Assembly: GCA_021802545.1 (NCBI GenBank)
Contig: JAJZRS010000001.1
Location: 156,822-220,821 of the forward strand
Direction: 5' to 3'
Source of the DNA: Pseudomonadota bacterium
GTDB lineage: Bacteria; Pseudomonadota; Gammaproteobacteria; Burkholderiales; JABEVD01
DNA length: 64,000 nucleotides
Shown here: piece after piece, positions 1 through 64,000 of the stretch
Numbering within the stretch: position 1 is the first letter of the stretch
Layout: the number at the start of each line of letters is the position of its first letter
Notes under the pieces: model-generated
Database searches by the model: none
Told to the model about the DNA's origin: nothing
What the model saw: only the letters and a program-made list of their open reading frames with translations
Translations under genes and position numbers: made by a program

Positions 1-247
<247 letters not shown>

Positions 248-256
248 GATAACCGG

Positions 257-275
257 CAGGGGCGCAAGGCCCCTG
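257..275. terminator. Hairpin between convergent glnB and small peptide gene
   Basis: A perfect 7-bp stem (CAGGGGC / GCCCCTG) with a 5-base loop lies in the 32-bp gap between the convergent stops of glnB and the Met/Lys-rich gene. There is no T-run on either side, so it may only be a weak bidirectional terminator or an RNA 3'-end stabiliser. Confidence 0.4.
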
Positions 276-279
276 AGGA

Positions 280-489
280 TCACTTCATCATGCCGGCGGG
301 AGCCTTGTCATGGGTTTTGCGCATCTTCATGCGCGAGCCCTTGCGCTTCATGGCCGGTTTCTTCATGCCGTCCTGTTTCTGCATCATGCCGTCCTGCTTC
401 TGCATCATGCTTCCCTCTTTGGGCATGTCGGCAGCGAAGGCTGTGCCGGCTGCGAGCAGCAGGCAGAGGGTCAGTGCGGTTTTCTTCAT
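280..489 (-). CDS. Small exported Met/Lys-rich protein (MXKDX-repeat-like)
   Basis: This is a 69-aa protein. Residues 1-22 form a clear Sec signal peptide (MKKTALTLCLLLAAGTAFA, cleaved near AFA-AD). The mature part is about 47 residues of Met, Lys, Gln and Asp with two copies of the heptad MMQKQDG, then a strongly basic tail. It resembles the short 'pentapeptide MXKDX repeat' proteins common in proteobacteria, whose function is not established. The ATG at 489 was chosen because AAGGAG lies just upstream. It is in the same direction as the DipZ-like gene, 103 bp downstream of it, so cotranscription is plausible. A role in periplasmic metal or redox stress is inference from the neighbours only. 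Confidence 0.75.
   Translation of the reverse strand: MKKTALTLCLLLAAGTAFAADMPKEGSMMQKQDGMMQKQDGMKKPAMKRKGSRMKMRKTHDKAPAGMMK
365..406. repeat. 21-bp tandem repeat, two copies
   Basis: Two adjacent 21-bp units (365-385 and 386-406), differing at one base (T/C), encode the repeated Met-Gln-Lys-Gln-Asp-Gly heptad of the small exported protein. The unit is a multiple of three, so copy-number change would keep the frame. Confidence 0.85.
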
Positions 490-534
490 TGAGTTTCTCC
501 TTTGTGGTTGAGTGGCATAATGCCGTGGCATCGC

Positions 535-553
535 TGCCGCCTCAGTGGCGGCA
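535..553. other. Intercistronic hairpin upstream of the small peptide gene
   Basis: A perfect 7-bp stem TGCCGCC / GGCGGCA with a 5-base loop lies in the 103-bp spacer between the DipZ-like stop and the peptide start. There is no T-run. It could be a partial terminator or an mRNA processing/stability element separating the expression of the two genes. Confidence 0.35.
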
Positions 554-592
554 TCGAATCGGGGCGTGCATCGCACGCGTGTTCTGACAGAT

Positions 593-2215
593 TCATCCGA
601 AGGTGAAGGCGTAGGCCTCCAGTCCAGGCTCGCTCGACTTGATCTCAACAACCCCTCTGTTGGGTCTTTTCTGGTCGATCAGCTCGTACAATGCATTGCG
701 CCGGATGGTGATGTTGCCGGCAGGGGCGTCAATCCCGGCATTTCCTCCCGACGGGGTGCCGTTCAGCAGGATGGTGGCATGCACCGGACGCCCGTTGCTC
801 GTTCCCAGGACGAGGAAAACGCGGCTTGCCTTGAATTCGAGCCTGAGCGATGCGCCTGCCGATTTCGAGACGATTTTTTCAGATGCGACTGCCCATTGCC
901 CGGAGAGCGCCCAGGAATCCGCCGGAAGAGAAGCAGGGAAACGGTAGTTTGCGACAGCATCCCTGGAAATCCTTTCCATTCCTGCAAAACTTTCCGCCCT
1001 GGCGTAGCCGAGATAAGTCTCCGGAGTCTGATCAGGCGCATGGAAGGCTTCGGCAGCCTGGGGGGCGGCCTTGTCCTTGATTCCAAGAAGGAACCTGATG
1101 TTGTTTTCGGTGACGTCGTAGCCGCCTTCCCCGAAGTGCGTGTAGACGACGCGCCCCTGCCTGTCTATGAGGTAATGTGCGGGCCAGTACAGGTTGTCGA
1201 AGTTCTGCCAGGTTGAAAGATCGCTGTCCAGCGCGACGGGATAATGGATGCCGAAGTGCGAGAGTGCAGCCATGACGTTCTCGGGTTTTTTCTCGAACTC
1301 GAATTCGGGAGAATGCACGCCGACGATCACCAATCCGTCTTTCCTGTATTTCCTGTCCCAGGCAGTGATGTAGGGGAGGGTGCGGATGCAGTTGATGCAG
1401 GAATAGGTCCAGAAATCGACCAGCACGACCTTGCCCCTCAGGCGCTCCATGGTGAGCGGCGGGGAATTCAGCCAGGACTTGATTCCGGAAAATTCCGGCG
1501 CATGATAGGGAGCAGCGAGTCCATCCTCAAGCGCGAGTCCGGCAACCGGGCTCGCTTGCGAGACGGGCATGGAAAGATCGTAGCCCGAGAAGATGAAGGC
1601 GACTGATGCGAAGATGACGAGGGCGAGCCCCTTTCTCAGGGCGTTCGAGTGGTGCGAGAGAAAAGCCATTCTCTTCAGGATGCTTCTTCCCGCAAGCGAT
1701 ATCGCGAGCATCGGCATGGCTGCGCCTGTTGAAAAGGCGAGGATGACGAAATAGCTTTCCATGTCAGTCTTCTGTCGGATGACTTCGACCAGGACGGCAG
1801 CCAGTATCGGGCCTGCGCAAGGCGTCCATACGAGCCCGATCAGGGAACCGACGACGATGCCGCCCACCATGCCGGGTTTTCCTGTTTCTGCGAGCCGGTT
1901 GCCGAGATTGGAAATGCCCTGGGTCAGTTCGCCGAATTTACTGGAGAGCTTTCTTGAAAAAAGAATCACGCCGAAGAGAAGCAGGAGGAAGAGCGAGGCG
2001 TTCTTGATCGAATCGAGTTCGATGCCGGTTGCAGCGACAAGTTTTCTCGACAGGAGCGCGAAAAGGGTAAAGGAAAGGACGAATCCGAATATGATGCCGT
2101 AGGGTCTGCCCCTTCCGCCGTCGACGGATGTCGACAATACCAGCGGAAGCACGGGCAGGATGCAGGGGGATGCGATCAACGACAGCCCCTCGAGGAACGC
2201 CAAACCTTCATTCAT
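593..2215 (-). CDS. DipZ-like fusion of CcdA membrane domain and thioredoxin
   Basis: A 540-aa protein. Residues 1-215 are a CcdA/DsbD-type multi-span membrane domain with the paired cysteines in SPCILPVLP (Cys18) and WTPCAGP (Cys133), which carry electrons from cytoplasmic thioredoxin. Residues 250-375 are a TlpA/AhpC-like thioredoxin fold with the active site Cys273-Ile-Asn-Cys276. About 140 C-terminal residues match the extra domain of DipZ proteins. The expected role is disulfide reduction in the periplasm. ATG at 2215 is preceded by AGGAAAG. The gene is divergent from the ECF sigma gene (66-bp gap) and upstream of the Met/Lys-rich peptide. Confidence 0.88.
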   Translation of the reverse strand: MNEGLAFLEGLSLIASPCILPVLPLVLSTSVDGGRGRPYGIIFGFVLSFTLFALLSRKLVAATGIELDSIKNASLFLLLLFGVILFSRKLSSKFGELTQGISNLGNRLAETGKPGMVGGIVVGSLIGLVWTPCAGPILAAVLVEVIRQKTDMESYFVILAFSTGAAMPMLAISLAGRSILKRMAFLSHHSNALRKGLALVIFASVAFIFSGYDLSMPVSQASPVAGLALEDGLAAPYHAPEFSGIKSWLNSPPLTMERLRGKVVLVDFWTYSCINCIRTLPYITAWDRKYRKDGLVIVGVHSPEFEFEKKPENVMAALSHFGIHYPVALDSDLSTWQNFDNLYWPAHYLIDRQGRVVYTHFGEGGYDVTENNIRFLLGIKDKAAPQAAEAFHAPDQTPETYLGYARAESFAGMERISRDAVANYRFPASLPADSWALSGQWAVASEKIVSKSAGASLRLEFKASRVFLVLGTSNGRPVHATILLNGTPSGGNAGIDAPAGNITIRRNALYELIDQKRPNRGVVEIKSSEPGLEAYAFTFG

Positions 2216-2281
2216 GGTCTTTCCTATCTGTTAACATGTGAAAATTGCAGGTCTGACCCCGGATTCGGGCGATTTTGAGAA

Positions 2282-2824
2282 ATGGTTACATCCAAGATTG
2301 AAAATCCGGATTTTGAAGCGCTGATGCGGCAATCTCTCGAAGGAGACAGGGGGGCCTATGCCGAATTGCTGCGCGAGACGGCGCGGCTGATTCGCCCTTA
2401 TCTAACTGCACGCGTGCAAAGCGAGGCGGAAGTCGACGACCTGATGCAGGAAATCCTGCTTTCGATCCACAAGGCGAAGCATACCTATGACGGGGAACGG
2501 CCTTACAAACCATGGGCTTATGCGATAGCAAGATACAGGCTGCAGGATCATTTCAGAGTCCATTACGGCGACAGGCTGCGTCAGGCTGTTGATCTTTCCG
2601 AAATCGAGTTGATCGAGCCTGTAACCGAAACCGACTTCAACTACGAATCCATCAAGGGGGAAATAGAAAGGCTCCCCGAGAAACAGGCGGCCATCCTCCG
2701 GTTGATGCACAAGGAAGGATATACGGCAAAGGAAGTGGCGGAGAAGATGGGCATGGGTGAATCGGCAGTGAAGGTGGCGGCGCACAGGGCGTACAAGGCA
2801 TTGAGGAAGAGGCTGGCGGAATGA
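2282..2824 (+). CDS. ECF-family RNA polymerase sigma factor
   Basis: A 180-aa protein with sigma region 2 at about residues 35-95 (VDDLMQEILLSIHKAK then the PWAYAIARYRLQDHFR helix) and region 4 at about 125-178 (helix-turn-helix YTAKEVAEKMGMGESAVKVA). There is no region 3, as in all ECF factors. It overlaps the next gene by ATGA, and that gene is an NrsF-type membrane anti-sigma, so this belongs with the SigF-like ECF group known from Caulobacter, where it answers metal/oxidant stress. A palindrome GTTAAC at 2230-2235 lies in the intergenic region, but a full ECF promoter could not be assigned. Confidence 0.92.
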   Translation: MVTSKIENPDFEALMRQSLEGDRGAYAELLRETARLIRPYLTARVQSEAEVDDLMQEILLSIHKAKHTYDGERPYKPWAYAIARYRLQDHFRVHYGDRLRQAVDLSEIELIEPVTETDFNYESIKGEIERLPEKQAAILRLMHKEGYTAKEVAEKMGMGESAVKVAAHRAYKALRKRLAE

Positions 2825-3459
2825 CGGAAAATCTCGAAGATCTGATCGAATCGCTGGCAAGCGAGATAAGGCCTGCGAAAAAAGCGCCGCATCCTGTGCA
2901 GATATGGATGAAGTGGGTAGGGGGGGCGGCTGCCTACGTCATCCTTGCGCTATTGATTTCGGGGCATCGCCCCGATCTCGCATTGAAACTCCATTCGCCG
3001 CTTTTCCTTGCCGAAATCGCGCTGCTCGTCCTCGTGGTCTGCTCGACGGCCCTCTCCGCATCCCTGCTCGCCTTCCCAGATATGTACCAGAAAAGCGGCG
3101 CAGCCCTTCTCCCTGCCGCTTCCTTCGCGCTTTTCGCGCTGGTGATGGCGCTCGCCTTCGCATCCGACAATCCGCCATCCCCGCCGCCCGTGCACAGCTA
3201 CCAATGCACTCTCAGCATCCTCCTGTTTTCCCTGCTGCCGATGTTCTGGGCGTTTCATACCGTGCGCAAATTGGCTAGCACGCACTGCCGGTTTGCAGGG
3301 GCGATCGCTTCGCTTTATGCTTTCGGAACGGGGGCATTGTGGCTCCGTCTGGAAGAGCATACCGATTCGATAGCGCATGTCCTCGAGTGGCATTACCTGC
3401 CCATGCTGGGCGTCGGAATGATGGGCGTTTTGCTCGGCAAAGCGTTCTTGAAATGGTGA
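2821..3459 (+). CDS. nrsF: NrsF-type (DUF1109) membrane anti-sigma factor
   Basis: A 212-aa protein with a short cytoplasmic N-terminus (about 30 residues) followed by about six hydrophobic spans, for example YVILALLISG, IALLVLVVCSTAL, FALFALVMALAFA and LSILLFSLLPMFWAF. Length, topology and translational coupling to the ECF gene (ATGA overlap) match the DUF1109/NrsF family, which holds its cognate sigma factor at the membrane until a signal arrives. Three cysteines (in VVCSTAL, SYQCTLS and THCRFAG) could take part in thiol or metal sensing, which is inference. Confidence 0.85.
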   Translation: MTENLEDLIESLASEIRPAKKAPHPVQIWMKWVGGAAAYVILALLISGHRPDLALKLHSPLFLAEIALLVLVVCSTALSASLLAFPDMYQKSGAALLPAASFALFALVMALAFASDNPPSPPPVHSYQCTLSILLFSLLPMFWAFHTVRKLASTHCRFAGAIASLYAFGTGALWLRLEEHTDSIAHVLEWHYLPMLGVGMMGVLLGKAFLKW

Positions 3460-3466
3460 TGTGCAG

Positions 3467-4075
3467 CTAGTGCAGCTTTTGCAGCATGGGGGCAAGCCCT
3501 TTCCATATGTTGGATAAGACTTTTCCCTGCGCTGCAGCAGTGGGATGCAGGCCGTCGGCCTGGAAGTCGTCAAGGTTCTGGGCAAAACCATCCAGCATGA
3601 ACGGAACGAATGCTAGCCTGCGGCGCTTCGCGATCTCAGGGTAGATCGCGCCGAATTCGGAAGCGTATCTCCGCCCATAATTCGGGGGAAGGCGCATGCC
3701 GACCAGGAGCACTTTTGCATGATGATTCTCGCAGGCGTCCACGATGGCATTCAGGTTTTTTTTCGTCATGGCCACAGGCTCTCCCTGCAAACCGTCGTTC
3801 GCGCCGAGTTCGAGAATGACGATCTCGGGCCTGAATTGCCCGAGGGCGCGGCCGATCCTGGAAAGCCCGCCTGCCGTCGTTTCGCCGCTGATGCTGGCAT
3901 TGGCGACCCGATAGGGTGTTTTGGATAGCTTGGCCGAGAGCATGTCGACCCAGCTTTTTCCGGTCGGCAGACCGTATCCGGCCGAGAGACTGTCGCCGAA
4001 AACGAGCAGGGTCGAGGCGAATGTCAGTTGCGGCAGAAGGGCGAAGAGGAGCGCAAGAAAGGTCTTTTGAACCAT
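3467..4075 (-). CDS. tesA: Periplasmic GDSL-type lysophospholipase/acyl-CoA thioesterase I
   Basis: A 202-aa protein. Residues 1-20 are a signal peptide (cleavage near TFA-S). SGNH motifs follow in order: FGDSLSAGYG (nucleophile Ser), the ETTAGG block, LGANDGL (oxyanion Asn), and ADGLHPT with the catalytic Asp and His. TesA hydrolyses acyl esters and lysophospholipids in the periplasm. The start at 4075 gives a proper signal peptide; a longer frame to 4258 would run through ybbA and has no family match. It is divergent from ybbA-ybbP exactly as in E. coli, and its ATG overlaps the ybbA ATG (CATG) by two bases. Confidence 0.93.
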   Translation of the reverse strand: MVQKTFLALLFALLPQLTFASTLLVFGDSLSAGYGLPTGKSWVDMLSAKLSKTPYRVANASISGETTAGGLSRIGRALGQFRPEIVILELGANDGLQGEPVAMTKKNLNAIVDACENHHAKVLLVGMRLPPNYGRRYASEFGAIYPEIAKRRRLAFVPFMLDGFAQNLDDFQADGLHPTAAAQGKVLSNIWKGLAPMLQKLH

Positions 4076-4736
4076 GGAAAATTCCGTATTGAGGGTCGTC
4101 GACCTGTGCAAAAAGGTCGACCCTGACCTCGTCATTTTGAGCAATATCCGATTCGAGATCAATCCCGGGGATGCGCTTGCCATACTGGGCGCATCGGGCT
4201 CGGGCAAAACGACGCTGCTGACCCTGCTTGCAGGGCTCGACAGGCCGACGAGCGGCACCGTCTATATCGATGGAATCGACCTGTTTTCGCTCAGCGAAGA
4301 CGAACGGGCGAAATTGAGGGGGAAGACGATAGGCTTCGTTTTCCAGTCCTTCCAGCTCCTTCCCGCGCTCACCGCGCTGGAAAACGTGATGCTGCCCATC
4401 GAGCTTTCCGGAAGAGGCAATGCAAGGGAGGATGCGCTTGACATCATGGGTCGCGTCGGACTGTCCGGAAGGATTGCGCACTATCCAAAACAGCTCTCGG
4501 GCGGGGAGCAGCAGCGCGTTGCCATCGCGCGCGCCTTCGCGGCAAGGCCGAGGATGCTTTTCGCAGACGAACCGACAGGAAACCTCGATTTTGCTACTGG
4601 GGAAAAGATCATCGACCTGATGTTCGACCTCAACCGCGAGCAGAATACCACCCTTGTGCTCGTGACGCACGACCCGGAAATCGCGAAGCGGTGCGGAAGA
4701 AGCATCAGGCTGAAGATGGGGAATCAGGTTGAATGA
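4074..4736 (+). CDS. ybbA: ABC transporter ATP-binding protein (YbbA/LolD-like)
   Basis: A 220-aa ATPase of the MacB/LolD-like family. Walker A GASGSGKTT is near residue 43, followed by the Q-loop in FVFQSFQLLP, signature LSGGEQQR, Walker B MLFADEP and the H-loop LVTHD. It is translationally coupled (8-bp overlap) to a large FtsX-type permease and divergent from tesA, the conserved tesA-ybbA-ybbP arrangement. The pair is thought to extrude or relocate hydrophobic compounds from the inner membrane; the substrate is not known. GAAAGG at about 4057 inside tesA can serve as its ribosome binding site. Confidence 0.93.
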   Translation: MENSVLRVVDLCKKVDPDLVILSNIRFEINPGDALAILGASGSGKTTLLTLLAGLDRPTSGTVYIDGIDLFSLSEDERAKLRGKTIGFVFQSFQLLPALTALENVMLPIELSGRGNAREDALDIMGRVGLSGRIAHYPKQLSGGEQQRVAIARAFAARPRMLFADEPTGNLDFATGEKIIDLMFDLNREQNTTLVLVTHDPEIAKRCGRSIRLKMGNQVE

Positions 4737-7164
4737 TTTTCTGATTTCGGCAAGGCTGCTTGCGCGCGACTGGCGCTCCGGGGAGCTTTCCGTGCTTTTC
4801 ATTTCGCTGCTCATCGCCATTTCGGCCATGACGACGGTAAGCTTCTTTTCTGACCGGGTGAAGGGAGCGCTAGAGAGCCAGGCGGAAGGTATGATGGGGG
4901 CTGATCTCGTCGTCGTGTCCGATCATCCAGTCGATGCGGCTTTCGAGGCTGAGGCGAAGATGCGCGGTCTCCGCTCGACTCTGGCTGAGAAATTTCCGAG
5001 CATGGTGAGCTCGAAGGAGGACAGCGTCCTTTCCGAAATCAAGGCTGTCGGAGAAGGTTATCCATTGCGCGGCAGGCTGAGGCTTTCGACCGGCGCAAAA
5101 GGCATCCCCGAGCCTGGAGACGTCTGGGTGGACAGGAAGCTCGTCGTCAAGCTCCATCTCCTGCAGGGCGGGAAACTGGAAATCGGGGATGCATATTTCA
5201 ATATTTCGGCCATCGTGGAAGAAGAGCCCGAGGCAGCATTCTCATTCATGAGCCTGGGCCCTGGGCTCATCATGAACATGGTCGATATTCCCAAGACGAA
5301 GCTGATCACAACGGGCAGCCGGGTGCATTACATGCTTTATGCGGCAGGAGACGCAAAGCCCGTCGATGCGTACAGGCGCTGGGTGAAGGCGAGGCTGGGA
5401 AGAGGGCAGAGCATCGAGGATGCGCGCGGCGGGAGCCCGCAGGTCAAGACCATGCTCGACAGATCGGGCGTGTTCCTCGGCATGTCTGCGCTGCTTGCGG
5501 TCGTGCTCGCTTCTGTCGCCATTTCGCTTTCGGCGAGGCGCTTCATGGAGCGCCATCTCGACGGGTGCGCTGTGATGCGCGTGATGGGGATGACGGGTTC
5601 CCGTCTTTTCCGGATCTTCCTCTACCAGTTTTCGATGCTCGGGCTCCTATCCGGACTCCTGGGCTCGGGCATGGGTTTCTTTGCGCAGAACATGCTCGGC
5701 CTGCTGCTTTCGAACACTATCGGCGTCAAGCTGCCTTCCCCTTCGATGCTGCCTGCGCTCGAAGGCTGCGCAGCCTCCCTGGTCCTGCTGCTCGGCTTCG
5801 TCCTTCCGCAAGTTCGAGCCCTGTCCAAGGTTCCCGCGCTCTACGTGATCAGGCGGGAGAAGGTAAAGCCTCATGCGGGCTATGCGCTCGGTCTTGCCGC
5901 GCTCGGCCTGCTTTTCTTCTGGCAGGCGAACGATTTCAAGCTCGGCATGGTCGTGTTCGGGGGATTTCTCGCCACGATTTTCTTTTCTTCGCTCGTCTTT
6001 TGGCTTTTCCTGAAGCATCTGAAAATAGGAGGATGGCGGCTTGCCAATCTCAGGCGGCATGCTGCATCGAGCGTTGTCCAGGTGCTCGCCTTCGGGCTGG
6101 CCTTGATGGCGATTCTCGTGCTCACCCTGGTGAGGCGCGATCTTGTCACACTTTGGCATGAAAGCCTGCCGCGTGATGCGCCGAACCGTTTCGTGCTCAA
6201 CATCCAGCACGACCAGTTGAAGGCGGTTGCGGACTATTTCGGAAAAAACGGGCTCGAGGCGCCTGAATTCTTTCCGATGGTGAGGGGAAGGCTCGTGTCG
6301 ATCAACGGCAGAGCCGTCTCATCGGACGATTACGAAGAATTGCGGGCGAAACGGCTTGTCGACAGGGAGTTCAATCTTTCGTGGGCGGAGGAGATGCGGG
6401 CGGGAAACGAAATCGTCTCCGGAAAATGGTGGGGAAAGACGGGGCGGGGCAAGGCCATTCTTTCCGTCGAAGAAGGCATAGCCAAGACGCTTTCCATACG
6501 CATGGGAGACGTGCTGACCTTCGATGTCGCAGGAAGCAGGATTTCAGCGCAGGTCGTGAATCTCAGGAAGGTCGACTGGAATTCCTTCAGGGTCAATTTT
6601 TTCGTGATCACCCCGCCCGGGCTGCTCGAAGACTATCCGGCGAGCTACATCACGAGCTTTTATCTTCCAAGTGGAAAGGCAAGCGAATTGAACGGTCTTT
6701 CAAGACGCTTTCCGAACCTGCTCGTTCTGGATGTGTCTTCAGTGATCGCTAAGATGCAGAAGATGATGGGGCAGGCAGCGCTTGCGATCGAGTTGGTTTT
6801 CCTCTTCAGCCTTGCATCGAGCGTCATGGTGCTGATGGCTGCCTTCTCGGCGACCCTGGACGAGCGGATCAGGGAAACCGCGATCCTGCGCACCCTCGGC
6901 GCGGACAAAAGGCAGATTCTGTTGGCCTATGCTTCCGAATTCCTGGTCCTGGGCGGCCTTTCCGGTCTTTTCGCATCCTTGGGCGCTACCCTGGTGGGAT
7001 GGCTCGCATCGAGCCGGCTGCTTGACCTGCCGGCTCATTTCGACCCGGAAGTGATTCTGGCGGGCCTTTTCATCGGCATGGCGGCCATTTTGCTGATGGG
7101 GCTCTTCTGGACGAGGAAGGCGCTCTCTTTTCCCCCTTCAGCTCTCTTGCGCTCTTTGGGCTAG
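4729..7164 (+). CDS. ybbP: FtsX-like ABC transporter permease
   Basis: An 811-aa membrane protein of the usual YbbP size (about 800). It has an N-terminal span (LSVLFISLLIAISAMTTVSF), a large periplasmic region, an FtsX block of three to four spans around residues 245-370, two more central spans (about 385-430 and 445-460), a second periplasmic region and a C-terminal FtsX block (about 680-805) with the conserved RETAILRTLGADKRQILL segment. It forms the transport unit with YbbA, whose gene it overlaps by 8 bp. Its stop is separated by a single base from the stop of the convergent chemoreceptor gene. Confidence 0.93.
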   Translation: MNDFLISARLLARDWRSGELSVLFISLLIAISAMTTVSFFSDRVKGALESQAEGMMGADLVVVSDHPVDAAFEAEAKMRGLRSTLAEKFPSMVSSKEDSVLSEIKAVGEGYPLRGRLRLSTGAKGIPEPGDVWVDRKLVVKLHLLQGGKLEIGDAYFNISAIVEEEPEAAFSFMSLGPGLIMNMVDIPKTKLITTGSRVHYMLYAAGDAKPVDAYRRWVKARLGRGQSIEDARGGSPQVKTMLDRSGVFLGMSALLAVVLASVAISLSARRFMERHLDGCAVMRVMGMTGSRLFRIFLYQFSMLGLLSGLLGSGMGFFAQNMLGLLLSNTIGVKLPSPSMLPALEGCAASLVLLLGFVLPQVRALSKVPALYVIRREKVKPHAGYALGLAALGLLFFWQANDFKLGMVVFGGFLATIFFSSLVFWLFLKHLKIGGWRLANLRRHAASSVVQVLAFGLALMAILVLTLVRRDLVTLWHESLPRDAPNRFVLNIQHDQLKAVADYFGKNGLEAPEFFPMVRGRLVSINGRAVSSDDYEELRAKRLVDREFNLSWAEEMRAGNEIVSGKWWGKTGRGKAILSVEEGIAKTLSIRMGDVLTFDVAGSRISAQVVNLRKVDWNSFRVNFFVITPPGLLEDYPASYITSFYLPSGKASELNGLSRRFPNLLVLDVSSVIAKMQKMMGQAALAIELVFLFSLASSVMVLMAAFSATLDERIRETAILRTLGADKRQILLAYASEFLVLGGLSGLFASLGATLVGWLASSRLLDLPAHFDPEVILAGLFIGMAAILLMGLFWTRKALSFPPSALLRSLG

Positions 7165-7165
7165 G

Positions 7166-8284
7166 TCAGCTTGTGCAAAGGGCTCTGGGGTCGTTCTCCC
7201 CGGATGAGGCCATTTTCTCGAGGTTGTCGAGCACGCTCAGGCTCGCTTCCTCCATTTGGGAAACAGCCTCGACCCCTTTCGCGTAGTTTCCGGAATAGTA
7301 ATGGCGGACAGCATCCTGTCCTGCCTTGTGCACCAGGACGTGGGGAGATTCGATTTCCCTGTAGCCGTTCAGCATCGAGAAGCATTCCTTGCCGTCCCCC
7401 TCGTAATACCATTTGCCCAGGCGGCAGAGAGTATGGTTGCTGAAATCCTCAGCCTTCTTGTCGGACAAGCCGAGGAAGACCTTGTAGATTTCGAATTTGT
7501 AGACGAGATGGTCGACCTTGGCGAGCTCGACGAAGCTTCTGAGCGCAGAAGAAGCGATTGCTTCTTCCATCCTGTTCGATATGGAAAGGAGTTCCTGCAT
7601 GTTCGCGGTCGCAGCCGTGCCGTCGTGGCTGAAAGTTTCGGACTGCTGTGAGAGCTCCTCCATGCCGGATTTCGTTTCAGTGGTCTCGACCTGGATCGAT
7701 GAGACGAGATCGGAAATTTCCTGGGTGGCGTGTGCGGTGCGCTCGGCAAGCTTCCTGACCTCGTCGGCCACCACCGCGAATCCTCTTCCCTGTTCGCCCG
7801 CACGGGCTGCTTCGATCGCTGCATTCAGGGCGAGCAGGTTGGTTTGATCGGCGATTTCCTTGATCAGATTGACGATGCCGCCGATCTGCGTGGCGCGCTC
7901 GCTGAGGCTTTCCACCTTGACAGCAGAGGACCTGGAATCATGGGCGAGACGCTGCAGGTTGGCCGATATGCTTTCGATCGATCCACGACTCTGGGCCGAG
8001 ACGCTTGCAGCCTTGATCGCGTGGCTTTTTTCATCCTTCAGGGTGTGTGCGAGTTTCGAAAGGCTCTGCTGGGTTTCTGAAAAGGATCGCCCGAAGACCT
8101 GCATGTTGCGCGTCAGATCGGCGTGCATGGCGTTTTCTTGTTTGGCTTGTTCGAGCTTTTCCGAAAGCGATTCCTTGTCCAGCCTGAGGGCATCGATTTC
8201 ATCCTTCAGTTGCCTGATTTCCTCGAGTTGCGCGTGATGATGCTGGCCTGAATCGGATGCCTGCTTTTTTTTGTTGAAAAACAC
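7166..8284 (-). CDS. Soluble chemoreceptor with C-terminal zinc-binding CZB domain
   Basis: A 372-aa protein with no membrane span. Residues 15-60 are a predicted coiled coil. Residues 65-235 are a methyl-accepting signalling domain with the hairpin tip [20 protein letters not shown] and [20 protein letters not shown]. Residues 250-360 form a CZB domain with the ligand pattern His (KVDHLVYK), Cys ([10 protein letters not shown]) and two His ([10 protein letters not shown]). CZB domains bind zinc tightly and have been linked to zinc and hypochlorous acid sensing. No che operon lies nearby, so it would work with chemotaxis or c-di-GMP proteins encoded elsewhere. Confidence 0.92.
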
Positions 8285-8320
8285 GAATTTCCCTTTTTAA
8301 ATTAGACTTCATTTTATCAT

Positions 8321-9783
<1,463 letters not shown>

Positions 9784-9849
9784 TCAAATTGGGAAATCTA
9801 AAGCAACGGCGACTTTTTGTCGAGACGCTTCGCGTTCTGCATCTTGCGA

Positions 9850-9855
9850 TATAAT
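9850..9855 (+). promoter_or_regulatory. Consensus -10 (TATAAT) upstream of ftsK
   Basis: A perfect TATAAT lies 28 bases upstream of the ATG at 9883 and would start transcription near 9862. No good -35 is seen at 16-18 bp spacing. It supports the ATG at 9883 over an upstream in-frame ATG at 9817, which would precede the promoter. Confidence 0.55.
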
Positions 9856-9882
9856 ACGAATTTCGATCTACTTGCAGCCGAC

Positions 9883-12144
9883 ATGGCGAACAAATCGAAC
9901 CCCTTGCCCCCCAAAATTGCGGCGCTGCTGCGGGAATCCTGGTGGCTGGTCCTGGTGGTTGCGGCGGTTTTTCTTGCCCTGATCCTGTATACCTACGATC
10001 CTCAGGATCCGGGATGGTCGCATACCGCAACCCATCCGGCTGTCCATAATGCCGGCGGCTATTTCGGCGCTGTTCTGGCCGACATACTGCTTTACGTCTT
10101 CGGCCTCTCGGCCTATTGGGGCGTGGTTTTCCTGCTTTATGCGATAGGCTGGGGATACAAAAGGATAGACCAGGTCACGCTGCTTGACGGCAGATCCTTT
10201 TTCGTCTCCCTCGCGGGCTTTTTCGTCCTGATATTTTCCAGCGCGTCCCTCGAATCCTTGCGCTTTTATTCGATCAAGGCTGCGCTTCCGGCATCAGCCG
10301 GCGGCGTATTGGGAGAAGTGCTCGGGGAACTCATGAGCAAGACCTTCGGTTTTACCGGAGCGACGCTTCTGCTGCTGATGCTGATCGCGGTCAGCTTCAG
10401 CCTCTTTTCAGGGTTTTCATGGATTTCTTTTTCCGAATGGCTGGGCGGTGCGATCGAGGAGAGCTATTTTTTCGCTTTGAAGAGCTGGGAAAACTGGCAG
10501 GACAGAAGGGCGGGCGTTGCGGCGCTCACCGAGCGCAAGGAATACATCGAAGTCGAGAAGAAAAGGATGGAGACGTTTCAGCCGATCAAGATCGAACAGG
10601 CGCCAAGCGAGATACCCAAATCCGAGCGCGTGGTGCTTGAGAAGCAGACCCCTCTTTTCGAGGAGCTGCCCGACTCCAAGCTTCCGCCACTGCACCTTCT
10701 CGACCAGCCCAAGCAGGACGTTCCCACGCTTTCTCCAGAGACGCTCGAATACATCTCCAGGCTGATCGAGCGCAAACTGATCGATTTCGGCGTGGAAGTG
10801 AAGGTTGTCGCAGCCTACCCTGGGCCCGTGATCACGCGCTACGAGGTCGAGCCTGCCGTCGGAGTGAAAGGCAGCCAGATCGTCAACCTGGTGAAGGATT
10901 TGGCGCGCGCATTGTCCGTGGTCAGCATCAGGGTGGTCGAGACGATTCCTGGCAAGTCCTACATGGGGCTCGAGATTCCGAATCCGAACCGACAGGTCGT
11001 CTGCCTTTCCGAGATATTGAGCTCGAAAATCTATGCCGACATGACTTCCCCTCTGTCGATCGCGATGGGCAAGGACATCTCAGGCAAACCCGTGGTGGCC
11101 GATCTCGCCAAGATGCCGCACGTGTTGGTTGCGGGTACGACGGGCTCAGGAAAATCCGTGGCGATCAATGCGATGATCCTGAGCCTCATCTACAAGTCTT
11201 CGCCTGAGGACGTGAGGCTGATCCTGGTCGATCCGAAGATGCTCGAACTTTCCGTCTATGAAGGCATTCCCCATTTGCTCGCCCCGGTCGTCACCGACAT
11301 GAAGCAGGCCGCATCCGCTCTCAACTGGTGCGTCGGCGAGATGGAAAAGCGCTACAGGGTGATGGCTTCCCTCGGGGTGCGCAATCTTTCCGGATACAAC
11401 CACAAGATTCTGGATGCAAGGCGGGCTGGGGAACCTCTGACCAATCCCTTCTCGCTGACCCCCGAGTCTCCCGAGCAGCTCGATACCCTGCCGATGATCG
11501 TCGTGATCATAGACGAGCTGGCCGATCTCATGATGGTGGTGGGGAAGAAGGTCGAGGAGCTCATCGCGAGGCTCGCGCAGAAGGCGCGCGCATCCGGCAT
11601 CCATCTGATCCTGGCTACCCAGCGTCCATCGGTCGATGTCATCACGGGACTCATCAAGGCCAACATTCCGACACGCGTCGCATTCCAGGTGTCGAGCAAG
11701 ATCGACTCGAGAACCATACTCGACCAGATGGGCGCAGAAGCCCTGCTCGGGCAGGGGGACATGCTCTATCTTCCGCCCGGAACGGGCTACCCGCAGCGCG
11801 TGCACGGCGCCTTCGTTTCGGATCAGGAAGTGCACAGGGTCGTCGAATACCTCAAGAAGACGCACGGCGAGCCCGATTACATCGAGGGAATACTCGAAGT
11901 GCCCGAGGAGGGCGAGGAAATGGACGGCGGTGGAGACATGGAGTCGGACCCCCTCTACGACGAAGCGGTGGGCATCGTGATGAAGACCCGGCGCGCATCG
12001 ATTTCGCTCGTGCAGCGCCACCTGAGGATAGGCTACAACAGGGCTGCGCGCCTCATCGAGCAGATGGAAAAGGCGGGGCTCGTGTCTTCCATGCAAAGCA
12101 ACGGCAACAGGGAGGTCCTCGTGCCTTCCAGAGGTGGAGAATGA
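9883..12144 (+). CDS. ftsK: DNA translocase FtsK
   Basis: A 753-aa protein. The N-terminus has about four membrane spans (residues 20-190), then a short charged linker, unlike the very long linker of E. coli FtsK. The C-terminal motor has Walker A GTTGSGKS near residue 418, Walker [13 protein letters not shown] and the [13 protein letters not shown] segment. The last about 65 residues ([20 protein letters not shown] to the end) are the winged-helix gamma domain that reads KOPS and contacts XerD. It moves chromosome ends through the septum at division. It overlaps lolA by ATGA, so ftsK-lolA-rarA is one operon. Confidence 0.96.
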
Positions 12145-12749
12145 AAAATCTGGCGATAGTGTTGGGTCTGCTTTTTTCCTTGAATGCGCATGCAGATGCG
12201 GTTCAGATGCTCAAGGACTTCGTGAACCGGACGCATGCCTTGAAAGCGCATTTCGTTCAGTCGGTCTACAACAGCAGGATGGAGCAGGCGCAGCAATCGG
12301 AAGGCGACATGATGTTTTCCCGACCCGGGAAATTCAGGTGGCTCTACAAAAAGCCATATGCGCAGCTTCTTGTCGGGGACGGGAAAAGGCTGTGGGCCTA
12401 TGACGAGGATCTCGAACAGGTCACGGTGAGGAAGCTGGACAGCGCGATAGGCAGCAGCCCTGCGGCGCTCCTTGCCGGGAACAACGAGATCGAGAAGGGC
12501 TTCAATCTCGCGGACGCGGGGGAGAAGGAGGGGCTGAAATGGCTCGAAGCGACGCCCAAGGGGAAGGAGAGCAATTTCCAGAACATCAGGATGGGTTTTT
12601 CCGGGAAGCTGCTCGCCGTCATGGTGCTCAAGGATTATTTCGGCCAGGTCACCGTCATCCATTTCTCGAACATGGAAGTGAATCCGAAATTGTCCGAGGA
12701 TTCGTTCAGGTTCATCCCGCCCAAGGGGGTGGACGTCATCGGTGAGTGA
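12141..12749 (+). CDS. lolA: Outer-membrane lipoprotein carrier protein
   Basis: A 202-aa periplasmic chaperone that ferries lipoproteins from LolCDE to LolB. Residues 1-18 are a signal peptide ([18 protein letters not shown]). The LolA fold is shown by [33 protein letters not shown] and [15 protein letters not shown]. The start is the ATG that overlaps the ftsK stop; the 3' end overlaps rarA by 8 bp. Pal, a likely cargo, is encoded 1.5 kb away. Confidence 0.95.
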
Positions 12750-14046
12750 CCTTTTCAAAAGCGAGCCTGTCCCGCCGCTTGCAGAGGCGCTGAGGCCGAG
12801 GACACTCCTCGATGTGATCGGCCAGACTCACCTTCTTGGAGAGGGCAAGCCATTGAGGCTCGCCTTTGAATCGAAAAAGCTGCATTCGATGATCCTCTGG
12901 GGGCCGCCAGGGGTGGGGAAAACCACCATCGCAAGGCTCACGGCGGATGCGTTCGGCTGCGAATTCATCGCGCTTTCCGCGGTCCTTTCCGGCGTCAAGG
13001 ACATAAGGGATGCCGTTCAACTGGCGGAACAGAATCTCTCCCTGGGAAAGAAAACGATCCTTTTCGTCGACGAAATCCACCGCTTCAACAAATCCCAGCA
13101 GGACGCCCTTCTTCCCTATGTCGAATCGGGGCTCGTCACCTTCATCGGCGCGACGACCGAGAATCCATCGTTCGAAGTCAATTCCGCGCTGTTGTCGCGC
13201 GCCCAGGTTTACGTGCTGAACTCGCTCTCCGAAGAAGAGCTGAGAATGCTCTTGAATCGGGCGAGAGAGACCGTCTATCCTCATCTTGTTTTCGAAGAGA
13301 GCGCGATCGATGCGCTCGTCGGCTATGCAGACGGGGATGCGCGGCGGCTTCTGAACCTGCTCGAGCAGACCGAGACGGCGTCCCGTGTCGCGCAGGCGGA
13401 AACAATCACGGGAGAATTCGTCCAGAATGCGCTCACATTGAATGCGAGACGGTTCGACAAGGGCGGGGAGTATTTCTACGACCAGATTTCGGCATTGCAC
13501 AAGTCCGTCAGGGGCTCGAATCCCGATGCCGCGCTCTACTGGCTTTGCAGGATGCTGGACGGCGGTGCCGATCCGAGGTATCTCGCAAGGCGCATCATCA
13601 GAATGGCCTGGGAAGACATCGGGCTCGCCGATCCGAGAGCCATGCAGATCGTGAACGACGCAGCCGAGACTTACGAGCGGCTGGGTTCACCCGAAGGGGA
13701 GCTCGCGCTCGGGGAAGCCGTAATCTACCTTGCTGTCGCGCCCAAGAGCAATGCGGGATACATGGCCTACAATCAGGCGATGGCCTTCGTGAAGGGAGAC
13801 AAAACCAGGGAAGTGCCGCTGCACCTCAGAAACGCCCCGACTAAGCTCATGAAGGAACTGGGATACGGGCACGCATACCGCTATGCGCACGACGAGCCTG
13901 AAGCTTATGCCGCAGGGGAGCGCTACTTTCCCGAAGGGCTAAGCCAGAACTGGTACAGGCCGACCGATCGAGGGATGGAAGGGAAGATTGCAGAAAAGCT
14001 TGCGCATTTGCGCGAGCTCGACAGGCAGGCCCGGAAAAAGTCCTAG
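12742..14046 (+). CDS. rarA: Replication-associated recombination protein A (AAA+ ATPase)
   Basis: A 434-aa AAA+ protein related to clamp-loader subunits. It has Walker [10 protein letters not shown] near residue 54, Walker [17 protein letters not shown], sensor 1 GATTENPSF and the arginine-finger SALLSRAQV, followed by the RarA-specific tetramerisation domain. It acts at stalled forks. A GTG start at 12742 inside lolA gives the expected N-terminus [18 protein letters not shown]. Its stop overlaps that of the convergent small gene by 4 bp. Confidence 0.95.
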
Positions 14047-14234
14047 ACGCCGAGCTCGGACTCGAGCAGCCGGTATTCCTTGAAATAGATTTTCAATTCC
14101 GGGGCGTACTGCCTGGACAGGTCCTTGCTGCAATCAGGTTTTCGATCCTGCGTTGAAGAAGGCTGGCGATAGGCGGCCTGGGCCGATTGGGCCGCCATGA
14201 AGAGGCAGAGTGCGGCGAGCATGGTTTTCTTCAC
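14043..14234 (-). CDS. Small secreted protein of unknown function
   Basis: A 63-aa protein that I do not recognise. Residues 1-20 are a signal peptide (KKTMLAALCLFMAAQSAQA) and the mature part is about 43 residues with one cysteine. The GTG start at 14234 is supported by GGAAAG seven bases upstream. It lies 11 bp downstream of pal on the same strand, so it is probably cotranscribed. A short periplasmic partner of Pal is possible but unsupported. Confidence 0.6.
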   Translation of the reverse strand: MKKTMLAALCLFMAAQSAQAAYRQPSSTQDRKPDCSKDLSRQYAPELKIYFKEYRLLESELGV

Positions 14235-14245
14235 GTTCTTTCCAC

Positions 14246-16186
<1,941 letters not shown>

Positions 16187-16250
16187 TGATTTCGGCGAAG
16201 ACTGACCTTCAGGTTATGCCGAGGCCAAAACATCTTGTGGAAGCCGAAAC

Positions 16251-17687
16251 CTAGAAATTCGTCTTGAAGACGGGACTGTAGGAAGGCTTGTATTTCTGCA
16301 GGATGTCGTAATAATTGCGTATGTGCGACACCATGATGACGGCTTCGCCTCCCCTCGCAAAGCCGTGCCTGAGCGAGCTGAAGAAGCGGGAGCGGCTGAG
16401 CATGGGGAGAGTTTCCTTGATGTCCAGCCATGAGTTGGGATTGAGCTTGAGCCGCTCTGCAAGGATTCTCGCATCGCCCAGATGCGCCGTGCCGACATTG
16501 TAGGCGGCGATCGCGAACCATGTCCTGTCCGGTTCCTTGATGGAGGGCGGCAGGTCGTCCTTCAGCATGGCGAGGTATCTGGCGCCAGCGACGATGCTCT
16601 GCTTGGGATCAAGCCTGTTCGTGACCTTCAGCCTGTCCGCGGTGTCGCTGGTCAGCATCATCATTCCCCTGACGCCCGTAGGTGATGTCGCCTGCTCGTC
16701 CCAGTGGGACTCCTGGTAGGCCACCGCAGCGAGCAGGCGCCAGTCTATGCCGGTGATGTCCTCGGCTTCCTCGAAATAGGGCCTCAGCGTATCGAGGCGG
16801 CCGTTCATGCTGCCCAGGAAGCTCACGATGTCGTTCTGGTCGAGGCGGTAGATATGCCCGTAATACCGGTCGGCGAGGCGGGCAAGCATGCCGTCCTTTT
16901 CGATGCCGCTGAAGAAATCCTGCACTTTCTGCAGCAAGGCCTGATCCGCGTCATCAGGAAAAGCCCAGGCGAGGCTCGTTCCTTTGCCTATGTCGAATGC
17001 AGTTGTAATGTTGGGATAATAATGTTCTGCAATGTCGACCTGGTTGGAATAGGCGATTGCATAGTCGGTCGTTCCTTCCGACACGGAGGAAAGCAGTTCG
17101 TCGCTGGAAGAGGCCTTGATTTGGCTGAAGTCGATGGCTGGGTATTGTGCCTTCAGCTGTCCCACTATGGCGGAAATGACCGGATCGTCCAGGTAGGCGA
17201 TGCGCTTTCCTGAGAGCGCGTCGAGGTTTTTCGGCGCCTGTCCCGATGTGTTGAAGACGAGCTGGGGTTTGACGCCGAAATAGGTTGGACCGAATTTCAG
17301 TCCCGATTCCGTGCCTTCCAGCGGTATGGCGAGTCCGGCTGCGGCGAAATGCACCTTGTGGTGGCGAACGGCGTCAACAAGCTCTTCCCTGTTGCCGTAG
17401 ACCACGAATTTCGCTCTCATGCCCAGTTGCTGGGCGAACAGGCTGACGAGATCGTGTTCGAGCCCGATGTAGTTGCCCTGCGAGTCCTCGTAGAATGTGG
17501 ACGGGCCGTTGACTGTTGCGACGACGAGCTCTTTTGTCGAACCGAAAGGCGGGACATGCCATTCGGAAATGCCGCAGCCGCCAAGCGCCACCAGCAATAG
17601 GATGGCGCATCCTTTTGAAAAATATTTAAAAAGAGATTCCGTCGGTAATGTCGTTACGGTCGAAATGTCTATCTCCGGTTTCGGCAT
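16251..17687 (-). CDS. mltF: Membrane-bound lytic murein transglycosylase F
   Basis: A 478-aa lipoprotein: lipobox LVALGGC with Cys at about residue 38. Residues 50-285 resemble a periplasmic solute-binding (SBP_bac_3) module, and residues 295-470 form an SLT lysozyme-like domain with the catalytic Glu in AYQESHWDEQA followed by SPTGVRGMMMLT and AIAAYNVGTAHL. This two-module plan is specific for MltF, which cleaves the glycan strand to 1,6-anhydro ends. The region before the lipobox is rather long (about 20 polar residues), and the Shine-Dalgarno at 17687 is weak, so a slightly shorter start is possible. Confidence 0.92.
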   Translation of the reverse strand: MPKPEIDISTVTTLPTESLFKYFSKGCAILLLVALGGCGISEWHVPPFGSTKELVVATVNGPSTFYEDSQGNYIGLEHDLVSLFAQQLGMRAKFVVYGNREELVDAVRHHKVHFAAAGLAIPLEGTESGLKFGPTYFGVKPQLVFNTSGQAPKNLDALSGKRIAYLDDPVISAIVGQLKAQYPAIDFSQIKASSSDELLSSVSEGTTDYAIAYSNQVDIAEHYYPNITTAFDIGKGTSLAWAFPDDADQALLQKVQDFFSGIEKDGMLARLADRYYGHIYRLDQNDIVSFLGSMNGRLDTLRPYFEEAEDITGIDWRLLAAVAYQESHWDEQATSPTGVRGMMMLTSDTADRLKVTNRLDPKQSIVAGARYLAMLKDDLPPSIKEPDRTWFAIAAYNVGTAHLGDARILAERLKLNPNSWLDIKETLPMLSRSRFFSSLRHGFARGGEAVIMVSHIRNYYDILQKYKPSYSPVFKTNF

Positions 17688-17732
17688 CGTCGTTAGTTTA
17701 TCACCATAAGAATGAAGAAACCCTTATCGCGC

Positions 17733-17761
17733 TCAACAAAGGCGTCATAAACTGGTAGAAT
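17733..17761 (+). promoter_or_regulatory. Sigma-70 promoter of tRNA-Ser
   Basis: TCAACA (17733-17738), 17-bp spacer and TAGAAT (17756-17761) place the transcript start about four bases before the mature tRNA 5' end. Confidence 0.6.
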
Positions 17762-17771
17762 TGCGCTCTTC

Positions 17772-17861
<90 letters not shown>

Positions 17862-17870
17862 GTCATAAAG

Positions 17871-17893
17871 CGCCCCTTGCAAGGGGCGTTTTT
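17871..17893 (+). terminator. Rho-independent terminator of tRNA-Ser
   Basis: CGCCCC and GGGGCG enclose TTGCAA (itself self-complementary), followed directly by five Ts. It starts nine bases after the tRNA CCA end. Confidence 0.85.
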
Positions 17894-18021
17894 CATTTCA
17901 GAGGCTGTGCACAAAAAATTCGATTGCAGGTCACGGAAAGAAGTTCACTTTGTATTTTCTCCGGACACGAACGCAGCGAAGAACCGAGCTAGAATTGAAA
18001 GAAAAAACCATGGAGATCCTC

Positions 18022-20967
18022 ATGTCCATCAGATGGGCCAGGAAACTGATTCTTTCGCTCGTCGGGCTGTTCGTTCTCTATGCGCTTATCGGCTGGCTGG
18101 CCGTTCCGAGAATCCTGCAATCCAAGGCAGTGCAATATGTTTCGGAAAAGACGGGCTGTCGCCTTGCCCTCGGTTTGCCCAAATTCAATCCCTTCACGTT
18201 CGACATAGACATTCCGAATGTCAGGCTGGAAGATCCGGAAGGAAGACAACTCGTGGCCATCGCCGAGCTGGATGCGAATATCTCCATTCTGAGCCGCGGC
18301 CTGGCTTTCGATTCCGTCAGGCTGGAGAAGCCCCAGGCAGACATCGTGCTGGGGAAAAACGGGAAATCGAACTGGTCGGCATTTCTGGAAAAGATATCCG
18401 GAGGAGAAGATCATTCCGGTTCGCCGCCCCGCCTTTATTTGGCGCGTTTCGATCTCGAGGGTGGAAGGATCGATTTCAAAGATGAAAGGAAAGGCTTTCA
18501 CGAGAGGATCGAACCCGTCGAGCTGAGCCTGAAAGACGTTTCGACATGGCCGGGCGAATCGGGAAGCTTCATGCTCTCGGCCAGAACGGATTCGGGGATC
18601 AGCCTCTCCTGGCAGGGCAGGACCGATCTTTCGAAAGCATCTGGGAAGCTGGCACTGGACAATCTCGATTCCAGGCCTCTTGCTGCCTATCTGAAGGGCG
18701 TTCCTTCATTCGAAAAGGGAAAGCTTTCGGCGGATATCCGGATCTCGTATGCCGAAGGAAAAATCGGACTGGATCTCGAAGGATTGCAGGTGAAGGCGGA
18801 ACGCATCAGATCTAAGCCTTTGCTTTTTATCGAGTCTGTCGAGGCGAAGCAGGGCAGCTTCGACCTGAACCAGGAAAAGCTTTCGTTCGCGCAGATTTCA
18901 GCCTCCAAAGGCAGGATCGGAAAGTACGTCGAAATAGATGCATTCAGGCTTGACGACATGCATGCGGACATTTCGAAAAGAAGCCTTGCCGCGGGCAAGA
19001 TGACCATCGAAAAGGGCAGCGTGAATCTGGTCAGGGATAAAAAGGGAAACCTGGATATTCCCGGTGCAATGAAGGCGCCGGCAAAATCACGCGCCTTGCC
19101 ATGGCATTATCATGTCGGCAAATTCGATCTTTCCGGATTTTCAGTGAAATTGCAGGACGAGTCCGTTTCGCCTTACGCCACCCTGAGACTGAAGCGCATT
19201 TCCCTCAAGGCGAACGGAATCAGCGATGCGCCTGCCACATCCGTACCCTTCCAGGCTTCCATGGAAAGTGCGGCAGGGGGGATGCTCGAAGCGGATGGCC
19301 GATTCATGCCTTCAGGAAAATCGGCTGACATGAATCTCAAAATAAGTGATCTGTCCTTGAGTCCTGCGCAGCCTTACCTTTCATCCTTCGCCATGCTCAC
19401 GATAGCGGGCGGGAAGCTCGGTGCATCCGGCCATGCAGCCTATGACAGCAAGGGGGCGAGATACAATGGCAGCTTTTCCATCGACGATCTTCGCCTTTTG
19501 GAGAAAAAGAAGCGCGTATTTCTCTCGTGGAAATCGCTTTCGACCCGCAGCCTGAAGGTGGATGGCTCGAAGCTGGCCATCGCAGCGCTCGATATCGATC
19601 GCCCCTATGCGAAACTCATCATAGCCAGAAACAGGTCGGTCAACCTCTCCAAGGTCCTGAAAAAGCGCGAAGCGGCCTCGGGACCGAGTTTCCCGGTCGA
19701 TATAGGCAGGATCAGGATCAGGCGTGGGGAAATGGATTATGCAGACCATTCGCTTGCCCTGCCTTTCGGAACGAGAATCCACAGGCTGCACGGTTTCGTC
19801 AACGGTATTTCGTCTTCCCCCGGATCCATCGGACAGCTCCAACTCGGAGGGCGCGTCAATACCTACGGATCGGTTCGCGCAGCGGGGCAGATCAATCTTT
19901 TCGATCCGACAGCGCTGACGGACATCAAGGTGAAATTCAGGAACATCGAGATGGCGCGCCTGACCCCGTATTCGGCAACGTTCGTCGGCAGGAAAATCAC
20001 TTCCGGCAAGCTTTCGCTCGATCTCGACTACAAGATAAAGAATCGGCAACTGACCGGCGACAATCAGATCATCATGGACAATCTGACCCTGGGTGAACGC
20101 GTGAAAAGCAGGGAGGCCAAGGATCTGCCTCTCGATCTCGCCATTGCCGTTCTGCAGGACCAGGATGGGCGCATCGACCTCGGGCTGCCCGTATCCGGCA
20201 GCCTGGACAATCCGCAGTTCAGCTACGGCGGCATCATCTGGGAAGCGGTTCTCAAGGTTCTCGGAAAGATCGTGACCTCTCCATTCAGAATGCTCTCCGC
20301 CCTTTTTGGAGGGAAGGAGGAAAGGCTCGCCAATATAGCGTTCGATCCGGGGCGCTCAGCACTTCCGCCGCCGGAACAGGAAAAGATTGCAGATCTGGCC
20401 GGTGCGTTAAAGAAGCGTCCCAGGCTCTTCCTGACGGTGCGAGGGGTCTACTCTGATTCAGACCGGGTTGCGCTGCAGGATCTGCAGGCACGCAGGGCTG
20501 TTGCCGCTGCATCGGGGCAGGATGCCGCACAGCCCGGCCCGCTCGCCTTGAATTTTCCGGGAACAAGGGAAACCATCGAAGCGCTGTTTTCGAAAAAATT
20601 CGGTTCCGCCGAACTCGATGCGATGAAGGCTGGATTCCGCAAGGCCAACCCTGGAAAGATGAAGGCACGATTGACCGAGCGCATAACTGGTTTTTTCAGG
20701 AAGAAGCGTGCGCTTGACGAGAAGGAAATGGAGGCATTCAGGGGGGCGGATTTTCATGCCGTGCTCTACAGACGCCTGCGCGATGCAGAAATTGTTCCGG
20801 AATCGGAGCTGATTGCGCTTGGCGATGCGCGCGGAAGGAAAATCTATTCCGCCCTGAGCGCTTCAGGTGCTCCAATTGACCGGATCAGACTCGCCTCTCC
20901 CGTGCATGTCGAGGGCATGGAAGATGTCGTGCCGGCCAAGCTCGAACTGGCTCCCGCCGTGAAATAG
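18022..20967 (+). CDS. DUF748 / AsmA-like envelope protein
   Basis: A 981-aa protein anchored by one N-terminal span (KLILSLVGLFVLYALIGWLA). The rest is predicted beta-rich, with AsmA-like N-terminal VRLEDPEGRQLVAIAELDANIS and the C-terminal DUF748 block around TPYSATFVGRKITSGKLSLDLDYKI and DLPLDLAIAVLQDQDGRIDLGLPVSG. AsmA-like proteins form long grooves thought to move phospholipids between membranes; a direct role here is inference. The ATG at 18022 is favoured by GGAGA at 18012-18016; an in-frame ATG at 18010 is only 15 bases after a TAGAAT (17990-17995) that may be the -10. Confidence 0.85.
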   Translation: MSIRWARKLILSLVGLFVLYALIGWLAVPRILQSKAVQYVSEKTGCRLALGLPKFNPFTFDIDIPNVRLEDPEGRQLVAIAELDANISILSRGLAFDSVRLEKPQADIVLGKNGKSNWSAFLEKISGGEDHSGSPPRLYLARFDLEGGRIDFKDERKGFHERIEPVELSLKDVSTWPGESGSFMLSARTDSGISLSWQGRTDLSKASGKLALDNLDSRPLAAYLKGVPSFEKGKLSADIRISYAEGKIGLDLEGLQVKAERIRSKPLLFIESVEAKQGSFDLNQEKLSFAQISASKGRIGKYVEIDAFRLDDMHADISKRSLAAGKMTIEKGSVNLVRDKKGNLDIPGAMKAPAKSRALPWHYHVGKFDLSGFSVKLQDESVSPYATLRLKRISLKANGISDAPATSVPFQASMESAAGGMLEADGRFMPSGKSADMNLKISDLSLSPAQPYLSSFAMLTIAGGKLGASGHAAYDSKGARYNGSFSIDDLRLLEKKKRVFLSWKSLSTRSLKVDGSKLAIAALDIDRPYAKLIIARNRSVNLSKVLKKREAASGPSFPVDIGRIRIRRGEMDYADHSLALPFGTRIHRLHGFVNGISSSPGSIGQLQLGGRVNTYGSVRAAGQINLFDPTALTDIKVKFRNIEMARLTPYSATFVGRKITSGKLSLDLDYKIKNRQLTGDNQIIMDNLTLGERVKSREAKDLPLDLAIAVLQDQDGRIDLGLPVSGSLDNPQFSYGGIIWEAVLKVLGKIVTSPFRMLSALFGGKEERLANIAFDPGRSALPPPEQEKIADLAGALKKRPRLFLTVRGVYSDSDRVALQDLQARRAVAAASGQDAAQPGPLALNFPGTRETIEALFSKKFGSAELDAMKAGFRKANPGKMKARLTERITGFFRKKRALDEKEMEAFRGADFHAVLYRRLRDAEIVPESELIALGDARGRKIYSALSASGAPIDRIRLASPVHVEGMEDVVPAKLELAPAVK

Positions 20968-20977
20968 CGAGTATTAC

Positions 20978-20992
20978 GCACCGCGATGGTGC
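20978..20992 (+). promoter_or_regulatory. NtrC-type enhancer site
   Basis: An inverted repeat GCACC-N5-GGTGC fits the GCAC-N7-GTGC core of NtrC binding sites. Its centre (20985) is about 107 bases upstream of the start expected from the sigma-54 promoter at 21066-21081, a usual enhancer distance. No T-run follows, which argues against a terminator of the DUF748 gene, though that reading is not excluded. Confidence 0.6.
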
Positions 20993-21065
20993 TTCAATGT
21001 GCAAACAGCATGCAAGAATGAAGTGCGCCGATTTATGGCTGTTTATGATTCAATGGGTTGTGTTT

Positions 21066-21081
21066 TGGCACGGCTGTTGCT
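21066..21081 (+). promoter_or_regulatory. Sigma-54 (RpoN) promoter
   Basis: TGGCACG, four bases, then TTGCT: a full match to the -24/-12 consensus TGGCACG-N4-TTGCW. The GG (21067-21068) and GC (21079-21080) doublets have the invariant spacing. Transcription would begin at about 21092, leaving a 26-base leader with GAGGG before the ATG at 21118. Confidence 0.85.
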
Positions 21082-21117
21082 TTGGAAATCCCTGTAATGT
21101 TTAATTTCGAGGGATTC

Positions 21118-23742
21118 ATGAGAAAGCGCGTACCGGAAAACCAGGCCAACGATATCGGCTATCTGTCCAAATTCATGAGCGGGCTGCACTGGGACCAGGA
21201 AAAGCTGCGCGAAATCCAGTCCGTCTACGACAATCTGACCCTGCTCGGGCAACTGCTTTGCGCGGGAACGGACATCACCGGCATGCGCACCGATTTCAAC
21301 AACCTGGCTGGCGTCCTGCTTGACCAACTGGCCCGCGAATTGCGCAAGAAGGCCGTTTTGAGCCTGAGATCGAATTCGCGCATCGCAATCGACATCCTGA
21401 TCAGGAATCTTTTCGAGCGCACGGCCGACATCGGATTCCTTGCGACCGATGCCGATATCCGCGATTTTGCGGAAGCTTACGAAAAAGATCCTTCCTGCGC
21501 GCGGGATTCGGCGAGAATCGCAGCATTGAAGGCGCGCTTCAAGGAGTACGTGAAAAAGTATTCCGTCTACCACAACATCATTCTGCTTTCACCGGAAGGA
21601 AAGATTCTCGTCCAGCTCGACGGGGAAGGATCGGGCAGGATTTCATCCGACCCGCTGGTCGAGGCTTCCTTGAATACGGACCAGCTTTATGTGGAAACTT
21701 TCAGGCAGACCGATCTGCTTCCGGGCGAAGCCTCGCCGCTCATCTATTCGTACAGGGTGATGTCCGAGGACGGCAGCCATCCTGTCGGGGTGCTCTGCCT
21801 CTGCTTCCGCTTCCAGGACGAGTGTCAGCGCATTTTCAGGAGTCTGGTCAGTGAAGACGACTGGACCGTGATCACCATACTCGACGAGGTCGGGCGCATC
21901 ATCGCCAGCAGCGACATCTACCAGTTTCCAGTCGGGGCCAAAGTGGAGCGCGCGGTCGGGGACGAATGCAAGATCGTTCGCTTTGCCGGACGCGAATACC
22001 TTGCGACGACTCATGAAACCCAGGGATACCAGGGATACAAGGGGCCCGGATGGACAGGGCATGCGCTTGCTCCCCTGAACCACGCTTTTGACATGGCGCT
22101 TGCCCACGAACTGGAACAGGTGCCCGAGAGCGTGCTCGAGGGCGTGCTGGAGACGGCGACCCTGTTTTCAAACGAACTGCGCGACATTCCCGTTCGCGCA
22201 GCCAGCATACAGAAAGAACTCAATCGTGCGGTATGGAACGGCAATGTCTGGCTTTCCAGGGACAATTACGCCCTGAACGCCTCATTTGCCAAGGTATTGC
22301 TCTGGGAAATCGGCAGCACCGGGGTGAGGACCAGGAACGTGTTCAGCCAGTCCACAACCAATCTTTACGAGACAGTGGTTTCTTCTGTGCTCTACGACTG
22401 CTCTTCGATGGCCGCGCTCGCGATGGACATCATGGACAGGAATCTTTACGAACGCGCCAACGACTGCCGCTGGTGGGCGCTTACCAGCGCATTCGGCGAA
22501 GTGCTCGCGAAAAACTCTTCGGACGGCAGGGCGCGGCTCACCGAAATACTGAAAGGCATCAACGGGCTGTATACGGTCTATTCCAATCTGCTGATATTCG
22601 ATTCTGCTGCGAGGATCATGGCCGTTTCCAATCCGGCCTACAACGACCTCGTCGGGCAGACGCTGCAGGCCGAATGGGTCAGGCAGACGCTTGGGCTGCC
22701 CGACACCCAGAGCTATTGCGTCTCTTCTTTCGAGAACAGCCATCTCTATGGGAATCACCATACCTACATCTATTCAGCTGCGATCAGGGATAAAGGGGAG
22801 TCCGTCGGCGGGGTGGCGATCGTGTTCGATTCGACGCCCCAGTTCGCTGCGATGCTTCAGGACGCGCTGCCCAGGAGAGAGGACGGCGCGATCGTCGAAG
22901 GGGCGTTTGCCGTTTTTGCAGAGCGGGACGGCCGCATCATCGCCAGCACGGACGACAAGCTTGCTTCCGGGGCGAGGCTCGAAATCGGGCGCGAATTCTT
23001 CAATCTCGGCCGCGGGGAAGGCTGCGCGAACATCATCGAATATCGCGGCCGCTATTATGCGGTAGGTTCGCGCATGTCCTCGGGATACAGGGAATACAAG
23101 AGCGCGGAGGATGGCTACAAGAACGAAGTCGTCGCGCTGGTTTTCGTGCCGCTTTCCGAACGCATTCTCAGTTCCGAAAACAGGCATTCGTTGCGCGCCA
23201 TTGCGAAGGACAACTATTCGATGCGCCGCGCAGAAGGCGAGGAGGCCGTCGAGATCGCGACCTTCTACATCGGAACGGGCTGGTACGGCATCCGTTCCGA
23301 TTGCGTGATCGAAGCCATAGACAGCGAGTTCATCACGCCGATACCGGGGATGCCGGCCTGGATCAAGGGATGCATGCTTTACCAGGAGCAGGCCATCACC
23401 ATCTTCGACCTTTCCGACTTTCTGCACGGAGCAGCTCCATCGCCTGCGAAGTCGACGCAGATCGTGGTGATCAGGATGCCGGGACAGCGTTCAAGTTTCG
23501 GCATCCTGGTGGACGAGCTCGGAGACATACCCGAGATCGCCGCATCGCGCATCGAGCCCGTGCCGTCCATGATGTTCGGTTCGGGATCCTTGACGGAAAG
23601 CCTGGTGAAGCCCCATGCGGATGACGCAGAAAAGCGCATCCTGATCATCCTTTCCGCTGACAGCATCAGGCAGCGCCTGTCCAACCTGAACGTGGTGGGC
23701 GAATCTCAGCGTGTCCTGGTGGGGGAACTCGAGACGAGGTGA
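21118..23742 (+). CDS. Tandem cache-like sensor repeats with C-terminal CheW domain
   Basis: An 874-aa protein with no obvious membrane span or signal peptide. Two homologous sensory units can be aligned: the first includes RNLFERTADIGFLATD and YHNIILLSPEGKILVQ, the second DRNLYERANDCRWWALT and YSNLLIFDSAARIMAV. Each continues into a cache-like region ending in GYQGYKGPGW or GYREYKSAEDGY. From about residue 705 a CheW domain follows (IATFYIGTGWYGIRSDCVIE, IPGMPAWIKGCMLYQ, FGILVDELGDI). CheW couples receptors to the kinase CheA. The ATG at 21118 was chosen from GAGGG and the sigma-54 start site. It overlaps convergent ackA by 37 bp. Confidence 0.85.
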   Translation: MRKRVPENQANDIGYLSKFMSGLHWDQEKLREIQSVYDNLTLLGQLLCAGTDITGMRTDFNNLAGVLLDQLARELRKKAVLSLRSNSRIAIDILIRNLFERTADIGFLATDADIRDFAEAYEKDPSCARDSARIAALKARFKEYVKKYSVYHNIILLSPEGKILVQLDGEGSGRISSDPLVEASLNTDQLYVETFRQTDLLPGEASPLIYSYRVMSEDGSHPVGVLCLCFRFQDECQRIFRSLVSEDDWTVITILDEVGRIIASSDIYQFPVGAKVERAVGDECKIVRFAGREYLATTHETQGYQGYKGPGWTGHALAPLNHAFDMALAHELEQVPESVLEGVLETATLFSNELRDIPVRAASIQKELNRAVWNGNVWLSRDNYALNASFAKVLLWEIGSTGVRTRNVFSQSTTNLYETVVSSVLYDCSSMAALAMDIMDRNLYERANDCRWWALTSAFGEVLAKNSSDGRARLTEILKGINGLYTVYSNLLIFDSAARIMAVSNPAYNDLVGQTLQAEWVRQTLGLPDTQSYCVSSFENSHLYGNHHTYIYSAAIRDKGESVGGVAIVFDSTPQFAAMLQDALPRREDGAIVEGAFAVFAERDGRIIASTDDKLASGARLEIGREFFNLGRGEGCANIIEYRGRYYAVGSRMSSGYREYKSAEDGYKNEVVALVFVPLSERILSSENRHSLRAIAKDNYSMRRAEGEEAVEIATFYIGTGWYGIRSDCVIEAIDSEFITPIPGMPAWIKGCMLYQEQAITIFDLSDFLHGAAPSPAKSTQIVVIRMPGQRSSFGILVDELGDIPEIAASRIEPVPSMMFGSGSLTESLVKPHADDAEKRILIILSADSIRQRLSNLNVVGESQRVLVGELETR

Positions 23743-24782
23743 GAGAGGCAGAGCCCGCGCATCGCGAGTTCCTCGTCGGCTTTGACAACGAGGACGGGCT
23801 TCGATCCTTCCTGTGAAATGTTTTGGAGGCAGGATCGATTGGCTGCCTGATCCAGGGCAAAGCCGAGAAAAGAGAGCGGCGTGACGATTTTTTCGCGGAT
23901 TTCGGCGGCATGCTCGCCTATGCCGCCCGAGAAGACGAGCGCATCTATGCCGCCGGCCTTGGCGGCGAAAGAACCGATCGCTCCTCTGACGGAGCGGCAG
24001 AAATAGTCGATTGCGAAAGCGGCGCCAGGCGTTTTGCTTTCGAGCAGGTCTGTCATCTCCGGGCTTTCTCCGGATAAGGCGAGCAGCCCCATTTCGTGGT
24101 AGACGGCATGCTCAAGCGCCTGCACGTCCATTCTTCTGGAGAGCTCGACCATGACGCCGGGGTCGATGTCGCCGCATCGTGTGCCCATGACGATGCCACC
24201 CGCAGGCGTATAGGCCATGGTGGTATCGACCGATTGCAGGCCTCTCATGAGGCAGAGACTCGCTCCGCTTCCCAGGTGGGCGGCGACGACATGCCCGTTC
24301 GCTGCATCTCCCAGGATCTCCGGGAGCCTGCTCGCGATGTGAGCATAATTCAGGCCGTGGAAGCCGTATCTTTCCATGCCGAATTTGTCCGGAATGGGCA
24401 GCCGTTTCGAAATTTCCGGCATATGGGCGTGGAATGCCGTGTCGAAGCAGGCTATTTGCGGTACATTGAAACGAGCGCAGAGATCTATCCCCATGAGGTT
24501 TCCCGGCAGATGGAGCGGTGCGAGCGGGATCAGGGACTCAAGCCTTTTGCGCTCTTCATCGTCGACCAGCCTTGCCGCGTCCGCGATGTTCCCGCCGTGC
24601 ACGAAGCGGTGTCCGATCAGGTCGGGACGCATTCCGTCGAGGTCGGATGCGAGTTTTTCGAATGCGGCTTCGTGGTTGGAAAGATGCGCGTACCTGAAGT
24701 CGATCCGGTTTCCTGCGGAGAAGAGGCTTGCCTTCAGGGAGGAGGAGCCGCTGTTGACCGTGAGGACGCTCAGGTCGGCCAT
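23706..24782 (-). CDS. ackA: Acetate kinase
   Basis: A 358-aa member of the acetate kinase family, shorter than the about 400 residues of E. coli AckA. Motifs: [16 protein letters not shown] at the N-terminus, HRFVHGG, the catalytic-region [21 protein letters not shown] and [14 protein letters not shown]. It makes ATP and acetate from acetyl phosphate. It overlaps xfp by 13 bp and lies downstream of it, which fits acetyl phosphate supplied by phosphoketolase. No pta is nearby. ATG at 24782 matches the family N-terminus. Confidence 0.94.
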
Positions 24783-27127
24783 GTCCAGCCATCCGCTTCT
24801 GGCAGATCGACGCCGTTTTCGTAAGCGTAGTTGCGGCACTCGATTCGCCTGTTGAGCATCCTTTCCTTGACATGCGCGCCAGCCACTTTCAACGCAGGCA
24901 CACGGTCGATCACGTCGATCACCAGGCTGAATCGGTCGATCTGGTTCTGGATGGCCAGTTCCAGCGGCGTATTGATGCTCCCTTTTTCCTTGTAGCCGCG
25001 CACATGGAAGTTCCTGTGATTGTTGCGGCGATAGGCGAGCCTGTGGATCAGCCAGGGGTAGCCGTGGAAATTGAACATGACGGGTTTGTCGACGGTGAAC
25101 AGGCTGTCGAAGTCCCGGTCGGACAGGCCGTGCGGGTGCTCGGCCTCGGGGGTGAGCTTGTAGAGGTCGACCACGTTGATGAAGCGGATCTTGAGATCGG
25201 GAAAATTCTCGCGCAGGAGCAGCGTGGCTGCAAGCGCTTCCTTCGTCGGTATGTCGCCTGCGCTCGCCATGACGACGTCGGGCTCAACCCCTTCATCATT
25301 GCTCGCCCATTCCCAGATACCGATACCCTTCGTGCAGTGCTTCATTGCTGCATCGATGTCCAGATATTGCAGGTGCTTTTGCTTGTCGCTGACGATGACG
25401 TTGATGTAGTTCACGCTCTTCAGGCAATGATCGGCCACGCACAGCAGGCAGTTTGCATCGGGCGGCAGATAGATGCGCGTCACCGCCGGGCTCTTGTTGA
25501 CGACAAGATCAAGGAAGCCTGGGTCCTGGTGAGTGAATCCGTTGTGGTCCTGCCGCCATACCGTGGACGTGATCAGGAGATTCAGCGAGGAAACGGGGAT
25601 GCGCCAAGGCACTTCATTGGTCATGGCGAGCCATTTTGCATGCTGGTTGAACATCGAATCGATGACATGGACGAAGGCTTCGTAGGTGGAAAAGAAGCCG
25701 TGGCGCCCGGTCAGCAGATAGCCTTCAAGCCAGCCTTCCAGCGTATGCTCGGAAAGCATTTCCATCACGCGCCCGTCCGGGGAAAGTTCGCCCCCGTCTG
25801 AATCTTCGGGAAGAAAATCGGCCAGCCAGGTTTTCTTGCTGACTTCGTAGATGGCGTCGAGCTTGTTCGAAGTGTTCTCGTCCGGGCCGAATACGCGGAA
25901 ATGGCCCAGGTTGTCGACCATGATGTCTCTCAGGAATCGGCCCAGCGGGCGTGTATTTTCGGCGGCATCCGACCCGGGGGAAGCCACCTTCACCGCGTAA
26001 TTCCTGAAATCGGGCAATCTGAGCGCTCTGCGCAGCAGTCCGCCGTTCGCGTGGGGGTTCGCACTCATGCGGCGTTCTCCTTTTGGTGCGAGCGCCTTCA
26101 ATTCGGGAATCAGTCTGCCATCGTCGTCGAACAGCTCATCAGGCCTGTAGCTTCTGAGCCAGGATTCGAGTTGGGCAAGATGCTCCGGATTGCCCATATT
26201 CGGGATGGGTACCTGGTGTGCGCGCCAGAATCCTTCCACCTTCCTTCTGTCCACTTCCTTGGGGCCTGTCCATCCCTTGGGGGAACGCAGCACGATCATC
26301 GGCCAGCGCGGACGGGAAGGAATGCCGGCCTCCCTCGCTTCCTTCTGGATGCGCCTGATTTCCAGCACGCAGGCCTCCATGGTTTCCGCCATCTTTTCGT
26401 GCATCTGGATCGGGTCGCTGCCTTCGACGAAATGGGGTGTCCAGCCATAGCCCTTGAAAAGATCTTCCAGTTCTTCGTGCGAGATGCGCGAAAGGATGGT
26501 GGGGTTGTTGATCTTGTAGCCGTTGAGGTGCAGGATGGGCAGGACGGCGCCGTCCCGCACCGGGTTGAGAAACTTGTTGGAATGCCATGAAGTCGCGAGC
26601 GGGGCCGTTTCGGACTCCCCGTCTCCGACCATGACCGTGACGATCAGATCGGGATTGTCGTAGGCTGCACCGAAAGCGTGGGAGACGCTGTAGCCGAGTT
26701 CTCCGCCTTCATGGATGGAACCCGGCGTCTCAGGGGTGCAGTGGCTGCCTATCCCGCCCGGGAAGGAGAATTCCTTGAAAAATTGGCGCAAGCCTTCGAC
26801 GTTTTCACCCTTGTTGGGGTAAGTTTCGCTGTACGTGCCTTCGAGATAGACGGGGCCGAGCACGCCCGGCGCACCGTGACCGGGGCCGGCCATGAAGATG
26901 GCGTTGAGATCGTACTTGTTGATCAGGCGGTTCATGTGCAGGTAGGTGAAGGCGAGCCCGGGGCTCGATCCCCAGTGGCCGAGCAGGCGCTTCTTGATGT
27001 GCTCGAGCTTGAGCGGCTCTCTGAGCAGCGGATTGTCGCGCAGGTAGATCATGCCTGCCGCCAGGTAGTTGCTCGCTCGCCAGAGTGCATCGATGTTCCT
27101 GATTTCTTCTTGGGTCAGTAAAGACAT
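24770..27127 (-). CDS. xfp: Xylulose-5-phosphate/fructose-6-phosphate phosphoketolase
   Basis: A 785-aa thiamine diphosphate enzyme of typical length. The N-terminal domain has [18 protein letters not shown] and the TPP/Mg motif [14 protein letters not shown] ending in NGYKINNPT. The central domain has [19 protein letters not shown], and the C-terminal domain has [17 protein letters not shown]. It splits Xu5P or F6P with phosphate into acetyl phosphate plus GAP or E4P without ATP use or CO2 loss. It lies 12 bp after glgP and overlaps ackA. Confidence 0.96.
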
Positions 27128-27139
27128 GGTGCTCTTCCT

Positions 27140-29629
27140 TTAGGGTGCCGATGGGACGATGGGTTTGATTTTCCATACCTGCTCGGCATATTGCATGACC
27201 GTTCTGTCGCTGGAGAACTTCCCCATGTTGGCAATATTCAGAATGGCCCGTTTCAGCCATTCTTCCCGATCCGTGTAGAGGGCTTCGACTTCCTTCTGCA
27301 CGGCGACATAGGAGGCATAATCGGCAAGCAGCATGAAACTGTCTCCATGATACAGGAGCGCATCGACAATGGGCCTGAACCTGTCGGGCTCGTCGATTGA
27401 AAAGAAGCCAGAACCGATCATGCTCAGGACCCTGCGCAGTTCGAGATCCGATTGGTAGATGTCGAACGGGCGGTACCCGTTCTTTCTGATCTTCTCGACT
27501 TCCTCGGCGTCGAGACCGAAAATGAAAATGTTTTCCGCGCCTACTTCACGCATGATCTCGATGTTTGCGCCATCCAGGGTGCCAATGGTGAGCGCGCCGT
27601 TCAAGGCCAGTTTCATGTTGCCCGTGCCGGATGCTTCCGTGCCTGCGGTCGAGATCTGCTCGGAAAGATCGGCCGCCGGCACGATGCCTTCCGCAGCGGA
27701 AACCCCATAATTGGGTATGAACACGACCTTGAGCCGGTCTGCGGTTGACGGGTCGTTGTTGACGATGTCGGCTACATCGTTGATGAGCTTGATGATCAGC
27801 TTGGCCATGGCGTAACCGGGGGCGGCTTTTCCGCCGAAGATCACGGTGCGCGGCACGGTTTCCTCTCCGTCCTTGATCCTGTTGTAAAGCGTCACGACAT
27901 GAAGAATGTTGAGCAGCTGACGTTTGTACTCGTGGATGCGCTTGATTTGCACGTCGAAAAGCGAATACGGGTTGATTTCGATGCCGTGCTTCTCCTTCAG
28001 CATGCCGGCGAAGCGCATTTTGTTCGCATGCTTGATGTCCGAGAATTGCTTGCGAAAGCGCCTGTCTTCAGCAAGCGGAATCAGCTGCTGAAGCTGACTC
28101 AGGTCGTTGATCCATCCTTCTCCGATCTCGCTCGTGATGAGAGAAGAAAGCAGCGGGTTGGCCTGATTCAGCCAGCGGCGCGGCGTGATGCCGTTGGTCA
28201 GATTGATGATTTTGCCCGGATAGAATCGCTCGAAATCGGAAAAAATCGTTCTTTTCATCAGTTCCGTATGGATCGCGGCCACGCCGTTGACCTTGTGGCT
28301 GCCGATGATGGCGAGGTGCGCCATCCTGATCCGCTTGGATCCGGTTTCGTCGATGATGGACATGCGTTGCAGAATATCCGTATCGCCCGGATAGTGATGC
28401 ATGACGTCCCTGAGAAAGCGGTAGTTGATTTCGTAGATGATCTGAAGGTGGCGGGGAAGGACGCGCTCAAAGAGTTCCACTGGCCAGGTCTCGAGCGCTT
28501 CGGGCATCAGGGTATGGTTCGTGTAGGAGAAGGTGCGTGTCGTGATGCACCACGCGTTTTGCCATTCCATGTGATGCACGTCGATCAGGATGCGCATCAG
28601 CTCGGCAATGGCGACGGACGGGTGGGTGTCGTTCAGCTGGATGGCGATTTTGTCCGGGAGATCTTCCAGGCTGGAGTGAGTGTTCAGGTAGTGGGCGAGG
28701 ATATCCTGCAGGGAAGCGCTGACGAGGAAGTACTGCTGCTTGAGGCGCAGCTCGTGCCCGACCGCGGTTGAATCGTCGGGATAGAGCACCTTGGATATGT
28801 TTTCGGATTCGTTCTTCTTTTCGACTGCCTTGATGTAATTCCCTTCGTTGAAGTAATGCAGATCGAACTCGCGGGTCGCATGGGCGGACCAGAGCCTGAG
28901 GTTGTTGACCATGTCGGTTCCATGGCCGGGTATGGGGGTGTCGTAGGCCATGGCCAGCACGTCATCGCTATCCAGCCAGTGGTACCTGATCATGCCGTTT
29001 TCGTCTTCCAGGGCGGCCACTTTCCCATTGAAGCTGACGCGATAGAGCACCTCCGGACGCTGGAATTCCCAAGGGTTGCCGTAGCGGAGCCAGTTGTCCG
29101 GATGCTCGACTTGTCTGCCGTCCTCGATGTGCTGGGAAAACATGCCGTATTCGTAGCGGATGCCGTAGCCGTAACCGGGGAGATTGAGCGTGGTCATCGA
29201 ATCCATGAAGCAGGCGGCAAGCCTTCCCAATCCCCCGTTGCCGAGCGCCGCATCGTATTCCGCTTCGCTCAAATCATCGAGGTCGATGCCCAATTCCTTG
29301 AGCGCCGATCGATACTCGCGTTCGCAGCCCAGGTGCTGCAGGCTGTTCATCAAGGTTCTGCCCATGAGAAATTCCATGGAAAAATAATAGACCTGCTTCG
29401 CATCCTGCATCTTGCAAGAACGCTTGGTTTCGATGCGCCTGTTGATGAGCTGATTCCTGAGCGCATAGGCGGTGGTGTAAAGCCAATCACGTTCGGTGGC
29501 CACCAGATGGTCCTTGCCTACTTCGCCGGTCAGTCGTTTGTAGAGATCGTCCTTGATCTCGTCTGTGGAAAAATTGCTCTTCGAAAAGGGGATGGGATTT
29601 TCGACAGCGAGTTCCAGTTTTTTTGGCAT
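27140..29629 (-). CDS. glgP: Glycogen/alpha-glucan phosphorylase
   Basis: An 829-aa enzyme that releases glucose-1-phosphate from glycogen. The N-terminus has GRTLMNSLQHLG and NGGLGRLAACFMDS; the C-terminus has the pyridoxal phosphate region VFIPNYGVSAAEGIVPAADL and EASGTGNMKLALNGALTIGT with the Schiff-base lysine in GNMK. The ATG at 29629 gives the usual N-terminus. An ATG at 29680 is also preceded by AGGATGG and would add 17 residues, so the start is not certain. First gene of the glgP-xfp-ackA operon. Confidence 0.95.
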   Translation of the reverse strand: MPKKLELAVENPIPFSKSNFSTDEIKDDLYKRLTGEVGKDHLVATERDWLYTTAYALRNQLINRRIETKRSCKMQDAKQVYYFSMEFLMGRTLMNSLQHLGCEREYRSALKELGIDLDDLSEAEYDAALGNGGLGRLAACFMDSMTTLNLPGYGYGIRYEYGMFSQHIEDGRQVEHPDNWLRYGNPWEFQRPEVLYRVSFNGKVAALEDENGMIRYHWLDSDDVLAMAYDTPIPGHGTDMVNNLRLWSAHATREFDLHYFNEGNYIKAVEKKNESENISKVLYPDDSTAVGHELRLKQQYFLVSASLQDILAHYLNTHSSLEDLPDKIAIQLNDTHPSVAIAELMRILIDVHHMEWQNAWCITTRTFSYTNHTLMPEALETWPVELFERVLPRHLQIIYEINYRFLRDVMHHYPGDTDILQRMSIIDETGSKRIRMAHLAIIGSHKVNGVAAIHTELMKRTIFSDFERFYPGKIINLTNGITPRRWLNQANPLLSSLITSEIGEGWINDLSQLQQLIPLAEDRRFRKQFSDIKHANKMRFAGMLKEKHGIEINPYSLFDVQIKRIHEYKRQLLNILHVVTLYNRIKDGEETVPRTVIFGGKAAPGYAMAKLIIKLINDVADIVNNDPSTADRLKVVFIPNYGVSAAEGIVPAADLSEQISTAGTEASGTGNMKLALNGALTIGTLDGANIEIMREVGAENIFIFGLDAEEVEKIRKNGYRPFDIYQSDLELRRVLSMIGSGFFSIDEPDRFRPIVDALLYHGDSFMLLADYASYVAVQKEVEALYTDREEWLKRAILNIANMGKFSSDRTVMQYAEQVWKIKPIVPSAP

Positions 29630-29663
29630 GTTCGATCTCTTTGATATTGGATATTGGCCGGGA

Positions 29664-29702
29664 TAGGATGAAGCATTCATTTGACCATCCTATTTTTTTT
29701 TT
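29664..29702. other. Hairpin with T10 tract in the glgP leader
   Basis: On the + strand TAGGATG (29664-29670) pairs with CATCCTA (29686-29692) around a 15-base loop and is followed by ten Ts (29693-29702). No + strand gene ends here, so it is not an obvious terminator. In the glgP (minus) transcript the same stem would hold the AGGATGG Shine-Dalgarno, and the loop the alternative ATG at 29680. Confidence 0.4.
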
Positions 29703-29812
29703 GTTGCACGCGAATGAAACATCCAGTGGATGCCCTATGACCATAGAAAGATTGATTAACTGTCCGCAATAAAGTAATCTCGATCACATTTTGGAAGCCG
29801 AATGACTAGAGA

Positions 29813-32356
29813 GTGATATTCAACGCTCCGGACAAACAAATACAGCGTATCCTGACTGAACAGATCAGGATTCTGTTCACGCGCGCGCCGGTCGTTTATT
29901 CGATCAACATCCTTGTGGCTGCGGTCAGCATGGCCGTGCTTTGGGGCGTCGTCCCGGAAGACAGGCTTGTTTTCTGGTGCTCGTCCATCATCGCTTTATC
30001 GCTGCTGAGATTCTATTACCTACACGTCTACAGGAAGGAAGGCGGAAATCGGCCGGAATTCTGGCGCCGTTTTTCGATAGCGACTTCGGCATTTTCAGGT
30101 TTGCTCTGGGGCGGGATGGGCGCAGCCCTGTTTCCGGAGGGTTCGGTCGTCTATCAGTGTTACCTGTTGCTCGTCGTGAGCGGAATGCTGGCCGGCGCCG
30201 TGTCTTCCTGGTCGGTCTATATGCCGGCGTTCAACGCCTATTTCCTGCCCGCCAGCCTCATCTTCGCCGTGCGCATTGTGTCCGCGGCTTTCGTTGCGGG
30301 AAGCGGCGTCATGTTTGGTCTCGCTCTGCTTTTTTCCGCATTTTCCATGGCGCTCTATTTCTTGGCGCAGAATGCCTACAGGGTGCTGCTCGATTCCTTG
30401 CACAACCAGTTTGAGAAACAGTCGCTTGCGCACTCCCTGGACGAAAAGAAAAGGGAGGCAGAGCATTCCGAAGCGAATCTCAAGCGCGCGCACAGGGCAC
30501 TCCAGGCGATCAGCGAATGCAACAAGTCCATGGTGCGCGCCAACTTTGAAACCGAGTTGCTGCATGAATTTTGCAGCATTCTGGTGAAGCGCGGCGGCTA
30601 CCGTTTTGTATGGGTGGGCCAGGTACAGAGTGCATCGAAGGCCATCGTTCCCGTGGCCAGCGCGGGGTTCGACGGCGGCTATCTCGAAGCGAGGCGGTTT
30701 TCCTGGGATGAAGACGAACAGGGAGACGGGCCGGTCGGCATTGCGGTGCGCACGGGAAATGTCGTGGCGATCGGCAATCTGGAACTGGATCCGCGCTTCA
30801 AGCCATGGCGCAAGGAAGCTGTAAGGCGCGGCTATGCCTCGATGATTGCGCTGCCGCTCAAGACGGGCGGCATGACGGGCGGGGTGCTGAACATCTATTC
30901 TGCTGAACAGAATGCTTTCGACAAGGAAGAGACCGAGCTATTGCTGCAGTTATCCGACGACCTCGCCTACGGTATACAGAGCCTGAGGACGAGGACCGAA
31001 ATCGCCAAGCAGGCTTGGCACGATTCCCTCACCGGACTGCCGAACCGCTCCCTGCTGCGGGACAGGATGCGCCAGGCGATGGCATCTGTTAAGCGGACCG
31101 ACCATATGCTGGCCATCCTGTTTCTCGATCTGGACGGCTTCAAGCTGATCAACGACCAGTACGGGCATGCTTCAGGGGATGCGCTCATCAGGGAGGTTTC
31201 GGCGAGGCTCGTTACTTCTGTCAGGGCGGGGGATACCGTATCGAGACTGGGTGGGGACGAGTTCGTGATTCTTCTGGATGTTTCCTCCATCGAAGAGATG
31301 CGGCAATGCATTGCGCGGATCATGAGCGAAATCAGGAAACCGATTGCCCTCGACGGGCAGGACGCCATGATTTCGTCGAGCATAGGCGTGACGCTTTATC
31401 CCCAGAACGACGCGGATGCAGATGCGCTGATTCGACACGCCGACATGGCGATGTATCAGGCGAAACAGGCGGGAAGAAACTGCTACCGCATCTTCGACGT
31501 CAACATGGACTTGTCGGCAAGGATCGGCTTTCAAATGCGCGACAGGATCGCGCAAGCCATCGACAGGCAGGAATTCTGTCTTTATTACCAGCCCAAGGTG
31601 AATCTCAGGACAGGAAGGCTGTTCGGCGTGGAGGCCCTGATCCGCTGGAACCATCCTGAAAAAGGGCTGCTTCCCCCCGTCGAATTCCTGCCTTTCGCCG
31701 AAGGGTCTGACCTCATCGTCAGAATAGGCGATTGGGTGATCGAGGAGGCGTTGCGTCAGGTCTCATCATGGCACGAGGCAGGCATCGACATCGAGGTGAG
31801 CGTGAACGTCGCTTCCGAGCAGCTTCACGAGGCCGGTTTCTCCGCCAAGCTCAAGGCTGCGATCGAACGGTATCCCAACATCGAGCCCAAACACCTCGAG
31901 CTCGAGGTGTTGGAGAGCGCGGCGCTGCAGGACATGCGTCTCGTCAAACAGGTCCTGGGCGAATGCAAGGCCCTCGGCGTGGTGCTGTCACTGGACGATT
32001 TCGGAACAGGCTATTCTTCGCTTGCCTATCTGAGGCATCTGCCGGTCGACATGCTCAAGATAGATCAAAGCTTCGTGCGGGACATGATCGAAGACAGGGA
32101 AGATCTCGCAGTGATCGAAGGGGTGATCAGCTTGGCGAAAATCTTCGACCTGGATTTGATCGCGGAAGGGGTGGAGAGCGCCGAGCATGGCAAGATGCTG
32201 CTCAATCTCGGGTGCGACAAGGCGCAGGGATACGGTATCGCCAAACCCATGCGTGCCGAGAGCCTTCAGGAATGGCTCGTTGCAGGTCACTCCGATTCAG
32301 TTGGCAGCCTGCACTGGATGGGAAATGAAGAGTTCTCTTTCGAGTATGCGGATTGA
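29813..32356 (+). CDS. Membrane GAF-GGDEF-EAL cyclic-di-GMP turnover protein
   Basis: An 847-aa protein. About six membrane spans (residues 25-195) form an N-terminal sensory region, then a short coiled coil, a GAF domain (about 235-390), GGDEF (about 395-565) and EAL (about 575-825). The cyclase signature GGDEF is intact with the inhibitory RAGD (RxxD) five residues before it. The phosphodiesterase side keeps EALIRW, the Asn in VSVNVAS, LDDFGTGYSS, LKIDQSF and AEGVES. Both activities are therefore possible. The start is a GTG with a weak Shine-Dalgarno. Its last 60 bp overlap the convergent HDOD gene. Confidence 0.92.
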   Translation: MIFNAPDKQIQRILTEQIRILFTRAPVVYSINILVAAVSMAVLWGVVPEDRLVFWCSSIIALSLLRFYYLHVYRKEGGNRPEFWRRFSIATSAFSGLLWGGMGAALFPEGSVVYQCYLLLVVSGMLAGAVSSWSVYMPAFNAYFLPASLIFAVRIVSAAFVAGSGVMFGLALLFSAFSMALYFLAQNAYRVLLDSLHNQFEKQSLAHSLDEKKREAEHSEANLKRAHRALQAISECNKSMVRANFETELLHEFCSILVKRGGYRFVWVGQVQSASKAIVPVASAGFDGGYLEARRFSWDEDEQGDGPVGIAVRTGNVVAIGNLELDPRFKPWRKEAVRRGYASMIALPLKTGGMTGGVLNIYSAEQNAFDKEETELLLQLSDDLAYGIQSLRTRTEIAKQAWHDSLTGLPNRSLLRDRMRQAMASVKRTDHMLAILFLDLDGFKLINDQYGHASGDALIREVSARLVTSVRAGDTVSRLGGDEFVILLDVSSIEEMRQCIARIMSEIRKPIALDGQDAMISSSIGVTLYPQNDADADALIRHADMAMYQAKQAGRNCYRIFDVNMDLSARIGFQMRDRIAQAIDRQEFCLYYQPKVNLRTGRLFGVEALIRWNHPEKGLLPPVEFLPFAEGSDLIVRIGDWVIEEALRQVSSWHEAGIDIEVSVNVASEQLHEAGFSAKLKAAIERYPNIEPKHLELEVLESAALQDMRLVKQVLGECKALGVVLSLDDFGTGYSSLAYLRHLPVDMLKIDQSFVRDMIEDREDLAVIEGVISLAKIFDLDLIAEGVESAEHGKMLLNLGCDKAQGYGIAKPMRAESLQEWLVAGHSDSVGSLHWMGNEEFSFEYAD

Positions 32357-33160
32357 TGTCTCGATCGTGCCAAACAGATCTTCGGCGCGCTCATCCCAGG
32401 AAAGCCCAAGTCTTTTGCAGGCGCCTTCTGAAAGATAGGTGACGCTGGAATCTGGGGCGAGATCCAGGGCATTGCCGATGACTTCAGCGACATGCACCGC
32501 ATCGGCATAAGGGTTCCCTTCCGCCTGGTCGGGATCGCAATGATACCGGATCGCATCCATGACCTGGGGCGGAAGCGACCAGAATTCCGCAAGCCAGCTT
32601 CCAATCATTGCGTGATCAACGCCGAACGTTTCCCGTTCGATTCGGCATAGGGGGGCGAACGACTGCTCCCGCCGTTCCAGAACCGAGCGATAAGCTTGCG
32701 GCAGGAAACGATGAAGCCAGAGTTTGCCGACATTGTGCAGGAGACCTGCAATCAGCGCCGTATCGTCCGAGATCCCTGAAAATGCTGCGACATGCTGCGC
32801 GCATAAACCGGTCGCCAGGCTGCGCTCCCAAAGGATTTCGGGCAGGTTGCCGCCCGACGTATCTTCGAAATGATTGGACATCGAGGCGAGAATGACCATT
32901 TTCTGAAGTTTCATGACGCCGACCAGGGAGGTGGCCTTGTAAAGATCGTTGATTTGCAGATCGTGGTGAATATGGGTGGCTGCCTGATTGGCGATCGAGA
33001 AAACTTGCCCGGTCAGAACCGGATCGCGACTGACGTGCTTCACCAGCGAGTTGAAGTTGAAATTCGGATCGTCGATCGTATGCAGGATTTCGTTGATGAT
33101 GCGGGGGAAAACAGGGAGCTGTTGGGCGGTATCGAGCACCTGGTTTTTCGAGATGACCAT
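32297..33160 (-). CDS. HDOD domain signalling protein
   Basis: A 287-aa protein that is nearly all HDOD domain (about residues 15-205): LPVFPRIINEIL, VSRDPVLTGQVFSIANQAA, LVGVMKLQKMVIL and GLLHNVGKL. As usual in HDOD, the metal-binding HD pair is degenerate (HN), so it is likely a protein-interaction module without phosphodiesterase activity. It begins directly after the stop of the preceding small gene (TAA then ATG), which indicates one transcript and a joint role. Confidence 0.9.
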   Translation of the reverse strand: MVISKNQVLDTAQQLPVFPRIINEILHTIDDPNFNFNSLVKHVSRDPVLTGQVFSIANQAATHIHHDLQINDLYKATSLVGVMKLQKMVILASMSNHFEDTSGGNLPEILWERSLATGLCAQHVAAFSGISDDTALIAGLLHNVGKLWLHRFLPQAYRSVLERREQSFAPLCRIERETFGVDHAMIGSWLAEFWSLPPQVMDAIRYHCDPDQAEGNPYADAVHVAEVIGNALDLAPDSSVTYLSEGACKRLGLSWDERAEDLFGTIETSIRILERELFISHPVQAAN

Positions 33161-33511
33161 TTATCTTGAGAGATGCGTGCGGATTCGGTCGAAGAAAGCG
33201 GCCATGATGGGCTGGGTAAGATCGGAATGCGCAAAGAGTCTGCGGAGCTTCGCTTCCACTTGCAAGGCGTTCGCGGCGATTTCCTCGTCGGTCCGGTCGT
33301 CGGCTAGCCAGACGCATACGGCTTCGGCATGGTGCGAGGCGAGCTGTCTGACGTTGTCCTCGGTCAATACATGTCCTTCGGGCAGCATGTAGCGTAGAAT
33401 GCGCTTCTCCGTTACGGCGAGCGGCTTTGCGAGCGTCATCCCTGAGGCGATTTCCTCGATCGACAAATAGGTGGCGCGCATTCTGTTCGGCATGGGCGGG
33501 CTTCTCGACAT
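33161..33511 (-). CDS. DUF3391-like small regulatory protein
   Basis: About 116 aa. The segment LSIEEIASGMTLAKPLAV through LPEGHVLTEDNVRQLASHHA resembles the DUF3391-type module that usually precedes HD-GYP phosphodiesterase domains (pattern SGM.LA.P then L..G..LTE). Here it is a free protein followed immediately by an HDOD gene, as if an HD-type fusion had been split. No good Shine-Dalgarno marks the start: ATGs at 33511, 33493 and 33481 are all possible. Confidence 0.65.
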   Translation of the reverse strand: MSRSPPMPNRMRATYLSIEEIASGMTLAKPLAVTEKRILRYMLPEGHVLTEDNVRQLASHHAEAVCVWLADDRTDEEIAANALQVEAKLRRLFAHSDLTQPIMAAFFDRIRTHLSR

Positions 33512-33597
33512 GAACGCTGTTCGCTTGATTTTCACCCTATTGCAGTCAAATGACAATGCCTTGCGATGGAAATCTTCCCGGAAAGTCCAAAACGACT

Positions 33598-33626
33598 TTG
33601 ACAATCGCGGACAAGCTCATTAGAAT
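33598..33626 (+). promoter_or_regulatory. Strong sigma-70 promoter of the tRNA-tuf operon
   Basis: A perfect -35 TTGACA (33598-33603), 17-bp spacer and TAGAAT (33621-33626). Start expected near 33633, nine bases before tRNA-Tyr. It probably drives tRNA-Tyr, tRNA-Gly, tRNA-Thr, tuf, tRNA-Trp, secE and nusG. Confidence 0.85.
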
Positions 33627-33641
33627 AGACGGTTTCGCTCC

Positions 33642-33726
<85 letters not shown>

Positions 33727-33759
33727 GATTTGATGTGGCCGGAGAATATCCGGCAAATT

Positions 33760-33833
33760 GCGGGTGTAGCTCAATGGTAGAGCAGAAGCCTTCCAAGCTT
33801 ACGACGAGGGTTCGATTCCCTTCACCCGCTCCA
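33760..33833 (+). tRNA. tRNA-Gly (anticodon TCC)
   Basis: A 74-nt tRNA. Acceptor GCGGGTG pairs with CACCCGC, discriminator T, encoded CCA. The loop CTTCCAA gives anticodon TCC at 33792-33794. The outermost base pair of the anticodon stem is a G-A mismatch. T-loop TTCGATT. Confidence 0.96.
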
Positions 33834-33846
33834 GTGTTAAAGGTTC

Positions 33847-33921
<75 letters not shown>

Positions 33922-33937
33922 GGATTTGCGATTGTTG

Positions 33938-35142
33938 AGAGGAAACCATCATGGCAAAGAGCAAGTTTGAGCGGACGAAGCCGCATGTGAACGTAGGGAC
34001 GATTGGTCACGTTGACCATGGCAAGACGACGCTGACTGCGGCGATCACGACGATTCTGACGAAGAAGTTCGGCGGCGAAGCGAAGAGCTACGATCAGATT
34101 GATTCGGCGCCCGAAGAGCGCGCTCGCGGGATCACGATCAACACCGCGCACGTGGAATACGAGACGGAGACGCGTCACTATGCGCACGTTGACTGTCCCG
34201 GCCACGCTGACTACGTGAAGAACATGATCACGGGCGCAGCGCAGATGGACGGTGCGATTCTGGTGTGCTCGGCCGCTGACGGCCCGATGCCCCAGACGCG
34301 CGAGCACATTCTGCTGGCACGTCAGGTTGGCGTTCCTTACATCGTGGTTTACCTGAACAAGGCGGACATGGTTGACGATCCCGAGCTGTTGGAGCTGGTG
34401 GAGATGGAAGTCCGCGAACTGCTTTCGAAGTACGATTTTCCCGGCGACGACACGCCGATCGTGGTGGGTTCGGCACTGAAGGCGCTGCAGGGCGACCAGT
34501 CGGAAATCGGCGAGCCTTCGATTTTGAAGCTGGCTGCCGCATTGGACAGCTACATTCCCGAGCCGCAGCGTGCGATTGACGGGACGTTCCTGATGCCTGT
34601 TGAAGACGTGTTCTCGATTTCCGGTCGCGGCACGGTGGTGACGGGTCGCGTTGAGCGCGGCATCATCAAGGTTGGCGACGAAGTGGAGATCGTCGGGATT
34701 CGTCCGACGACGAAGACGACGTGCACGGGCGTTGAGATGTTCAGGAAGCTGCTTGACCAGGGTCAGGCAGGCGACAACGTTGGCGTGCTGCTGCGCGGCA
34801 CGAAGCGCGAGGAAGTGGAGCGCGGTCAAGTGCTGGCGAAGCCTGGTTCGATCACGCCGCACACGAAGTTCAGCGCAGAGATTTACGTGCTGTCGAAGGA
34901 CGAGGGCGGTCGTCATACGCCGTTCTTCAACGGCTACCGCCCGCAGTTCTTCTTCAGGACGACGGACGTGACGGGATCGATCGACCTGGCCGAAGGCACC
35001 GAGATGGTGATGCCTGGAGACAACGTGTCGGTGACGGTTTCCCTGATTGCGCCGGTTGCGATGGAAGAAGGTCTGCGCTTTGCGATCCGCGAAGGCGGCA
35101 GGACCGTGGGCGCCGGTGTCGTCGCCAAGATCATCCAGTAAG
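33938..35142 (+). repeat. 1205-bp direct repeat, copy 1 (tuf)
   Basis: Identical base for base to 50136-51340: 13 bases of leader including the Shine-Dalgarno, the whole tuf gene and one base after the stop. Flanks differ immediately on both sides. Confidence 0.97.
33951..35141 (+). CDS. tuf: Elongation factor Tu (copy 1)
   Basis: A 396-aa GTPase that delivers aminoacyl-tRNA to the ribosome. P-loop GHVDHGKTT, switch region [31 protein letters not shown] and the G5 motif SALKAL, then domains 2 and 3 ([18 protein letters not shown]). Shine-Dalgarno AGAGGAAA precedes the ATG. It sits between tRNA-Thr and tRNA-Trp. Threonine is coded mostly by ACG here, unlike neighbouring translation genes that favour ACC. 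Confidence 0.99.
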
Positions 35143-35154
35143 GTTTGTAGAATT

Positions 35155-35230
35155 AGGCCAGTAGCTCAATTGGCAGAGCGTCGGTCTCCAAAACCGAAGG
35201 TTGGGGGTTCGAAGCCCTCCTGGCCTGCCA
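35155..35230 (+). tRNA. tRNA-Trp (anticodon CCA)
   Basis: A 76-nt tRNA. Acceptor AGGCCAG pairs with CTGGCCT, discriminator G, encoded CCA. Stem TCGGT/ACCGA with loop CTCCAAA; anticodon CCA at 35188-35190. It is placed between tuf and secE, a common order in proteobacteria. Confidence 0.97.
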
Positions 35231-35238
35231 GAATAGTG

Positions 35239-35261
35239 GCGGCGCGAAATTGCCGCGCCGC
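35239..35261 (+). other. GC-rich hairpin between tRNA-Trp and secE
   Basis: A perfect 8-bp stem GCGGCGCG / CGCGCCGC with a 7-base loop, eight bases after the tRNA. No T-run, so more likely an RNA processing or stability element than a terminator. Confidence 0.35.
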
Positions 35262-35276
35262 ACGGATTTAGGAAAT

Positions 35277-35624
35277 ATGGCGGATAAGATAAAACTCGGA
35301 TTGGCGGCGCTCCTTGTGGTTGCGGGCATTGCCGGATTTTACCTGTTGCAGGGCAGCGCCATGGTGCTGCGCGTGGTGTCGGTCCTCGTGGGCATCGCGT
35401 TGGCTACGGGCGTTGCATGGCTTTCCGAACCCGGAAAGCGCTTCGTGCAGTTCGGAAGAGAGTCCGTGGTCGAGGCGCAGAAGGTGGTCTGGCCGAGCCG
35501 CAAGGAAACCCTGCAGACTACGGGCGTGGTAGTGGCTTTCGTGGTGGTCATGGCGATTTTCCTGTGGCTGGTCGATGCGACCTTGATGTCTGCCGTAAAG
35601 TTATTAATGGGCCGGGGGGATTGA
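35277..35624 (+). CDS. secE: Preprotein translocase subunit SecE
   Basis: A 115-aa three-span SecE as in enteric bacteria: two N-terminal spans ([18 protein letters not shown] and [17 protein letters not shown]), the amphipathic conserved [13 protein letters not shown] and the essential third span. It clamps SecY. ATG at 35277 follows AGGA; an upstream in-frame ATG at 35250 falls inside the GC-rich hairpin. Confidence 0.96.
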
Positions 35625-36157
35625 TGGCTAAGCGCTGGTATGTTGTTCATGCCTATTCTGGATTCGAGAAGAGCGTGATGCGTGCGCTTCAGGAGCGGAT
35701 CGAGCGTTCTGGAATGAGCGACAAGTTTGGCAGGATTCTGGTGCCTGTCGAGGAAGTCGTCGAGATGAAGGGCGGTCACAAGAACATCAGTGAGCGCAAG
35801 TTCTTCCCGGGCTATGTGCTGGTCGAGATGGAGATGACGGACGAGACCTGGCATCTCGTCAAGAACACGAACAAGGTGACGGGTTTCGTCGGCGGCAGCG
35901 CGATGAGGCCCACGCCGATCAGCGAGAAAGAAGTCGAGAACATCCTCAGGCAGATGCAGGAAGGTGTCGAGAAACCGAGGCCCAAGGTGCTGTTCGAAGT
36001 CGGCGAATCCGTCAGGGTCAAGGAAGGACCGTTCACGGATTTTCATGGCGTTGTCGAGGATGTCAACTACGACAAGAGCAAGCTCAGGGTTTCGGTGACG
36101 ATCTTCGGGCGGGCTACGCCCGTCGAATTGGGTTTCGGTCAGGTCGAAAAAACCTGA
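35624..36157 (+). CDS. nusG: Transcription termination/antitermination factor NusG
   Basis: A 177-aa protein with an NGN domain ([16 protein letters not shown] to about 115) that binds the RNA polymerase clamp and a C-terminal KOW domain ([20 protein letters not shown]) that binds Rho or S10. Its ATG shares a base with the secE stop (TGATG). Confidence 0.98.
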
Positions 36158-36209
36158 TTTTTTCGGGGAGCCTGAAAAGGCGCTATTACCCATTTAATAG
36201 GAGCATCAC

Positions 36210-36641
36210 ATGGCAAAGAAAATCGTCGGCTATATCAAGCTGCAGGTGCCGGCCGGAAAGGCCAACCCCAGCCCCCCCATCGGGCCAGCGCTGGGTCAGC
36301 GCGGTCTCAACATCATGGAATTCTGCAAGGCCTTCAATGCCGCAACCCAGGGCATGGAAGTGGGTCTTCCGATTCCGGTCGTGATCACCGCCTATGCGGA
36401 CAAGAGCTTCACCTTCGTGATGAAGACGCCGCCTGCGACGACCCTCATCAAGAAGGCGGTGGGCATTCAGTCGGGCAGCGCAAAACCCCATCTGGACAAG
36501 GTCGGGAAATTGACGCGCGCCCAGGCAGAGGAAATCGCCAAGACCAAAATGCCGGATCTCACCGCGGCCGATCTGGACGCGGCGGTCAGGACCATCGCGG
36601 GTTCTGCCCGCAGCATGGGAATCGAAGTGGAGGGCATCTAA
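36210..36641 (+). CDS. rplK: 50S ribosomal protein L11
   Basis: A 143-aa protein with the N-terminal PVGPALGQ-like segment ([18 protein letters not shown]) and the C-terminal 23S GTPase-centre binding domain ([22 protein letters not shown]). Shine-Dalgarno AGGAG. Directly followed, without a gap, by rplA. Confidence 0.98.
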
Positions 36642-37343
36642 ATGGCAAAGCATTCCAAGCGCGTGCTGGCGGCACGCTCCAAGGTTGACCGCAGCAAGAC
36701 CTACGTCCTCGAAGATGCATTGAAGCTCGTCAAGGAAAACGCGACGGCCAAGTTCGACGAGTCGATCGACATCGCCGTCAATCTGGGTATCGATGCAAGG
36801 AAATCCGACCAGCTGGTGAGGGGCTCCGTTGTGCTTCCCAGGGGCACCGGCAAGACCGTCAGGGTGGCGGTTTTCGCGCAGGGCGACAAAGCCAAGGACG
36901 CTCAGGCAGCGGGCGCCGACATCGTCGGGTTCGAAGACCTTGCCGAGTCGATCAAGGCTGGCAATATCGATTTCGACGTGGCGATCGCAAGCCCCGATGC
37001 AATGCGCATCGTGGGTACGCTCGGACAGATCCTGGGGCCGCGCGGTCTCATGCCCAACCCGAAGGTCGGAACGGTGACCCCTGACGTGGCAGGAGCCGTG
37101 AAGAATGCCAAGGCCGGACAGGTTCAGTACAGGACGGACAAGGGCGGCATTGTGCAATGCACCATTGGACGCGCCTCGTTCGGCGTGGATGCGCTCACCG
37201 AGAATCTCCGTGCGCTGATCGACGCATTGAACAAGGCAAGGCCTGCCGCAGCAAAGGGGGTTTATCTGAGGAAAATTTCCGTCTCCAGCACGATGGGGGC
37301 GGGGATCAGAGTTGATTCGTCGAGCGTCGTAGCGGCGCAATAA
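36642..37343 (+). CDS. rplA: 50S ribosomal protein L1
   Basis: A 233-aa protein of the L1 stalk, with [33 protein letters not shown] and [15 protein letters not shown] typical of L1. In E. coli L1 represses its own operon by binding the leader; a matching target was not identified here. Confidence 0.98.
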
Positions 37344-37353
37344 AGACTTTGGG

Positions 37354-37381
37354 CTCCCGTCACCTCACCGGGTGACGGGAG
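37354..37381 (+). other. Hairpin in the rplA-rplJ spacer
   Basis: A perfect 11-bp stem CTCCCGTCACC / GGTGACGGGAG with a 6-base loop starts 10 bases after rplA. No T-run follows, so it may be an RNA processing site or a pausing hairpin ahead of the L10 leader. Confidence 0.5.
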
Positions 37382-37390
37382 ATTGTCAAA

Positions 37391-37444
37391 GACCGCAGGA
37401 GTCTTAGGACTTAATATGAGCAGCATCCTGCGCAGATGGTGGTC
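37391..37444 (+). promoter_or_regulatory. L10 leader (rplJL autoregulatory RNA)
   Basis: The spacer upstream of rplJ contains the folded core of the ribosomal L10 leader: GACC (37391-37394) pairs with GGTC (37441-37444), and GCAGGA (37395-37400) pairs with TCCTGC (37426-37431), with the unpaired CGCAGATGGT bulge. L10-(L12)4 binds this element to repress rplJL translation. Confidence 0.75.
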
Positions 37445-37536
37445 CCAAACAGGTTGATCATATCTCCTGATTTGAGGTCGCTGTAACCGCCGGTACATGC
37501 CGGCATACCCTAAACGCAACAGGAAGGGGGTAGACC

Positions 37537-38061
37537 TTGGGTCTTAACATTGAAGAGAAGAAAGCGGTTGTCGCCGAGGTGAGCGGCCAAGTGGCCAATG
37601 CCCAGGCGATCGTCGTTGCTGAGTACCGTGGTCTCGAGGTCGGTGAGATGACTGCGCTGCGCGCGAAAGCACGCGGAGCGGGAATCTATTTCCGCGTCTT
37701 GAAGAACACGCTGGTTCGCCGCGCAGTCGCGGACACACCCTATGCCGGTCTTTCAGAGCATATGGTGGGGCCGCTCGCCTATGGCATCGGGTCCGACCCG
37801 GTCGCCGTGGCGAAAGTGCTCAGCGAATTCGCCAAGTCCAACGATAAGTTCGTCATCAAGGCGGGCGGCATGGCAGGCAAGGTTCTGACTGCCAAGGATG
37901 TCGCAACGCTTGCCAGCATGCCGAGCCGCGAGGAACTTCTGGCGAAGCTGCTGGGAACGATGCAGGCACCCGTCGCGAAATTTGTTCAGACACTCAACGA
38001 AGTGCCTTCCAAATTCGTTCGCGGCCTCGCGGCCGTCAGGGACCAGAAAGAAGCCGCTTGA
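37537..38061 (+). CDS. rplJ: 50S ribosomal protein L10
   Basis: A 174-aa stalk base protein ([21 protein letters not shown]-like [11 protein letters not shown]-terminal helix that holds L12 dimers). The start is a TTG at 37537 preceded by AGGAAGGGGG; no ATG is available and the N-terminus aligns with L10 from this codon. The weak start codon fits translational feedback through the leader. Confidence 0.96.
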
Positions 38062-38106
38062 TTATTCGCGGGATATTCCCGCATCTACATTTTTTAGGAG
38101 ACTAAT

Positions 38107-38490
<384 letters not shown>

Positions 38491-38505
38491 TTGTAGTGAA
38501 CGTGA

Positions 38506-38533
38506 AAGGCTGGCGGTTTTCCGTCAGCCTTTT
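38506..38533 (+). terminator. Attenuator between rplL and rpoB
   Basis: AAGGCTGGCGG pairs with CCGTCAGCCTT (11 bp, one G-T) around a TTTT loop, followed by a short T stretch. E. coli has a partial terminator at the same place that lowers rpoBC relative to rplJL. Confidence 0.7.
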
Positions 38534-38546
38534 GCCGCTTTTGGAA

Positions 38547-38651
38547 AGAAGCCAGAAGTCAGAAGATGCAACTTATGAACCGGAGGTCCGCTCTTAGACT
38601 ATGATTGTTCTACCGTCTTCTTACTCCTGTCTTTTATCCCTGTCCCCTGTC
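38547..38651. repeat. Purine-rich and pyrimidine-rich heptad repeats before rpoB
   Basis: Three adjacent heptads of the form AGAAGNN (38547-38567) and, about 60 bases on, TCCTGTC (38625-38631) plus two adjacent CCCTGTC (38638-38651) lie in the 172-bp rplL-rpoB spacer. No gene or promoter was assigned to the segment. The rpoB Shine-Dalgarno follows. Confidence 0.55.
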
Positions 38652-38662
38652 GTGGAGATGTC

Positions 38663-41600
38663 ATGAGCTATTCTTTTACCGAGAAAAAACGCATCCGCAA
38701 GAGCTTCGCCAAGAGGGCGAGCGTGCTGCAGATCCCATCCCTGCTCGCGATGCAGCTTGATTCCTACTACGCATTCCTCCAGGCCGAAATTCATCCTCAC
38801 GAAAGGAAGAACGAAGGGCTGCAGGCCGCATTCACTTCCATTTTCCCCATCGTCAGCCACTCGGGAAACGCCAAGCTCGACTTCGTCAGCTATTATCTCG
38901 GCACGCCGCCTTTCGACGTCAAGGAATGCCAGCAGCGCGGGCTGACCTTCGCTGCCCCGTTGCGCGCAAGGGTCAGGCTCACGATCATGGACAAGGAAGC
39001 CTCCAAGCCGACCGTCAAGGAAGTCAAGGAGCAGGAAGTGTACATGGGGGAAATCCCGCTGATGACCACGACGGGTTCCTTCGTGATCAACGGCACGGAG
39101 CGCGTCATCGTGTCCCAATTGCACCGCTCTCCTGGCGTGTTCTTCGAGCATGATCGGGGCAAGACGCATTCTTCCGGAAAGCTGCTTTTTTCGGCCAGGA
39201 TCATTCCCTACCGCGGTTCATGGCTGGATTTCGAATTCGACCCGAAGGATTACCTCTATTTCCGCGTCGACAGGAGGCGCAAGATGCCTGTCACGACGCT
39301 CTTGAAGGCGATCGGCTATACGCCTGAGAAGATTCTTTCCGAATTTTTCGTCAACGACACCTTCCATCTCGACAAGAAGTATGTCGAGTTCGAACTCGTC
39401 CCGGATAGGCTGCGCGGCGAGGTTGCGCGCTTCGACATCGTGACGAAGGGCGGCAAGACCATTGTGGCCAAGGACAAGCGCATCACCGTCAAGCATATCC
39501 GCGAAATGCAGGAGGCCGGTATCGACAAGCTCGCCGTTCCGGATGAATTCCTGATCGGGCGCGTTCTCGCTTCGAACGTCGTCGACAAGTCCAGCGGGGA
39601 GATCGCCGCCTTTGCCAACGACGAAATCACCGATGAGTTGCTCGGCAAGCTCAGGGAAGCCGAGGTTTCGTCCGTTACGACGCTCTATACCAATGACCTC
39701 GACCAGGGTGCCTACATTTCCCAGACATTGAGGATAGACGACTCAGAAGACCAGAATGCCGCTCAGGTTGCCATCTACCGCATGATGCGTCCCGGCGAGC
39801 CGCCCACCGAGGAAGCTGTCCAGGCGCTCTTCGATGGCCTTTTCTATAGCGATGAGCGCTATGATCTTTCCCCTGTCGGGCGCATGAAGTTCAACAGAAG
39901 GGTAGGGCGCCCCGAACTCACGGGCGCAGGCACGCTTTCGAACGATGACATCGTCGCCGTGATCAAGATCCTGGTCGAACTCAGGAACGGGCGCGGCGAG
40001 ATCGACGACATCGACCATCTCGGAAACAGGCGCGTGCGCTCGGTGGGCGAACTTGCGGAAAACCAGTTCCGCTCCGGGTTGGTGCGCGTCGAGCGCGCAG
40101 TCAAGGAAAGACTTTCCCAGGCAGAATCCGAGAACCTGATGCCGCATGACCTGATCAATGCGAAACCGGTTTCGGCCGCGATCAAGGAATTTTTCGGCTC
40201 ATCCCAGCTCTCCCAGTTCATGGACCAGACCAACCCTCTGTCCGAGATCACCCACAAGCGTCGCGTCTCGGCGCTCGGCCCGGGCGGACTGACGCGCGAG
40301 CGCGCAGGCTTCGAAGTGCGCGACGTGCATCCCACCCATTACGGCAGGGTCTGCCCGATCGAAACGCCTGAAGGTCCGAACATCGGCCTGATCAATTCGC
40401 TCGCGCTTTACGCCAGAACGAACGAATACGGCTTCCTGGAGACGCCCTACCGCAAGGTTGAAAATGGGCGCGTCACGGACAGGATCGAATACCTGTCCGC
40501 GATCGAGGAAGGGCAGTACGTGATCGCCCAGGCGAACACGGAAGTCGATTCGCAAGGCAAGTTCGTGAGCGATATCGTCTCCGCCCGCTACAGGAACGAA
40601 TTCGAGCTCTCTTCCCCTGACAAGATCGAATACATGGACGTCGCGCCGGCGCAGATCGTGTCCGTTGCAGCTTCCTTGATTCCATTCCTCGAGCATGACG
40701 ACGCGAACCGCGCGTTGATGGGCTCGAACATGCAGCGCCAGGCCGTTCCGTGCCTGAGAGCCGAGAAGCCGCTCGTGGGAACCGGCATCGAGCGCACGGT
40801 TGCGGTCGATTCCGGAACGGCTGTCCAGGCGCTGCGCGGCGGCGTGGTGGATTATGTCGATGCGGGCAGGATCGTGGTCAGGGTGAACGATGCTGAAACG
40901 CGTGCAGGGGAAGTGGGCGTCGACATCTACAACCTCATCAAGTACACGCGCTCCAACCAGAACACCAACATCAATCAGCGTCCTCTGGTCAAGCGCGGCG
41001 ACGTGATCGCCAGAGACGACGTGATCGCAGACGGCGCCTCCACCGACATGGGCGAACTCGCGCTCGGGCAGAATCTGCTCGTCGCGTTCATGCCCTGGAA
41101 CGGCTACAACTACGAGGATTCGATCCTGATTTCGGAGCGGATCGTCGCGGAGGACCGCTTCACCTCGATCCACATCGAAGAGCTTTCTGTCGTGGCGCGC
41201 GACACCAAACTGGGGCCCGAGGAAATCACGCGTGACATCTCCAACCTGTCCGAGACCATGCTGGGCAGGCTGGACGAATCTGGTATCGTCTACATCGGTG
41301 CCGAGGTCGATGTCGGCGACGTGCTGGTCGGCAAGGTGACGCCTAAGGGCGAAACGCAGCTCACACCCGAAGAGAAGCTGCTTCGCGCGATCTTCGGCGA
41401 GAAGGCTTCCGACGTCAAGGACACCTCGCTGCGCGTGCCGGCAGGCATGTCCGGTACGGTGATCGACGTCCAGGTCTTCACGAGAGACGGCATCGAGCGC
41501 GATGCGCGTGCCCAGCAGATCATCGATGACGAGCTGAACCGCTACAAGAAGGATCTGGCTGACCAGATGCGCATCGTCGAAGGGGATGCCTTCCAGCGTA

Positions 41601-42736
41601 TCGAGCGCCTGATCGTCGGGCAGGTTGCCAACGGCGGTCCCAAGAAATTGGCCAAGGGAGCGAAGGTCACCAAGGAATATCTCGACTCGATCGAACATCA
41701 CCACTGGTTCGACATCCGTCTTTCCGACGAGAATGCGAGCCGTCAGCTCGAGCAGATCCAGGAGAGCCTCGCCCAGAAGCGTCTCGATTTCGATGCGGCC
41801 TTCGAGGAAAAGAAGAAGAAGCTCACCAGCGGAGACGAGCTTCCCGCAGGCGTGCAGAAGATGGTCAAGGTCTATATCGCGGTGAAGAGAAGATTGCAGC
41901 CCGGCGACAAGATGGCTGGACGCCACGGCAACAAGGGCGTGATCTCGAAGATCGTCCCCGTGGAGGACATGCCTTACAGCGCGGACGGCACACCCATGGA
42001 CGTCGTTCTGAATCCGCTCGGCGTGCCTTCCCGTATGAACGTCGGGCAGATCCTCGAGACCCATCTCGGCTGGGCCGCGAAGGGACTCGGCAAGAAGATC
42101 GGCGACATGCTGGCCGCGCAGGCGAAAATCGCCGAGTTGCGCGATCTTTTGAACAAGATCTACAACAGCAGCGGAAAAGCAGAGGACATCGACTCGCTGT
42201 CCGATGAGGAAGTGCTCGAATTGTGCCGCAACCTGAAGAAGGGCGTGCCTTTCGCAACGCCCGTCTTTGACGGCGCCGTGGAAGACGAGATCAAGTCCAT
42301 GCTGGAGCTCTCCGGGTTCCCGCGTTCAGGCCAGATCCAGCTTCACGACGGCAGGACGGGGGACGCATTCGACCGTCCCGTGACCGTCGGCTACATGCAT
42401 GTGCTGAAGCTGCACCACCTCGTCGACGACAAGATGCATGCGCGCTCCACCGGCCCATACAGCCTGGTGACGCAGCAGCCGCTCGGCGGCAAGGCGCAAT
42501 TCGGCGGACAGCGTTTCGGCGAAATGGAGGTCTGGGCGCTGGAAGCCTACGGCGCAGCCTATACCCTGCAGGAAATGCTGACCGTCAAGTCCGACGACGT
42601 CAACGGCAGGACCAAGGTTTACGAGAACATTGTCAAGGGCGAACACAAGATCGAGGCCGGCATGCCGGAATCCTTCAACGTGCTGGTGAAGGAAATCAGG
42701 TCGCTCGGCATCGACATGGAACTCGACCACTACTGA
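38663..42736 (+). CDS. rpoB: RNA polymerase beta subunit
   Basis: A 1357-aa subunit of normal length for betaproteobacteria. The rifampicin region reads [21 protein letters not shown] then VSALGPGG, with the wild-type Asp, His and Ser at positions equivalent to 516, 526 and 531, predicting rifampicin sensitivity. The catalytic-centre contacts include [13 protein letters not shown] and the C-terminal [20 protein letters not shown]. Shine-Dalgarno GGAG before ATG. Confidence 0.99.
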
Positions 42737-42779
42737 TTCGATTTTAAGCTACGGCAGAAAGCCAAAACTGGAGGTTTTC

Positions 42780-47005
<4,226 letters not shown>

Positions 47006-47009
<4 letters not shown>

Positions 47010-47034
47010 CATATTGCTCATAACGCAATAAAAT
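47006..47034 (+). promoter_or_regulatory. Sigma-70 promoter of the str operon
   Basis: Perfect TTGACA (47006-47011, overlapping the rpoC stop), 17-bp spacer and TAAAAT (47029-47034). Start expected near 47041, giving a leader of about 76 bases that contains two hairpins before rpsL. Confidence 0.85.
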
Positions 47035-47045
47035 CCACAATCTTT

Positions 47046-47064
47046 TTAGCCGCAAAACGGCTAA
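47046..47064 (+). other. First hairpin of the rpsL leader
   Basis: TTAGCCG pairs with CGGCTAA around CAAAA (7 bp). Its 5' arm contains AGCCG, which could instead pair with CGGCT in the 5' arm of the terminator at 47078-47105. Confidence 0.6.
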
Positions 47065-47077
47065 GGTTGATCTGATT

Positions 47078-47105
47078 GGGACGGCTCAGGCCGTCCCGGT
47101 TTTTT
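47078..47105 (+). terminator. Terminator/attenuator before rpsL
   Basis: GGGACGGC pairs with GCCGTCCC around TCAG, followed by GG and six Ts (47100-47105). It lies downstream of the str promoter and 11 bases before the rpsL ATG, so it would stop readthrough from rpoBC and also attenuate transcripts from the str promoter. Confidence 0.8.
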
Positions 47106-47116
47106 AGGAATAGACG

Positions 47117-47494
47117 ATGCCAACGATAAACCAGTTAGTGCGCAATCCCCGCAAAGAGAAGCGCGTGAAGAGCAAAGTGCCGGCCTTGGAGAACTGCCCG
47201 CAGAAGCGCGGTGTATGCACCCGCGTTTACACGACCACCCCGAAAAAGCCGAATTCGGCGCTCAGAAAGGTTGCGCGCGTGCGCCTGACCAACGGGTTCG
47301 AGGTGTCGAGCTACATCGGCGGCGAAGGCCATAATCTTCAGGAGCACTCGGTCGTGCTGATCCGTGGCGGTCGTGTCAAGGATCTCCCGGGTGTGCGTTA
47401 CCACATGGTGCGCGGCAGTCTGGATACTGCTGGCGTGAAGGATCGTAAGCAGGCACGCTCGAAGTACGGCGCAAAGCGTCCGAAAAGCGCATAA
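47117..47494 (+). CDS. rpsL: 30S ribosomal protein S12
   Basis: A 125-aa decoding-centre protein. Streptomycin-related positions are wild type: Lys in [11 protein letters not shown] and Lys in [12 protein letters not shown]. First gene of the str operon. Confidence 0.99.
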
Positions 47495-47519
47495 GCCATT
47501 TGATTGAATCGAGGAAGAT

Positions 47520-47990
47520 ATGCCAAGACGTAGAGAAGTACCGAAACGCATGATTCTGCCGGATCCCAAGTTCGGGAGCCAGGATGTGGCCAAATTCGTC
47601 AACGTGCTGATGCAGGACGGCAAGAAGTCGGTTGCCGAGCGCATCATTTACGGTGCGCTTGATCAGGTTTCGAAGAAGGGCGGCAAGGATCCCGTGGAGG
47701 TGTTTCTCCAGGCCTTGTCCAACGTCAAGCCGCTCGTTGAGGTGAAGAGCCGCCGCGTGGGCGGTGCGAATTACCAGGTTCCCGTCGAAGTGCGCGCATC
47801 GCGCCGCACTGCGCTCGCCATGAGGTGGCTGAAGGATTCCGCCAGAAAGCGCGGCGAGAAGTCGATGGGTGCAAGGCTTGCTGGCGAATTGATGGATGCT
47901 GCGGAAGGTCGCGGCGGCGCAGTGAAAAAGCGCGAAGAAGTGCATCGCATGGCGGAAGCCAACAAGGCATTCTCGCATTTCAGATTCTGA
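47520..47990 (+). CDS. rpsG: 30S ribosomal protein S7
   Basis: A 156-aa 16S assembly initiator ([19 protein letters not shown], the ALDQV and [14 protein letters not shown] segments). In E. coli S7 represses the str operon by binding the rpsL-rpsG spacer; the spacer here is only 25 bp. Confidence 0.99.
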
Positions 47991-48007
47991 TGGTTTAAGG
48001 GTATATC

Positions 48008-50101
48008 GTGGCACGCAAAACACCTATCGAGCGTTATCGTAACATTGGCATCAGTGCGCATATTGATGCTGGAAAGACGACGACCACCGAGCGCATTCTT
48101 TATTACACAGGCGTATCGCACAAGATCGGCGAGGTGCATGACGGCGCTGCGACCATGGACTGGATGGAGCAGGAACAGGAGCGCGGTATCACCATCACTT
48201 CCGCTGCGACCACCTGCTTCTGGAAGGGCATGGACGGGAAATACCCCGAGCACCGCATCAACATCATCGACACCCCTGGGCACGTCGACTTCACCATCGA
48301 AGTCGAGCGCTCCATGCGCGTCCTGGACGGCGCGTGCATGGTTTACTGCGCAGTGGGTGGCGTTCAGCCCCAGTCCGAAACCGTGTGGCGCCAGGCCAAC
48401 AAGTACAAGGTGCCGAGGCTTGCGTTCGTCAACAAGATGGACCGCTCCGGCGCGAACTTCTTCAAGGTCTATGACCAGATGCGCTCGCGTCTGAAGGCGA
48501 ACCCGGTTCCCATCCAGGTTCCCATCGGCGCTGAAGACAAGTTCGAAGGCGTGGTCGACCTCGTCACCATGAAAGCGATCTACTGGGACGAAGCTTCCCA
48601 AGGCATGAAGTTCGAATTGCGCGACATTCCTTCCGAGCTCCAGGCGGTTGCTCAGGAATGGCGTGAAAAGATGGTGGAATCCGCAGCGGAAGCCTCCGAA
48701 GAGCTGATGAACAAATACCTCGAGGAAGGCGATCTTTCCGAGGCCGACATCAAGAGCGCGCTGCGCGCGCGCACCATTGCCGGCGAAATCGTGCCCATGA
48801 TGTGCGGTTCCGCGTTCAAGAACAAGGGCGTGCAGGCGATGCTGGATGCGGTCATCGATTACATGCCTGCGCCCGTCGACATTCCCGCGATCGCGGGCGA
48901 GAACGAAGACGGCTCCGAGGGCGAGCGTCATGCGAGCGACGACGAGCCCTTCTCGGGTCTCGCGTTCAAGATCATGACCGATCCTTTCGTGGGTCAGTTG
49001 ATCTTCTTCCGCGTCTATTCCGGCGTCGTGAATTCCGGGGATACGATCTACAATCCGGTCAAGGGCAAGAAAGAGCGCATCGGCCGTATCCTGCAGATGC
49101 ACGCCAACCAGCGCGAGGAAATCAAGGAAGTCCGCGCGGGCGACATCGCCGCTGCCGTCGGCCTCAAGGAAGCAACCACCGGCGACACGCTTTGCGATCC
49201 CCAAAAGGTGATCACGCTCGAGCGCATGGTGTTCCCTGAGCCCGTGATCCACGTTGCTGTGGAACCCAAGACCAAGAGTGACCAGGAAAAGATGGGTATC
49301 GCGCTGAACCGCCTCGCCCAGGAAGATCCTTCGTTCAGGGTCAGGACCGATGAGGAATCCGGCCAGACCATCATCTCAGGCATGGGTGAGCTGCATCTTG
49401 AAATTCTGGTCGACCGCATGAAGCGCGAATTCGGCGTTGAAGCGAACGTGGGCGCACCCCAGGTCGCCTACCGCGAAGCGATCAAGAAGGCGGTCGAAGT
49501 CGAAGGCAAGTTCGTCAAGCAGTCCGGCGGTCGCGGCCAGTACGGTCACGTATGGATCAAGATGGAGCCGAACGAAGCTGGCAAGGGTTTCGAGTTCGTC
49601 GACATGATCAAGGGCGGAACCGTTCCTCGCGAATACATTCCCGCAGTCGAGAAGGGGCTTATCGATACGCTGCCGAACGGCGTGGTCGCCGGTTTCCCGG
49701 TTGTCGACGTGAAGGTGACGCTGTTCGACGGTTCCTACCACGATGTCGACTCGAACGAAAACGCGTTCAAGATGGCCGCTTCGATGGCATTCAAGGATGG
49801 CATGAGGAAGGCGAATCCCGTTCTGCTCGAGCCGATGATGGCTGTTGAAGTTGAAACGCCGGAAGAATACACGGGTACCGTGATGGGTGATCTGTCTTCG
49901 CGTCGCGGCATGGTGCAAGGCATGGAAGACATGACGGGCGGCGGAAAAGTTGTGAAGGCCGAAGTGCCGCTGGCTGAAATGTTCGGCTATTCGACCGCAT
50001 TGCGTTCGGCGACCCAGGGGCGCGCGACCTATACGATGGAATTCAAGCATTACAGCGAAGCACCCAAGAATGTGGCGGAAGCCGTCGTCAACAAGAAGTG
50101 A
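48008..50101 (+). CDS. fusA: Elongation factor G
   Basis: A 697-aa translocase. P-loop [13 protein letters not shown], switch [48 protein letters not shown], then domains II-V with GMGELHLEI and [11 protein letters not shown]. It follows rpsG by 17 bp. Confidence 0.99.
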
Positions 50102-50135
50102 TTACTTTAAATATTGGAGCCCGCAGGGCGTAACC

Positions 50136-51340
50136 AGAGGAAACCATCATGGCAAAGAGCAAGTTTGAGCGGACGAAGCCGCATGTGAACGTAGGGACGA
50201 TTGGTCACGTTGACCATGGCAAGACGACGCTGACTGCGGCGATCACGACGATTCTGACGAAGAAGTTCGGCGGCGAAGCGAAGAGCTACGATCAGATTGA
50301 TTCGGCGCCCGAAGAGCGCGCTCGCGGGATCACGATCAACACCGCGCACGTGGAATACGAGACGGAGACGCGTCACTATGCGCACGTTGACTGTCCCGGC
50401 CACGCTGACTACGTGAAGAACATGATCACGGGCGCAGCGCAGATGGACGGTGCGATTCTGGTGTGCTCGGCCGCTGACGGCCCGATGCCCCAGACGCGCG
50501 AGCACATTCTGCTGGCACGTCAGGTTGGCGTTCCTTACATCGTGGTTTACCTGAACAAGGCGGACATGGTTGACGATCCCGAGCTGTTGGAGCTGGTGGA
50601 GATGGAAGTCCGCGAACTGCTTTCGAAGTACGATTTTCCCGGCGACGACACGCCGATCGTGGTGGGTTCGGCACTGAAGGCGCTGCAGGGCGACCAGTCG
50701 GAAATCGGCGAGCCTTCGATTTTGAAGCTGGCTGCCGCATTGGACAGCTACATTCCCGAGCCGCAGCGTGCGATTGACGGGACGTTCCTGATGCCTGTTG
50801 AAGACGTGTTCTCGATTTCCGGTCGCGGCACGGTGGTGACGGGTCGCGTTGAGCGCGGCATCATCAAGGTTGGCGACGAAGTGGAGATCGTCGGGATTCG
50901 TCCGACGACGAAGACGACGTGCACGGGCGTTGAGATGTTCAGGAAGCTGCTTGACCAGGGTCAGGCAGGCGACAACGTTGGCGTGCTGCTGCGCGGCACG
51001 AAGCGCGAGGAAGTGGAGCGCGGTCAAGTGCTGGCGAAGCCTGGTTCGATCACGCCGCACACGAAGTTCAGCGCAGAGATTTACGTGCTGTCGAAGGACG
51101 AGGGCGGTCGTCATACGCCGTTCTTCAACGGCTACCGCCCGCAGTTCTTCTTCAGGACGACGGACGTGACGGGATCGATCGACCTGGCCGAAGGCACCGA
51201 GATGGTGATGCCTGGAGACAACGTGTCGGTGACGGTTTCCCTGATTGCGCCGGTTGCGATGGAAGAAGGTCTGCGCTTTGCGATCCGCGAAGGCGGCAGG
51301 ACCGTGGGCGCCGGTGTCGTCGCCAAGATCATCCAGTAAG
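50136..51340 (+). repeat. 1205-bp direct repeat, copy 2 (tuf)
   Basis: Base-for-base copy of 33938-35142, same orientation, 16,198 bp apart. Recombination between the copies could delete or duplicate the rpoBC segment; identity points to gene conversion. Confidence 0.97.
50149..51339 (+). CDS. tuf: Elongation factor Tu (copy 2)
   Basis: A 396-aa protein identical to the copy at 33951. This is the tufA position of the str operon (rpsL-rpsG-fusA-tuf). It shares the Shine-Dalgarno AGAGGAAA and ends 10 bases before rpsJ, so the str and S10 operons may be read as one unit. Confidence 0.99.
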
Positions 51341-51349
51341 AGACAGATT

Positions 51350-51658
51350 ATGCAAAGCCAGAAAATCAGGATTCGCCTCAAGGCGTTTGACTATCGTCTG
51401 ATCGATCAGTCGGCGCTCGAGATTGTCGATACGGCCAAGCGTACCGGCGCGGTGGTCAAGGGGCCTGTCCCCCTGCCCACCAAGATCGAGCGTTTCGACG
51501 TGCTGCGCTCGCCGCACGTCAACAAGACTTCGCGCGACCAGTACGAAATCAGGACACATCTGAGGCTGATGGACATTGTCGACCCGACGGACAAGACGGT
51601 CGATGCGTTGATGAAGCTCGATTTGCCCGCAGGTGTGGACGTCGAGATCAAGCTGTAA
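51350..51658 (+). CDS. rpsJ: 30S ribosomal protein S10 (NusE)
   Basis: A 102-aa protein with [39 protein letters not shown] and [15 protein letters not shown]. Also the NusB/NusG partner in antitermination. The spacing from tuf is too short for the long S10 leader found in E. coli. Confidence 0.99.
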
Positions 51659-51670
51659 GCTGTAAGGTAT

Positions 51671-51717
51671 CGGGGGATTTTCCCCGTTGGATGCCGGTCA
51701 ATCGTAACCGGCGGTTT
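51671..51717 (+). other. Two hairpins between rpsJ and rplC
   Basis: CGGGG/CCCCG (51671-51675 with 51682-51686) and GCCGGT/ACCGGC (51693-51698 with 51707-51712), the second followed by GGTTTT. The placement after, not before, rpsJ suggests an attenuator within the S10 operon, possibly for L4-type feedback. Confidence 0.4.
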
Positions 51718-51732
51718 TAAAGGATAATAATC

Positions 51733-52371
51733 ATGACATTAGGACTTGTCGGTCGCAAGATCGGCATGACCCGCATTTTCACCGAGGATGGCGCAAGCCT
51801 TCCCGTGACGGTGCTGGACATGTCCGACAATCGCGTCACCCAGATCAAGAACGACGGCACCGACGGCTACAACGCCGTTCAGGTGACTTTCGGCACGCGC
51901 CGCGCGAGCCGCGTCAACAAGGCTACCGCAGGCCATTGCGCCAAGGCGGGGGTTGAATCAGGATCGGTCTTCAAGGAATTCCGCCTTGATGCCGCGCCTT
52001 CTTTCCAGCCTGGCGAGAAAATCTCTGTCGAAATCTTCTCCGTCGGCCAGATGGTCGACGTGACGGGCACTTCGAAGGGCAAGGGTTTTTCCGGCCCCAT
52101 CAAGCGCCACAATTTCAGCTCCAACCGCGCAAGCCACGGCAATTCGCGTTCCCACAACAGCCCGGGCTCCATCGGTATGGCGCAGGATCCGGGTCGCGTT
52201 TTCCCAGGAAAGCGCATGGCCGGACAATACGGCAACGTGAAAAAAACGGTGCAGAATCTCGAAATTTTGCGCATCGACGCAGAGCGCCAGCTGCTGCTCG
52301 TCAAGGGCGCGCTGCCCGGTTGGAACGGCGGCACGGTAATCGTACGTCCCAGTGTCAAGGCAGGTGCATGA
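51733..52371 (+). CDS. rplC: 50S ribosomal protein L3
   Basis: A 212-aa protein: [17 protein letters not shown], the long loop with [16 protein letters not shown], and [15 protein letters not shown] carrying the glutamine methylated by PrmB in L3. Confidence 0.99.
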
Positions 52372-52988
52372 TGGAACTGAAACTGATAGACGAACAAGGC
52401 AAGGCCTCCACTGTCGCAGCTTCCGATACGCTTTTCGGGCGCGATTACAACGAGGCGCTGGTTCACCAGGTCGTGACCGCGTACCTCGCAAACGCAAGGA
52501 GTGCGAATCGCGCACAGAAGGGGCGCTCCGACGTCGCAAAGTCGACGAAGAAGCCCTTCCGCCAAAAGGGAACCGGCCGCGCTCGCGCGGGTATGGCATC
52601 CAGCCCATTGTGGCGCGGCGGCGGCAAGATTTTTCCGAACAGCCCGGACGAGAATTTCGGCCACAAGGTGAACAGGAAGATGTACCGCGCGGGCATCTGC
52701 GCGATCCTTTCGCAACTCGTCAGGGAAGACAGGCTGTCGGTGATCGAGAACCTGAGCCTCGAGACCCCCAAGACCAAGGAACTGGTTTCCAAGCTGAAGG
52801 GCATGGGGCTGGAGCAGGTTTTGATTGTGACAGATGGCTTCGACGAAAAGCTCTACCTTTCTTCGCGCAACCTGCCGAACGTTTACGTTGTCGAGGCGCA
52901 GTATGCCGACCCGGTCAGCCTGGTGCGCTCCCCGTCCGTGCTGATGACAAAAGGCGCGGTCGCCAAGATTGAGGAGATGCTGGCATGA
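52371..52988 (+). CDS. rplD: 50S ribosomal protein L4
   Basis: A 205-aa protein lining the exit tunnel, with [15 protein letters not shown] and [13 protein letters not shown] at 52371 shares a base with the rplC stop; an ATG three bases earlier (52368) is the alternative. L4 is the S10-operon autorepressor in E. coli. Confidence 0.98.
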
Positions 52989-53293
52989 GTGGAATGAACA
53001 AAGAACGCCTGATGCAGGTGATACTCGCACCGGTGATTTCCGAGAAGAGCACGTTTGTCGCCGACAAGCACGAACAGGTGATCTTCAAGGTCGTGCCGAA
53101 CGCGACCAAGCCCGAGGTCAAGAGTGCTGTCGAACTGATGTTCAACGTCAAGGTCGATTCCGTGCAGATGGTCAACGTCAAGGGCAAGAAAAAGCGCTTC
53201 GGACGCTTCATGGGCAGCCGCAAGAACTGGAAGAAGGCTTATGTTTGTCTGCAGCCCGGCCAGGAAATCAATTTTGCGGCCGGCGAAGGCTGA
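52985..53293 (+). CDS. rplW: 50S ribosomal protein L23
   Basis: A 102-aa tunnel-exit protein that docks trigger factor and SRP ([30 protein letters not shown]). It overlaps rplD by ATGA. Confidence 0.99.
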
Positions 53294-53308
53294 GGATAAG
53301 GATCGAAT

Positions 53309-54136
53309 ATGGCACTCATCAAAGTAAAACCGACTTCTCCCGGCCGCAGGGCCGTGATCCAGGTGAAGACGCCCGGGCTGCACAAGGGTGCGCCCCATGC
53401 GAAGCTCATCGAAAAGCAGTCGAAAACTGCCGGCCGCAACAATAACGGCCACATCACGACGCGCCATATGGGCGGCGGGCACAAGCAGCATTACCGGATC
53501 GTGGATTTCAAGCGCAACAAGGATGGCATTCCGGCGAAAGTGGAGCGGCTCGAGTACGATCCGAACAGGAGCGCGCATCTTGCATTGCTTTGCTATGCAG
53601 ACGGCGAGCGCCGCTACATCATCGCGCCGAAAGGTCTGACGGAAGGCACGGTTCTCTTCAACGGACCCGAGTCGCCGATCAAGCCTGGGAATTGCCTTGC
53701 ACTGCGCAACATTCCAGTGGGTTCGACGATTCATTGCGTCGAAATGCTTCCCGGCAAAGGCGCGCAGCTTGCGCGTTCCGCTGGCGCTTCTGTCCAGCTG
53801 CTGGCCCGCGAAGGCACTTACGCCCAGCTGAGGCTGCGCTCCGGCGAGATTCGCAAGGTGCACATCGACTGCCGCGCGACCCTAGGCGAAGTGGGCAACG
53901 AAGAGCATTCCCTGCGTTCCATCGGCAAGGCTGGCGCGAACAGGTGGCGCGGCATCAGGCCGACGGTCAGGGGTGTCGCGATGAACCCGATCGACCATCC
54001 GCACGGTGGTGGCGAAGGAAAAACTGCTGCTGGACGCGATCCGGTCAGCCCATGGGGTACCCCTGCCAAGGGCTATCGTACCCGCAGCAACAAGCGTACT
54101 TCGGGCATGATCGTCCGCAGTCGTCACAAGAGATAA
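53309..54136 (+). CDS. rplB: 50S ribosomal protein L2
   Basis: A 275-aa peptidyl-transferase region protein; [20 protein letters not shown] and the C-terminal [14 protein letters not shown] with the conserved His. Confidence 0.99.
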
Positions 54137-54146
54137 GAGGTAGCAT

Positions 54147-54422
54147 ATGGCACGTTCCGTTAAGAAAGGCCCGTTCGTAGATGCCCACCTGATCAAAAAG
54201 GTGGAAGGTGTGAGAGCGACCAACGACAAGCGCCCGATCAAGACCTGGTCGCGCCGTTCGACCATCCTTCCGGATTTCGTCGGACTCACCATCGCCGTCC
54301 ACAACGGCAAGCAGCATATTCCGGTATACATTTCCGAGAATATGGTCGGCCACAAGCTCGGCGAGTTTTCGCTGACCCGCACGTTCAAGGGTCATGCAGC
54401 CGACAAGAAAGCCAAGAAATAG
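54147..54422 (+). CDS. rpsS: 30S ribosomal protein S19
   Basis: A 91-aa head protein ([49 protein letters not shown]). It binds 16S rRNA with S13, which is encoded further down in the alpha operon. Confidence 0.99.
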
Positions 54423-54431
54423 GAGCTCTAA

Positions 54432-54767
54432 ATGAAAACTTCTGCAATATTGCGCGGCGTCAGGCTTTCCGCCCAGAAGGGCAGGCTGGTTGCCGATCAG
54501 ATCAGGGGCTTGCCTGTCGACAAGGCGCTCAATATTCTTGCGTTCAGCCCGAAAAAGGGTGCCGAAATCATCCGCAAGGTGCTTGAGTCGGCGATCGCCA
54601 ATGCCGAGCACAACGAAGGCGCGGACATCGACGAGCTGAAGGTATCGGAGATTCTGGTCGACGAAGGTTCAACGCTGAAGCGTTTCACCGCAAGAGCGAA
54701 GGGACGCGGCAACAGGATCAGCAAGCGTACCTGTCACATTCAGGTTACTGTGGGCACGAAGCCCTAA
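54432..54767 (+). CDS. rplV: 50S ribosomal protein L22
   Basis: A 111-aa tunnel protein ([30 protein letters not shown], and the beta-hairpin [16 protein letters not shown]). No deletion in the hairpin associated with macrolide resistance is seen. Confidence 0.99.
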
Positions 54768-54782
54768 AGCAAAGGATAGACA

Positions 54783-55490
54783 ATGGGTCAGAAAATACAT
54801 CCTACGGGATTTCGGTTGTCGGTACTGAAGAATTGGTCTTCCAAGTGGTACGCGAGCAACAAGAAATTCCCTGCCATGCTGCTTGACGACATCAAGGTCA
54901 GGGAGTTTCTGGGCAAGAAGCTGGCGCATGCATCCGTGGGCAAGATCGTCATCGAGCGCCCCGCCAAGAATGCGCGCATCACCATCTTCAGCTCGCGCCC
55001 CGGCATCGTGATCGGCAAGAAGGGCGAAGACATCGAAGTGCTGCGCGCTCAGCTCCAGAAAATGATGGGCGTGCCTGTGCACATCAACATCGAGGAAATC
55101 AGGAAGCCCGAGATCGATGCCAAGCTGATCGCTGACAGCATCGCTCAGCAGCTCGAGAAGCGCATCATGTTCCGCCGCGCGATGAAGCGCGCGATGACGA
55201 ATGCGATGAGGCTCGGCGCCCAGGGCATCAAGATCATGAGCTCCGGAAGGCTGAACGGGATCGAAATCGCAAGGCGCGAATGGTACAGGGAAGGCCGCGT
55301 GCCGCTGCATACCCTGCGCGCAGACATCGATTATGGTGTCTCCGAAGCGAAGACGACCTACGGCGTGATTGGCGTCAAGGTCTGGGTTTACAAGGGCGAA
55401 GGCAACAGGGCAGAAGCGCCTGCTCCCCAGCCTGCAGAGCCGGAAAAAAAGAGCAGGAAGACAGGAGTGAAAAATGCTGCAGCCGTCTAG
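54783..55490 (+). CDS. rpsC: 30S ribosomal protein S3
   Basis: A 235-aa mRNA-entry protein with a KH domain ([15 protein letters not shown]) and [31 protein letters not shown]. Its end overlaps rplP by 17 bp. Confidence 0.99.
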
Positions 55491-55887
55491 AACAAAGTTC
55501 CGCAAACAGCACAAGGGCAGGAATACCGGCCTTGCAACGCGGGGAAACAAGGTATCCTTCGGCGAGTTCGGCCTGAAAGCCGTTGAGCGCGGCCGCCTGA
55601 CGGCCCGTCAAATCGAGGCTGCTCGTCGCGCCATGACGCGTCACATCAAGCGCGGCGGACGGATCTGGATCAGGATCTTTCCTGACAAGCCGATTTCCAA
55701 GAAGCCTGCCGAGGTCCGCATGGGTAACGGCAAGGGAAGTCCGGAGTACTGGGTCGCTGAGATCCAGCCGGGCAAGATGCTGTATGAAATGGAAGGCGTT
55801 GACGAGTCGATCGCCAGAGAGGCTTTCAAGCTTGCGGCCGCCAAGTTACCGATTTCCACGACTTTCGTCGTTCGCCAGGTAGGATAA
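55474..55887 (+). CDS. rplP: 50S ribosomal protein L16
   Basis: A 137-aa A-site protein ([17 protein letters not shown], the [20 protein letters not shown] segment with the arginine hydroxylated by YcfD/RoxA in some bacteria, [13 protein letters not shown]). Translation is coupled by overlap with rpsC. Confidence 0.99.
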
Positions 55888-55890
55888 GCC

Positions 55891-56076
55891 ATGAAAGCAA
55901 ATGAATTGAGGCAGAAAGACAGCGAGGCACTGAAGGACGAGCTGCTCGATCTTCTTAAGGCGCAGTTCAGCCTGCGCATGCAGCATTCGACCCAGCAGCT
56001 CGCCAATTACAGCCAGATGAAGAAAGTGCGTCGCGACATCGCTCGCGTCAGGACCGTCATGAGAGAAAAGTCATGA
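55891..56076 (+). CDS. rpmC: 50S ribosomal protein L29
   Basis: A 61-aa two-helix protein at the tunnel exit ([37 protein letters not shown]). It overlaps rpsQ by ATGA. Confidence 0.98.
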
Positions 56077-56339
56077 GTGATATCAATAGCTTGAAAAGAA
56101 CGCTGACCGGTTCTGTGGTCAGCGACAAGATGGACAAGACAGTGACCGTGCTGGTCGAGCGCAGGGTCAAGCATCCCTTGTATGGCAAGATCGTCAAGCG
56201 CAGCAAGAAGTACCATGCGCATGACGAAAACAACGAGTTCCATATGGGCGATGTCGTCGTGATCGAAGAATGCAGCCCGTATTCGAGAACGAAGAGCTGG
56301 CGTGTCGCCAAGCTCGTCGAAAAGGCGCGTACGGTCTAA
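56073..56339 (+). CDS. rpsQ: 30S ribosomal protein S17
   Basis: An 88-aa 16S-binding protein ([50 protein letters not shown]). Last gene before the spc promoter. Confidence 0.99.
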
Positions 56340-56341
56340 GC

Positions 56342-56370
56342 TTGCAATGCTCGGGGAATCGCGCTAGAAT
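56342..56370 (+). promoter_or_regulatory. Sigma-70 promoter of the spc operon
   Basis: TTGCAA (-35, 56342-56347), 17-bp spacer and TAGAAT (-10, 56365-56370) in the 135-bp gap after rpsQ. The position equals that of the E. coli spc promoter ahead of rplN. The remaining leader of about 95 bases shows no clear terminator. Confidence 0.8.
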
Positions 56371-56474
56371 TCCCCTCTTTTGTGTAGAGCCTATAAGGCT
56401 GCCTGACCCGGACGGGATCCAATACTGGTCGACAAAGCGGCTTGAGCCGTGGTCGGGATAAGTTGGAGTAGAAA

Positions 56475-56843
56475 ATGATACAAATGCAATCGAGGCTCGA
56501 TGTGGCCGACAACACTGGCGCTCGCTCAGTGATGTGCATCAAGGTGGTAGGCGGTTCCAAGCGCCGTTATGCTGGAATCGGCGACATCATCAAGGTGAGC
56601 ATCAAGGAAGCCGCGCCGCGTGGCCGCGTCAAGAAGGGCGAGGTCTACAATGCTGTCGTGGTCAGAACGGCGAGCGGCGTACGTCGCCAGGACGGGTCCT
56701 TGATCCGCTTCGACAAGAATGCCGCAGTGCTCTTGAACAACAAGCTCGAGCCGATCGGAACGCGTATTTTCGGCCCCGTGACACGTGAGCTCAGGACAGA
56801 GCGTTTCATGAAGATCGTGTCGCTCGCGCCCGAAGTGCTTTGA
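56475..56843 (+). CDS. rplN: 50S ribosomal protein L14
   Basis: A 122-aa inter-subunit bridge protein ([46 protein letters not shown]). First gene of the spc operon. Confidence 0.99.
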
Positions 56844-56857
56844 GCTAAGGAGATAAA

Positions 56858-57175
56858 ATGCGCAAGATCAGAAAGAGCGACGACGTGATCGTCATCGCTG
56901 GCAAGGACAAGGGCAAGCGCGGTGCAGTGCTGCGCGTGGTGGACGATGAGCATATCGTCGTGACCGGCGTAAACCAGGTCAAGAAGCACAAGCGTCCCAA
57001 TCCGGCCAAGGGAGATCAGGGCGGGATCGTCGAAAAGGAGATGCCCATCCATGTTTCCAATATCGCGATCTACAACCCGGCAACCAAGGCGGCTGACAGG
57101 GTGGGTGTCAAGATGCTGGAAGACGGGCGCAGGGTGCGCTATTACAAATCGAACGGCGAAGTGATCGGAGCATAA
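56858..57175 (+). CDS. rplX: 50S ribosomal protein L24
   Basis: A 105-aa KOW-fold assembly protein ([47 protein letters not shown]). Confidence 0.99.
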
Positions 57176-57176
57176 C

Positions 57177-57716
57177 ATGGCCCGCTTGAAAGAATTTTAC
57201 AGGGAAAAGGTCGTAGCCCAGTTGACTGAACAGTTCGGCTACAAGTCGGTCATGGAAGTGCCCAAGATCGAAAAAATCACTCTGAACATGGGTGTCGGGG
57301 AAGCGGTTGCCGACAAGAAAGTGATGGATTTTGCTGTCGGCGATCTTCAGAAGATTGCAGGGCAAAAGCCGGTCGTGACGAAGGCGAGAAAGTCGATCGC
57401 GGGTTTCAAGATTCGTGAAGGCTATCCCGTCGGCTGCAAGGTGACGCTGCGCAACGTCAGGATGTACGAGTTCCTGGATCGCCTGGTCTCGATCGCAATT
57501 CCCAGGATACGCGACTTCCGCGGCATTTCCGGAAAATCCTTCGATGGCCGTGGAAACTTCAACATGGGCGTCAAGGAACAGATTATCTTCCCGGAAATCG
57601 AATACGACAAGATCGATGCGCTGCGTGGCATGAACATCACGATCACCACCACGGCGAAGACAGACGAAGAGGCGCGCGCGCTGCTTGCGGCCTTCAAATT
57701 TCCATTCAAGAATTGA
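57177..57716 (+). CDS. rplE: 50S ribosomal protein L5
   Basis: A 179-aa 5S rRNA-binding protein ([58 protein letters not shown]). Confidence 0.99.
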
Positions 57717-57724
57717 GGTAGGCG

Positions 57725-58030
57725 ATGGCCAAAATAGCTTTGATCAACCGCGAACAGAAGCGCCGTGACATGGTGGCGAAATACGCAGCCAAGCGCGCTG
57801 AATTGAATGCGATCATCAAGAATGTGTCTCTCAGCGAGGATGAGCGGCATGCTGCGCGCCTGGCCCTCCAGGCTTTGCCGAGGAATTCCAGTCCCGTGAG
57901 GCAGCGCAATCGTTGTGCATTGACCGGACGCGGCCGCGGCGTTTACAGGAAGTTCGGTTTGGGAAGGATCAAGCTGCGTGAAACCATCATGCGTGGCGAA
58001 GTTCCTGGCGTAGTCAAGGCGAGCTGGTAG
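57725..58030 (+). CDS. rpsN: 30S ribosomal protein S14
   Basis: A 101-aa long-form S14 without the zinc CxxC pairs ([41 protein letters not shown]). Zinc-independent type. Confidence 0.99.
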
Positions 58031-58043
58031 GAGAATATCAAAG

Positions 58044-58436
58044 ATGAGTATGAGCGATCCCATTTCCGACATGCTGACGCGCATCAGGAATGCGCAGATG
58101 GCGGAAAAGCAGTCGGTTTCCATTCCTTCTTCGAAGCTCAAGGTGTCGATCGCCAAGGTGCTGCTCGACGAAGGCTATATCGGAGACTACAAGGTTGTCG
58201 GTGAGGCCAAGCCCACCCTGGAAATCGAGTTGAAATATTATGCCGGACGTCCTGTGATCGAGAAGATCGAGCGCGTGAGCCGCCCCGGACTGCGCACCTA
58301 CAAGGGCTGCGCCGACATTCCGAGCGTGATGAACGGTCTCGGCGTTGCGATCGTTTCGACCTCGAAGGGCGTGATGACGGACCGCAAGGCGAAGGCCAGC
58401 GGAGTTGGCGGCGAAGTGCTGTGCATAGTTGCTTAA
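58044..58436 (+). CDS. rpsH: 30S ribosomal protein S8
   Basis: A 130-aa protein ([46 protein letters not shown]). S8 is the spc-operon repressor in E. coli, binding near rplE. ATG at 58044 is better spaced from GGAGA than the one at 58050. Confidence 0.99.
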
Positions 58437-58445
58437 GGAAGAAAC

Positions 58446-58979
58446 ATGTCTCGAGTTGCTAAAAATCCGGTGGTCGTGCCGAAAAACGTCGAAGTTTCCC
58501 TCGCGGCTGGGAATATCTCGGTGAAGGGCCCGTTGGGCACCCTTTCCCAGAGCTATCCCGACTATGTTTCAGTCGAATCCGATGGCGACAACCTGCTTTG
58601 CAAGGCGGCCAATGATTCGGCTCAATCGCACGCGATGTCGGGCACATTGCGCGCCCTGGTGGCCAATATGGTGAAGGGTGTGTCAAGCGGATTCGAGAAG
58701 AAGCTGACCCTGGTCGGCGTGGGCTACCGTGCCCAGGCTGCAGGCGACGTTCTGAATCTCACGCTGGGCTTCTCTCACCCCGTTGCATACAAGATGCCGG
58801 AAGGTGTGAAGGTTGAAACGCCGACACAGACGGAAATCGTGATCAAGGGTGCCGACAAGCAGAAGGTCGGCCAGGTTGCCGCTGAAATCCGCGCTTACCG
58901 CAGCCCCGAGCCTTACAAGGGCAAGGGCGTGCGCTATGCGGACGAAGTGGTGATTCTCAAGGAAACCAAGAAGAAGTAA
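58446..58979 (+). CDS. rplF: 50S ribosomal protein L6
   Basis: A 177-aa protein near the sarcin-ricin loop ([59 protein letters not shown]). Confidence 0.99.
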
Positions 58980-58997
58980 TTCGCTAAGGACTGGAAC

Positions 58998-59351
58998 ATG
59001 ATCAACTTTGACGCGCGTCAGCGCAGAGCACGCAAAACCCGTGCCAAAATTGCTGAGCAAAGGGCGATCCGCCTGTCGATCCACAGGAGCAATTCGCACA
59101 TCTATGCACAGATTATCGATGCGAACGGCGACAAGGTTCTGGCCAGCGCATCGACCCTCGAACCCGAGGTGCGCAAGGATCTGAAGAACGGCGGGAATGT
59201 TGCTGCCGCGGCGCTTGTTGGAAAGCGCATCGCCGAAAAGGCGAAACAGGCAGGTATCGAAACGGTTGCCTTCGACCGTTCCGGATTTAAGTATCACGGC
59301 CGCATCAAGGCGCTGGCTGAAGCGGCGCGCGAGAACGGTCTCGTGTTTTAA
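58998..59351 (+). CDS. rplR: 50S ribosomal protein L18
   Basis: A 117-aa 5S rRNA-binding protein ([54 protein letters not shown]). Confidence 0.99.
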
Positions 59352-59365
59352 TCGGGGTTTAGACA

Positions 59366-59890
59366 ATGGCGAAAATGCAGGCTAAGGTACAGCAGACCGA
59401 GGAACGCAACGACGGTCTCAGGGAAAAGATGATCAGCGTCAATCGCGTGACCAAAGTGGTGAAGGGTGGCCGTATCCTCGGCTTCGCTGCACTCACGGTG
59501 GTCGGCGATGGTGACGGCGGCGTGGGAATGGGCAAAGGCAAGTCCCGCGAAGTGCCGGTCGCTGTTCAGAAGGCGATGGATGAAGCGCGCCGCAAGATGG
59601 TGAAGATCGATCTCAAGAACGGCACGCTGCACCACGCCGTCATCGGTCGCCATGGAGCAGCCAAGGTTTACATGCAACCCGCATCCGAAGGTACCGGCAT
59701 CATCGCTGGCGGCCCGATGCGCGCCATATTCGAAGTGATGGGCGTGACCAACGTGTTGGCAAAATGCATCGGTTCGACCAATCCTTACAATATGGTGAGG
59801 GCGACCCTGAACGGTTTGTTGGCGATGAATTCGCCTTCCGATATCGCTGCAAAGCGCGGCAAGAGCGTCGAAGAGATTCTGGGGCAATAA
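59366..59890 (+). CDS. rpsE: 30S ribosomal protein S5
   Basis: A 174-aa mRNA-entry protein ([58 protein letters not shown]). Spectinomycin-loop residues VTKVVKGG look wild type. Confidence 0.99.
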
Positions 59891-59892
59891 TC

Positions 59893-60093
59893 ATGGCAAA
59901 GGCTAAGAAGGCGGAACCCAAAAAGATCAGCGTCACGCTGGTCAGGAGCCTGATCGGAACCAAGGAGTCGCATCGCGCCACCGTGCGCGGACTCGGTTTG
60001 CGCAGGATGAATCATACCGTTGTTGTCGAAGATACGCCCGCAGTGCGCGGCATGATCGACAAGGTGAGTTATCTTTTGAAGTGCGAGGCATAA
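59893..60093 (+). CDS. rpmD: 50S ribosomal protein L30
   Basis: A 66-aa protein ([42 protein letters not shown]). ATG at 59893, two bases after the rpsE stop. Confidence 0.98.
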
Positions 60094-60094
60094 G

Positions 60095-60529
60095 ATGCGA
60101 TTGAACGACATCAAACCCGCCGAGGGCGCGAAGCATGCGAAGCGCAGGGTAGGGCGTGGCATAGGCTGTGGGCTTGGCAAGACTGCGGGTCGCGGCCACA
60201 AAGGACAGAAATCCCGCTCGGGAGGATTCCACAAGGTCGGCTTCGAAGGCGGGCAGATGCCGCTGCAAAGGCGCCTTCCAAAGCGCGGATTCGTTTCCCT
60301 GACGGCAGGCTCGACTGCCGAAGTGAGACTGTCAGACCTGGAAAGGCTTCCGGTGGATGCGGTCGATCTGCTCGTTCTCAAGCAGTCGGGAGTGATCCCG
60401 CACGACGCGCTTTCGGCGAAAGTCATCCTGAAGGGTGAAATCAAGAAAGCAGTGAAGCTCCAGGGTGTTGCTGCAACCCGTGGCGCGAAGGCGGCCATCG
60501 AGGCTGCCGGCGGATCGGTCGAGGGCTGA
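60095..60529 (+). CDS. rplO: 50S ribosomal protein L15
   Basis: A 144-aa protein ([44 protein letters not shown]). Its 3' end carries the Shine-Dalgarno for secY. Confidence 0.99.
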
Positions 60530-60530
60530 T

Positions 60531-61838
60531 TTGGCGAATTTCGGGCAAGCTTCATCCGGAAAGTACGGCGACCTCAACAAGCGCCTGATTTTCCTGCTGG
60601 GAGCATTGATCGTCTACCGGATCGGGGCGCACATTCCCGTTCCAGGGATAGACGCGAACGTGCTCGCCGATCTTTTCAAGAATCAGCAGGGCGGCATCAT
60701 CGGCATGTTCAACATGTTCTCGGGCGGTGCGTTGCGTCGATTCACGATCTTCGCGCTCGGCATCATGCCCTACATTTCGGCCTCCATCATCCTGCAGCTC
60801 GGCGCGGTGGTGATACCTCAGCTCGAGCAGCTGAAGAAGGAAGGGGAATCTGGACGCAAGAAGATCACCCAGTACACGCGTTATGCCACGCTTGGACTCG
60901 CCGTTTTCCAGTCGGTCGGCATTTCGATCGCGCTGGAAGCTCAGCCCGGACTCGTCCCTGACCCTGGGTTCTTGTTCAGGATGACGACGGTGATCACCCT
61001 GGTGACAGGTACCATGTTCCTGATGTGGCTCGGCGAGCAGATTACAGAACGCGGGATCGGGAACGGCATTTCGATGATCATCTTCAGCGGTATCGCGGCC
61101 GGACTTCCGCACGCGATCGGCGGTACGCTGGAACTGGCCAGGACGGGCGCATTCTCCATTCCCATGGTGCTGTTGCTTCTGGCTGGCGTGATCGCAGTGA
61201 CCGGGCTCGTCGTCTTCGTCGAACGCGGCCAGAGGAAGATACTGGTGAACTACGCGAAGAGGCAGGTGGGCAGGAAGGTCTATGGCGGGCAGAGCTCGCA
61301 TCTTCCCCTGAAGCTGAACATGTCGGGCGTGATCCCGCCGATCTTCGCTTCGTCGATCATTCTTTTCCCCGCAACCGTTGCGGGATGGTTCGGCAGCCAC
61401 AAATCGCTTTCCTGGCTGACCGACATCAAGGATGCATTGTCGCCCGGGCAGCCGATCTATGTGATCTGCTATGCGGCCGCGATCGTATTTTTCTGCTTCT
61501 TCTACACGGCGCTCGTCTTCAATCCGAAGGAGACCGCTGACAACCTGAAGAAGAGCGGGGCTTTCGTGCCTGGAATCAGGCCTGGAGAACAGACCGCGCG
61601 GTATATCGAGCGCATCATGATGAGGCTGACGCTGATCGGGGCGTTCTACATCACGCTGGTTTGCCTGCTTCCGGAGTTTCTGATCGTGAAGTGGAACGTG
61701 CCTTTCTATTTCGGCGGCACATCGCTTCTGATTATCGTTGTCGTGACGATGGATTTCATGGCGCAGGTTCAGGCCTACATGATGTCCAACCAGTATGAAA
61801 GCCTCTTGAAAAAGGCCAATTTCAAGGGCGGCGTCTGA
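60531..61838 (+). CDS. secY: Preprotein translocase channel SecY
   Basis: A 435-aa ten-span channel: [23 protein letters not shown], the [23 protein letters not shown] plug/TM2 region, [12 protein letters not shown] and [16 protein letters not shown]. The start is a TTG at 60531 with GAGGG (60521-60525) inside rplO; it gives the expected N-terminus [14 protein letters not shown]. The rare start may tune SecY to ribosomal protein output. Confidence 0.97.
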
Positions 61839-62056
61839 TGGCGAAGGAAGAAACGATTCAGATGCAGGGGGAGATCCTCGAGACACTCCCGAATGCGACC
61901 TTTCGCGTGAAGCTTGAAAATGGCCATGTGGTGCTGGGACACATTTCAGGAAAGATGAGGATGCATTACATCCGCATTCTGCCGGGTGACAAGGTCACTT
62001 GCGAAATGACCCCATACGATTTGAGTCGCGTGAGAATTACGTTTAGAGCGAAGTAA
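61838..62056 (+). CDS. infA: Translation initiation factor IF-1
   Basis: A 72-aa S1-fold protein ([39 protein letters not shown]). Its ATG shares one base with the secY stop. infA within the spc cluster is usual in betaproteobacteria. Confidence 0.99.
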
Positions 62057-62068
62057 CAGGAGAAGAAA

Positions 62069-62182
62069 ATGAGAGTTCAGGCTTCGGTGAAAAAGATTTG
62101 CCGCAATTGCAAGATCATCCGCAGAAACCGCATTGTGCGCGTCATCTGCACCGATCGCAGGCACAAGCAGCGTCAGGGCTGA
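62069..62182 (+). CDS. rpmJ: 50S ribosomal protein L36
   Basis: A 37-aa protein read directly from the DNA: begins [19 protein letters not shown] and ends RHKQRQG. It has the zinc ligands Cys11, Cys14, Cys27 and His32 (C+ form). AGGAG lies upstream. Confidence 0.97.
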
Positions 62183-62212
62183 TTGAGTTCAGGCTGGCAT
62201 TGGTGTTATAAT
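62183..62212 (+). promoter_or_regulatory. Sigma-70 promoter of the alpha operon
   Basis: TTGAGT (62183-62188), 18-bp spacer, then TATAAT (62207-62212) with a TG one base upstream (extended -10). It lies directly after the rpmJ stop and about 30 bases before rpsM. Confidence 0.75.
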
Positions 62213-62240
62213 TATTAATTTTTCTGGATTGGAGCGATGA

Positions 62241-62594
62241 ATGGCCCGGATAGCTGGGGTTAACATTCCGAATCATCAGCACGCAGAGGTCGCGCTGACC
62301 GCGATCTACGGTGTGGGTAGAGCCCGTGCGCGTGAAATTTGCGTTGCCGCGGGAGTCGAAACCTCGGCAAAGATCAAGGACCTGACCGAGGCTGAAGTGG
62401 AGAAGCTGCGCGAAAAGGTGGCTCAATACACGGTCGAAGGCGACCTGAGGCGCGAGATTTCCATGAACATCAAGCGTCTGATGGATCTGGGCTGCTACCG
62501 CGGTCTGCGTCACAGGCGCGGTCTTCCCGTTAGAGGGCAACGTACCCGTACCAATGCCAGAACCCGCAAGGGTCCGCGCAAATCGGCGCGCTAA
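62241..62594 (+). CDS. rpsM: 30S ribosomal protein S13
   Basis: A 117-aa head protein ([46 protein letters not shown] at its C-terminal tail). First gene of the alpha operon. Confidence 0.99.
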
Positions 62595-62613
62595 ACATCA
62601 TTAGGGAATTGCT

Positions 62614-63003
62614 ATGGCAAAGACGAATACCAGGGTGCGCAAGAAGGTCAAGAAGAATGTCTCGGAAGGCATTGCGCATATCCACGCTTCTTTCAACAAC
62701 ACCATCGTGACGATCACCGATCGCCAGGGTAATGCGCTTTCCTGGGCGACCTCGGGAAGCGGCGGTTTCAAGGGCTCGAGGAAGAGCACGCCGTTCGCAG
62801 CTCAGGTCGCGGCAGAAGCTGCCGGCAAGGTGGCTCAGGAGTACGGGGTGAAGAATCTGGAAGTGCGCATCAAGGGGCCCGGCCCCGGGCGCGAGTCCGC
62901 TGTGCGCGCACTAAATTCTGCTGGGTTCAAGATCACCAGCATTTCGGACGTGACCCCCATTCCTCACAACGGCTGCCGTCCGCCCAAGAAGCGCCGTATT
63001 TAA
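62614..63003 (+). CDS. rpsK: 30S ribosomal protein S11
   Basis: A 129-aa platform protein ([55 protein letters not shown]). Confidence 0.99.
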
Positions 63004-63018
63004 TTCAGGAGTCAGACT

Positions 63019-63645
63019 GTGGCTAGAAATCTCGATGCAAAATGCCGCCAGTGCCGGCGTGAAGGGGAAAAGCTCTTCCTGAAAGGGGAGAAGTGCTTTT
63101 CCGACAAGTGCGCCATTGAGCGCAGGAATTATGCGCCTGGCCAACACGGTCAGAAGAAGGGCCGTCTTTCGGACTACGGCGTGCAGTTGCGCGCCAAGCA
63201 GAAGCTGCGCCGCATCTATGGCGTGCTCGAAGGGCAGTTCCGTCTTTCCTACAAGGAAGCTGAAAGAAAGCGCGGCATCACCGGCGAAAATCTGCTCCAG
63301 CTGCTCGAATGCCGACTGGACAATGTCGCCTACAGAATGGGCTTCGGCATCTCCAGGAACGAGGCACGTCAGGTCGTGCGTCACAACGGCGTCCTGGTGA
63401 ACGGGAAAAGGGTCAACATTCCTTCCTACCAAGTGAAGCCTGGCGATACGGTCGAAGTGGCTGAAGGCGCCAAGCAGCATCTCAGGATCAAGGCATCCGT
63501 CGAGGCTGCGGAACAGCGCGGCTTCCCCGAATGGGTCGATGTGGACGCCAAGGCAATGAAGGGCGTGTTCAAGGCCAAGCCGCAGCGCGCCGAGTTGCCT
63601 TCGACCATCAATGAGAATCTTGTTGTCGAGTTGTATTCCAAGTAA
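63019..63645 (+). CDS. rpsD: 30S ribosomal protein S4
   Basis: A 208-aa 16S assembly protein, with GTG start preceded by AGGAG. The N-terminus keeps four cysteines (Cys9, Cys12, Cys26, Cys31), a zinc-binding C+ S4, unlike the cysteine-poor E. coli form. Then [16 protein letters not shown] and the S4 RNA-binding domain ([20 protein letters not shown]). S4 is the alpha-operon repressor in E. coli. Confidence 0.98.
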
Positions 63646-63668
63646 TTCGCAACCGAGGGAATCCTGAT

Positions 63669-64000
63669 ATGCAAAGCAGTACTCTTCTTAAGCCGCGTAT
63701 TATCGAGGTCGAAACATTGGCGCCTTCGCACGCGAAGGTTGTCATGGAACCTTTCGAGCGCGGTTACGGCCATACGCTTGGCAATGCGCTGCGCCGCATC
63801 CTGCTTTCTTCGATGACGGGCTATGCCCCCACCGAAGTGCAGATCAGCGGTGTGCTCCATGAATATTCCAGCCTTGACGGCGTTCAGGAGGATGTCGTCG
63901 ACATTCTGCTCAACCTCAAGGGCATCGTGCTCAAGCTGCACAACAGAGACGAGGCTTTCCTCTCCCTGAAGAAGGAAGGAGAAGGCAAGGTCACCGCAGG
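63669..64000 (+). CDS. rpoA: RNA polymerase alpha subunit (5' part)
   Basis: The first 110 codons are inside the window. N-terminal domain features: [40 protein letters not shown] (the dimer interface helix) and [13 protein letters not shown]. The gene continues beyond base 64000; rplQ would be expected next. Confidence 0.98.

Follow-up and report, generated by a model that had tools for sequence, protein, structure and literature searches.

NtrC-dependent σ54 promoters are known from glnAp2 and from the nac and glnK–amtB type. At promoters of this class, low nitrogen leads via uridylylated PII and NtrB to phosphorylated NtrC (NtrC-P), which binds an upstream dyad and reaches the σ54 RNA polymerase by looping. 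On the chemosensory side, CheV is a coupling protein in which CheW is joined to a REC domain. The effect of nutrient hunger on the steering of cells has been studied mostly via receptors and metabolism.

Several reports connect nitrogen regulation with motility or chemotaxis. In the betaproteobacterium Burkholderia cenocepacia H111, loss of ntrC impairs both swimming and swarming, and NtrC raises the expression of motAB, flagellar genes, cheR, and genes of EAL-domain proteins (PMC5491218). For Azospirillum brasilense, CheA1/CheA4 chemotaxis is described as coupled to the functions of RpoN, NtrC, and NifA (PMC8561660). In Pseudomonas stutzeri A1501, the chemotactic transducers PST0874 and PST2508 are inducible on nitrogen fixation (PMC2820453), and an acid mine drainage nif cluster has been reported to contain chemotaxis genes (PMC3912193). 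A double-dCache CheW family or an NtrC-driven CheW gene is the subject of no paper among the matches listed in the open-access literature (titles and abstract starts).

The locus compared here belongs to the 2.77 Mb genome GCA_021802545.1 (the host genome) and lies in a 64-kb window of contig JAJZRS010000001.1; this window is the whole stretch of DNA that was analyzed, and positions refer to it unless another locus is named. Here, an NtrC-activated σ54 promoter of the glnA type probably drives a gene that stands alone and encodes a cytoplasmic chemotaxis protein of the coupling type with 874 aa (21118..23742, + strand). Its neighbors—a DUF748/AsmA-like gene upstream (18010..20967, +) and convergent acetate kinase and phosphoketolase genes downstream (23706..27127, −)—are outside the system. 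The original prediction had also pointed to a PII gene as relevant context; this gene is real by Pfam but 21 kb away and, hence, no evidence.

The −24/−12 promoter TGGCACGGCTGTTGCT (21066..21081, +) matches the σ54 consensus exactly and is conserved in many, but not all, orthologues. TGGCACG (21066–21072) and TTGCT (21077–21081) enclose a GCTG spacer, and the GG-N10-GC spacing is exact, which confirms the full match with invariant GG/GC spacing that had been claimed for this site. Further upstream, the NtrC-type enhancer dyad CGCACC-GCGAT-GGTGCT (20977..20993, +), assigned from its sequence and from orthologues, is near-consensus, with 10 of 12 positions agreeing with TGCACC-N5-GGTGCA. Its core GCACCGCGATGGTGC (GCACC-GCGAT-GGTGC, 20978–20992), likewise correctly recognized by the original prediction as NtrC-like, is perfect in the inner 5+5 positions. 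The window holds one exact σ54 element and one exact dyad, which are the two described here. From dyad start to σ54 element, the distance is 89 bp; a dyad about 60–150 bp before the promoter is what we take to define an NtrC-activated promoter.

From this geometry, transcription is expected to start at about 21091..21092 (+), which is about 11–12 nt past the −12 GC and 26–27 nt before the ATG, with a probable ribosome-binding site GAGGG (21109..21113, +) in between. ATG 21118 as start codon is backed by near orthologues sharing the N-terminal MRKR. A longer frame from TTG 21058 would start upstream of the promoter. No σ70-like promoter was seen in 20900–21200, and a terminator-like match at 21056–21075 was set aside for its overlap with the σ54 promoter.

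Some match to the protein is present in 39 of the 60 searched genomes, mostly to the CheW domain alone. Strong family members—defined by an E value of at most 1e-100—occur in 13 of the 60: the host, 6 of the 8 further genomes in the genus, and 6 of the 51 that belong to other genera; the orthologue is absent from 2 of these 8. All six other same-genus genomes with an orthologue show recognizable forms of both elements, one of the six being cut by a contig end. Within this group, L030 has both dyad and promoter perfect, L028 a perfect dyad and two promoter mismatches, and L029 a perfect dyad and GT in place of GC at −12, while L025–L027 bear one promoter mismatch and mismatches at 2–3 of the 12 dyad positions. 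When the seven upstream regions are aligned, the dyad, the −24/−12 element, and the start codon stand out as the longest stretches without variation, next to a shorter TTC block.

A scan of named genomes extended this comparison to 80 loci of at least 574 confirmed. In an 87-row tree of the relatives among the matches listed, calculated by a quick method, the 874-aa protein falls into a 24-row clade with an SH-aLRT of 100; dropping the L029 duplicate and L076 (66 bases upstream) and adding L030 gives a clade set of 23. By a strict rule, both elements are found in 13 of these 23 clade members (among the matches listed) compared with 0 of 2300 shuffled regions and 6 of 743 other genes of the same loci, three of the six being one Zoogloea gene with two dyads. 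As far as sequences can tell, the promoter is hence evolutionarily constrained. Self-trained gene calls yield 11 of 21 clade members versus 7 of 914 background genes (Fisher p 9e-16, which ignores the kinship of rows); since the rows are related, p values of this kind are too small. Going by record names, the clade members with both elements under this rule include Azonexus R2A61, Azoarcus, Thiobacillus, and Methylophilaceae. The strict rule fails in ten members (L077, L080, L081, L084, L085, L086, L088, L089, L095, and L127), with Azonexus GS18, Propionivibrio, Sideroxydans, Acidithiobacillus, Serpentinimonas, and two methanotroph records on this side, and inspection by eye gave no convincing −24/−12 element for L077, L080, and L127. 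The original prediction, which had staked itself on orthologues carrying this element, thereby came through largely but not entirely. The Zoogloea gene (L105:10320, L107:14648, and L133:16106), by eye encoding transport binding proteins, bears a one-mismatch σ54 site along with its two dyads upstream and may be a real NtrC target in its own right.

A single element says less. Degenerate σ54 matches occur at control frequency: with up to three mismatches, the window holds 50 sites versus 64 expected, and with up to two mismatches, the genome holds 168+161=329 sites versus 167+172=339 in the backwards-read control, thus no excess. As these matches are no commoner than expected, the degenerate pattern alone is uninformative, and it is from here that the reading as a chance match without function takes its argument. 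Set against the joint presence of both elements in the clade, which shuffled regions and neighboring genes do not approach, such a coincidence is very improbable.

In the host genome, the exact pattern TGGCACGN4TTGCW occurs ten times. Eight of these sites precede a predicted gene on the same strand by no more than about 130 bp; one of the remaining two is inside an ntrB-like gene and the other is without a suitable gene. The dyad is found above chance, with 118 sites of 0–1 mismatch versus 31 in the control, eight sites being exact. The seven exact dyads beside the one described here are near amtB, Gcw_chp, nasT-like, nrtA-like, PP2C/kinase, AAA ATPase, and GGDEF/EAL genes, and glnA—with ntrBC beyond—has a dyad with one mismatch; the names nasT, nrtA, and ntrB are presumed by us from Pfam domains and gene context. 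Dyad start and σ54 site are 109 bp apart for glnA, 100 bp for the nasT-like, 90 bp for the nrtA-like, and 67 bp for the PP2C/kinase gene, compared with the 89 bp of the 874-aa gene. By the core rule, no σ54 site was found at the amtB or the Gcw_chp gene.

Some dyads of the host deserve mention on their own. A perfect one lies between the Gcw_chp gene and a divergent ATPase gene (contig C29, L063:3097-4087). Another, with perfect inner 5+5 positions, precedes the predicted start of a PAS-GGDEF-EAL gene by about 76 bp (contig C42, L065:1896-4126), where the core rule gives no σ54 site. Within the window, a one-mismatch dyad match is repeated because of a gene pair of identical translation (33951–35141 and 50149–51339), assigned by eye to elongation factor Tu, in what is an ordinary arrangement.

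The regulators are encoded as well. One NtrC of the host genome scores above the curated cut-off, its gene adjoining a histidine kinase gene and glnA, and there is one σ54 gene; NtrC and σ54 are both encoded in 9 of 9 relatives searched. The σ54 promoter might still be driven by another enhancer-binding protein—NifA or an NtrC-like one—with the dyad being incidental. The host genome offers 47 NtrC-model matches in total, many of them to the receiver domain only, and the distant family members L116 and L147 carry TGT-N10-ACA sites instead. We regard such control as quite unlikely, as the dyad is conserved together with the promoter and the same dyad stands before amtB, glnA, nasT-like, and nrtA-like genes. 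For NifA in particular, the 500 bp that precede the 874-aa gene contain no TGT-N10-ACA (NifA-type) element, which speaks against its control of this gene. Taken together, the sequence evidence leaves the NtrC-activated promoter well supported.

The protein itself consists of N-terminal helices, a dCache 1 (about residues 54–319), a dCache 2 (about 388–682), and a CheW domain (713–850). CheW (PF01584) is found by Pfam with 65.2 bits at a cut-off of 23.5, and dCache_1 with 44.7 bits just below its cut-off of 45; in the aligned family members among the matches listed, CheW is present in 48 of 48 and dCache_1 with E≤0.001 in 46 of 48. The two dCache modules are diverged repeats of each other (26% identity, E 2e-11). 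An AlphaFold2 model with a mean pLDDT of 83.8 agrees with these assignments: its CheW part matches CheW structures and has the CheW fold, and residues about 414–682 superpose with Z 17–20 on the dCache of DctB and amino-acid chemoreceptors. The dCache amino-acid motif showed no clear match and was not used as evidence. No membrane helix is predicted for the 874-aa protein, whose 19-residue hydropathy maximum is 1.31; this absence is claimed for this protein only, because 16 of 88 family rows (among the matches listed) have a stretch of at least 1.6. REC, HAMP, and MCP signaling domains gave no Pfam match at E up to 1. The earlier label of a CheW-type sensor or coupling protein is, thus, right in its CheW domain and too narrow otherwise, since the protein adds a soluble double-dCache module to CheW and is more than a plain coupling protein. 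The family is described by Pfam as Cache plus CheW and nothing further, and NCBIfam has no match above cut-off for it; the reading given here would offer a function for it.

From the two elements and their conservation, the NtrC, σ54, and CheA genes, and the domain make-up, we infer the following course for nitrogen induction, docking, ligand, and behavioral effect. Under nitrogen limitation, NtrB would phosphorylate NtrC, and NtrC-P would bind the dyad at 20977–20993 and loop to the σ54 RNA polymerase at 21066–21081, so that transcription would start near 21092. Sequence and conservation of the promoter point to this induction, and the domains suggest a chemotaxis output. The two dCache modules would form the sensory part, sensing a cytoplasmic compound, and CheW the output. 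Most likely, CheW lets the protein dock into CheA/receptor arrays, in the way known for CheV and its REC domain, and the cytoplasmic signal might then bias motility while nitrogen is short. An array component under NtrC control would directly link nitrogen status to array composition.

All 13 genomes that have a strong family member encode a CheA-type kinase, compared with 32 of the remaining 47. Gene neighbors of the family differ between sublineages, and no conserved operon partner was found across the loci, the only recurrent neighbors being GGDEF/EAL genes. These neighbors are the reason to keep a different output as a rival: the promoter would be real and nitrogen-controlled but act on pilus twitching or c-di-GMP rather than on chemotaxis proper. 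Among the matches listed, 10 GGDEF and 9 EAL genes occur among the 84 genes within two genes of 22 clade loci, compared with 0 and 1 among 205 at 58 other loci. In genome G042, which has a distant family member, the sole CheA-like match is one of 2098 aa, and NtrC of B. cenocepacia controls genes of EAL-domain proteins (PMC5491218). On the other side, 5 of the 9 EAL loci in the clade come from one genus, and genes farther away in the clade loci match too (8 EAL and 11 GGDEF of 188), again among the matches listed. Moreover, an MCP-type receptor gene precedes the orthologue by two genes in L074, L075, and L090, and the open frames that hold the two CheA-type matches of the host genome measure 649 and 632 aa, well short of the 2000-aa kind. 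An output other than chemotaxis is, on this balance, unlikely, and we prefer the reading as a coupling-type chemotaxis protein. In L074:2021-6617, and likewise in L075 and L090, the MCP-type receptor and a GGDEF-EAL gene stand before the orthologue, with PAS and HAMP found by Pfam in L074 only. In Acidithiobacillus sulfuriphilus (L080:6014-7447), an ammonium transporter gene is positioned three genes past the orthologue on the opposite strand.

A second copy of the gene is found in the nif region of the host. Contigs C12 and C18 (L054:73-6309 and L056:3-3075) carry nifH, nifD, nifK, a Fer2 ferredoxin gene, a small gene, the paralogue, draG, draT, nifE, and nifN; NifH, ADP-ribosyl glycohydrolase (DraG), and DRAT are database matches, nifD, K, E, and N were named by eye, and the second small gene after nifHDK has no Pfam match. 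The nifH operon bears an exact σ54 site and a TGT-N10-ACA element upstream. The paralogue, which is 52% and 47% identical to the 874-aa protein in its two parts, sits with these parts at two contig ends. A mobile repeat—or, alternatively, an assembly fault—seems to interrupt it, because the tail after its first part has three occurrences in the genome, one of them at 91% identity.

Similar neighborhoods are found elsewhere in the family: a nif structural or biosynthesis gene, draG, draT, or a ferredoxin gene is in the flank of 10 of 80 loci (among the matches listed), a count that leaves out L085 and L149, whose NifA match only may be another activator. Of the 60 genomes, nifH above its cut-off is found in 13 and a strong family member likewise in 13, with an overlap of 9 (p 2.6e-5); beyond the host genus, 3 of 6 family carriers co-occur with nifH (p 0.017). 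For loci outside the clade, among the matches listed, a σ54-like site is present in 13 of 57 compared with 41 of 914 in the background (p 4e-6), three of these 13 having a dyad in addition and two a TGT-N10-ACA element. As 2 of 57 is no more than the background of 17 of 914 (p 0.31), NifA control as a rule of the family is not supported. It is conceivable, though we hold this only tentatively, that the widespread double-dCache CheW family represents a dedicated nitrogen-status chemotaxis arm, with one branch switched on by NtrC under nitrogen limitation and another housed in nif clusters, close to ferredoxin and draTG genes. If so, cells seeking or fixing nitrogen would equip their arrays with a metabolic sensor.

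Compared with glnA-type NtrC promoters, the promoter of the 874-aa gene shares the −24/−12 element and the upstream dyad, and its spacing resembles that of the host glnA, nasT-like, and nrtA-like genes; the usual targets of such promoters are nitrogen uptake and assimilation, whereas here the target would be a chemosensory adaptor. CheV appears to be the nearest functional model, as it shares a CheW fused to a regulatory module. The 874-aa protein has two dCache modules in place of this module and is not a CheV, because no REC domain was found. To the dCache chemoreceptors PctA/B/C, Tlp1, and Mlp24 and to DctB-type kinases it is tied by the superposition of dCache 2, and it differs from the receptors in having no predicted membrane helix and no HAMP or MCP signaling match, although transmembrane segments are not present in every chemoreceptor. 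In Azospirillum brasilense, it is CheA mutants that alter nitrogen regulators (PMC8561660), whereas the present prediction places an array component under NtrC. Pseudomonas stutzeri A1501 likewise ties chemosensory genes to nitrogen; PST0874 and PST2508 are annotated as transducers, and the likeness is one of description (PMC2820453). B. cenocepacia H111 shows NtrC control of motility, with cheR and flagellar genes found by RNA-seq, and the main text of that report does not use the word CheW (PMC5491218). As both the kind of promoter and the control of motility by NtrC are already known, the new part of this system is the NtrC target and the architecture of its protein.
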